Positions 1 through 38,006 of a stretch of 38,006 nucleotides of DNA are shown here, piece after piece. A program made the translations under genes and the position numbers. Location of the stretch: positions 1 through 38,006 of the forward strand of contig CANHVO010000020.1 in NCBI GenBank assembly GCA_947463915.1, given 5' to 3'. Within the stretch, counting starts at the first letter, position 1. The number at the start of each line of letters is the position of its first letter. The DNA comes from Planctomycetaceae bacterium (lineage in GTDB: Bacteria > Planctomycetota > Planctomycetia > Pirellulales > Pirellulaceae). Under the pieces are notes generated by a model. That model was not told the origin of the DNA, made no database searches, and saw only the letters and a list, made by a program, of their open reading frames with translations.

Positions 1-98
1 GCCGTCGAAGAGATAGGCTTGGCCTTGGCGATCGATAGCCCAAGCTTTCTCAGTTGCGATACTTCTCGCATTCTCGCATCAATGGCCGCACTCGACAT
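1..98 (-). CDS. 5' end of an unidentified leftward gene, cut by the window edge
   Basis: An open frame starts with ATG at 98 and runs to the left edge without a stop (about 32 codons, beginning MSSAAIDARMREVSQLRKLG). A purine-rich AGAGAGG lies five bases upstream of the ATG, a better ribosome site than most genes here have. It follows the leftward gene that ends at 228, so the two could be co-transcribed. Too little is visible to assign a family; the fragment is soluble-looking and helical with no signal peptide. It could still be a chance frame. Confidence 0.4.
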   Translation of the reverse strand, partial: MSSAAIDARMREVSQLRKLGLSIAKAKPISST

Positions 99-227
99 GT
101 CGACCTCTCTCGTTCGTCGATCCAATTTGGGCGCCTTCTGGTTAAGTTTCAAATCCGAGCATCTTGATGTCCAATAGGTCTTGGTCTCTCCCCGATTTTC
201 CTTAGTTCCTATTGGATGTCCATTTTG

Positions 228-986
228 CTACCGTTTTGGCTGGCGAATGAATTGAGGCTGTCGGACTGGAGCTGGAGTCGTAGCGGATTGTTGTTCTGTG
301 TTTGGTTGGTTTGCGTCTCTTGGTGGTGGAGAGTCTTCTGAGTCGGCGGTACGAATCGACCTCATGCCAGTTTCCAAAAAGGGAGGGATCGGCGCCGTGA
401 TTTGGGCTTGGTTGCGCCGCTTAGCTTTTGGCGGTGGAACGTAACCTTCGTCCGGCCAGCGAGGCTTGCTGACTGTCGTCTCGATGGAGCTTAATGCAGA
501 ACTGGTCGCGGGCGGCAGCGCTCGAGGAGGTTCGGCGGTGAAGGTGCTTTCTTTGCGATCCGCCGGGACAGCGCTGGCTTCTTTTTTTAGTACCTCACGG
601 ATGTCGAGTTGCGTATCGCTCCAGGGTACCAGCGTCACCTTGGGAGTCCCAATCAAATTTGCGTCGGCAGATTGAGCGTTTGTGTTGCCACTTTGAAACT
701 CGACTGGGTTCTCAAAAACGCCGGATGTGCCGGGTACAACGAGACCGCGGTCGCTCCAAAGGCTCTTTGGGCCAGAATCCGAAGTTGCCCAGGAAGCTGC
801 GCTCGCTGAATTGACAGTTTGGTGAACCGAGTCCGGCAATGGTTTGTACCAATACCAAGTACTTACACCACCTGCGATGAGAACCAACCAGCCAACGATG
901 CGGGGCTGGCGGCCTGGACTCGGGGGCGACGGGGCAGGAGCTTTGTTTGAAGCGCCAAGATCGCTCAGCTTTGTTTTTTTTGCCAT
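228..986 (-). CDS. Pro-rich protein with one N-terminal membrane anchor, function unknown
   Basis: I do not recognise a family. The start MAKKTKLSDLG at 986 is preferred over the longer frame beginning at 1052, because the extra residues are not conserved-looking and the MAKK start gives a normal topology: a short positive Pro-rich N-terminus, one membrane helix around residues 30-48 (GWLVLIAGGVSTWYWY), then about 200 residues of Pro/Ser/Thr/Ala-rich, probably disordered, extracytoplasmic tail ending in basic residues. No catalytic motif is visible. The domain plan (anchor plus Pro-rich tail) suggests a structural or tethering role in the envelope, but that is only inference. The upstream 700 bases contain repeats, so its promoter is probably just upstream of 986. 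Confidence 0.65.
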   Translation of the reverse strand: MAKKTKLSDLGASNKAPAPSPPSPGRQPRIVGWLVLIAGGVSTWYWYKPLPDSVHQTVNSASAASWATSDSGPKSLWSDRGLVVPGTSGVFENPVEFQSGNTNAQSADANLIGTPKVTLVPWSDTQLDIREVLKKEASAVPADRKESTFTAEPPRALPPATSSALSSIETTVSKPRWPDEGYVPPPKAKRRNQAQITAPIPPFLETGMRSIRTADSEDSPPPRDANQPNTEQQSATTPAPVRQPQFIRQPKR

Positions 987-1220
987 GGTACGCGAAAGCT
1001 TGAATGGGAATAGGACCGTGATGGTTCTTTCGCAACATCCTTGCGCGATCAAAACTGTCTGTTTGGAATGGGCATCCTGGTGCTCGTTCGCTCAATTTGT
1101 AGGGATCGGAAGAGGAATTTAAAAAATGAAAGAAAAAGCCATAAGTCCGTTTGTATCGGCGAATGCTTGCCGCGGTTCTCGACAAAAGTCGAGCATTTAA
1201 GGAAACCCGGGCTTTAAAGC

Positions 1221-1476
1221 CACCCTCCCTCGGCAACGCTGTGAAGCATTTTTTGATGCGGAAAACAGGTTTTTGTGTAGCGAAAGTCGTTAAGACTTTC
1301 GGCTTCATCGCCTATACGGCCGAAACTCTCGATGAGTTTCGCTACAAAATGCTTCACAGCGTTGCTCCCTTGGGGAGGGTCGGGCTTTCAGCCCGGGGAG
1401 GGTGAACTGGCTTGTGCAATCGTTGTTGGCACTTCACCCTCCCCTCGCTACGCTCGACCATCCCAGCGGGAGGGTG
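1221..1476 (+). repeat. 116-bp GC-rich palindromic repeat (family C, copy 1), split by an insert
   Basis: The ends are CACCCTCCC and GGGAGGGTG. The inner part carries the second stem GAGGGTCGGGC...GCCCGGGGAGGG and the shared core AACTGGCTTGTGCAATCG. Removing the 131-bp element at 1234-1364 and one 9-base duplicate leaves exactly 116 bp, the length of the uninterrupted copy at 32576-32691. The third copy, in the opposite orientation, begins at 6940. No open frame in it looks coding. Confidence 0.85.
1234..1364. mobile_element. 131-bp miniature inverted-repeat element (family A, copy 1) nested in family C
   Basis: It has perfect 19-base terminal inverted repeats (CAACGCTGTGAAGCATTTT at 1234-1252 and its complement at 1346-1364). 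It is flanked by the near-identical 9-mers CTCCCTCGG (1225-1233) and CTCCCTTGG (1365-1373), which read as a target duplication because the intact repeat at 32576 has this 9-mer only once. The core (1277-1345) holds two hairpins, GAAAGTC/GACTTTC and GAAACTC/GAGTTTC, shared with four other sites in the window. It encodes no protein, so it would need a transposase supplied elsewhere. Confidence 0.8.
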
Positions 1477-1747
1477 CCTAAACGGGGCTCTCTTGCCAAG
1501 AAGCCGAAAAGGGATGATGGGAACTTCGTCAAAACGAGGTCGGGAAATACAAAGCTAGCGTCTACCGGGGCCTTGCAGCAGAGAACACTTGTCGATGTGC
1601 TTGGGAGATAGCGAGATTTCAAGTACACTGCGTTGGTTCAAAAGGCTGGCAACTTTGCGGGGCTTGCCTGCCGATTTTGTCGAATGCGACAGTTTAGGAA
1701 AGTTCGTAGTGGAAAGAAGTTTTCGCACCATTGATTTTACGGGACAG
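1477..1747 (+). other. Leader region of the terpenoid operon
   Basis: No credible gene is seen. An open frame continues upstream from the hydrolase to 1589, but its extra 53 residues do not resemble the family, so this stretch is read as untranslated leader. It should hold the promoter of the operon that starts at 1748. I could not pick out a convincing -35/-10 pair by eye. Confidence 0.4.
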
Positions 1748-2515
1748 ATGATCCTGCTCGGTACCGGCACGAGTGTAGGCGTCCCAGCGATCGGTTGTGA
1801 CTGTGCGGTTTGCACGAGTTCGAATCCCAAAAACAATCGGACACGCTCTGGGGCAATCTTGGGATTGCCCGAAGGGAATCTCCTTTTTGATACTTCGCCA
1901 GACCTTCGCCAACAGCTTTTGAGAGAAGGCATCGGAATCGTAAATGCGGTGGTGTTTACACATGAGCACGCCGACCATTTGCACGGTCTCGATGATTTGA
2001 GGCTCTTTCCGTTCACCCTGGGGCATGCTGTTCCCCTTTATTGCAGCACACTGGTCGAATCGCGAATCCGTAGCGTTTTCGATTATGCATTTGACCGACG
2101 CGAGCCAACTCATGCGGCTGCAGCGCCTCAATTGCAGATCCACAATATCGACGAGAACCCTTTTGAAGTTCTCAGCACGCGTTTTCAGCCGATTCCACTC
2201 ATTCATGGCCCCAACTGCAATGTGCTAGGGTTTCGATTCGGCAACGTGGCTTACTGTACCGACACGAACTTTATCTCCGATACAAGTCTAGCGCTCATGC
2301 AAGGACTGGATACGTTGGTCTTGGATGCATTGAGGTACACTGCTCATCCGACTCACTTTTCAGTGGAACAAGCGTTAGAAGTAGTCGATCGGGTCCGGCC
2401 TAAGATGACTTTTTTAACTCATTTGTCACACGACCTAGACTACGAATCGGCTAATAGTCTGTTGCCTGAGAATGTTCGACTCGCTTACGATGGCCTGCGC
2501 ATCCCGCTAACTTAA
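1748..2515 (+). CDS. PhnP-like metallo-beta-lactamase-fold hydrolase
   Basis: A predicted metal-dependent hydrolase of the PhnP/RNase Z branch of the metallo-beta-lactamase fold. The start at ATG 1748 gives the usual N-terminus MILLGTGTSVGVPAIGC, with GGGA just upstream. The CxC..C segment (CDCAVCTSSNPKNNRTR) is typical of PhnP-like proteins, where cysteines bind a structural zinc. The active-site signature HEHADHLHG is followed by a later His (PLIHGPNC), the bridging Asp (YCTDTN) and a C-terminal HLSHD. PhnP cleaves cyclic ribose phosphates, but this subgroup covers many substrates, so the reaction is unknown. One base separates its stop from the cyclase start, so it belongs to the same operon; it might act on a phosphorylated or cyclic intermediate, which is speculation. 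At 255 residues it is full length. Confidence 0.88.
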   Translation: MILLGTGTSVGVPAIGCDCAVCTSSNPKNNRTRSGAILGLPEGNLLFDTSPDLRQQLLREGIGIVNAVVFTHEHADHLHGLDDLRLFPFTLGHAVPLYCSTLVESRIRSVFDYAFDRREPTHAAAAPQLQIHNIDENPFEVLSTRFQPIPLIHGPNCNVLGFRFGNVAYCTDTNFISDTSLALMQGLDTLVLDALRYTAHPTHFSVEQALEVVDRVRPKMTFLTHLSHDLDYESANSLLPENVRLAYDGLRIPLT

Positions 2516-2516
2516 C

Positions 2517-4439
2517 ATGAACTTGTCCATTCTTAAGGATCGCATTGAGCAGACACTTCACAGATTGCGATCGGATCTAGCGGAATCTAAGGGAAGCTCC
2601 AGTCATTGGACGGGTGCGCTATCGACCTCGGCGCTGTCGACAGCAACGGCCGTAAGTTCGTTGTCGATTTGCCGAGATCAGTTTCGAAAGAACGCATGGG
2701 CTATTCATGATGGCGACAGCGATGGCTATGGTCCTAGGCGTTGGGACGAGCTCATTGAGGGAGGTTCTGAATGGCTTTCGCGAGCTCAAAATTCGGATGG
2801 CGGCTTTGGCGATACCGATAGGTCCCTTTCCAATATCGCAACCACTTTGTTGGTTTTGGCTGCTTGGCAATTGGCTGGGCACAACTCTCGATATGCCGCG
2901 AAGATTTCGGCCGCTTGGGCTTATGTTGAGCGAGGTGGGAGTTGGGATGGATTGAAGCAACGCTATGGCAAAGACAAAACGTTTGTCGTCCCAATCATGA
3001 CGAACTGTGCGTTGGCGGGATTAGTGGATTGGGGCAAGATCCCCACGCTGCCCTTTGAAGCCGCTGCTTTACCTCAATCATGGTATCGGTTTGTGCAACT
3101 CCCAGTCGTAAGTTATGCCATTCCAGCTTTGGTCGCGATCGGGCAAGCACAGTACTTTCATCGGCCACCGAGAAATCCTATTTCAAGAGCAGTGCGTTCG
3201 ATTGCGCGCAAGCCCACCATGCGTGTATTGACTCGCATGCAACCGACAAGTGGCGGATATTTGGAAGCCGTACCGCTAACCAGTTTTGTGCTCATGAGTT
3301 TGGCGTCGATTGGCCAGGGGGCATCTCGTGTGGCGGTTGAGTCCAGGAAATTCATTGTCGATTCGGTCTTGGAGGATGGCAGTTGGCCGATCGACACGAA
3401 TTTGGCAACTTGGGTCACTTCATTGGCATCGACGAACTACTTTGATGCCGGCCATCCCGATAGCACAGATTTATCGGCCGACGATCTCTTGGAGTGGAAT
3501 CGATCGATAGATTGGCTGCTGTCATGTCAGCATCGAAAGCGGCATGCATTTACGGGGGCGGAGCCTGGAGGTTGGGGCTGGACTAATTTGAGTGGTGCGG
3601 TTCCGGATTCGGATGATACTCCAGCAGCGCTGATCGCGTTGCAAAAATGGTTGGTAATGAGCAGGCAGGTGTCGGGGCGGTTAAGGCCCGATTTTGTTTT
3701 CGATAACGATCTCGACGCTCGAGTTCAAATCGCAGCCCGCGCAGGCTGTCGATGGTTGGTTCGCTTACAAAACAGAGATGGGGGGTGGCCGACTTTTTGT
3801 CGCGGTTGGGGGACTTTGCCATTTGACCGTAGTGGCAGCGATTTGACGGCTCACGCGATACGTGCACTGCACTGTTGGAACGAGGTTTTTCCCTCTTCGT
3901 TTGAGGGGGCAGCCTCAGCCATGGAACGGGGCTGGGCATATTTGGAACGGCACCAAAACGCGGACGGAAGCTGGTTGCCGCTTTGGTTTGGCAACCAAGA
4001 TCGTTCGGCAGAAGACAATCCAATTTATGGAACTGGAAGGGTTTTATTGTGTTATAGCCAGTGTAACCGTACGAATCATACTTCGTTTCAGCGAGGATTA
4101 GCCTATTTACTGGCCAACCAAAACGCGGATGGGGGGTGGGGAGGCGGTAAAAACAGCCACTATCCTGGTTCCGATCGATCTTTGCCGGTAATCACTAGCA
4201 CAATTGAAGAAACAAGCGTCGCGTTGGAAGGAATCCTGGCTGGAGGTGGCACAAAGGACAGCATCCCCTCTATAATGCAAGCCTTGAACTGGTTGTGCGA
4301 CGCGATCCAGCAGGACCACCATCGCGTAAGTCAACCTATCGGATTTTATTTCGCTCGGCTCTGGTATCACGAAAAATTGTATCCCTTGGTCTTTTCCATG
4401 GGTGCTCTCAAAAAAGGACTTGAGTTTTGTCAACGTTAA
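2517..4439 (+). CDS. Class II terpene cyclase of the squalene-hopene cyclase type
   Basis: A 640-residue protein, normal length for squalene-hopene cyclases, with no N-terminal signal. The protonating DxDD motif is present as DSDD at residues 364-367 (AVPDSDDTPAAL). QW-type repeats occur near 91-99 (QNSDGGFGD), 418-424, 480-486 and 535-543 (QNADGGWGG). The C-terminus IGFYFARLWYHEKLYPL matches the family's closing segment. Such enzymes cyclise squalene or long prenyl chains by protonation at the membrane face. No squalene-synthase (HpnCDE) gene is nearby; instead the next gene carries a trans-prenyl synthase, so the substrate may be a linear prenyl diphosphate or derivative rather than squalene. 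That is inference. The family is well supported; the product is not known. It starts one base after the hydrolase stop and its end lies 14 bases before the next ATG. Confidence 0.9.
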   Translation: MNLSILKDRIEQTLHRLRSDLAESKGSSSHWTGALSTSALSTATAVSSLSICRDQFRKNAWAIHDGDSDGYGPRRWDELIEGGSEWLSRAQNSDGGFGDTDRSLSNIATTLLVLAAWQLAGHNSRYAAKISAAWAYVERGGSWDGLKQRYGKDKTFVVPIMTNCALAGLVDWGKIPTLPFEAAALPQSWYRFVQLPVVSYAIPALVAIGQAQYFHRPPRNPISRAVRSIARKPTMRVLTRMQPTSGGYLEAVPLTSFVLMSLASIGQGASRVAVESRKFIVDSVLEDGSWPIDTNLATWVTSLASTNYFDAGHPDSTDLSADDLLEWNRSIDWLLSCQHRKRHAFTGAEPGGWGWTNLSGAVPDSDDTPAALIALQKWLVMSRQVSGRLRPDFVFDNDLDARVQIAARAGCRWLVRLQNRDGGWPTFCRGWGTLPFDRSGSDLTAHAIRALHCWNEVFPSSFEGAASAMERGWAYLERHQNADGSWLPLWFGNQDRSAEDNPIYGTGRVLLCYSQCNRTNHTSFQRGLAYLLANQNADGGWGGGKNSHYPGSDRSLPVITSTIEETSVALEGILAGGGTKDSIPSIMQALNWLCDAIQQDHHRVSQPIGFYFARLWYHEKLYPLVFSMGALKKGLEFCQR

Positions 4440-4453
4440 CCCCAACTGCTTCG

Positions 4454-6331
4454 ATGCCCGAAACCCAAACACCGAACGCAACCGAGAAATCGGAGAAAAA
4501 GACGCGACGCAAAACCAGCCATTTGAAATTGGTGCCCGAAACTCCACAATTGCGCGAGCAAATGCGGGACAAATGCCGGGAAGTGGCAGCTCGCATGAAC
4601 AAAGAGATGCCGCCAACCAAAGATGAACTCGAGAAAATCGCGCGGCGGACGCTCGAGGAAATGGGAATGGCTGAGGGCTACGTCGGCTGGATCATGGTTA
4701 TGCTCAGCACGGAGTTTTTCCGTGATGCTGTCGCTGCAACTCCTCCGAGCCGACGGTTGTTTTTGCTACCTCATTGTTTAAAACACGCTGAGGGTTGCCC
4801 TGCCGACTATGACGAGTTTGGAATGGACTGCAAGAAGTGCGGTGCTTGCAGCATTGCCGACTTCCGAACCAAAGCCGAAGAGATGGGCTACAAAGTCTTG
4901 GTGGCAGAAGGTTCGCCGGTTGTCTTGAAGATCATCGTAAGCGGTTACGTGGATTCGATCGTCGGTGTCGCTTGTTTGAATGTGTTGGAGAAAGCCATCG
5001 ACAAAATTCTGCTCGCCGGGATTCCTTGTATGGCGGTTCCGTTGTTGTCCAGCGACTGCCGAAATACGAGCGTCGATGAAGCATGGGTGCGCGACATGAT
5101 TATGGTTCAGCAGCCTGTTGCTGAACAAAAAACAAGGTCCTATGTGCATTTGATGCGCGGTGCCAGCGATTTGTTTTCACAACCGCAGCTCGATTCGATC
5201 GTCGGTCGCCAACGCAGTCAAACCCAGATCAATATTGAGTCGATGGAACCGCTCGCAAGTGTGGATCCCATAGCGGCAACCGAGGCGCTGGCATGCAATT
5301 TCTTGGCGCGGGGGGGCAAGTACTCGCGGCCATTTATTACCTTGGCAGCTTACGACGCCATGAATGGCGGCAAAGCGACAGGCCAAGGTGGCGAAAAAGA
5401 GGTAGCGAGTTATTCACGCGGTGTCCAAAGTGCGGCGTTGAGCATCGAGTGCTTCCACAAAGCGTCGTTGGTTCACGATGACATTGAGGATGGAGACGCA
5501 TTTCGTTACGGAGTGCCTGCCATGCATCAGCAGTTTGGCCTTTCGACAGCCATCAATGTTGGCGACTACATGATCGGGATGGGATACCGACTGATTGGTC
5601 GCGAAATCGAATCGATCGGTGCTGCGGCTGCCGCCGAGATATTGAACTGCTTGTCTTCAGCTCACATGCGTTTGGCTGAGGGGCAAGGTGCCGAATTGCT
5701 ATGGCGAGATGGACCCAACAAGCGGCTGACACCGCTCGACGCGTTGAAGATCTATGCATTAAAAACATCGCCAGCGTTTGAGGCGGCTCTCTTTACGGGG
5801 GTTCGATTGGCGGGAGATGCCAAGGCCTATGCGGAGCCGATCAAGCTTTTTGCAAGAAACATCGGTGTTGCATTCCAGATTATCAATGACTTGCAAGACT
5901 GGCATGGCGACGATCACAACAAACTGTCTGCGGCTGGCGATGTCTTGGGGGGCAGGCCGACCGTGCTGCTGGCCTTGGCTCTGCAGTCCCTTTCACCGGA
6001 GGATTCGGAAAAGCTTTTGGCTGTGATGGGAAGCGATTCAGGGCTGTCCGATGCCGCACGCATTGCAACGACCAAGGAATTGTTTACCAAAGCTCGCGTC
6101 TTCGAGCAGGCTGAGAAGCTGATCGATCGACATCGGGAGAGAGCCGTTGAAGTTGCCATGGCCATCGAGCCTGAGCCTTTGAAGCGTCTCTTTCACTATT
6201 TGATCGACACCGTCTTGAGCGAAGCGGACATCAAGGGAGCTACAGCGCCAGAACCGGTGGTGGTGACGCATAGTATCTCGATGAAACCACCAGCGGCACT
6301 TTTGGGGACAGCGGAAGCTGCCCGCTCCTAG
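4454..6331 (+). CDS. DUF116 domain fused to a trans-polyprenyl diphosphate synthase
   Basis: Two domains in one chain of 625 residues. The N-terminal part (about 95-215) is DUF116: LFLLPHCLKHAEGC followed by CKKCGACSI gives five clustered cysteines near 108, 115, 126, 129 and 132, likely to bind a metal or FeS cluster. The C-terminal part (about 270-590) is an isoprenoid synthase with GGKYSRP, the first Asp-rich motif DDIED (342-346) and the second NDLQD (478-482); it should condense isopentenyl units in the cytosol. A small residue (Ala) five before the first Asp-rich motif and no two-residue insertion in it argue for a product longer than farnesyl. The start is uncertain: ATG 4454 is chosen, but an in-frame TTG at 4427 overlaps the cyclase and is also possible. 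The role of DUF116 is unknown. Confidence 0.88.
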   Translation: MPETQTPNATEKSEKKTRRKTSHLKLVPETPQLREQMRDKCREVAARMNKEMPPTKDELEKIARRTLEEMGMAEGYVGWIMVMLSTEFFRDAVAATPPSRRLFLLPHCLKHAEGCPADYDEFGMDCKKCGACSIADFRTKAEEMGYKVLVAEGSPVVLKIIVSGYVDSIVGVACLNVLEKAIDKILLAGIPCMAVPLLSSDCRNTSVDEAWVRDMIMVQQPVAEQKTRSYVHLMRGASDLFSQPQLDSIVGRQRSQTQINIESMEPLASVDPIAATEALACNFLARGGKYSRPFITLAAYDAMNGGKATGQGGEKEVASYSRGVQSAALSIECFHKASLVHDDIEDGDAFRYGVPAMHQQFGLSTAINVGDYMIGMGYRLIGREIESIGAAAAAEILNCLSSAHMRLAEGQGAELLWRDGPNKRLTPLDALKIYALKTSPAFEAALFTGVRLAGDAKAYAEPIKLFARNIGVAFQIINDLQDWHGDDHNKLSAAGDVLGGRPTVLLALALQSLSPEDSEKLLAVMGSDSGLSDAARIATTKELFTKARVFEQAEKLIDRHRERAVEVAMAIEPEPLKRLFHYLIDTVLSEADIKGATAPEPVVVTHSISMKPPAALLGTAEAARS

Positions 6332-6347
6332 AGTCAGACTCGCTAGA

Positions 6348-6920
6348 ATGCAAACACCAGCCAACGAACCTCTGCAGGAACCATGCAATGGTCCATGTAT
6401 TTCCGCAGCTGAATTGATTGGGATTTATTACCAGGATTCCAGCTTGCTCGGTCGCTTTGAGCAAGTTGAAAACCAAACCATCGCTTGCGTTTATCGCAAG
6501 TTGCTCGACCACACCAATCATATGACCGTGACGGTCGAGTCGCATCATGGCGACACGGTGGATGTGCAAGTGCTCCGTTCTGACGTTTTGGGGATGCATT
6601 ATCGTAGAGAGATACTGCTAAGAACACGAAAAAAAAAGGTAGTCGTCCAATATGGCATTGTTCGATTGAACACTAGATTTTTGGCGGACAAACCGCGGAA
6701 TGAAATCTTAGAACAACGTATACCGCTCGGTCGCGTGCTTATTGAAAACAATGTTCTTCGAAAGATTGAGTTGTTCGATTTGCTTCGAGTCGAATGCGGA
6801 CCGGTTCTTGCCGATTTTTTTGGTGTACCGGTTGGGACGGTGACATATGGAAGAACTGCGTTGATCCACTGCGACGACGAACCCGCCATCGAGTTGCTTG
6901 AAGTGGTGAGGCCCGAATAA
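6348..6920 (+). CDS. Chorismate lyase-like protein (UbiC/DUF98 superfamily)
   Basis: A 190-residue protein 16 bases behind the prenyl synthase. The C-terminal half has the pattern of chorismate lyases and their relatives: PLGRVLIENN, then a Gly/Tyr-Gly-Arg strand (VTYGRTALIHCDDEPAIELLEVVRPE). UbiC removes pyruvate from chorismate to give 4-hydroxybenzoate, the aromatic head for prenylated quinones; DUF98-type relatives are used for other aromatic acids. Its place behind a prenyl synthase and a terpene cyclase suggests an aromatic head group joined to a terpenoid. No UbiA-type prenyltransferase lies in the window to do the joining. The fold assignment is moderate; the activity is inferred from family and context. 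Confidence 0.65.
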   Translation: MQTPANEPLQEPCNGPCISAAELIGIYYQDSSLLGRFEQVENQTIACVYRKLLDHTNHMTVTVESHHGDTVDVQVLRSDVLGMHYRREILLRTRKKKVVVQYGIVRLNTRFLADKPRNEILEQRIPLGRVLIENNVLRKIELFDLLRVECGPVLADFFGVPVGTVTYGRTALIHCDDEPAIELLEVVRPE

Positions 6921-6939
6921 ACGGAATGGTGAATGATGT

Positions 6940-7168
6940 CACCCTCCCGCTGGGAGGGGCGAGCAAAGCGAGGGGAGGGTGAAGTGCCAACCGCTTTTGC
7001 ACAAGTCAGTTCCCCCTCCCCGGGCCGAAGAGGCCGTGAATAAATGTAAGACGCCCTTTTTAGGGCGTCGACATTGGCCGTTTTTTTTTGCAGTAACGAC
7101 GGCCTGAAAAGGCCGTCCTACGAATAAATGCACAACCTCGAAGGCCCGACCCTCCCGGAGAGATCGTA
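6940..7168 (-). repeat. Family C repeat, copy 2, reverse orientation, split by a 108-bp insert
   Basis: CACCCTCCCGCTGGGAGG at 6940 and the following GCGAGGGGAGGGTGAAGTGCC match the reverse complement of the copy at 32576-32691. The match continues to CCGGGCCGAAG (ending at 7030) and resumes with GCCCGACCCTCCC at 7144, after which the end is decayed. Removing the insert and one CGAAG leaves about 116 bp if the repeat ends near 7168. Confidence 0.75.
7031..7138. mobile_element. 108-bp insert in family C copy 2, with two strong hairpins
   Basis: The 5-mer CGAAG occurs on both sides (7026-7030, 7139-7143) but once in the intact repeat, consistent with a target duplication. Inside are the hairpins GACGCCC/GGGCGTC (7050-7069) and GACGGCC/GGCCGTC (7098-7117), a T9 run at 7081-7089 and two GAATAAATG words. 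The ends are only weakly inverted (AGGxxGTG). It is unrelated in sequence to the element in copy 1. The hairpins could also terminate the operon that ends at 6920. Confidence 0.6.
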
Positions 7169-7196
7169 ACTTGGGCTGTTTTTGTGACGGTTGTGT

Positions 7197-7871
7197 TTAT
7201 TTGGGCGTCTCAACATCCAAAACAACGCCATGATTCTTCAATCTGCCTGCGAGATCGCAGACGCTGCAGTTGATGTATTGGATTCCGTTGAGTGAGGTCG
7301 TGCCGAAATTCTGGATCGCCTTTTCATCGTGGATGTGACCAAACGCATGAAACATCGGTTTGATTCTCGTTTCGACATGGGTTCTCAAGGATTTGGAACC
7401 AACATGGACTGGTTCGCCAGTATCAAAATCCTTCGTCACATCACGTATTCCCTTGGGTGGGCCATGGGTGATCAGAATGTCGATGTCGTCGGGAATGGTT
7501 TGCCAAACTGCGTCCAGTTCTGATCGAGGCTTCATGTAAGACCAATTGTAGAATTCCGGTGTGTACGGTGACCCGAAGATTTTTAGCCCATTCCAGTCGG
7601 TCTTGTTATGGATCAAGAATCTCAATTTCGGATAGTCGCAGTTCCGAATCAGCTCTTGTTCGATAGCGGTGGAGTGGTTTCCTGGGACAAATACTTTGGT
7701 TGGAATTTCAAGGGCCGAATACCATTCAAAAAAATTCCTTGCTTCAGGTTCGTTGAGATAGGCATCACCGTTATTGGATTCGTCCCCGCAATGGATGACT
7801 AAGTCGATATTGCTTGGGACATGAAGCTGTAGGTGTTTGCCGTGGGTGTCCGAGATAAACCAAACTTTCAT
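7197..7871 (-). CDS. Calcineurin-like metallophosphoesterase (MPPED-like)
   Basis: A 224-residue cytosolic metallophosphoesterase. The start at MKVWFISDTHG (7871) is set by GGAAGAG six bases upstream and by the family's N-terminus. All di-metal ligands are visible: DTH at residues 8-10, the GD of IHCGDE, GNHS, the His of ITHGPPKG, and GHIH near the end. The THGPPKGIRD segment resembles the eukaryotic MPPED1/MPPED2 (239FB) group, whose members hydrolyse cyclic nucleotides or related phosphodiesters weakly. The substrate cannot be read from the sequence. It is transcribed alone, away from its neighbours. Confidence 0.85.
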   Translation of the reverse strand: MKVWFISDTHGKHLQLHVPSNIDLVIHCGDESNNGDAYLNEPEARNFFEWYSALEIPTKVFVPGNHSTAIEQELIRNCDYPKLRFLIHNKTDWNGLKIFGSPYTPEFYNWSYMKPRSELDAVWQTIPDDIDILITHGPPKGIRDVTKDFDTGEPVHVGSKSLRTHVETRIKPMFHAFGHIHDEKAIQNFGTTSLNGIQYINCSVCDLAGRLKNHGVVLDVETPK

Positions 7872-8104
7872 GTGCTCTTCCGAACGATAGTGGGGATACA
7901 AATGGTATCAAACTGAGAGCTTTTTGAAGTCTAGGTGGATTAGGCGAAACGCAATTCCTTGGTTGGTTTTCGGATCGGTAGGGTTTTTTGGTGCATAGGA
8001 TTCGGGTTGTAGGAATAAAAAGCTCAACTCGGCACCCTAGTTCTGTCGATTGTAACGAACGTTCGCAAAAGCGAAGGAAATTGGATTCAACCGGGGGGTT
8101 TATC

Positions 8105-8446
8105 ATGGTCCGCAAGACCTTTTTGGTCGCCGCACTAGCAATCGTCGCTGGTATGGCCTCGTACGACGACGCCCAAGCCCAGCAGGCTCAGCCTCAGGCG
8201 CAGGCATATGGCAAGGCATGGGGTGGTGCTGCGAGTAATCGCGACTACGAACGATTCAATCACTACCCATATGTGTACTATCCACAGAACTTTTATGGTA
8301 ACGAGTACTATCGCAGCAGCGACAGCCTTTACCATCGATATCCTGCAGAAATGCAGATCCCAGTTTACAATCGCAAGTGGTACAATTACTATCCAACAGC
8401 CCAGAGATATCACTGGGGACACCACTTCCTAACCGACGTTTTCTAA
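8105..8446 (+). CDS. Small secreted Tyr/His-rich protein, function unknown
   Basis: The precursor has 113 residues. The start MVRKTFLVAALAIVAG at 8105 follows GGGGGG; the frame is open further upstream but only the signal peptide start makes sense. Cleavage is likely after AQA near residue 22. The mature part is short and very rich in Tyr, His, Arg and Asn, with repeated aromatic-basic words (YPYVYYP, YNRKWYNYYP, RYHWGHH). No Cys and no catalytic motif. Composition fits a cell-surface, metal- or polymer-binding protein, but that is inference. A clear terminator follows at 8479-8520, so it is a monocistronic gene. Confidence 0.75.
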   Translation: MVRKTFLVAALAIVAGMASYDDAQAQQAQPQAQAYGKAWGGAASNRDYERFNHYPYVYYPQNFYGNEYYRSSDSLYHRYPAEMQIPVYNRKWYNYYPTAQRYHWGHHFLTDVF

Positions 8447-8478
8447 ACAGTTCGGCACTGAAAAAATACAATTCCCGC

Positions 8479-8520
8479 AACACTGCGTTGGTCGTTTGAT
8501 CGCGCAGTGTTTTTTCGTTT
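8479..8520 (+). terminator. Rho-independent terminator behind the Tyr/His-rich gene
   Basis: AACACTGCG (8479-8487) pairs perfectly with CGCAGTGTT (8503-8511) around a 15-base loop and is followed by a T-rich tail (TTTTTCGTTTTT). It lies 33 bases after the stop at 8446 and overlaps the upstream frame of the next gene, which supports the later start at 8537. Confidence 0.8.
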
Positions 8521-8536
8521 TTCTGCCGAGGGCAAA

Positions 8537-9976
8537 ATGGATGAAAACAATCGCTCGACGGCCAAGCGACAGATCGCAAGGCTGCTTGGCAGTTCATCGC
8601 TTCCCATTTGCGTCCTCTCTGAAGAAGACACGTTGGTATTCGCGAACGAAGCCATCGGGGCATTGTTAGGGCGTTCACCAGAAAGCTTATTGGGCCTGCA
8701 ATGCAATTCAGCATCGCCCGCGGATGGAACAGCGGATGCCTTGCTGGCCAGCTTCTTTGCTATGCCTGTTCATTGGTCGAGAAGAGCTTTAAAGCTTGTC
8801 CCAGAGACTGGTCCATTCCCAGGTCAGCTTGATGAGACAGTGAAAGAAGTACGTTGGCTTCGTTGCCTCATTCCTTTGGAACAGGAAAACGGTTGCGTTT
8901 TATGTGTATTCAGTCCGAACCCAAGTGCATTAGTCGACGATTTCACTGACGAACGTTCATCGGCGTCTCATCGAATCATGCGAGAAAATCGCAAGCGGTT
9001 TGCGTACTTGGATGAAATGTGGTACTTGCAAGGGGAGTCTAATGCAACGAAAAGAGCCTTGGAGCAAGTTCAATTGGCGGTTGCGAATTCGTTGCCTCTT
9101 ACGATCTATGGGCCGCCAGGATCAGCCCGCACTCGTCTTGCTCAGTCAATTCAATCGCAACGCAGGGGCTTGCTGGGAGAGGATCGGAAATTTGCGGCGG
9201 GAGATTCCTTTGTTCGGATCGACTGCTCCTTGATGGACGCTGAATTGCTGAAAAGCATGCTCGAAGTCATTGAGGAAACTCAGGTCAAATCGAAGGTGAT
9301 GCCGACGGTTTTGCTCGACAATCTCGAGTCTTTGCCCTCAGAGTGTCTTTCCACTTTGGAAGGCTTCTTGCGAGGGCCGGCCCCGGCGACCCGAATGGCT
9401 ACTTGCGATGAAACCGCGATCAGTGCCTTGCGGGAAAACGATCAGCGATGGAGTACCATCCTGTCTCAAATAAGTGTGCTTAGAATCGACTTGCCTCGAT
9501 TGATCGATCGCTTGGAAGACCTGGATACAATCGTCAACGCATGGACAATGGCCCAGCCCAAGTCGAAGTCGAAACGATACGAAATCTGCGATACGTTCAT
9601 GGCGGCTTTGATGGCGTACTCGTGGCCTGGTGACGTCGAGGAATTGGGGGACGCCTTAAAGCACGCAACAATTAAATGCGAAGGGGAAAAACTGACCGAA
9701 AAGGAGTTGCCAGTCAACATTCGAACGTGTGTCTCACACATCGAACAATCGCACGTCGATGAGACGGTGGACCTGGATGCGATCCTTGAGGATGTTGAGA
9801 AAACAATGATCCTCAGAGCCCTGGAACGCTACCCTCAAAACAAAACTTCGGCGGCCAAGCTCCTCAATATTTCGCGAGCTCGGCTTTTGCGTCGGCTTCA
9901 GCAGTGGGGCATCCAGTCGTCAAGTGGCCCCGGAGAGGGTGACGATGACTTGCCCGTCTTCAACGAGGTGACGTGA
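8537..9976 (+). CDS. PAS/AAA+/Fis-type regulator resembling a sigma-54 activator but degenerate
   Basis: A 479-residue protein. Domains in order: a PAS-like sensor near 20-60 (PICVLSEEDTLVFANEAIGALLG), an AAA+ region near 165-375, and a Fis-type helix-turn-helix near 417-458 (ILRALERYPQNKTSAAKLLNISRARLLRRLQQWG). The AAA+ part keeps the YSWPGDVEEL signature of NtrC-type activators, but the Walker A is GPPGSARTR with Arg in place of the catalytic Lys, the Walker B-like strand is LLDNLES, and no GAFTGA loop is present. It therefore probably cannot activate sigma-54 in the normal way and may work as a DNA-binding regulator or repressor. Start ATG 8537 follows GAGGGC and avoids the terminator stem. 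Its 3' end overlaps the converging NDH-2 gene by 17 bases. Confidence 0.8.
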   Translation: MDENNRSTAKRQIARLLGSSSLPICVLSEEDTLVFANEAIGALLGRSPESLLGLQCNSASPADGTADALLASFFAMPVHWSRRALKLVPETGPFPGQLDETVKEVRWLRCLIPLEQENGCVLCVFSPNPSALVDDFTDERSSASHRIMRENRKRFAYLDEMWYLQGESNATKRALEQVQLAVANSLPLTIYGPPGSARTRLAQSIQSQRRGLLGEDRKFAAGDSFVRIDCSLMDAELLKSMLEVIEETQVKSKVMPTVLLDNLESLPSECLSTLEGFLRGPAPATRMATCDETAISALRENDQRWSTILSQISVLRIDLPRLIDRLEDLDTIVNAWTMAQPKSKSKRYEICDTFMAALMAYSWPGDVEELGDALKHATIKCEGEKLTEKELPVNIRTCVSHIEQSHVDETVDLDAILEDVEKTMILRALERYPQNKTSAAKLLNISRARLLRRLQQWGIQSSSGPGEGDDDLPVFNEVT

Positions 9977-11333
9977 CGTTTTCAATTGGATTGGCTATCT
10001 CGTTGCGTGCGCCGGTAATCAACCGGGCGGTACGGTTGCGAGTCGAATAGTTCCAAAACCATTGGAAGAGGACGAGCATTCGATTCTCAAAGCGTGCAAG
10101 GTACATAATGTGAATGAAAAGCCATGCGAACCACGCAAGACGTCCCGTCATGCGAATCTTGCCCGCTTCCAAGATCGCATGCGAGCGACCGATGGTTGCC
10201 ATGTTGCCTTTGTCCCAGTACTTGAATGGTTTCGTCGGCCGACTTCCGCGAATGGACTTTGCAATCAAGTTTCCGACAAAGTCTCCTTGTTGGACGGCAA
10301 CCGGCGCGACCCCTGGCAGCGTCTTGCCATCGGCTACGCTGAAGGCGGCTAAATCGCCGGTAACGAAAATGTTGGGGTGTCCCACGACGGCGCATTGTGA
10401 ATCGACGGCCACACGTCCCGATCGATCCACTTGATCTGGCGAATGCATCGCTTCTGCCAGCTTCTTGCCGAGCAAGGATGCTTTTACCCCTGCGGCCCAA
10501 ATCACGGTGTGGGTGTCCAATCGCTTGGACTCTCCTGCATGGCTCACGATCACATGGTCCGGTTTGATTTCCATGAGTCGCGTTTCGTTCCAAATCTCAG
10601 CGCCAAGGTTGGTCAGGTCTCGCGCGGCGGCAGCGGAAAGCGTAGCGTGATATCGGTCTAAGATGAGCTTGCTATTCTCAATAAGGACGACCCGAGCCTT
10701 GCCAGGATCAATGCTTCGGAAGTCATTTTTCATGGATTGATGGGCGAGTTCGCAGATAGCGCCCGCCATTTCCACTCCGGTCGGGCCGCCCCCGACAACG
10801 ACGAAGGTCAAAAGGCTAGACCGTTTTTCAAGATCGTCCGTGCGTTCGGCTTCTTCGAAAGCGGAAAGGACACGGCGCCGTATTTCGGTCGCATCCTCGA
10901 TAGTCTTGAGGCCAGGGGCAAGCTGTTCCCACTCTGCATCTTTTCCAAAATAATGATGCGTGGAGCCGGTCGCGACCACCAGGTAATCGAAGGGAATGGT
11001 TGATTGATCTTCCAAAATGACGTTTCGAGTGGTCAGGTCGAAATCGGCCACGGCACCTAAAAGAACTTGCGCATTTTTCTGCCTGCGGAAAATGCTGCGT
11101 AGCGGGGCCGCGATGTTCGCGGGTGAAAGACCTCCTGAAGCGACTTGATATAGCAGTGGCTGGAACAAGTGGAAATTGCGTCGATCAATCAGCTTGACCT
11201 CGACGTCCGCTCGGCGGAGAGCCCTGACGCAAGACATTCCGGCGAAACCGCCTCCGATTACAACGACTTGGGTTTTGGTAGAATGCTGCACGATGTTCGA
11301 TTGACTAGAGTTTTCGGATGAGTTATTCCACAT
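9960..11333 (-). CDS. ndh: Type II NADH dehydrogenase (NDH-2)
   Basis: A single-subunit, non-proton-pumping NADH:quinone oxidoreductase that feeds electrons from NADH to menaquinone at the inner membrane face. The 457 residues contain the FAD-binding VVVIGGGFAGMSCVRAL near residue 23, the second nucleotide site VVVGGGPTGVEMAG near 180, the ATG motif VVATGSTHHYFG, and the C-terminal FAD-contact VTGDLAAF and GVAPVAVQQG. The aromatic C-terminal helices (LAWFAWLFIHIMYLARF) serve as membrane anchor. Length and order match the family. The roughly 20-residue N-terminal extension before KTQVVVIGGG is Ser/Asn-rich and may be over-called. It converges with the regulator gene and overlaps its last 17 bases. 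Confidence 0.93.
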   Translation of the reverse strand: MWNNSSENSSQSNIVQHSTKTQVVVIGGGFAGMSCVRALRRADVEVKLIDRRNFHLFQPLLYQVASGGLSPANIAAPLRSIFRRQKNAQVLLGAVADFDLTTRNVILEDQSTIPFDYLVVATGSTHHYFGKDAEWEQLAPGLKTIEDATEIRRRVLSAFEEAERTDDLEKRSSLLTFVVVGGGPTGVEMAGAICELAHQSMKNDFRSIDPGKARVVLIENSKLILDRYHATLSAAAARDLTNLGAEIWNETRLMEIKPDHVIVSHAGESKRLDTHTVIWAAGVKASLLGKKLAEAMHSPDQVDRSGRVAVDSQCAVVGHPNIFVTGDLAAFSVADGKTLPGVAPVAVQQGDFVGNLIAKSIRGSRPTKPFKYWDKGNMATIGRSHAILEAGKIRMTGRLAWFAWLFIHIMYLARFENRMLVLFQWFWNYSTRNRTARLITGARNEIANPIENVTSPR

Positions 11334-11437
11334 ATCTGCGAATGACCTGATTGTACGTTAACTCGTGCCCAAAAAATCATCGAATGCGCATATAGCGTTT
11401 GGATTCCAACTTGAACTCATTCCCATTTGAAATACGT

Positions 11438-12175
11438 ATGATTGAAACTTCGGCGCTGAAAAACAAAACAGTAGTTGTAACTGGTGGGGCTACAGGAATT
11501 GGATTTGCCATTGCAAATCTTTTTTCCAAAAGTGGTGCCAAGGTCGCAATCGGATCAAGGCGGCAGGACGCAATCGACAGCGCGATACAGCTGTCGAATT
11601 CAGGTATCCTAGGGCATACTCTCGATGTGGCGTCACGGGGGAGTGTCGAGAGTTTCTTCGCTTGGATTGCCACTTCGCTCGGCCAGGTCGATTTTTTGGT
11701 CAATGCTGCTGGAGTGAACATTCGCGATCGATCCATTGGGAGCATGGCACCTGAGCAATGGGACCAAGTCATGGCGATCAATGCAACAGGTGCTTATAAC
11801 TGCATTCATTCGGTTTTGCCTCAAATGCGAGCTAGACAGAATGGAATGATCATTAATATCTCGAGCGTGGCTGGTAAGCGAGCGTTGGCTTTAGGTGGCG
11901 TCGCCTACGCAGCCAGCAAGTTCGCGATGACCGCGCTGGGGACTTGTGTGTCGAACGAAGTCTGTGCCGAGAATATCCGGGTGACGAATGTGTACCCAGG
12001 CGAAGTTGACACGCCGATTCTCGAACAACGGCCAACCCCCGTCACCGAAGACCATCGTCAAAGAATTCTGCGGCCAGAGGACATTGCGGAAGTCGTCGTT
12101 GGTTTGGCAAGTCTTCCTGATCGAGTTCATGTTCCCGAAATCGTCATCAAACCAGTAAGCCAGCAATATTACTAA
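11438..12175 (+). CDS. Short-chain dehydrogenase/reductase
   Basis: A classical SDR of about 245 residues. Cofactor motif TGGATGIG near the N-terminus, NAAG-type VNAAGVN, active-site Ser in INISSVAGK, and YAASK as the Tyr-Lys pair; PGEVDTPI follows as the usual cofactor-closing strand. It oxidises or reduces an unidentified alcohol/ketone with NAD(P). Start ATG 11438 gives the standard spacing before the glycine motif; a TTG at 11399 in the same frame is less likely. Ten bases separate it from the glycosyltransferase, so the two are probably co-transcribed, perhaps in sugar or cell-envelope metabolism. Confidence 0.88.
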   Translation: MIETSALKNKTVVVTGGATGIGFAIANLFSKSGAKVAIGSRRQDAIDSAIQLSNSGILGHTLDVASRGSVESFFAWIATSLGQVDFLVNAAGVNIRDRSIGSMAPEQWDQVMAINATGAYNCIHSVLPQMRARQNGMIINISSVAGKRALALGGVAYAASKFAMTALGTCVSNEVCAENIRVTNVYPGEVDTPILEQRPTPVTEDHRQRILRPEDIAEVVVGLASLPDRVHVPEIVIKPVSQQYY

Positions 12176-12185
12176 GGAAATCGGC

Positions 12186-12944
12186 TTGAAAGTTTCTATT
12201 TTGGTTCCAGCGTTCAATGAGGAAAAAACCATTGAGCGCATGCTGAACAAGCTGCTGACACTGCCAATTGTGGATTTCGAAATCATCGTGGTGGATGACG
12301 GCTCGACGGATTCTACGGGTGATATCGTTCGTCGGATCGCTGCGGCTCGTTCGACGGTTCATTTATTTTCTCAAGCCAAGAACGGAGGCAAGACGGCAGC
12401 GATCGCGAGGGCTATCGCAGAGAGCTCAGGCGAGATTTTGATCGTTCAGGATGCCGACTTGGAATATGACCCAGATGATATACCTGGAGTCATTGCTCCC
12501 ATTGTCGAAGGTGTGGCCGACGTGGTCTATGGGAGTCGATTCCTGGTCAAGCGGGCTTCACGGGTGTTGTATTACTACCACTATCTGGCGAACAAGCTGC
12601 TCACATGCTTGAGCAATATTCTGACGAATCGAAACATGTCGGATATTGAGACCTGTTACAAGGCTTTTCATCGCGAAGTGATCGTCCCATTGACGCTGAA
12701 AAGCAAAGGATTTGGGATGGAAGTCGAAATCACGGCCATGGTCTGCAAAACGCGAGCTCGGACGTACGAGGTACCTATTTCCTACTACGGCCGGACATAT
12801 GAAGAAGGCAAGAAGATCGGAACATGGGATGGGGTGGCGGCCATTTGGTACATTCTGTTCTTCAATCTGGTGCAACCTTACACTCGCGCGGGCCGGACCT
12901 ATATCAAAACGGTCAACGAAATGCTTGAAATACGTCACCGATGA
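12186..12944 (+). CDS. Family 2 glycosyltransferase, dolichol-phosphate mannose synthase-like
   Basis: A 252-residue GT-A enzyme beginning at TTG 12186 (MKVSILVPAFNEEKTIERML) with AAGGAA overlapping the end of the preceding gene. Key segments: VVDDGSTDST for the nucleotide, QDADLEYDPDD as the metal-binding DxD strand, and SDIETCYKAFHREV typical of the DPM1/polyprenyl-phosphate glycosyltransferase branch. It should transfer a sugar from a nucleotide donor to a lipid phosphate or to another acceptor at the inner membrane. No transmembrane tail is present, unlike the ArnC/GtrB subgroup. Coupled to the SDR upstream. Confidence 0.87.
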   Translation: MKVSILVPAFNEEKTIERMLNKLLTLPIVDFEIIVVDDGSTDSTGDIVRRIAAARSTVHLFSQAKNGGKTAAIARAIAESSGEILIVQDADLEYDPDDIPGVIAPIVEGVADVVYGSRFLVKRASRVLYYYHYLANKLLTCLSNILTNRNMSDIETCYKAFHREVIVPLTLKSKGFGMEVEITAMVCKTRARTYEVPISYYGRTYEEGKKIGTWDGVAAIWYILFFNLVQPYTRAGRTYIKTVNEMLEIRHR

Positions 12945-12992
12945 CCTATTGCTAAGGCTGATATTGCTCTAATCCTTGCTTCCCCCAAACGG

Positions 12993-13019
12993 ATACTATC
13001 TGCTATACTGAGGTAGTAT
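12993..13019 (+). promoter_or_regulatory. Possible promoter with overlapping inverted repeat
   Basis: TGCTATACT (13001-13009) looks like an extended -10 element. It sits between the imperfect arms ATACTATCT (12993-13001) and AGGTAGTAT (13011-13019), which could be an operator. The next start is at 13092. The 14-base word CTAATCCTTGCTTC just upstream (from 12970) recurs in similar form at about 28481, upstream of the ligase gene. Judged by eye only. Confidence 0.35.
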
Positions 13020-13091
13020 TCAAGGACGAGCGATCGAGCTCCCCCCAACCATTATCTTGTATGAGCTGCGGCTCCGCGAAAAGATTTCGAT

Positions 13092-14810
13092 ATGTCGGAT
13101 CATTGGAATAGCATTGCAAATTTGCTTAAAACGCCATCCCTCAACCCAACCGCCAAAAAGACGGATGGCCCACCAAAACCAGCAAAAGCAACCACGCCCG
13201 TCGAGCCTGTGGTTCGAAACGAGGAATCGGCTGCTCCACCGGTAGACGCCCCCAAGGCGAAACCTGAGCCGTCGCGATTGAGAAGTTCCTGGGATGCCGT
13301 TGCTACCTTTTTTGGTGTGGCAGCTCCTGAACAACCGTCCGAGCCAGAACCGAAGGCCGCTGCATCGTCCGAATCCTTGGGCGTTTCGAAGAGTTCGGTT
13401 GGATCTAAGAAAAACAAGCCAAGTATGTGGGGCGATAGCTCCGACGAACCGGTCAGCCCTCCTCAAATCGAAAAAGCGGCATTCCAGGCTGAAAAACCTA
13501 GCCCGCGATTTGAAGAAAAAGCCGAATCGCCCCGCGAATCGGATTTCCCACGCGCTCGACCCCGAGGGCGTGACCGTGGCCCTAGGTCGGATGATCCTGA
13601 GCGAAGTGAAGGTTCGGTTTCCGAGCCCACCGTCAGACGTTCACCGGTTTCAGAACGCAGCGACGAGGCCAGAACCGTTGATCCAGAACGACGTTCTCAG
13701 AGGCAGCAACCTCGTCGCGGACGACAAGCGGACGTGCGAGCTGAGGCTGCTTTCGGCGAGCCTGAATTCGTTTCCGACGCGATCATCTACGAACCGGGCA
13801 TTTTGGAATCGGAAAACATCGATCGCGATGAAGCACCCCGAGTTGAAGCTTCTCGCCCCCCACGCGGTAGAGGACAACGCGAACCTAGGCCAGAACGAGG
13901 GCCGCGGCCGGAACGAGCTCCTCGTGACGATCGGCCACCGCGTCCACAAGCCGAGGTGAGAGCGGAACGACCACCAAGACCACCTCGAGAAGATGGTTTT
14001 GATCGAGAAGCCGTCAGCGATCGGCCAGAACGACAGCCTCGTTCCGAGGGGGCGTCGAGACCGGCGCGGCCCGAAGGACAACCGAGACAAGCTCGATCGG
14101 AAAATGCAAACACCGAACGTGCCAGTCGGCCAGAACGTGGTGAAAGACCACCACGAGCGGATCGACCTGAGCGAGCTCCGCGAGCCGACGTTTCGGATCG
14201 AGGCGATCGCCCCGCACGTGCTGAGGGTGTCCGAGGCGAAAGAACTGCCCGACCGGACAGACCTGCTCGAGGCGAAGCAGGCGATCGGCCGCCTCGCGGT
14301 GAACGATCGGAACGACCAGCCGCTTCTCGCGTCGAACGAACAAATCGCGATGCACCATCGGACAGACGACCGCCGACATCCAGTGCTCCCAAGAAATCGA
14401 GCGGCTTCGGAGCAGGAATTCATGACGATGATAGCTTTGCTTTCGTTGATGAACCGATCGAAGCGCACGACGACTTTGATTTTGTAGGCGAAAGCGCTCC
14501 GTCGGATACGAACGAAGAGACCGCATCCGAGTTCGGTGAGCGAGAAGCACGCCCGCGTCGAAGACGCGGACGAGGCCGACGAAGCGGACCTCGAACCAAT
14601 GATAGTGAAGCCTCGACGGACTCCCGCTCCATCGATGAAGATCGCAATGAAGAAGATGATGACTCCAGCGACTTCATCAGCAAGAACAGTCGAATTCCAT
14701 CCTGGCAAGAAACGATCGGAACTTTGGTCGCCGTGAATATGGAAAATCATCAGCGAAATCAATCTCAAAATCGTCAGCCACGCGGTCGCGGCCCCAGGCG
14801 AGATCGATAG
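13092..14810 (+). CDS. Large Arg/Pro/Glu-rich disordered protein with a short conserved C-terminal motif
   Basis: Of the 572 residues, about 150-470 are built from loose repeats such as RPER, RPPR, RGER, RPAR and ADRP, so the chain is highly charged and certainly disordered. It also has RGR/RGG-type words near the end (RRRRGRGRRSG, PRGRGPRRDR). The N-terminus (MSDHWNSIANLLKT) has an amphipathic helix and a second helix at SRLRSSWDAVATFFGV. Near the C-terminus IPSWQETIGTLVAVNME is a compact helix-like motif that stands out as likely conserved. No enzyme domain. The composition suggests RNA binding or a condensate scaffold like the tails of RNase E or DEAD-box proteins; that is inference. The high GC of this stretch leaves long open frames on the other strand and in the other frames; these are compositional shadows. 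Confidence 0.8.
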   Translation: MSDHWNSIANLLKTPSLNPTAKKTDGPPKPAKATTPVEPVVRNEESAAPPVDAPKAKPEPSRLRSSWDAVATFFGVAAPEQPSEPEPKAAASSESLGVSKSSVGSKKNKPSMWGDSSDEPVSPPQIEKAAFQAEKPSPRFEEKAESPRESDFPRARPRGRDRGPRSDDPERSEGSVSEPTVRRSPVSERSDEARTVDPERRSQRQQPRRGRQADVRAEAAFGEPEFVSDAIIYEPGILESENIDRDEAPRVEASRPPRGRGQREPRPERGPRPERAPRDDRPPRPQAEVRAERPPRPPREDGFDREAVSDRPERQPRSEGASRPARPEGQPRQARSENANTERASRPERGERPPRADRPERAPRADVSDRGDRPARAEGVRGERTARPDRPARGEAGDRPPRGERSERPAASRVERTNRDAPSDRRPPTSSAPKKSSGFGAGIHDDDSFAFVDEPIEAHDDFDFVGESAPSDTNEETASEFGEREARPRRRRGRGRRSGPRTNDSEASTDSRSIDEDRNEEDDDSSDFISKNSRIPSWQETIGTLVAVNMENHQRNQSQNRQPRGRGPRRDR

Positions 14811-14858
14811 TCGATTCGTGTTGGGGCTTGCAGATTGAATGCTTGTCCATTTGTGTTT

Positions 14859-14925
14859 CGTTTAACAGTCAGCCGTAGGCGTACTGCCAAATTCGCAAAG
14901 TACGCGTTCGGCTGACTGTTAAACG
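14859..14925. repeat. Long palindrome (family D) between converging genes
   Basis: CGTTTAACAGTCAGCCG (14859-14875) is repeated as a perfect 17-base inverted arm at 14909-14925, extended by GCGTAC after three mismatches. The central 15 bases form the loop. It lies between the ends of two converging genes and could act as a two-way terminator. A half copy occurs at 21319-21344. Confidence 0.8.
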
Positions 14926-14969
14926 ACTGAATACTCTCCTGCCTTTGAAAGCTCTCGCAGGGATTCTAT

Positions 14970-16172
14970 CTAAACACGTCCAAGACGATCTAATGCTTCT
15001 TCTGCCCAAGGGCTTTGCGGCGACAACTGCAGGAATCGAATCCAATGTCGAACCGCTTGCTCGCTTTCTGCAATCTCGTCCAAGCATTTCGCTAAATGAT
15101 AGTGTACGTCAGGGTAACTATCGTCTCGCGACAAAGCACCTTGAAACGCTGCCACCGCCAAAATCGTCTGACCAGTTTCAGCCAAGACGCATCCGAGATT
15201 CGCTCGTGCCTCAAGAAAGTCTTCGTCAAGTTCAATCGCATTGTAGTATCGCTCGCGGGCCGCAGAAACATCGCCCGTTCGATACAGCAACTCGGCCAAC
15301 TGAAAACAAATCTCGGCAGTCATGCCATAGCGAGCCAAGATGATTCGATACCAGCCAATCGATTGCTCCAACCGTCCGTCATCTTCAAGCTCCTCGGCCG
15401 CCTGAAGCATTTCTTCGCGAGTCCAGTTTTGCACGTCGTTTGCGTTGGAATCGGAAGTGTGCGATTCAGATTGAAAAGGAATCGTTGCGGTTACCGCTGT
15501 GGTGCTTGTTGATTCCGTAACGTCAAGCGGTTCGGTTCGGTCAAAGTCTAAATGAAGTTGACCGTTGGCACCGAGCAACTGGTCACCGTGACGCAACAGC
15601 AATCTGCGCCCATCTACGACCAGATCGAGCTCCATCAAAGAGCGGTTCTCAACCCATGTCGAGAAATCTGCCAATTGACGCTTAATGTCGCTCGGATGTG
15701 CTCCACGACCGATCCAGTTGACGAGTTGCCTCGCGTTCTGAACTTGTACGAATTGAAAATACGGCAAGCGGTGAGCGACCTTGGCGCTGGTGAGCAACCC
15801 CATGCGATACCAACGACGAATGTTCCGCACGGGAGTTTTAACGAGACCGGCTACCATCGCTGGTGTGTACAACTGCAGACTAGTCGATTCGTCAACAACG
15901 CCCAACTGTAGCCAGAGTTCATGCTCATGAATCAATGTCGTTCGTCCCTCGCGAAGTCCTTGACGAATGGACTCGCTGAGCAACGCGGACACATCTTCGG
16001 CTGGGAGTTCGTCCGCCCCAATGATCACAAGGTCCACGTCGTTGGAAACACGCTCGAGTGGAATTCCCCCATGGTCACGAACGAGTTGCATCGCTTCTTT
16101 TCGCGACAAAGCCCCAAGCTTTCCAACGAAAGCGATACGTTTGTCGAGCAATATTGACACGGATTCGTTCAT
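14970..16172 (-). CDS. BRCT + MerR-type helix-turn-helix + TPR fusion protein
   Basis: A 400-residue three-part protein. Residues 6-90 resemble a BRCT domain (LLDKRIAFVGKLGALSRKEAMQ, then VDLVIIG), residues 100-165 a MerR-like DNA-binding region (YTPAMVAGLVKTPVRNIRRW followed by RMGLLTSAKV), and about 255-395 at least three tetratricopeptide repeats (ARANLGCVLAETGQ, DVHYHLAKCLDEI). The middle contains a short beta-rich linker. The plan suggests a DNA- or nucleoprotein-linked adaptor that assembles partners through BRCT and TPR surfaces. BRCT usually binds phosphopeptides or DNA ends, so a link to DNA repair or cell cycle is possible but unproven. Its ATG shares one base with the SurE stop (TAATG), so the two are translationally coupled. 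Confidence 0.8.
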   Translation of the reverse strand: MNESVSILLDKRIAFVGKLGALSRKEAMQLVRDHGGIPLERVSNDVDLVIIGADELPAEDVSALLSESIRQGLREGRTTLIHEHELWLQLGVVDESTSLQLYTPAMVAGLVKTPVRNIRRWYRMGLLTSAKVAHRLPYFQFVQVQNARQLVNWIGRGAHPSDIKRQLADFSTWVENRSLMELDLVVDGRRLLLRHGDQLLGANGQLHLDFDRTEPLDVTESTSTTAVTATIPFQSESHTSDSNANDVQNWTREEMLQAAEELEDDGRLEQSIGWYRIILARYGMTAEICFQLAELLYRTGDVSAARERYYNAIELDEDFLEARANLGCVLAETGQTILAVAAFQGALSRDDSYPDVHYHLAKCLDEIAESEQAVRHWIRFLQLSPQSPWAEEALDRLGRV

Positions 16173-16975
16173 TACAACAAACGACTTCCTTCAGGCTTGT
16201 AATTGAGATTAAGCTCCCACTGGCTCATGCGATCGAGTAGGCTTTGTTTCGTCATGTCAAATTGCAATGGAGTGACCGTTACGAATCCCGCAAAGAGAGC
16301 GTTCAAGTCGGTTTCATGTTCGGTGGGTTTGGGCGGCGGGTCGTTGGTCGACCAGTAGTAATTTCGGCCTTTGGGATCCTGGCGCTTGATGTAATGATCG
16401 CCATATCGCTCGACACCCATTGGTACGCAATGGACCTCCGGCATCGTGCCAGCTCGATAAGCCGCGGTGGCTGCGGTTGGAATATTGATATTGTAGAGTT
16501 CGCTTGCCGTTCCCTGATGCATCAAAATTTGACGGATGATGGAAACGGCTATTTCTGCCGCGGCGTCGAAGTCGGCATGCGGATCGAATTCCAGAGAGAC
16601 AGCGATACTAGGAATTCGAAAGAAGGCACCTTCGATTGCTGCCGCTACGGTTCCAGAATAAAGGACATTGATGCCAGCGTTTAGACCGCCATTGATGCCG
16701 CTAACGATCAAGTCGACTTTGCCGCCGGCGAGTTCCGACACCCCGAGCTTAACGCTATCTGCGGGCGAACCATCCACGGCCCAACCGCGAAATACCTCGC
16801 CATCGAAAACTTCTTTGCAGGTGAGCGGCGACAAGTAGGTGATCGAGTGGCCGACGCCACTTTGCTCCGTTGCGGGCGCAACCACCAATACTTCGCCTAG
16901 CTGCACTAGGGCTTTTCGCATCGCCAAAATGCCAGGAGCATGGATGCCATCGTCGTTAGCCAATAGAATCTTCAA
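16172..16975 (-). CDS. surE: 5'/3'-nucleotidase SurE
   Basis: A metal-dependent survival-protein-E nucleotidase that removes phosphate from nucleoside monophosphates in the cytosol. The N-terminus reads KILLANDDGIHAPG, giving the two metal-binding Asp residues at 8-9; VDGSPADSVKLG and SGINGGLNAG are further family signatures, and the length (267 residues) is normal. The start is taken as TTG 16975, which has AGGACC upstream; the frame also opens at another TTG at 17005. It lies upstream of the BRCT-MerR-TPR gene and shares the A of TAATG with it, suggesting one transcript. Confidence 0.92.
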   Translation of the reverse strand: MKILLANDDGIHAPGILAMRKALVQLGEVLVVAPATEQSGVGHSITYLSPLTCKEVFDGEVFRGWAVDGSPADSVKLGVSELAGGKVDLIVSGINGGLNAGINVLYSGTVAAAIEGAFFRIPSIAVSLEFDPHADFDAAAEIAVSIIRQILMHQGTASELYNINIPTAATAAYRAGTMPEVHCVPMGVERYGDHYIKRQDPKGRNYYWSTNDPPPKPTEHETDLNALFAGFVTVTPLQFDMTKQSLLDRMSQWELNLNYKPEGSRLL

Positions 16976-17118
16976 TGTAAGGTCCTGGTAGGTAGAGTAA
17001 TGCAATTGCTACTGAAAGAGACGACAAACGATTGAGACAATCGTTTTACAATAAAGCGAACGGAGGAAAAAACAGACCACAATCTGATGCCGTTTCAATT
17101 CGTAGCCTTTTCAATTCG

Positions 17119-17167
17119 TAGCTGAATTCTCACGAATTCAGCTAGTTCGGAATTCTCACGAATTCCG
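17119..17167. repeat. Two tandem EcoRI-type hairpins (interior motif of family B)
   Basis: TAGCTGAATTC and GAATTCAGCTA pair perfectly around TCAC (17119-17144), and a second hairpin with the same loop follows at 17148-17167 (CGGAATTC, TCAC, GAATTCCG). The same GAATTC-TCAC/GTGA-GAATTC hairpins form the interior of the 124-bp element. Here they stand alone between SurE and the lipoprotein gene, whose end is at 17186, so they may terminate transcription from it. Confidence 0.75.
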
Positions 17168-17185
17168 CTACGACTGCCCATTTGC

Positions 17186-17680
17186 CTAATGCTTGTGGCC
17201 ATCTTCGTGATTTAGCAAACAAGTCTGCTCTTTGCCATCGATGACCGCGATTAGTTTCGAGTGAACGCCTTTGGTATCGGTTCCGCTTGCATCGACCATT
17301 CCAAGTAGCTCTTCACTGACGATGAAATAGACGGAGCCTGCGATTTTCGCCTTCTCGTCTTTTTCAAGCGTGAACGTTTTCTTGGTGTCACCGGAAACAA
17401 CATCGATCTTGACGGACTCCACGTTACCGCCCTTGCTAACGATCTGGTCCAAATAGATGGATAGCTTGTGGCTATCGTCATCGTCACTCCATTCAAAGTG
17501 CAAGTCGGACTTGTCAAAAGCTTCCACGTGACCGCCGTTGGGCCCTGGGGCGCTGTGATCGTGGCCAGCGTGCGGATCTGCACTAGTCGTTGCTTTCGCG
17601 GACGTCTTTTTCAATTCACAACCCGACAAACCAGCGATGGTGCTCAAGGCCAAACCGGCCATCAATAGGGACATACGCAT
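17186..17680 (-). CDS. His-rich lipoprotein, possibly metal-binding
   Basis: A 164-residue lipoprotein with lipobox LSGC (Cys 21), so it should be anchored to a membrane after lipidation. Just behind the anchor is the motif DPHAGHDHSAPGPNGGH (residues 35-51), and the protein ends in HEDGHKH, both good metal ligands. The rest is an all-beta-looking, acidic domain (VSGDTKKTFTLEKDEKAKIAG, YFIVSEELLGM). Such His/Asp clusters next to a GPNGGH loop occur in proteins associated with metal-efflux systems, but no efflux pump is adjacent. Its upstream 300 bases to the HflX gene run in the other direction. Confidence 0.72.
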   Translation of the reverse strand: MRMSLLMAGLALSTIAGLSGCELKKTSAKATTSADPHAGHDHSAPGPNGGHVEAFDKSDLHFEWSDDDDSHKLSIYLDQIVSKGGNVESVKIDVVSGDTKKTFTLEKDEKAKIAGSVYFIVSEELLGMVDASGTDTKGVHSKLIAVIDGKEQTCLLNHEDGHKH

Positions 17681-17987
17681 TTTTCGACTCCATCGGAAAC
17701 GAGACTCGGACCACTTTGAACTGAATTGGAATCAATAATTCCGAACTGACAAGGCGAAGTTGACGAACCATTCGGAATGAAAAGTGTCCAAACGGCATGG
17801 TAGGACTGCCTCGAACCAAATTTTGAGTTCGAACGAAGTCGCCAAAAAATGGTGTTTTGGCGGAAAAGTTGCTTTAATCGTTCGTTTTCAATTGCTGCAA
17901 TACGCCCGTCCCCGGTCCGGAGCCAGATTTTTCACGCCCGATGGCTTCGTCAGTCGCTATACTTTATGGACAGGTGCCAAATCGTTT

Positions 17988-19454
17988 ATGGCAACGAGTT
18001 ACACATACCCAATCTCAGGAGTAATTATCCCTTTGCATACGCATGATCGCTCGGAAGGTTTAGCAAGCGAACGAAGTATTTTGGCGCGATTGATTTTGCC
18101 AAAAGATAACGCAGCGGAGGACCCATTTGACGAACTCAATGGCTTGGCAACGACTGCGGGAACAACCGTCGTCGGCACAGTCTTTCAACGTCGAGAACAT
18201 CCCGATCAGACGACCTATTTGGGCAAAGGAAAAGTGGCTGAACTCTTGGGGCTCATCGAAATGCAGAACGCAGATGTCGTTCTCTTCGACAACGATCTCA
18301 ATCCTTCTCAAACGAGAAATCTCGAACGAGCCCTCAATATCAAGGTCATCGATCGCTCCGAACTGATTCTCGATATCTTTGCTTCCAAAGCCCAAACGCA
18401 CGAAGCCCGTTTGGCAGTCGAGTTGGCACAGCTAGAATACTCCCTACCTCGTCTAAAGCGAATGTGGACCCACTTGTCGCGTCAGTCGATGGGGGTCGGG
18501 ATGCGTGGACCTGGTGAGAAGCAATTGGAAGTCGATCGCCGACTCGCTGAAAAACGCGTTCAAGACTTGAAGGCGGAACTTGAAAAAGTCGAGAAACGCA
18601 AAGCTCGCGAAGTGGCTTCGCGAAGTGATACGTTCAGCGTTTCGCTTGCCGGATACACCAATGCCGGCAAAAGCACATTGATGAACGTCTTGACCAACGC
18701 AAACGTCGAAGCTGTCGATCGCCTCTTTGCCACGTTGGATACGCGAACACGCAAGTGGATGCTTCCCGGTTGGGGACCGATTCTGCTAAGCGACACGGTT
18801 GGTTTTATCCGAGATCTGCCACACCGTCTCATCGCCAGCTTTCGAGCGACCCTTGAGGAAACAAGACACGCAGACCTTTTGATGCACGTTGCCGACGCAA
18901 GCAACCCGGCGGTGCTTCAGCAAATTTCCGCCGTCTACAAAGTGCTAAAAGAAATCGGCATCGAAGAAAAAGAAACCTTGCTTGTCCTCAACAAAGTGGA
19001 CCGCGAAGGAGCTATCGAGCGAGTCAAATCGATCCAAGATCGCTATCCAAACTCGATTCCTATCTCGGCGCACACGGGACTCGGCATCCAAAAACTTGCG
19101 ATGGCAGTGAGCGATGCCCTCACGAAAAACTTCGTGGAGCTTGAGGTGCGATTGCCGCTGGAAGACGGAAAGACGATTGCATGGCTGGCTAGCGTCGCAG
19201 AGATCATGTCCAAGCAGTACAACGATGATCATGCGCTCGTTCATTGCCGCATGCCGAGCAGTGCTGCCGGCAAATTGGCTGGACATGGCGCAGACATCCG
19301 AGTCATTGCTGGCAAGATTCCTATCGCAGCTGAGAAGTGCCTGCCTGACTCCGCAACTTTTTTGCCCTCGGCATCCAATGAGGATCAAAGTCATGCCAAC
19401 AGTGAGCCCATGGCTGGCGGAGCTACTTCGGGCACGATAGGCGAAGTTGCTTAG
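17988..19454 (+). CDS. hflX: Ribosome-associated GTPase HflX
   Basis: A 488-residue GTPase. The HflX-type N-terminal part carries TTYLGKGKVAEL near 75-86, SQTRNLERAL at 108-116 and GPGEKQLEVDRR at 174-185 before a coiled coil (about 186-210). The G domain follows: G1 GYTNAGKST at 222-230, switch DTVGF at 269-273 and NKVD at 335-338. HflX rescues or dissociates stalled ribosomes under stress. The start MATSYTYPISG at 17988 is chosen; the longer frame from 17784 overlaps the upstream region. The C-terminus is Ser/Ala-rich and not conserved-looking. The next SDR starts four bases after its stop. A possible -10 box TATACT lies at 17958-17963. Confidence 0.92.
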   Translation: MATSYTYPISGVIIPLHTHDRSEGLASERSILARLILPKDNAAEDPFDELNGLATTAGTTVVGTVFQRREHPDQTTYLGKGKVAELLGLIEMQNADVVLFDNDLNPSQTRNLERALNIKVIDRSELILDIFASKAQTHEARLAVELAQLEYSLPRLKRMWTHLSRQSMGVGMRGPGEKQLEVDRRLAEKRVQDLKAELEKVEKRKAREVASRSDTFSVSLAGYTNAGKSTLMNVLTNANVEAVDRLFATLDTRTRKWMLPGWGPILLSDTVGFIRDLPHRLIASFRATLEETRHADLLMHVADASNPAVLQQISAVYKVLKEIGIEEKETLLVLNKVDREGAIERVKSIQDRYPNSIPISAHTGLGIQKLAMAVSDALTKNFVELEVRLPLEDGKTIAWLASVAEIMSKQYNDDHALVHCRMPSSAAGKLAGHGADIRVIAGKIPIAAEKCLPDSATFLPSASNEDQSHANSEPMAGGATSGTIGEVA

Positions 19455-19457
19455 CGA

Positions 19458-20243
19458 ATGGCTCGACGCAATCTAAAGGATGCGAGGATCATCGTTACCG
19501 GCGCGTCGAGCGGGATCGGTCGAGCGTTGGCGATCCAACTTTGCCAGCGAGGTGCAACGGTCCTAGCAACCGCCCGTCGGGCTGATCGATTGCAAGAACT
19601 TGAGCAACTTTGCCGTGACATGCCTGGTAGCTTAACCACGATGGTAGGCGACTTGACCAGTGAGCAACATCGTCAGGAGATTGTCTCATACGCAACAGTG
19701 GAATGGAATGCAGTTGACGTCTTGATCAACAACGCTGGAGCCGGGGCAATTGGGCGTTTCGACGATGCCTCCGCCGAGCGACTGCGGCGCGTCATGGAGA
19801 TCGATTTCTTTGCCCCGGTGGAACTCACTCGATTGTGCTTGCCACTATTGGCAATGGGACGCCGGCCGGCCATCCTCAATATCGGTTCAGTACTTTCCCA
19901 CCGAGCAGTCCCAAACAAAAGCGAATACTGTGCGGCCAAATTTGCGATGCGTGGCTGGGCAGAATCCCTGCGAGTGGAGTTGGCGGCGCAACGTATCGAA
20001 GTACTTATGCTGAGTCCAAGCACAACGCGCAGCGAATTCTTTGACTCGCTCGTTGATACCAACCCCAACGTGAAAAGCAAATCGGTTGGCAGCATGCGGC
20101 CTGAACGCGTGGCCCAACTCGCAATCGCGACGCTCGTGCGCTCCAAACGAGAAATGATATTGAGTCTTGGCGGCAAGGGGCTCGTGTGGGCAGGTCGACT
20201 CTTTCCACGGCTTACAGATCGAATATTGGGTCGATTTGCGTAG
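19458..20243 (+). CDS. Short-chain dehydrogenase, DltE-like
   Basis: A 261-residue SDR, three bases after the HflX stop. Motifs: TGASSGIGRALA at residues 14-25, NNAGAGAIGRF, ILNIGSVLSH with the active Ser, and YCAAKFAMRGWAESLRVEL, where Tyr and Lys are spaced as in the family. The sequence is closest in style to the DltE/YqjQ-like group of SDRs, but substrate is unknown. Its stop codon TAG (20241-20243) is supplied by the family A repeat that starts at 20240, so the last codons may have been reshaped by the repeat. Confidence 0.87.
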   Translation: MARRNLKDARIIVTGASSGIGRALAIQLCQRGATVLATARRADRLQELEQLCRDMPGSLTTMVGDLTSEQHRQEIVSYATVEWNAVDVLINNAGAGAIGRFDDASAERLRRVMEIDFFAPVELTRLCLPLLAMGRRPAILNIGSVLSHRAVPNKSEYCAAKFAMRGWAESLRVELAAQRIEVLMLSPSTTRSEFFDSLVDTNPNVKSKSVGSMRPERVAQLAIATLVRSKREMILSLGGKGLVWAGRLFPRLTDRILGRFA

Positions 20244-20309
20244 CGAAACTCGTCAAGAGTTTCGGCGGTTTATGCAATGCAGCCGAAAGTCTTGACGACT
20301 TTCGCTGCA
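20240..20309 (+). repeat. Family A repeat, copy 2
   Basis: GTAGCGAAACTCGTCAAGAG at 20240 and CGAAAGTCTTGACGACTTTC at 20284-20303 form two hairpins with 5-base loops GTCAA and TTGAC, which are complementary to each other. The copies at 22756, 28286 and 29937 have the same plan. Confidence 0.8.
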
Positions 20310-20410
20310 GAAACGGCTGCTTTTTCCAGCAGAAAATACATGACCGAGTTGGCCGATGGGGCTGCACACGTCGGAGTGTGTCGGCCTTTTGGCCCCTACT
20401 AGCTTGCGCG

Positions 20411-20534
20411 TTTTGAAGTTGCACACTTGTTATTTCGTAGCAGAATTCGTGAGAATTCTGGCCGTGTCCTCATTGCAAAGTGTCTGAATTCTCACGAATT
20501 CAGCTACATTTCTCAATACAGTGCAACTTCAAAA
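20411..20534 (+). mobile_element. 124-bp miniature inverted-repeat element (family B, copy 1)
   Basis: Perfect 14-base ends TTTTGAAGTTGCAC and GTGCAACTTCAAAA. The inside contains two hairpins of the type GAATTC-GTGA-GAATTC and GAATTC-TCAC-GAATTC. The left flank is CTTGCGCG (20403-20410), as in the other copies; the right flank has been lost, because the repeat ends at the base next to the stop codon of the lipoprotein gene at 20535. Confidence 0.85.
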
Positions 20535-20840
20535 CTACTCGAAATGGTATTCGCCTTCGCGCAAGTCCCCGCGGTCCCCTTCCGCCTTCCAACTCAGTTC
20601 TTTCTTGGCGACATTCTGAGTAATCTTGAGCTTGTAGCTTTCGCCGCTCGCCGCCTTTCCTGTCCCGGTGTAGCCGCCCGACGGATCTGCATTAATTTGA
20701 ATCTCAGTTAGCTCCAAACTCTTCCTGACCTGTGCTTCGACTTCTGGCTGGGTGTAAATTCCAGGATGGTTCTTTCCGCACCCGGAAATCGCAAAGACTA
20801 CGGTAAACATACAAAATGGAAGAAGAAGTCGACTGAACAT
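20535..20840 (-). CDS. Small lipoprotein of unknown function
   Basis: It has 101 residues. Signal MFSRLLLPFCMFTVVFAISGC with lipobox ISGC, then a short beta-rich domain with GGYTGTGKAASGESYKLKI. No recognised family and no catalytic residues. The stop codon TAG directly abuts the end of the 124-bp repeat, so the 3' end may have been reset by that insertion. Expression upstream is not clear; the 120 bases before its start are otherwise empty. Confidence 0.7.
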   Translation of the reverse strand: MFSRLLLPFCMFTVVFAISGCGKNHPGIYTQPEVEAQVRKSLELTEIQINADPSGGYTGTGKAASGESYKLKITQNVAKKELSWKAEGDRGDLREGEYHFE

Positions 20841-20959
20841 GGGATACGTCTACTCACAATTCTTTGCAGGAAACAATTGAAACGGGAAGGATCACAACGG
20901 TAGCTTAGCATGTTAGCGGGGGAGTTGAAAAGTTCTGGTAGCTCCAATGCTGTCAGGGT

Positions 20960-21334
20960 ATGGCCCGCTTTGTTCGAACCGACTCAAGGATTCTTGTCGA
21001 TGTCCATCTCAATACCAGCAATGCCAAATGCCGAACACGTTACCCCAGTGGTGACGAAGTGGCATTGGTCATCGAAGTTGCGGATACTTCAATTCAAAAA
21101 GATCGAAGTAAAGCTCGTATCTACGCAAGCGCAGGTGTGAAGGAATATTGGAGCATCAACTTGGTCGAGTTCCAGCTGGAGCAATTTACAGATGCGGACG
21201 GTGATACGTATCGAAAATGCCATACTCCAAAAGCGAGTGACAACGCTTCGAAACAATTCGATTCTCACTCAATCCGGATGGAGTTGACTGAGATTCTGGG
21301 CGGGTTAGGTGAGGCTGAGTACGCCTACGGCTGA
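20960..21334 (+). pseudogene. C-terminal remnant of an Uma2-type (DUF820) nuclease-like protein
   Basis: The readable part, ALVIEVADTSIQKDRSKARI, then YASAGVKEYWSIN, is the core of the Uma2 family (restriction-endonuclease-like fold), including the catalytic-type Glu in IEV and a Lys downstream. The family is usually close to 190 residues; the expected N-terminal third is missing and upstream DNA only holds a different frame. The C-terminal codons EYAYG-stop come from the family D half-repeat at 21319-21344. It is best read as a decayed copy. Whether the short product is still made is unknown. Confidence 0.65.
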
Positions 21335-21344
21335 CTGTTAAACG
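21319..21344 (+). repeat. Half copy of the family D palindrome
   Basis: GTACGCCTACGGCTGACTG through TTAAACG matches one arm of the palindrome at 14859-14925. The TGA stop of the Uma2 remnant lies inside it. Confidence 0.75.
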
Positions 21345-21360
21345 ATTGAGTCGATACTCA

Positions 21361-22581
21361 TCAACTCTTGGCTTCGAATCGCCCGACTTTTCCGTCTTTG
21401 CCTTCAAGCAACAATTGGTCACCGCTTGTGATTCCAGATTGGATCTCGATCATGTCTCCGTTCTTACGCCCCAGGCTGACGACTTGTTCTTTGAGTTTCC
21501 CGTCGATAATCTTCCAGACTTTGTCCACACCAGCGAATCGAACGAGAGCCGAGTTTGGGATCACCAATGCTTTGGACTCTGCATCCATTTGAATGACTCC
21601 CTCTGAAAATAGGCCGCTTCTTAATCGGCCATCTTGATTGTCGACGATTGCTTCGAAGACCAAAGACCTGTTCACTTGATCTAGGCTTGGGCTGATCCTA
21701 GTTATGGCAACCGTTCGAACTTGATCGCTCAATTCAAATTTGAGTGCAATCTGCAGCCCGATTTTGAGCTTCTGCGCAAACCGCTCCGGCACGCTCCCGC
21801 GAAAGCGCAGCACGGTCGTCTTCGCGATGCTCATGAGCGGTTGGCCCGCTTGAACATAAGTACCTGTCGCAACCAATCTAGACTCGATGGCACCTTGGAA
21901 GGGGGCTCGAACGGACGTCTCGGAAAGACGCTGATAAGCCAAGTCGCGGGCTGCAGATTGGACGGCGATCAACGCGATCTTTTCGCGAACACCGTTTTGT
22001 GCCGATGAGAATCGTGCTGACGCAACACGTTCTGCCGACTCAGCCAAATCCAATTCCGCATCACTAATCGCATCGCGATTTGAGAGCTGGCGCAGTCGCT
22101 CGACTGCCTTTTTTGCTTCGTCCCAAACGGCTTTGGTTTCGCGAACAGGAGGTGCATTTTCTGGATTTAATCCATCGACTGGATCGCCTGGCTTCAAACC
22201 AACTGCTGATCTGGCCTGAAGCAGTTGCGCATCTGCTTGTTCCGCCATCAACTGATACTCTCGACGGTCAAGTTGCACCAATACATCATCCTGACAAGCG
22301 ATGTCGCCTAGGTCGACCGGAACCTCAGTGATTCGACCGGATACCTTTGCACCGACCGTCGTAACCTCGTCTGCGATCAAAGTGCCTTGGCTCTTCACGA
22401 GAGTTGGCCAGACTGTCGGCTCGATGGTGATCGCGGTTCCGCTAATGACGGTTTCCGGGGTTTCCGATGGCAATTTTGGGGAATCCGCGGCGTGCTGGCA
22501 GCCTGCGACCGCACAAACACCTACCGCAATGAAAAGCCTGAAATGTCGCTGGGCATTCAAAAATGCTGTAAAAAAGAACAT
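21361..22581 (-). CDS. RND/HlyD-type efflux adaptor, lipoprotein-like
   Basis: A 406-residue membrane fusion protein. The hydrophobic start ends in a lipobox VAGC (residues 25-28). After the anchor come a beta-barrel/lipoyl half (VGAKVSGRITEVPVDLGD), an alpha-helical hairpin (about 105-215), the returning lipoyl half (SVRAPFQGAIESRLVATGTYVQAGQPL), and the beta-barrel/membrane-proximal part (VIPNSALVRFAGVDKVW). It would bridge an inner-membrane RND pump and an outer-membrane channel in the periplasm. No pump or channel gene is adjacent, so it is an orphan here or its partners lie elsewhere. Immediately before the start lies a G-quadruplex-like tract and no ribosome site is visible. Confidence 0.88.
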   Translation of the reverse strand: MFFFTAFLNAQRHFRLFIAVGVCAVAGCQHAADSPKLPSETPETVISGTAITIEPTVWPTLVKSQGTLIADEVTTVGAKVSGRITEVPVDLGDIACQDDVLVQLDRREYQLMAEQADAQLLQARSAVGLKPGDPVDGLNPENAPPVRETKAVWDEAKKAVERLRQLSNRDAISDAELDLAESAERVASARFSSAQNGVREKIALIAVQSAARDLAYQRLSETSVRAPFQGAIESRLVATGTYVQAGQPLMSIAKTTVLRFRGSVPERFAQKLKIGLQIALKFELSDQVRTVAITRISPSLDQVNRSLVFEAIVDNQDGRLRSGLFSEGVIQMDAESKALVIPNSALVRFAGVDKVWKIIDGKLKEQVVSLGRKNGDMIEIQSGITSGDQLLLEGKDGKVGRFEAKS

Positions 22582-22600
22582 GGGGAGGGGGTGGGGAGGG
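22582..22600. promoter_or_regulatory. G-quadruplex-type tract directly upstream of the adaptor start
   Basis: GGGGAGGGGGTGGGGAGGG on the + strand gives four G-runs with single-base loops, a strong G4-forming pattern. The gene lies on the - strand, so the G-rich strand is the template. The tract begins at the base next to the ATG, so it sits in the 5' leader and replaces a normal Shine-Dalgarno site. Confidence 0.55.
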
Positions 22601-22755
22601 AGTTGGATGCTGTTTGCATCGGGCTGAACCAGCCTCCATTGTGATTCAAGCTACTCAAAACATCAATGATTGCCCAAGCCGGCAGCAGCTTTCGCGGATT
22701 TTAAAAAGCACGACAAGCGTTGGCGTTAACACTACCTTAACACGACAAGCATTTT

Positions 22756-22824
22756 GTAGCGAAACTAGTCAAGAGTTTCGGTGGTTTATGCAATGCAGCC
22801 GAAAGTCTTGACGACTTTCGCTAC
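22756..22824 (+). repeat. Family A repeat, copy 3
   Basis: GTAGCGAAACTAGTCAAGAG and GAAAGTCTTGACGACTTTCG repeat the two-hairpin core. The flank AAGCATTTTGTAGCGAAAC matches one terminal inverted repeat of the family A element at 1234-1364. The A-B order of repeats from here to 23071 resembles 20240-20534. Confidence 0.8.
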
Positions 22825-22947
22825 AGAAAAGTCTGTTTTTTCCAAGGGAAAATAAATCACAGCTTTGGCCGGAGGGGCTGCACACGATCGGAGTGTGTCG
22901 AGACTTCGGCCCTCAACACAAATAGTCCTAATTCACTAGCTTGCGCG

Positions 22948-23071
22948 TTTTGAAGTTGCACTGTATTGAGAAATGTAGCTGAATTCGTGAAAATTCAGAC
23001 ACTTTGCAATGAAGACGCGGCCAGAATTCTCACGAATTCTGTTACGAAATCACAATTGTGCAACTGCAAAA
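22948..23071 (-). mobile_element. Family B 124-bp element, copy 2, interior in reverse orientation
   Basis: Ends TTTTGAAGTTGCAC and GTGCAACTGCAAAA, and an 8-base direct repeat CTTGCGCG on both sides (22940-22947, 23072-23079). The flanking words (CACTAG left, TCGTGCTAA right) are in the same order as around copy 3, but the interior 96 bases are the reverse complement of copies 1 and 3. A near-empty target is adjacent (23088-23111). Confidence 0.85.
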
Positions 23072-23087
23072 CTTGCGCGTCGTGCTA

Positions 23088-23111
23088 ATTCACTAGCTCG
23101 CGCGTCGTGCT
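23088..23111 (+). repeat. Empty form of the family B insertion site
   Basis: ATTCACTAGCTCGCGCGTCG followed by TGCT (approximately 23088-23111) is the uninterrupted host repeat, with one base different from the split copies. A second empty form, in reverse, is at 36919-36942. Confidence 0.7.
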
Positions 23112-23162
23112 ACGCACAGATGCCATGGCCGCTCGCTTAGCGGCTTGGAAAACTGTGCACTG

Positions 23163-24230
23163 CTAACGACGGATGGTCCCACCGCCTGATGTTTGGAACG
23201 GTGCGGGTAAACTGACACTTTGAGGAATTGCAGCCCCCGCGTTTTGTTGTTGCATTCGTAATTGGTCCAAATAGTAACTGCCGGAACTCGACGAAACGCC
23301 GCCCGCCATCTGCACCGGACTCGGACCTGGATTGCTAATCGGTTGAATGGCGACCGCCGTTCGGACCTCCGAATTGTTTGCCAGCGCGTTCAGGTTTTGA
23401 GCATTGCTTGCGATTGCGCGTGTTGAAACTCCCAACGCATCTGCAGTATGGTTGTCCACTGGACCGCCGCCATCACTGACCCATTTGTTCCACGCCGACT
23501 GCAATTTACCAAGCTTTGGATAGCTGTAGAATTCGTCGGTTGCGGCAACCCAGTCTTCACTTTCCATTCCGCGTTCTAGAAACTTAACAAATCGTTGTGG
23601 ACCACCTTGGGTAATCAAGAAGCAAGAAAGACTATAGCCTTGGGCATAAAGCGGCATCATGTCGGGTGGATAGTCCTTCAACGCAAATAATGTCGCGAAC
23701 GGAATGCCGCGTCCCTCGCTGAGGTATCGGACCAACATCACATCGTGCTTGCTGCGTTCGCTTTGATGTTCCACTGTGGTGCACGCACCTTCGTCTGCCC
23801 ACCTCGGTACTGGTTTTCCTAACGCCGAAAAATGACTGGCCATGACCGTGTGTGTAATCTCGTGAGGCAAAACACTATCGATGATTCGCTCTGGAGTGCC
23901 AGAGACTGTCATTTGAAAGTTTGCGACGCCACCGCCAACCAGAGTGTACTTGGTTTCACCACTTGCAGGTTTGTTTGGACCATCATTTACGATCAGAGGG
24001 CATGGCTCTGGCCAGTTTGGCAATTCCCTGCCGAGCCAGTGTATTGCCAATGCTTTTCGGTTTTCTTCGGCGGACTTGGCGACGTCGTTGGCGAGCTGCG
24101 CGTTCCTGGCAAAAACTCGGAAGTTCGGAGATTGGACCAAGGACCTTGGCCCAACAAACACTTGTGCTGTGCCTGTAGAAGCAAATGCCAGCAAAGCCAC
24201 TGCTGTGAACAACAACCGTCGTGCATCCAT
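23163..24230 (-). CDS. Secreted gluzincin-type metalloprotein (peptidase MA-like)
   Basis: A 355-residue secreted protein. Signal MDARRLLFTAVALLAFASTGTAQ with probable cleavage after TAQ; the start at 24230 has GGAG about 10 bases upstream and is preferred over 24269. The zinc motif HEITH is at 123-127, and WADEG supplies the third ligand Glu near 147, the arrangement of the peptidase MA-like/DUF1570 type. The C-terminal 120 residues are low-complexity (Gly/Ser/Gln/Ala) and probably not part of the catalytic fold. It should act outside the cytoplasm, perhaps as a protease; substrate unknown. Divergent from the membrane protein at 24436, so a shared promoter region lies between. Confidence 0.8.
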   Translation of the reverse strand: MDARRLLFTAVALLAFASTGTAQVFVGPRSLVQSPNFRVFARNAQLANDVAKSAEENRKALAIHWLGRELPNWPEPCPLIVNDGPNKPASGETKYTLVGGGVANFQMTVSGTPERIIDSVLPHEITHTVMASHFSALGKPVPRWADEGACTTVEHQSERSKHDVMLVRYLSEGRGIPFATLFALKDYPPDMMPLYAQGYSLSCFLITQGGPQRFVKFLERGMESEDWVAATDEFYSYPKLGKLQSAWNKWVSDGGGPVDNHTADALGVSTRAIASNAQNLNALANNSEVRTAVAIQPISNPGPSPVQMAGGVSSSSGSYYLDQLRMQQQNAGAAIPQSVSLPAPFQTSGGGTIRR

Positions 24231-24435
24231 GCGAATCAAGCTCCAAAAACGGAATGCTTTGAACTCCATCGCTGAAGTCCGTTGATTAGGGTCGGTCCGC
24301 ATCCTGCATTCCGATCCAGTTTTGACTGCCCGGGAGTCTAGGAGACGGGCCAAAATGGTCTCTAGGTCAATCTTGAATGAAAGTTCGGAAAAATCGTCAT
24401 TTCATTTCAGTCTGCTAGCTATCTCGTCCGACAGA

Positions 24436-26028
24436 ATGGTTCTGATGATGCTTCAACAAAATCTAAGAATAGGACGGCTTCGCGACGGACGGTTCATCGC
24501 CGTTTTGGCTGTTTCGCTTCTCGTGGCCTTCTTTGCGTACATTGCGAGGTTAAGCGACATTACGCACGATGCCTTTCATGAAATGGCATTAGTGCGAGTC
24601 TTCGCTGAGAGCGGAACATTTCCTCTGCGAGATGTCTTCGCATTTACCCCGACCATTCAGCCGGCGGTGCATCATGAATGGGGGACAGGACTCGTCCTTT
24701 ACTGGTGCGCGGGCATGAGTCCACTCGGATTGGACGGGATGGCTGTCCTGAGGGTTCTGATTGTGCTGTCGATCGCGGCGGCTCTCTATCGCTGCGCTCG
24801 CAACGGTGGAGCTCACCCACTGTTGATCGTGGCATGCGCTCCGATCCTATTTCCATTGTTGTGGGTCGGTTTCGGAACCATTCGAGCTCAAATTTTTACG
24901 CTACTATTCATTCTGCTCCAAATCCTCATGCAGCAATCGGATTGGCATGGCCAGAAACGTTGGGTCATCGCCTGGAGTTTTCTGTACATTGTGTGGCTAA
25001 ACATGCATGCTGGCTTCGTCGTTGGGGTTGGATTGATGTTCTTTCATGTCGTTGAGCGCTGGCTGAATGAGCTCGGCGACGAGTGGTCGCTCGCGAGTCT
25101 TCAAACAGCCTACTTCAAGCTGTGGCATCATTTGCTCCTCCCACCGATTCTCGTTATCGGATTGCAAATCAATCCTTGGGGGTTGCAGTACGGACCCTAT
25201 TTACTTCGAGCCATCACCATGCCTCGTCCGACTATGCTCGAATGGCAGCCCTTATGGATGACGCATGATAACATTACCACGATGGCGGCATTTTCTCTGT
25301 CCGTCTTTGCCCTTGGTTACGTAGCCAAGAATCGACGTTGGTCAAGGCTGAGAGGTTGGTTGTTTTGCTGCCTGGCGGCCTACATGGCGTTAAAGCATTT
25401 GCGACACGGTTCGATTTACGCCATCGTTTGGATGGCCTACATGCCAGGCTGGCTAACCCCGACGGCTTTCGGAAGAACCGCGATTGCGACGTTGATAAAC
25501 TGCCGAACGGTGGCAATCCGTATCGCTTTCGTCGTTTCGATCGCTTGTCTTGGGTTTATTCTTTTGAACCCAATCTGGAAAGTCACATTGCCGAACAACG
25601 ATCCTGACGGAGCGATGGTCTATCCGACTGGTGCAGTGCAATACTTAAAGGCTCACTCCTTCTCGGGCAATCTTATGACCCCTTTTGCATCGGGCGCCTA
25701 CGTTTCCTGGATGTGTTACCCCGCGGTTCGAGTCAGCATCGATGGTCGATATGAAGTTGCCTACCGGGACGACGTGCTTCCCAAACACAATCAGTTTTAT
25801 TCGGCGAGTCAAGGTTGGGAAAAAGTTCTTGAAGAATATCCAGCCGATGTGATCTTAGTCCAAGCCAACGCGCCGGTGAAGAAATGGCTTGGGAAGCCCG
25901 GCACCAAAACGGAAGCTTGGCGAGTTGTCTATGAAGACACCGTCTTTTCTCTCTACGCAAATGATTCTTGGGGGATACCTGTTTCAACTTCAGCTGCCAT
26001 CGGCCCGATGGCAATCACTTTCGATTAA
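24436..26028 (+). CDS. Multi-pass membrane protein, GT-C/PMT-like, function unknown
   Basis: Starting at ATG 24436, about 530 residues with roughly ten hydrophobic segments in the first 380, such as FIAVLAVSLLVAFFAYIARL and ILFPLLWVGFGTIRAQIFTL. A loop after the first helix contains HDAFHEM and a conserved-looking HHEWG, placed as in the acidic/His loops of GT-C transferases. The soluble C-terminus has MVYPTGAVQYLKAHSFSGN, SGAYVSWMCYPAVRVSIDGR, a combination found in uncharacterised bacterial membrane proteins of similar topology. It may transfer a sugar from a polyprenyl phosphate to an extracytoplasmic acceptor; this is inference. Divergent from the gluzincin gene; a start at 24355 is possible. 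Confidence 0.72.
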   Translation: MVLMMLQQNLRIGRLRDGRFIAVLAVSLLVAFFAYIARLSDITHDAFHEMALVRVFAESGTFPLRDVFAFTPTIQPAVHHEWGTGLVLYWCAGMSPLGLDGMAVLRVLIVLSIAAALYRCARNGGAHPLLIVACAPILFPLLWVGFGTIRAQIFTLLFILLQILMQQSDWHGQKRWVIAWSFLYIVWLNMHAGFVVGVGLMFFHVVERWLNELGDEWSLASLQTAYFKLWHHLLLPPILVIGLQINPWGLQYGPYLLRAITMPRPTMLEWQPLWMTHDNITTMAAFSLSVFALGYVAKNRRWSRLRGWLFCCLAAYMALKHLRHGSIYAIVWMAYMPGWLTPTAFGRTAIATLINCRTVAIRIAFVVSIACLGFILLNPIWKVTLPNNDPDGAMVYPTGAVQYLKAHSFSGNLMTPFASGAYVSWMCYPAVRVSIDGRYEVAYRDDVLPKHNQFYSASQGWEKVLEEYPADVILVQANAPVKKWLGKPGTKTEAWRVVYEDTVFSLYANDSWGIPVSTSAAIGPMAITFD

Positions 26029-26031
26029 TGC

Positions 26032-27111
26032 CTAAAAAGGTCTGTCCGACACCAGAATGTCGTCGACCCATAGTTTTGCCTGTTTGCTCCCGTAACTGTG
26101 GGCAGAAATACCAATCTCAAGCGAGCTGTAGATGGCAGAACGGATCGGTAGGGTAACACCACTTGCGTCAACGATGAGCTTGTCGTCTTGCCAGATTCTG
26201 ACGTGCCCCTCGTTGTCATTAGACAGATGAATGTGTGTTTGCACTTTGACCCATTGTCCCATTGGAAAAACAACTGCACCATCCGAAGACTGTCGAAACC
26301 TCGGCTTGTCTAGAGACTTGAGCTCCGCCTCCAAATGACCTTCTTCGGTAATGCAAAGCCGAATACCAGCATGCTGCTTGATCCACTCGCATTCAAGATC
26401 CATCAAGGTAAACGGAAGCGAATCTTCCGCGTAGTAATAGGCTTGATACCAGAAATCATCGCCATAGGTGAAGTAAACCAGCGGCGAGGAAATCGAAGCT
26501 TTGCAGGTCACCATGCCACTAGGCTTGGCGGGCGATACACACAGCAATGCCCTGTCCCCTGAATGCACATGCTGGTCATCCGGCGCAACCGAAGCATCCA
26601 AAAACGTTTGTCCTCCTTTCAGAATCTGGTTTCTCAATTTCACGTAATCAGCCACTTCACGAGCTTTCGGTGACTGCAATGTCAACGCGCCCCAACCTCG
26701 CACCTCTCCAACCAACTCCCTCAGGCCATTTACTCCAAGACTCAATCTTTCGAACGACTCGCTGAATTCTCGTCGAGTGGCGATCCTTTTTTCGCTCCCT
26801 TCGCCGATTCGATACGTCACGCCACCATCATGTTGATACGCTTTCGCCATTTCCTCAGGGTGATACACCTTGTCCATGTAATACCACTTTCGATTTCGAT
26901 CATCGACGCTGAACAAGCGTCCGTCTGATGTCACAACGTAGGTTGTCCCGTTGATGGTCTTTATGAGTTCTACCTGCGAGTCAGCCAGAGGCTCGATTCC
27001 CGAATTACCTCGAAGGAACAGCACAATCACAGTCGCCGCAAGTAGGAGCGTGACCCTGATGAAGAGCCACTTTGCTTTTTTGGCTAGGTTACTCAAAATC
27101 GAATACCACAA
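26032..27111 (-). CDS. Membrane-anchored protein with a C-terminal lectin/glucanase-like domain
   Basis: A 359-residue protein. One N-terminal membrane helix (WLFIRVTLLLAATVIVLFL), a middle part of unknown fold (beta-strand SDGRLFSVDDRNRKWYY, then a helical region), and a C-terminal concanavalin-like sandwich ending in HSYGSKQAKLWVDDILVSD, as in LamG or glycan-binding modules. No catalytic residue set is recognisable. It may bind a surface polysaccharide. The start is a TTG: 27111 or 27096, both overlapping the end of the upstream SIMPL gene, so translation is probably coupled. Its stop is four bases from the converging membrane-protein gene. Confidence 0.68.
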   Translation of the reverse strand: MWYSILSNLAKKAKWLFIRVTLLLAATVIVLFLRGNSGIEPLADSQVELIKTINGTTYVVTSDGRLFSVDDRNRKWYYMDKVYHPEEMAKAYQHDGGVTYRIGEGSEKRIATRREFSESFERLSLGVNGLRELVGEVRGWGALTLQSPKAREVADYVKLRNQILKGGQTFLDASVAPDDQHVHSGDRALLCVSPAKPSGMVTCKASISSPLVYFTYGDDFWYQAYYYAEDSLPFTLMDLECEWIKQHAGIRLCITEEGHLEAELKSLDKPRFRQSSDGAVVFPMGQWVKVQTHIHLSNDNEGHVRIWQDDKLIVDASGVTLPIRSAIYSSLEIGISAHSYGSKQAKLWVDDILVSDRPF

Positions 27112-28075
27112 CCAAATAAACTTGTTTTTTCAGGCCGTCCAAATCAGTGCTCAAAACTTCGCGATCATTCTTTTCCCTGATCTTGCCGTCCGTTGTGTCT
27201 GATCGCATCGCCATATACAGGTTCGCTTGCAGGGAGGTGAAATCACCGCCATTCGATGTCAGAATAGAACGAATTTTCCCCAGTCGAAGCCCAGAGCCCT
27301 GGGCAATCAACTCTGCTTGTCCTTTTGCCTTTTTTACAGCTTCAGCAAAAGCGTTCTTTTCTTGTTCTGGAGATACTTCTCCCACATAGTAGAGCCGATT
27401 GTTTCCAGATGCCTGGGCGGGATAGGAAATGTAATTTGTGCTGCCCAATAGTGGTTCGACGAGGCTCTGTTCTACATCTGTCAATTCGATCCGTCGCTTT
27501 TTCCCGGTAAGGTCTTTCTGTTCGTACAGCCTCTTTACCTTCGATGGCAAAAGAATCGCTGCCTCATCCGATTGCTTATCCAGTTGCCAGTCGACAACGA
27601 GTGTTGAGTCGGCGGCATAGACAATAGGCAGCTCCGAGTCATCTTCGTCGTCTAAATTTGGAACAGGATACTGAGCCTTCATATGAGGGTTCATGTTTCG
27701 CATTTGAATGACCTGATTGCGCGCTGCCTTTCTCGAAGCATCGGGATCTTCGACTCCGGGAATCCCGGCAGTTACCAGCGGAGATGAAAACTCAATAGCA
27801 GAATCATCCACTCCAAACGCTTTTAGCTCCTTCCTGACTGCTTCTTGGTGGTTCTTCATCGCCTTTAGAACACTCGTTCCATCGCGAGTTTCGACCCGCA
27901 TTGGGAGCAGCAGGCGAAGCTTGCTTGCGGTGATCTTCACTTGCTGAGAAACCGTCACGGTTATACCTGAACTCTTGGCAGAGGCATCCTGCGCTCTAGA
28001 GTTTTTAGTCGCAATCAGGCTGATGATCAGCAAACAAGAAAGACGAAAAGTGAAGTTGAGAATGGAGCGTGACAC
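27089..28075 (-). CDS. Secreted SIMPL-domain (DUF541) protein
   Basis: The frame of 328 residues starts at GTG 28075. Signal sequence up to SRAQ (residues 1-28). The C-terminal third has the SIMPL signature (AFAEAVKKAKGQAELIAQGSG, LRLGKIRSI). SIMPL/DUF541 proteins are periplasmic or surface proteins of unclear molecular function, some linked to oxidative stress. The N-terminal half (TASKLRLLLPMRVETRDG) also matches the domain's first strands, but a longer insertion around 110-150 is acidic and unusual (DDEDDSELP). It overlaps the lectin-like gene by 23 bases. Confidence 0.78.
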   Translation of the reverse strand: MSRSILNFTFRLSCLLIISLIATKNSRAQDASAKSSGITVTVSQQVKITASKLRLLLPMRVETRDGTSVLKAMKNHQEAVRKELKAFGVDDSAIEFSSPLVTAGIPGVEDPDASRKAARNQVIQMRNMNPHMKAQYPVPNLDDEDDSELPIVYAADSTLVVDWQLDKQSDEAAILLPSKVKRLYEQKDLTGKKRRIELTDVEQSLVEPLLGSTNYISYPAQASGNNRLYYVGEVSPEQEKNAFAEAVKKAKGQAELIAQGSGLRLGKIRSILTSNGGDFTSLQANLYMAMRSDTTDGKIREKNDREVLSTDLDGLKKQVYLVVVFDFE

Positions 28076-28207
28076 TTTTGGTAGCCTCGTTCAGGGCGCG
28101 TTGTTTAAGGACTAACTCGGAGCTGCAACATTCTATCGGATAGGGCCTACAATGTCACTCACGGCACTCTCGGTAAGAGTGCCCCACCATGGAATATGAT
28201 GCCGCGA

Positions 28208-28290
28208 CTCGTGGCGAAGGACCTCGTGGCGAAGGACCTCGTAGCGAAGGACCTCGTAGCGAAGGACCTCGTAGCGAAGGACCTCGTAGC
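28208..28290 (+). repeat. Tandem array of a 15-base unit
   Basis: CTCGTRGCGAAGGAC is repeated five times in a row from 28208 to 28282 and runs into a sixth partial unit that is also the left end of family A copy 4 (CTCGTAGCGAA...). The first two units have GTGG, the rest GTAG. It looks like a slippage expansion of the repeat's edge, and copy number is likely to vary between strains. Confidence 0.85.
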
Positions 28291-28354
28291 GAAACTCGTC
28301 AAGAGTTTCGATTGCCCCTAGGCCGAAGCCGAAAGTCTTGACGACTTTCGCTAC
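28286..28354 (+). repeat. Family A repeat, copy 4
   Basis: GTAGCGAAACTCGTCAAGAG and GCCGAAAGTCTTGACGACTT form the two hairpins with complementary loops GTCAA and TTGAC. It ends in the intergenic space before the ligase gene. Confidence 0.8.
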
Positions 28355-28402
28355 CCACGAGACTTTTTTCCCGTAGCGTCGGAGCAGCTGCGTGCCAATC
28401 GG

Positions 28403-28430
28403 TTAACTCAATTCCAAAATACGATATACT
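28403..28430 (+). promoter_or_regulatory. Candidate promoter of the ligase/radical SAM/oxidoreductase cluster
   Basis: TTAACT (28403-28408) and TATACT (28425-28430) are separated by 16 bases, a fair sigma-70-type pair, about 100 bases before the ATG at 28529. The word CTCCTAATCCTTGCTCCC (from about 28478) recurs, less exactly, upstream of the disordered protein at about 12970. Confidence 0.4.
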
Positions 28431-28528
28431 GCTAGAAATGCTGTTAAAACGAATTTTGGCTCAAAGAGAAATCCACTCCTAATCCTTGCTCCCAAACCAA
28501 ACCGATCCAACTCGAATCCTCTACGCTC

Positions 28529-29863
28529 ATGAATCACCAGTACCTTTCCCGAATCGAAAACCTACTCGACCCAGCTGGAAATATTCTCTTGAACATGAGC
28601 TATGCTGAGGCAGAACAGCGAGTTCTTTCGGGCGATGCCAAGCAAGTTGACGAGATTGATGGTCAGTTTGCCATCATGGTTGCCAGCGGGAAAACCGTTC
28701 GTATGGCCAGGTCCATCGGACGCCCTCTCCGCTATTTTTTGGCAAAGCTAGTCGATGGCCCTTGTTTGATCGTCGCCGAACGCATGGATGAAATAGTTGG
28801 GCGCCTAACCGAAATGGGAATTGCCGATCAATTCCATCCTTCCTACACCCGAATGGTCCCCGCTCACCATGTGGTTCAAATCGAACTGCTGGGATGCCCT
28901 GATCCCAACCCAAGATATGTGCGATTCTTTGAGCCACAACGCAACTCATTGCCAGCCGACCTGAATGTGATCGGGGAACAGTATGTTGCCCGACTTTCGC
29001 AAGAGTGCGATCGCTGGCTCGATACCATTCCGGCTTCCGAACCAATTGGAGTTCTGTTCTCCGGTGGCATCGACTCGGGGGCGGTTCTGATCGCGATCTA
29101 TGACCGACTGCTTAAACGTGGCGAGTCACCCTCCAGACTCAAAGCATTTACGCTTCGAATCGACCACTCCGAAGGTGACGCTGCTCAGGCGCAGGAGTTT
29201 GTCCGCAAATGCCGCATGGAAGAGTTGCTTGAGATCGTTGAATGCAACAGCGATGCATTGGACTGGCGTGAAACAGTCCATGTACTAGAGGACTACAAGC
29301 CTCTGGATGTCCAAAGCGGGACGATGGCGATGGCTCTATGCCGCGAACTTCGAAATCGGTATCCAGGGTGGAAGTATCTCGCCGACGGCGACGGTGGCGA
29401 CGAAAACCTCAAGGACTATCCAATCGAGGAGAATCCCGAACTGACCATTCGCAGCGTACTCAACAACCTCATGCTGTATCAAGAAGGTTGGGGAGTACAT
29501 GCAATCAAGCATTCGTTGACCTACAGCGGAGGCCAAAGCCGTGGTCACATTCGAACCAGCGCTCCGGCAGCCCATTTCGGTTTCACCGGATTCAGTCCCT
29601 TTGCATTGCCACGCGTGATCGAAGTGGCCGAAGCTATTCCGTTTATCGAATTGACGGATTGGGATCACCGCAAACTATACGATCTCAAAGGGGAAGTCAT
29701 TCGTCGCGGTATTCAATCGGTATGCAACATCGAAATGCCGATCTTCGAGAAGCGTCGATTCCAGCACGGCGCGATTGACAAGGTTCGATTCGCGGAACTG
29801 TTCCCCAAGGACGAGGCCGAATACCGATTCGAGTTTCTGAGTGCTTATCAGCCTACGCGTTAG
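28529..29863 (+). CDS. Asparagine synthase-like ATP-dependent ligase without the N-terminal Cys
   Basis: A 444-residue protein. Residues 1-130 resemble a worn class II glutamine-amidotransferase fold (IDGQFAIM, GRPLRYFLAK, MVPAHHVVQIE), but the essential Cys at position 2 is Asn, so it cannot use glutamine in the normal way. The ATP-binding synthetase half is intact: SGGIDSGAVL from 178, and DGDGGDENLKDYP at 286-298. This arrangement is shared with amide-forming relatives of AsnB such as beta-lactam synthetase and the ligases of lasso peptide pathways, where the amino donor is another molecule. It leads a cluster with a radical SAM protein and a halogenase-like oxidoreductase, so a small-molecule or peptide modification is likely. 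The product is unknown. Confidence 0.82.
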   Translation: MNHQYLSRIENLLDPAGNILLNMSYAEAEQRVLSGDAKQVDEIDGQFAIMVASGKTVRMARSIGRPLRYFLAKLVDGPCLIVAERMDEIVGRLTEMGIADQFHPSYTRMVPAHHVVQIELLGCPDPNPRYVRFFEPQRNSLPADLNVIGEQYVARLSQECDRWLDTIPASEPIGVLFSGGIDSGAVLIAIYDRLLKRGESPSRLKAFTLRIDHSEGDAAQAQEFVRKCRMEELLEIVECNSDALDWRETVHVLEDYKPLDVQSGTMAMALCRELRNRYPGWKYLADGDGGDENLKDYPIEENPELTIRSVLNNLMLYQEGWGVHAIKHSLTYSGGQSRGHIRTSAPAAHFGFTGFSPFALPRVIEVAEAIPFIELTDWDHRKLYDLKGEVIRRGIQSVCNIEMPIFEKRRFQHGAIDKVRFAELFPKDEAEYRFEFLSAYQPTR

Positions 29864-29916
29864 TGGGAACGATTGGTTTTGTACTAAATGTTTTTCTCCC
29901 CCTCGCCCCTTATCGG

Positions 29917-30030
29917 CAACTCTGCGAAAACTTACTCTAGCGAAACTCGTCGAGAGTTTCAATCGTCTAGGCGATGAGGCTGCAGCCGAAAGTCTTGACG
30001 ACTTTCGCTACACAAAAGCCTGTTTTCAAA
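29917..30030 (-). repeat. Family A element, copy 5, nearly full length
   Basis: From GCAACTCTGCG (29917) through the core at 29937-30011 to CACAAAAGCCTGTTTTC (30011-30027) it aligns along its length with the reverse complement of the element at 1234-1364, with the right end missing. It ends ten bases before the radical SAM start codon, so the leader of that gene is repeat-derived. Confidence 0.7.
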
Positions 30031-30039
30031 GCGGGAGCC

Positions 30040-31020
30040 ATGAAACCTGACAAATTAGCAATCGAATTGCTCCGGCCCGAAATCAATCGCCCTTCCGCGT
30101 GGTCGATTCCCAAAGTCCTTCGCGCGCTTGAACCGGACGGGATCGGCGGCGAAGTTGACACGACTACCGTCTTTTTGACCGGAGCAGAATGCCCGTTCCG
30201 CTGTTCGATGTGCGACCTATGGCAATACACATCCCTGGGCAACACACCGGTCGGTGCCATTCCTTTTCAATTGGCTCAAGTGCTGAAACCGGAGAGTTCG
30301 AATGGTAGACGCTGGCTCAAACTCTACAACGCCAGCAACTTTTTCGATCCCCGATCGATTCCGACCGAAGACTTGAATGCGATTGCCGAACACTGCTCTC
30401 CATTTGAACGTGTCATCGTCGAGAACCATCCACGTTTTTGTGACGATCGAATGGCGGCATTTTCGAAGGCTATTCCCGGTCAGCTTGAGGTTGCCATGGG
30501 ACTAGAATCGATCCATCCAAATGCGATCGAAATCATGAATAAGAGGATGACTCTCGCAGACTTTGATCGAGCTGTCGCGAAATGCCAATGCCTGAATATT
30601 GACGTTCGTGTCTTTGTCTTGCTCCATCCACCCGGAGTTGACCAAAAGGAGGCTGTTGAGTGGACTCGGAATACGGTCGCCTACGCGATGGAACGGCGCG
30701 TTCGACACGTCAGCATTATCCCCGTGCGAGCAGGCAATGGTTGGATCGATCGACTGATCGATACGGAGGGGTATCAATTGCCAACAGTATCGATGATTCG
30801 CGAGCTCTACAAAACATTCAGCCGAAGTGAAATTTCTTCGGTTGGAGTTTCGTCCGCAGGGAGCACCACCATCGAGTTCGATCTTTGGGATTATGAAAAC
30901 TGGCAAGGTGGCTGCCCTGAATGCCGTGATTCGCTGGTAAAACATATTGCCCTATGCAATCGCGAACAAAGAATACTTCCGCAAGATGAAACGGAAATCC
31001 GCTGTGAATGCACTGTATGA
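30040..31020 (+). CDS. Radical SAM enzyme, Elp3/archaeosine-synthase-like group
   Basis: A 326-residue radical S-adenosylmethionine protein. The cluster motif is CxxxCxxC (C51, C55, C58 in FLTGAECPFRCSMCDLW). Downstream are KLYNASNFFDPRSIP, VIVENHPRF and EVAMGLES, in the order seen in the Elp3-like radical SAM group that includes the archaeosine synthase component RaSEA; that link is by pattern only. Several Cys near the C-terminus (GGCPECRD, CNRE, CECTV) might bind a second cluster or metal. The start MKPDKLAIELL (30040) has GGGAG just upstream; the open frame reaches further up into the repeat but those residues are not real. It overlaps the oxidoreductase frame at its 3' end. Confidence 0.86.
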   Translation: MKPDKLAIELLRPEINRPSAWSIPKVLRALEPDGIGGEVDTTTVFLTGAECPFRCSMCDLWQYTSLGNTPVGAIPFQLAQVLKPESSNGRRWLKLYNASNFFDPRSIPTEDLNAIAEHCSPFERVIVENHPRFCDDRMAAFSKAIPGQLEVAMGLESIHPNAIEIMNKRMTLADFDRAVAKCQCLNIDVRVFVLLHPPGVDQKEAVEWTRNTVAYAMERRVRHVSIIPVRAGNGWIDRLIDTEGYQLPTVSMIRELYKTFSRSEISSVGVSSAGSTTIEFDLWDYENWQGGCPECRDSLVKHIALCNREQRILPQDETEIRCECTV

Positions 31021-32527
31021 TGCCGTCATCGTTGGCTCTGGGTTCGCTGGATCGATCCTCGGTAAGATACTTGCCAAGAACGGTTGGCGCGTTGCGATCA
31101 TTGACCGCGCAAAGCATCCTCGATTCGCGATCGGCGAGTCGTCAACTCCCACTGCTGATTTCCTATTGGCTTACTTAGCCGATCGATGGCAAATGCCTGA
31201 GTTGCGTCCATTGGCAGCGTGGGGGACATGGAAGGAAACGTATCCGGAGATAACCTGCGGAAAGAAGCGAGGCTTCACGTACTTCGCTCATTCACCAGAT
31301 CGCCCTTTTCACAATGGCCCTGATCACTCGACCTCGCTGATGGTGGCCGCGTCGCAAACGGACTACTGGAGCGATACGCAGTGGCTTCGAAGCGATGTCG
31401 ATCTGTTCTTCGCCCGTCAATCCGTTGCCAGCGGATGCGAACTTCTTGAAAATGCTGGCATCGAAAATTGTTGCCGCGATGATTCCATTTGGCGCATTCG
31501 AATCATGAATCGCGACAACGAAAAAAACACGCGAGACATAAAAGCGCGTTGGCTGATCGATGCTGGCGGAGGTGGAGACTTCTCAGAGCGATGGCTTGGT
31601 AATCAACGCGACGACGATTGGATGAAGACGCAAACCGCGTCGGTGTTCGGGCATTTCACTGGGGTGAAAGGCTTCGCTGATCCGTTAGATCCAACGTCAC
31701 CTATCGATTCAGCATCGGGATTCTGCGCCGATGATTCCGCGCAACACCATGTCGTTCCGAACGGATGGATGTGGATGCTGCGATTTGATTCGGGCGTGAC
31801 AAGCGTCGGTATCGTCCAGCCGACGAAGTTCTGGAAGCCAATCGGGACGGTGAGTGAAGGGCAACAAATGTGGAATCGCTGGGTTGAACAGTATCCATCG
31901 ATAAAGGACCTGTTGTCTCATGCGAACCCCGTGGAAGCTGGCAACGGGGCATTGAAATGGAGCGACCGATTGAGTCGATGCCGAAAGCGGGCTGTTGGGG
32001 ACGGATGGATACAATTGCCGACCGCATACGGGTTCGTCGATCCACTGCACAGTACTGGCATTGCACACGCGCTGAGCGGAGTACTTCGAATTGCGGAGCT
32101 TCTCGTTGCAGACGGTTCCGTCGACTCAAGCGACTCCGCGAGGTGGTTAACCTATGATAACCAGCTGCGACGCGAAATCGAATGGATCGATTTGCTCGTG
32201 GGCGGTTGCTACCTCGCCCTCCCGTCTTTTCCAACTTTCTGCGCCTTTGCAGCTTGGTATTTCGTAGCGGCGATCCACTTTGAACGGGTGATGGCACTTG
32301 ATCCGAGTCGCTGGAGCAACGGCTATCTGTCCTGTGAAATCAATCTGATGCAGGAAAGAACATTGCAGTCTTACTGCCAACTATTGAGCCAAAACGAAGA
32401 CAGCAACATCGAATCGATACGGCGAGCAATCGACCCCTGGAACGATGTGGGACTACTCACGCCGGTGCGGGGACAACGGATACCGCATACGGCACCGCCA
32501 AAGTACAGCGTGGGGCTTAAGGTGTAA
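30986..32527 (+). CDS. FAD-dependent oxidoreductase of the tryptophan-halogenase superfamily
   Basis: A 513-residue flavoprotein. The N-terminal FAD motif VIVGSGFAGSILGKIL starts near residue 14; FAIGESSTPTADFLL matches the halogenase pattern after the first beta-alpha-beta unit; GWMWMLRFD is a worn form of the halogenase WxWxIP motif; and FVDPLHSTGIAHALSGV matches the FAD-contact segment. A Lys-containing TWKETYPEITCGKKRGF lies where halogenases carry the catalytic Lys, but assignment by eye is uncertain. It may halogenate, hydroxylate or oxidise the cluster's intermediate. The start at 30986 (MKRKSAVNALYDAVIV) overlaps the radical SAM gene by 35 bases; 30947 is an alternative. The tight overlap indicates a shared pathway. 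Confidence 0.82.
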   Translation: MKRKSAVNALYDAVIVGSGFAGSILGKILAKNGWRVAIIDRAKHPRFAIGESSTPTADFLLAYLADRWQMPELRPLAAWGTWKETYPEITCGKKRGFTYFAHSPDRPFHNGPDHSTSLMVAASQTDYWSDTQWLRSDVDLFFARQSVASGCELLENAGIENCCRDDSIWRIRIMNRDNEKNTRDIKARWLIDAGGGGDFSERWLGNQRDDDWMKTQTASVFGHFTGVKGFADPLDPTSPIDSASGFCADDSAQHHVVPNGWMWMLRFDSGVTSVGIVQPTKFWKPIGTVSEGQQMWNRWVEQYPSIKDLLSHANPVEAGNGALKWSDRLSRCRKRAVGDGWIQLPTAYGFVDPLHSTGIAHALSGVLRIAELLVADGSVDSSDSARWLTYDNQLRREIEWIDLLVGGCYLALPSFPTFCAFAAWYFVAAIHFERVMALDPSRWSNGYLSCEINLMQERTLQSYCQLLSQNEDSNIESIRRAIDPWNDVGLLTPVRGQRIPHTAPPKYSVGLKV

Positions 32528-32575
32528 GGCTTGAGGCTTGAGCAACAACTCGCTCCCGGGCTCCACATTTTAAGT

Positions 32576-32691
32576 CACCCTCCCTCGGGGAGGGTCGGGC
32601 CTTCGGCCCGGGGAGGGTGAACTGACTTGTGCAATCGCTGTTGGCACTTCACCCTCCCCTCGCTACGCTCGATCCTCCCAGCGGGAGGGTG
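32576..32691 (+). repeat. Intact family C repeat (copy 3)
   Basis: Uninterrupted reference copy of 116 bp, from CACCCTCCC to GGGAGGGTG, with internal hairpin GGGCCTTCGGCCC. It shows which bases were duplicated by the inserts in the other two copies (1221-1476, 6940-7168). It may also serve as a terminator for the oxidoreductase. Confidence 0.85.
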
Positions 32692-32899
32692 TCTAAACCC
32701 GTTTCTCATCTCCAACAAGACCACAATGCTACATGGAGCAACTATCGCATAATGGAAAAGCTGCGAGGAAAGACAAAGCTAGGGCCCATCGGCTAATTGA
32801 TACGATAAGCACATGCGGATGTGCTTTGCAACAAAAAAGGCCGGGGTCAGAAAGCATGCTCCCAACCCCGGCCAATCAAAAAAACGCTATCCCAAAAAA
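32692..32899. other. Short intergenic stretch
   Basis: Nothing is recognised here except the terminator of the Cys-rich propeller gene at 32831-32872. Confidence 0.4.
32831..32872 (-). terminator. Rho-independent terminator of the Cys-rich propeller gene
   Basis: On the - strand GGCCGGGGT pairs perfectly with ACCCCGGCC (9 bp) around a 17-base loop and is followed by six T's. It lies 28 bases after the gene's stop at 32900. This is the cleanest terminator in the window. Confidence 0.88.
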
Positions 32900-34678
32900 C
32901 TATTCTTTTGCTGCTGGTTCTTTTTCCTTGTCACAGGCTCCGTCGCCACACGCTGATTTGCAGTCTTTGCCGCATGCTTCCAACGCGACTCGCTTGAAGA
33001 CGAACGTTCCGCCAATTGGAGACGTGGGCTCTCCATAGAAGAACACGAACTTTGCAGTGTCATCCTTCAAGAACTCGACAGTCGCTCCGAAGCCCTGTAC
33101 GCCTTCGTCGATCGTAACTAGATCAAGTTTGCCATCATGTGCTTGAATGGCTTGCCACTTCGAAGAGCCACCTGCGATCATCTGTGCAGCTTGCTCATCA
33201 CTGCCCGTTACAGCAGAGAGAATGGCACCGAACACGCCTTTGTCAGATTGAGCTTCGCCCTCAGGCTTGGCTGATTTCGTTCCCTTTGGACCTTTGACAA
33301 GCATTCCGTCTGGAGCAAACTCCATGTGAGCGAAACCGCTTTGAATGTAATTGGCCATCGATCCTGGATCTTGGTCCTTGGTGTCAACTTTCTCTGACGT
33401 GATTTCCCAAGTTCCATAAATGTTTTTGCCTAACAAAGCCAGCGCCTCGCGGGATAGCTTTTCATCTTCCGACTCGGCTGGCGCATCTTTGCGTGGCACA
33501 AGGACGGCAACGTGCGAGCGGTCTTCGTTCATCATGTAGTGCCAATTGCGAGTTGGATCGAAACCGATAGCAACATGCTTGCAACCGCCAGCAACCTTGG
33601 CTGTTCCCACAAACCCGAGATACTCTCCCGCTTGACTAAATCGCTTGATGTGACCGATGCTGGATTCAGCTGTCAAGATTTCGCCGTTGCTGCAGCATCG
33701 AACATTCATCGGGTTACAGCAGGAACCAAATCCCTCGTCGTCGTTGCGAGAACGTTTTCCCCAGCCATTGAGTCGCTTGCCATCACGGTCATAGAAGCCA
33801 ACCTGAAACTTGGTGTTCTCAGCTATCAGAAGATTCTCACCATCGGTCTGAATGTCCAATTGCCCGCAGCAACCACCGACTCCATCCATGATCGACTTGG
33901 CGTTTTCCAAGTTATGATCGAGCCGCCAAATGGCGTAACCATAACCGGTCAACATCGGGCAAGAAACAAAGACATCATCTTCTGTGGCAGCTAGACCAGT
34001 CGCATTGGCCCATCTGGCCATGGAGCCCGATTGATCGAATGCCTGCGCCATATTGGCGGCCGCATCTTCAAACTGCTTCTTTGAAACATTGAGCAATTTC
34101 AGTCGACGTTCGCGACGAGTCTTTGCCTTTTCCTCTTCGTCTTCCGGAACGATCTCCAGCTTGGCAATCTGCTCTTCCAAACGATCGAGCTGTGTCTTGG
34201 CAGCTTTCGTTTGTTCCTGGATTCGCTTTTCGTTTTCTTTCTTCAGTGCCGCGAGAGCTTCTTCTTGGTTGCCGATGTTTGGCGCGTCGATCTCTAGCTC
34301 GACTTTGCCTTCGGATGTCATTTTCGCAACCTTGCCCGAGCCTGCAACGAAAAGCTTTCCATCTGGCGAGAAGTTCAAGGCTTGCGGTATGAACTTCAAA
34401 GGAAACGAGTGAAGCATCTCACCCTCTCCGCTATAAACCATCACCAAACCTTTATCCGCACCTGTGCCGGCGCAACACATCCAGAGGTTGTTGTCTGGGC
34501 CGACGCAAAAAGTCTCCAATTTGACTGGCCGACCTTCTACCATGGGAGCAATGCTTCGAGCCTGCTTGTGAGTCGCTTCGTTGTTGGCTGCATTGACGGC
34601 CGCCATGGGTGAGACCAATCCCCAAGTGAGGAGGGTCGCTAAGAAAAACGTTCTTGAAGAAAGGAAGCGAAGACGCAT
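32900..34678 (-). CDS. Secreted Cys-rich beta-propeller protein with an inserted coiled coil
   Basis: A precursor of 592 residues with a signal peptide (cleavage near 30, AVNAA). The fold is suggested by NHL/propeller-like blades (PQALNFSPDGKLFVAGSG, IQTDGENLLIAENTKF, RCCSNGEILTAESS). A long charged coiled coil (about 137-212) interrupts it. Striking are the neighbouring cysteine pairs at 68-69, 270-271, 320-321 and 328-329 (MCCAG, GGCCGQ, GSCCNP, VRCCSN), plus single Cys at 58, 240 and 366, and a spaced C-terminal set at 569, 573, 577 and 582 (CGKDCKSACGDGACD). The pairs sit at blade edges and could bind metal or cross-link the propeller. A C-terminal part (430-560) looks like a separate beta domain. 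Ends in a terminator at 32831-32872. Confidence 0.75.
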   Translation of the reverse strand: MRLRFLSSRTFFLATLLTWGLVSPMAAVNAANNEATHKQARSIAPMVEGRPVKLETFCVGPDNNLWMCCAGTGADKGLVMVYSGEGEMLHSFPLKFIPQALNFSPDGKLFVAGSGKVAKMTSEGKVELEIDAPNIGNQEEALAALKKENEKRIQEQTKAAKTQLDRLEEQIAKLEIVPEDEEEKAKTRRERRLKLLNVSKKQFEDAAANMAQAFDQSGSMARWANATGLAATEDDVFVSCPMLTGYGYAIWRLDHNLENAKSIMDGVGGCCGQLDIQTDGENLLIAENTKFQVGFYDRDGKRLNGWGKRSRNDDEGFGSCCNPMNVRCCSNGEILTAESSIGHIKRFSQAGEYLGFVGTAKVAGGCKHVAIGFDPTRNWHYMMNEDRSHVAVLVPRKDAPAESEDEKLSREALALLGKNIYGTWEITSEKVDTKDQDPGSMANYIQSGFAHMEFAPDGMLVKGPKGTKSAKPEGEAQSDKGVFGAILSAVTGSDEQAAQMIAGGSSKWQAIQAHDGKLDLVTIDEGVQGFGATVEFLKDDTAKFVFFYGEPTSPIGGTFVFKRVALEACGKDCKSACGDGACDKEKEPAAKE

Positions 34679-35073
34679 ACTAGAATCCTTTGTATTTGGG
34701 CACGATTTTTACAGCCAGAGGAACTTAAATGGTAAGACATTCGCCATGGAATAGCAAGATTAGGAAAACGAATCCAGCCTGACGGGGTGAAATGCTAGCG
34801 AGAAGTCGTATTTAGCCCAGAAGGCTTTGAAGCAATCCTGCCCAGGTAGAGGAAGTTGTAAAACTTCCTAGAGTTTGAGGCGCTATGGGAACTCTTACGA
34901 GATTCCGCTACCTTCCAAGTGGCAATCGCTAATCCAAGTGGCGATCACTTTAGCGGAGCAGCGCTAGCTGCCCGGTCACGAAGTGCTAGAAAACGTTGGT
35001 TTTTTCTCGCGACACCGTACGGATCGCGCCGTTACGCCAACAAAGTGAGTCCCATAGCACAAGCGCCAGCAGC
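34679..35073. other. Intergenic region with small hairpins
   Basis: No gene found. It holds the perfect 8-base hairpin AGGAAGTT/AACTTCCT (34850-34869) and a diverged hairpin of the family B interior type (GGAACTCTTACGAGATTCC, 34889-34907). The promoter of the Cys-rich propeller gene should lie at the left side, just upstream of 34678. Confidence 0.45.
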
Positions 35074-35991
35074 TCATCTCTTGATCGCAGCCACGCTGTC
35101 GGCCAGCGTGCCGAGCTCTTTCCAAAACGTCACATGGTCGTTTCGGTCCTTGATAAACGTTTCATCAAAAACCGCTTTGCGAAGCTCTTCTCTTTGCTCA
35201 ACGAACTTGGTGAAGTCACGGGGATCGTCCGGCCGAAAGACTGGACAGGGCCGATCGTAGACGATTGCAGCTCCGTTTTCACCTTGCGTGTGAAAGCGAG
35301 AAAGGCCAATCACCCGATCGGCGACATAGATGGCTTCGTTCAATTCATGCGTCACCATGAGAATCGTGTACTCGGGGCGTCGCCCTTCTCGCTTTGCGAT
35401 CAAGTTCTCTTGGTAAAAGCGAAGCAACATGATTTGCAAATCCTCGCGCATGGCTTCGTCCAGCGCACCAAACGGTTCGTCGAGCAAGACGATTTTGGGA
35501 CGCATGATGAACGCTTGAGCCACCGCCACTCGCTGCTTCATTCCACCCGACATCTCATTGGGATATTTGCCGCAAGCGTCTGCCAATCCTACTTGATGCA
35601 GAAACGCGCGTGACTTTTCAACGTGCTGCCGTCGCAACGCAAAGTACCTGCGAGGACCAAAGATTCGCATCGGCAACGATGTCTCATCCAGCTTCAACCC
35701 AAAGCTAACGTTTTTTTCGGCTGTCATGAAATCGTAAAGAGCATAGTTTTGGTAGACGATACCAACGTTGCGATTCGGTCCACGAACAGGCATCCCATCG
35801 GTGAGGATTTCGCCTTCGGTTGGTGGATGCGTCCCCAAGATGGCTTTGAGAAGTGTGCTCTTGCCACATCCGCTCGGTCCGACAACTGCCACAATTTGAC
35901 CAGGAAGAACCTGCAAATTGATGTTGTCAAGCACTCGATACGAACCGAAAACGTGACTCAACGATTTAATTTCTAGTGCGAATTCGCTCAT
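35074..35991 (-). CDS. ABC transporter ATPase, nitrate/taurine/sulfonate type
   Basis: A 305-residue ATP-binding subunit. Walker A GPSGCGKST, Q-loop YQNYAL, signature MSGGMKQRVAVAQAF, Walker B IVLLDEPFGALDEAM and the switch His in MVTHELNEA are all intact. The length is slightly above the SsuB/TauB/NrtD group because of an insert around 105-125 (MRIFGPRRYFALRR) and a C-terminal extension with RPDDPRDFTKFVEQREEL. It powers import through the permease upstream. The exact substrate (an organic anion such as taurine, sulfonate, nitrate or similar) cannot be determined, since no periplasmic binding protein is encoded in the window. Confidence 0.92.
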   Translation of the reverse strand: MSEFALEIKSLSHVFGSYRVLDNINLQVLPGQIVAVVGPSGCGKSTLLKAILGTHPPTEGEILTDGMPVRGPNRNVGIVYQNYALYDFMTAEKNVSFGLKLDETSLPMRIFGPRRYFALRRQHVEKSRAFLHQVGLADACGKYPNEMSGGMKQRVAVAQAFIMRPKIVLLDEPFGALDEAMREDLQIMLLRFYQENLIAKREGRRPEYTILMVTHELNEAIYVADRVIGLSRFHTQGENGAAIVYDRPCPVFRPDDPRDFTKFVEQREELRKAVFDETFIKDRNDHVTFWKELGTLADSVAAIKR

Positions 35992-36013
35992 GGAAGTTTC
36001 CTATTGATGACGT

Positions 36014-36823
36014 CTAGTCTACGTACCATGGGCAAAGTTTTCGACGAAGCGTCGCAAGCCCCCACTCGGCAATCAATCCAATGATGGCCAAGATCGCCAA
36101 GTAGACATAGACAACGCTCATGTTCAAGATTCGAGACTGCATTCGGATCTGGTAGCCCAACCCAGCGCTGCCAACCACCATTTCAGCAGCTAACAAAAAG
36201 ACCATCGCAGGTCCAATCTGCATTCGAACGCTATCGATGATCTTCGGCAAAATTTGCTTCCAAATGACTTCGTAAATGATTTCCATTTCGGATGCACCAA
36301 GCGTATAAGCCTTGTTGATCGCCTCATCGCTAACATCCTGTCGCACGGCCTTGTAAATTGACTGCGTCATCGAAAAAAAGATGCCGAGCGCCACCATCGA
36401 CGTAAACATCTTTTGATCTGTCCCGACAACGGCAAAGTAGATTGGCATCATCGCCGTCGGTGGGACTTTGGAGAGAAACATAACCACAGAGCTGAGCGGT
36501 GCTTCGATCCATCGATAAGCTCCCATCAGGATGCCAACGACAATGGACGCGATCACACCAACCCCCATCCCGATGATCAGTCGCCAAAGCGTGGCTCGAA
36601 TGTCCACCCAGAACATGGCAGGCTTTGGGTTTTCGGCAAGCCCCTGCGGTTGGAAAATCTGCTTCAGGCCTTCGCCAAGCTGTTGGAAGGATGGAATGGT
36701 AGTTTGAAGTGGATTGATTCGTGTTTGCCTCGCCGAAACCACTTCGTAGGCACCTAACAGCACCGCAACTCCACCGATGGCGAGTAGCCAAAAGAGCCAC
36801 GTAGGAATAGGACGTCGGATCAT
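36014..36823 (-). CDS. ABC transporter permease, NitT/TauT family
   Basis: A 269-residue inner-membrane protein with about six helices, starting with WLFWLLAIGGVAVLLGAY. The EAA loop that couples to the ATPase is present as AYTLGASEMEIIYEVIWKQILP near residues 170-190. The family is the SsuC/TauC/NrtB type of substrate importers. It starts at ATG 36821-36823 (complement) and ends 22 bases before the ATPase gene, so they form one operon with the order permease-ATPase. The solute-binding protein that these importers need is not present on either side. Confidence 0.9.
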   Translation of the reverse strand: MIRRPIPTWLFWLLAIGGVAVLLGAYEVVSARQTRINPLQTTIPSFQQLGEGLKQIFQPQGLAENPKPAMFWVDIRATLWRLIIGMGVGVIASIVVGILMGAYRWIEAPLSSVVMFLSKVPPTAMMPIYFAVVGTDQKMFTSMVALGIFFSMTQSIYKAVRQDVSDEAINKAYTLGASEMEIIYEVIWKQILPKIIDSVRMQIGPAMVFLLAAEMVVGSAGLGYQIRMQSRILNMSVVYVYLAILAIIGLIAEWGLATLRRKLCPWYVD

Positions 36824-36918
36824 GGATGTACTTTGGAAGGATTACCGTGGATCGAACACTCTGCAATCGTTGATTCCGAACAGAGAGTCTTTAGCGAGCG
36901 GCTGGTTCCAACATCCCC

Positions 36919-36942
36919 AGCACGACGCGCAAGCAAGTGAAT
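36919..36942 (-). repeat. Empty host repeat in reverse orientation
   Basis: On the - strand it reads ATTCACTTGCTTGCGCGTCG then TGCT, the uninterrupted form of the site that carries family B insertions. It lies 51 bases from copy 3. Confidence 0.7.
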
Positions 36943-36969
36943 CTAACTTCCAAATCACTAGCTTGCACG

Positions 36970-37093
36970 TTTTGAAGTTGCACACTTGTGATTTCGTAGC
37001 AGAATTCGTGAGAATTCTGGCCGCGTCTTCATTGCAAAGTGTCTGAATTCTCACGAATTCAGCTACATTTCTCAATACAGTGCAACTTCCAAA
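36970..37093 (+). mobile_element. Family B 124-bp element, copy 3
   Basis: Ends TTTTGAAGTTGCAC and GTGCAACTTCCAAA, flanked by CTTGCACG (36962-36969) and CTTGCGCG (37094-37101), a target duplication with one base changed. Interior orientation equals copy 1. Length is identical (124 bp) in all three copies. Confidence 0.87.
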
Positions 37094-37322
37094 CTTGCGC
37101 GTCGTGCTAACGTAGTTTTTGTACTGCCGCTCGCTTTATTGCTAGGTGGCATTCTACCAAGTGCTCCGAACCTGCCATCGTCCAATTGCAATTATCTCGC
37201 GGCTCCGGATTCGATCTCGTTAACTTCTTCTTGCGAGTAACAGAAGATAGGGCGAATCTCAACCTCGGAATCCTCGAACAGCGGGCACCGTTGATAAAGT
37301 GAGCCTGGAGCATTAACAGTAC

Positions 37323-37358
37323 TGGGCTGACTAACGTCATTGGGCTGACTAACGTCTT
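37323..37358 (+). repeat. Tandem duplication of an 18-base unit
   Basis: TGGGCTGACTAACGTCAT is followed directly by TGGGCTGACTAACGTCTT. No gene overlaps it convincingly. Confidence 0.75.
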
Positions 37359-37370
37359 GTGAGTTCTCCT

Positions 37371-37399
37371 CCCCTTCTCCTCCTCGGGAGGAGAAGGGG
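37371..37399. repeat. Perfect 13-bp hairpin, GC-rich
   Basis: CCCCTTCTCCTCC (37371-37383) and GGAGGAGAAGGGG (37387-37399) are exact complements with a 3-base loop. This resembles the short C/G-rich palindromes spread through such genomes. Confidence 0.8.
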
Positions 37400-37438
37400 C
37401 CGGGGGTTGAGGAGGCTGCGGAGCCGATATGGACACAA

Positions 37439-37536
37439 CCGACAAAAGTGAGCCTGAGGCGCTAGCCGATTTTTTCAGGTCAAAAGAACTCGGCGAGCGC
37501 CTCAGGCTCAAGAAAACGAAATTCGACTTTTGTCGG
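37439..37536. repeat. Nested long palindrome
   Basis: The outer arms CCGACAAAAGT (37439-37449) and ACTTTTGTCGG (37526-37536) are perfect. Within them GAGCCTGAGGCGCT (37450-37463) pairs perfectly with AGCGCCTCAGGCTC (37496-37509), extended by AGCCG/CGGCG. The right arm is separated from the outer one by 16 bases. A candidate mobile palindrome, unrelated to families A-D. Confidence 0.8.
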
Positions 37537-37562
37537 CCGTGACTAGATAGTCGCAGTCCCAA

Positions 37563-38006
37563 GTTACGCTTCTGAACGACGCGGCTTCTCTGATCGGCTG
37601 CATTGACTGAGGAGCGATAGCAGAATCAAGTTCGGCAACAATTGAGGACAATTGTGCGACACTCGGAATTGAAGCACCTAAACTCTTAAATCAAAGCCAC
37701 TTGAGTCAAAACAAATCACTTTCGAAAATAAATTTAGAAAAATTGCTTGATTTCGGAAAAGGATATTTGTAAAAAGTTCTCAACGTTTTGTCGGGCAAGG
37801 AATAGCGAGACGTTTTTATGATCATGGTTGTGACAACGCCCTCTTGACTATCTAGGTTCTCTCCAATGTTATGTCTGCTTGCGTCTAATCAGGCGACAAG
37901 GACAACTTCTATTGCAAATCGCTTCACGCTAAATGGTAACCGAAGTTGTTTCATCGTCTTCTTCTTTAGTCTTTTATTAAATGTTTATCTTTGCGAGCCA
38001 ATTCGA
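37563..38006. other. AT-rich right end without visible gene
   Basis: No ORF of convincing length or family, no ribosome site that I would trust. A gene reading from beyond the right edge could end here. I see no attachment site or origin signal. Confidence 0.45.

Follow-up and report, generated by a model that had tools for sequence, protein, structure and literature searches.

A conserved gene trio for an asparagine-synthase-like ligase, a radical SAM protein and a halogenase-like flavoprotein

The locus

The window (the whole stretch of DNA analysed, 38,006 nucleotides) carries three genes in a row, which we call LIG, RSAM and HAL. In the original prediction RSAM and HAL overlap by 35 bases, and the coordinates of the open reading frames, together with the family matches, bear out this layout. 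The features discussed below are as follows.

28529 to 29863, + strand: LIG, asparagine-synthase-like ATP-dependent ligase with the front of the glutaminase domain missing, 444 aa (PF00733; 39-member alignment; set against AsnB-type proteins encoded in the same genome)
29060 to 29077, + strand: PP-loop of LIG, SGGIDS at residues 178-183, with five of the six positions invariant in the alignment
29402 to 29419, + strand: LIG residues 292-297, with E292 and Y297 at the spacing of a Glu-Tyr dyad
29974 to 31020, + strand: RSAM, radical SAM protein whose nearest curated family is RaSEA, 348 aa (TIGR01210; PDB profile search)
30190 to 30213, + strand: CxxxCxxC cluster motif of RSAM (C73, C77, C80)
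30986 to 32527, + strand: HAL, FAD-dependent halogenase-like flavoprotein of the PltM/CtcP type, 513 aa counted from the ATG (PDB profile search)
30986 to 31020, + strand: overlap of the RSAM end and the HAL start, 35 bases, from the ORF coordinates
31265 to 31267, + strand: HAL K94, aligned with the catalytic Lys87 of PltM

An alternative TTG start for HAL at 30947 is also open, and the start of RSAM is uncertain because its first 20 or so residues have no counterpart in the closest relative (locus L002). All three genes are under purifying selection, with dN/dS values against that same relative of 0.056 for LIG, 0.18 for RSAM and 0.12 for HAL. In the alignments, each of the three proteins retains its active-site signature.

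The ligase

LIG matches the Asn_synthase family (PF00733, E 6.4e-13) and three NCBIfam models, the latter with scores far under their cut-offs. It had been described as a ligase that has lost the amidotransferase Cys and kept the ATP-dependent half; both parts stand, although the loss is much larger than a single residue. Against two full AsnB-type proteins from the same genome, the N-terminal Cys of glutamine-hydrolysing asparagine synthetase is absent from LIG, and the first 112 or so AsnB-type residues correspond to only 22 in LIG, a loss of about 90 residues from the glutaminase domain. LIG lacks the Cys and the complete glutaminase domain that define a glutamine-hydrolysing asparagine synthetase. 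The ATP site is intact, with S-G-G-x-D-S in 39 of 39 sequences of an alignment of chosen non-redundant rows (from 82 available, window included). E292 and Y297 are likewise invariant in all 39, and their spacing and alignment with AsnB-type proteins suggest that they correspond to the Glu-Tyr dyad described for AS-like enzymes in section 10 of PMC13060819. LIG thus shares the PP-loop and the Glu-Tyr spacing with AsnB and with AS-like ligases such as PesC, which turns a carboxylate into a nitrile, but it differs from them in lacking most of the glutaminase front and in a C-terminal third that aligns poorly.

The radical SAM protein

The general Radical_SAM model (PF04055) gives RSAM 23.2 bits, under the Pfam cut-off of 29.5. 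A likeness to the archaeosine-type group had been proposed, and this proved correct insofar as RaSEA (TIGR01210) is the nearest curated model, matched by all 66 RSAM members in an alignment of chosen non-redundant rows (from 85 available, window included); the window's protein scores 77 bits (E 1.4e-21), short of the curated cut-off of 212.15. The next-nearest model, MnmL/YtqA, is matched by 23 of the 66. RaSEA acts on preQ0-Lys in tRNA. It works after the ArcS step, in which lysine is added, according to passages of PMC11298593. RSAM shares the CxxxCxxC motif with RaSEA but is far under its cut-off, is bacterial, and has an Asn-synthase-like ligase as its gene partner. When the PDB was searched with the RSAM profile, the best match was queuine lyase (6p78), itself a radical SAM enzyme, though the match is weak (E 0.0022, profile positions 45-182). 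Passages of PMC7694415 describe that enzyme as forming preQ1 from queuine.

The cysteines first described in RSAM are not all conserved. The CxxxCxxC motif is intact and invariant in 66 of 66 members, while the extra C-terminal cysteine pairs are present in 58 and absent from the other eight, so that the C-terminus is unlikely to bind a second catalytic Fe-S cluster.

The flavoprotein

HAL matches Trp_halogenase (PF04820, E 8.8e-12), and its profile finds PltM (E 2.4e-79) and CtcP (E 1.1e-77) in the PDB, with the PltM alignment reaching into the C-terminal part; the single sequence matches these halogenases at about 1e-44. The flavoprotein was first described as keeping the FAD motif and most halogenase landmarks, and these sites were examined in an alignment of 43 chosen non-redundant rows (from 63 available, window included). 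The FAD-binding glycines G17 and G22 occur in 43 and 39 of the 43 sequences respectively. K94 is invariant, and passages of PMC6424973 report that the K87A variant of PltM is inactive. WxWxIP is a motif of flavin-dependent halogenases. It is incomplete in HAL, where W261 is invariant, position 263 is W or Y, position 265 is L and position 266 is mostly R. HAL thus differs from PltM and CtcP in this motif and in its inheritance alongside LIG and RSAM.

Co-occurrence with and without linkage

The idea of a functional cluster had been tied to conservation of the three genes together in relatives, and such conservation is what we found. All three are present in 58 of 80 RSAM loci, spread over five phyla, with Planctomycetota, Acidobacteriota and Gemmatimonadota among the carriers. 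Among 297 genomes sampled from the class to which the window belongs, all three occur in 95, counting HAL at E <1e-40 (of the 111 genomes found at 1e-15, 12 whose best match was 6e-28 or weaker were excluded), and none of the three occurs in 192. LIG and RSAM occur together in 100 of the 103 class genomes that have either; the three that disagree are G493, G494 and G457, and a contig end accounts for G493 only. Six genus-mates of G494 have LIG elsewhere, while G494 itself has none. In a sample of 294 genomes of the phylum, the three genes reach a high score in an identical set of 13 genomes when RSAM is counted at E <1e-50, a threshold that leaves out 15 of 28 matches; the HAL search also matched G266 and G125.

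The association is not merely positional. Among the 95 class genomes with the trio, all three genes are adjacent in 38, only LIG and RSAM in 19, only RSAM and HAL in 19, and no two lie within 3 kb in the remaining 19, although genes on different contigs were scored as apart, which is not proof of distance. A recheck of 16 genomes picked by eye found 15 in which at least two members share a contig but are separated by more than 60 kb (the sixteenth, G506, has them at 8.6 kb), so the link between the genes goes beyond position; in G497 all three are more than 1.6 Mb apart. For 22 loci with an incomplete trio, the genomes of 20 were searched, and LIG was found in 20 of 20 and HAL in 15. Three of the five in which HAL was not found are small acidobacterial genomes. 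LIG and RSAM also occur without HAL in five class genomes, of which four belong to a single family whose LIG is divergent (43-46% identity); the set can thus lack HAL. Separate trees of the three proteins, as first suggested, gave distances that correlate at 0.91-0.93 (44 loci, no species-tree control). We also looked for carriage by mobile elements: LIG relatives were absent from viral contigs by two peptide patterns and from plasmids at 1e-5, and phage or plasmid carriage of the trio was rejected.

LIG, RSAM and HAL are thus retained or lost together, whether or not they are linked. Because this holds even when the genes are far apart, it points to one pathway, and we lean slightly towards the view that the trio encodes a single biosynthetic pathway to a small, non-ribosomal product, possibly a halogenated one.

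Neighbouring genes and alternative readings

The kinship of RSAM invites an alternative in which the trio makes a hypermodified nucleoside, with RSAM acting, as RaSEA does, on a tRNA-bound 7-deazaguanine or something similar. Both of its nearest models, RaSEA and MnmL/YtqA, are tRNA enzymes by name, a thymidylate-kinase-like gene (named by eye, not by family search) adjoins the trio in 11 loci, and scattered genes with no common transporter or regulator would suit a housekeeping substrate. HAL, however, groups with the small-phenol halogenases PltM and CtcP, and a modification of RNA bases fits poorly with the 192 class genomes that have no gene of the trio, so we consider this reading unlikely.

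A different set of neighbours suggests that the trio might instead modify or supply a redox cofactor used by UnbU and by secreted UnbV/ASPIC proteins, much as quinohemoprotein amine dehydrogenase is served by its own radical SAM and flavin enzymes. UnbV/ASPIC proteins neighbour the trio in three phyla, and the RnfD-like UnbU does so too in two of these. Locus L193 has the co-directional order LIG-RSAM-HAL-UnbV-UnbV-UnbU, L192 has the same order with one further ORF after HAL, and four genomes without HAL have UnbV-UnbU-LIG-RSAM. UnbU also lies in the examined flank of 11 of 28 Gemmatimonadota loci, and a UnbV protein adjoins the trio of Dyadobacter. A comparison of 80 hand-chosen genomes, which are not phylogenetically independent and three of which contributed to the UnbU profile, found UnbU in 15 of the 40 that carry LIG and in none of the 40 that do not, or in 11 of 36 against 0 of 40 once the four with previously known UnbU are removed. 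HAL also resembles the models of the monooxygenase QhpG (NF049967), of LodB and of GoxB. QhpG and QhpD are a halogenase-like flavoprotein and a radical SAM enzyme that serve a redox protein in quinone-cofactor maturation (in part from passages of PMC7876137). HAL is nevertheless far nearer to PltM than to CmlS in the PDB search, and its 54.1 bits are under the QhpG cut-off of 240. The other 25 LIG-positive genomes, the window's own included, lack UnbU, and since UnbV proteins are widespread in the phyla concerned, their presence nearby carries little weight by itself. We judge cofactor maturation improbable as well.

Asparagine-synthetase-like and halogenase enzymes also act on RiPP-type products, according to passages of PMC13060819 and PMC12715798, and the trio could in principle tailor a peptide encoded elsewhere. 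The original prediction saw no precursor peptide nearby, and this held over 37 non-redundant loci, in which there is no conserved ORF of 20-120 aa within 3 kb. A local RiPP precursor was rejected, the small ORFs that do recur being read as out-of-frame or antisense pieces of neighbours or cut copies of the trio. Nor did 37 loci (the flanks of 20 unlinked LIG or HAL genes and 17 other loci) share a fourth gene; they show only lineage-specific neighbours, and a universal fourth gene was rejected. With no common gene around the unlinked members either, RiPP tailoring seems very unlikely. That the genes are chance neighbours without a joint function, as the LIG and RSAM genomes without HAL might hint, has next to no probability, because the co-occurrence survives without linkage and in several phyla.

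A proposed pathway

Returning to a single pathway to a small product, we can sketch how it might run. LIG would adenylate a carboxylate with ATP and join it to an amine other than glutamine-derived ammonia, giving an amide. RSAM would make a 5'-deoxyadenosyl radical and, like RaSEA and queuine lyase, might cut a C-N bond or rearrange the carbon frame of the LIG intermediate; C-N cleavage is offered as a candidate role only, because of the score of 77 against 212 for RaSEA and the weak queuine lyase match. HAL would halogenate, or less likely hydroxylate, an aromatic ring of the product by means of FADH2 and the PltM-type lysine. With no fourth gene common to the examined loci, other building blocks would be drawn from general metabolism.

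A more specific version, which we regard as quite unlikely, has a ligase-then-radical-lyase logic yield a previously undescribed halogenated small molecule that is the redox cofactor or substrate of a surface UnbV/ASPIC and UnbU electron-transfer module. Attaching an amine donor and then cutting off its carbon part would, on this scheme, replace the glutaminase, and the module would be a widespread one, with multihaem-type cytochromes in some loci.

Significance

The original prediction knew of no described pathway with this trio. Among the papers listed by full-text searches of one open-licence library, none describes it, or treats the function of UnbV and UnbU, as judged by title and the beginning of the abstract. 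The UnbV/ASPIC and UnbU neighbourhood of the trio is a new observation. With few genes, a sharp pattern of co-occurrence and carriers that include single-contig genomes, the trio makes a well-defined target. If HAL does halogenate, it might contribute to the organohalogens found in soil and water, and should RSAM cleave a C-N bond once ligation has taken place, the logic of archaeosine synthesis would extend to bacteria. The link to UnbU and UnbV could in turn give a handle on the function of that protein pair.

Three enzymes encoded in a row

The window encodes, as originally predicted, three enzymes in a row, with the last two genes overlapping by 35 bases:

28529-29863, + strand, asparagine-synthase-like ligase (LIG)
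29974-31020, + strand, radical SAM protein (RSAM)
30986-32527, + strand, halogenase-like flavoprotein (HAL)

All three are under purifying selection relative to L002, the closest related locus (dN/dS 0.056 for LIG, 0.18 for RSAM and 0.12 for HAL). The flanking genes, which encode a SIMPL protein, a polysaccharide lyase, an ABC transporter ATPase and a secreted-looking protein with no Pfam match (592 aa, 32903-34678, - strand, directly downstream of HAL and syntenic in L002), are found again in L002, though rarely at the remaining trio loci.

The trio is kept as a set

The cluster idea is strongly supported. An RSAM scan with one genome per species gave 92 relatives, and among the best 80 of these, 58 loci hold LIG, RSAM and HAL together on one stretch (27 from Acidobacteriota, 25 from Gemmatimonadota, 4 from Planctomycetota, one from Bacteroidota (Dyadobacter) and one from Myxococcota (a deltaproteobacterial bin)), although these are mostly metagenome bins whose organism names should be taken with care. 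In the 22 loci with an incomplete trio, a search of 20 genomes (all except those of L027 and L031) found LIG in 20 and HAL in 15. Three acidobacterial genomes (L015, L030, L034) with LIG and RSAM have no HAL at 1e-20 and carry downstream a gene that looks by eye like a glycine dehydrogenase.

In a sample of 294 genomes from the phylum, RSAM (E < 1e-50) and LIG were each found in 13 and HAL (E < 1e-30) in 15, and the identical 13 genomes carry all three. A sample of 297 genomes from the class, 21 of them common to both samples, has RSAM in 101, LIG in 102, HAL (E < 1e-40) in 99, and all three in 95. LIG and RSAM are discordant in three genomes of the class sample: G493 lacks RSAM, its contig stopping 9 bases past HAL, where its genus-mate G573 has RSAM; G494 has RSAM near a contig end and no LIG was found, while six genus-mates have LIG elsewhere; and G457 has LIG alone. 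HAL is missing beside LIG and RSAM in G389 and in four genomes of family f106 (G324, G334, G361, G408), and stands alone in G266 and G581. LIG, RSAM and HAL are nearly obligate partners, HAL being the member sometimes missing.

Neighboring genes

No conserved ORF of 20-120 aa was found within 3 kb in 37 non-redundant loci out of the 62 with complete LIG and RSAM, in keeping with the earlier failure to see a precursor peptide nearby. The small ORFs that do recur were rejected as precursors, since we interpret them as fragments, out of frame or antisense, of neighboring genes or of cut trio copies. In five planctomycete loci (L037, L050, L051, L056, L065) a common gene lies just upstream of an unlinked RSAM and overlaps its ORF; the copy in L051 encodes a member of the CitG family (PF01874). 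At eleven loci, ten of them acidobacterial and one myxococcal, the trio is near a thymidylate-kinase-like gene (L008, L009, L011, L014, L016, L018, L028, L038, L055, L059, L068); seven of the eleven also have a DNA polymerase III delta-prime-like gene, both genes being named by eye.

The ligase

The ligase had been described as lacking the amidotransferase cysteine while keeping the ATP-dependent half, and the loss proves larger than that. Only the ATP half is recognized (PF00733, 39 of 39 members). Compared with two complete AsnB-type proteins that this genome also encodes, LIG has lost the catalytic cysteine and places 22 residues opposite their first ~112; its C-terminal third aligns poorly with them. 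The PP-loop is retained in 39/39 LIG sequences, and E292 and Y297 are invariant, with the spacing of the Glu-Tyr dyad of AS-like enzymes. This dyad is conserved in five such enzymes, and changing the tyrosine of PesC to phenylalanine abolished activity (PMC13060819). With the PP-loop and both residues kept, and the glutaminase front and cysteine lost, LIG probably still adenylates a carboxylate and should not use glutamine.

The radical SAM protein

The suggested resemblance to the archaeosine-type group was confirmed, in that all 66 aligned RSAM members match the RaSEA model TIGR01210 (best E 1.2e-34), although the window's protein scores 77 bits, below the cut-off of 212.15, and does not itself count as RaSEA. 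The best solved relative of the RSAM profile is queuine lyase, a weak match (E 0.0022). The CxxxCxxC motif noted earlier is invariant among the aligned members, as are K-L-Y-N, E-x-H and G-x-E; the extra C-terminal cysteines are less general, with pairs present in 58 of 66. All such pairs are lost in L083, L084, L088, L090, L067, L071, L074 and L078.

RaSEA converts preQ0-Lys to archaeosine after lysine addition by ArcS, and three named ArcS proteins use no ammonium, asparagine or glutamine, whereas M. jannaschii ArcS does (PMC11298593); queuine lyase converts queuine to preQ1 (PMC7694415). From these substrates and products, both enzymes should break a C-N bond. As these are the nearest relatives of RSAM, and RaSEA acts after ArcS, the analogy suggests a ligase-then-lyase logic for the trio, in which LIG would ligate and RSAM would then cleave. 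That RSAM itself cleaves a C-N bond is a tentative proposal, somewhat against the odds.

The flavoprotein

Against solved structures, the HAL profile scores 271 bits with PltM, 265 with CtcP and 138 with CmlS. Of the halogenase landmarks said to be mostly kept, K94 (counted in the profile alignment) is invariant in 43/43 and aligns with PltM Lys87, while WxWxIP, a motif of flavin-dependent halogenases, is incomplete. The alignment also extends into the C-terminal region of PltM. The K87A variant of PltM is inactive, and this region is described as absent from other halogenases and likely to help define substrate specificity (PMC6424973). HAL may hydroxylate instead, since the QhpG, GoxB and LodB models match it too, with the window's protein below all of their cut-offs. 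We lean, by a modest degree, toward a true halogenase.

UnbU and UnbV

In some planctomycetes and Gemmatimonadota the trio adjoins a module of UnbU and UnbV/ASPIC FG-GAP proteins (L184-L187, L190-L199). UnbU is our label, based on likeness to RnfD and position beside UnbV proteins; both names are of enediyne origin. An RnfD/NqrB-like UnbU gene directly adjoins LIG in the four HAL-less f106 genomes, beside large proteins of an UnbV-like cluster (Pfam was run on other cluster members). In G356 (family f107, locus L193) six co-directional genes encode LIG, RSAM, HAL, a TPR/FG-GAP/UnbV_ASPIC protein, an FG-GAP/UnbV_ASPIC protein and UnbU, the last found by our profile, with no Pfam match and a weak one to RsxD; L192 has the same arrangement plus one ORF after HAL. 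Among the best 80 of the 92 RSAM relatives, UnbU occurs in 11 of 28 Gemmatimonadota loci and UnbV-like proteins in 16 of 28 and in two acidobacterial loci. A TPR/FG-GAP/UnbV_ASPIC protein adjoins the Dyadobacter trio.

In 80 hand-chosen class genomes, strong UnbU hits occur in 15 of 40 with LIG and in 0 of 40 without (Fisher p 1.2e-5, kinship ignored). When four genomes with UnbU known beforehand are set aside, the counts become 11 of 36 with LIG and 0 of 40 without (p 1e-4, kinship again ignored). Hits in G314 and G404 are weak. In eight of the 15, no more than 7 kb separates UnbU from LIG or HAL; the profile found no UnbU in the window's genome. Cytochrome-c554/c7-like (multihaem-type) proteins near UnbU/UnbV genes (L194:11083-13905, L046:8496-10553) suggest possible electron transfer at these loci. 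A role for UnbU/UnbV with the trio seems unlikely.

Linkage and inheritance

A common pathway for LIG, RSAM and HAL is highly probable, a weighting that, like those for halogenation, C-N cleavage and UnbU/UnbV, is our judgement and was not computed. Physical linkage does not account for the co-occurrence. Scoring genes on different contigs as apart, the 95 class genomes with a full trio comprise 38 with all three adjacent, 19 with LIG-RSAM only, 19 with RSAM-HAL only and 19 with none within 3 kb. In G500, one of these last 19, RSAM and HAL are 3.5 kb apart. At least two members are > 60 kb apart on one contig in 15 genomes, and in single-contig G497 all three are > 1.6 Mb apart.

Several genera contain both carriers and non-carriers: g3 (G333 and G376 vs G205, G330 and others), g6 (G137 vs G024), g8 (G087, with its genes on three contigs, vs single-contig G105) and g217 (G484 vs G463). 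Path distances in the three trees correlate at 0.91-0.93 over 44 loci, without a species-tree control, and the LIG tree groups by phylum with few departures. On these grounds we take the trio to be old, mostly vertically inherited, and gained or lost as a set.
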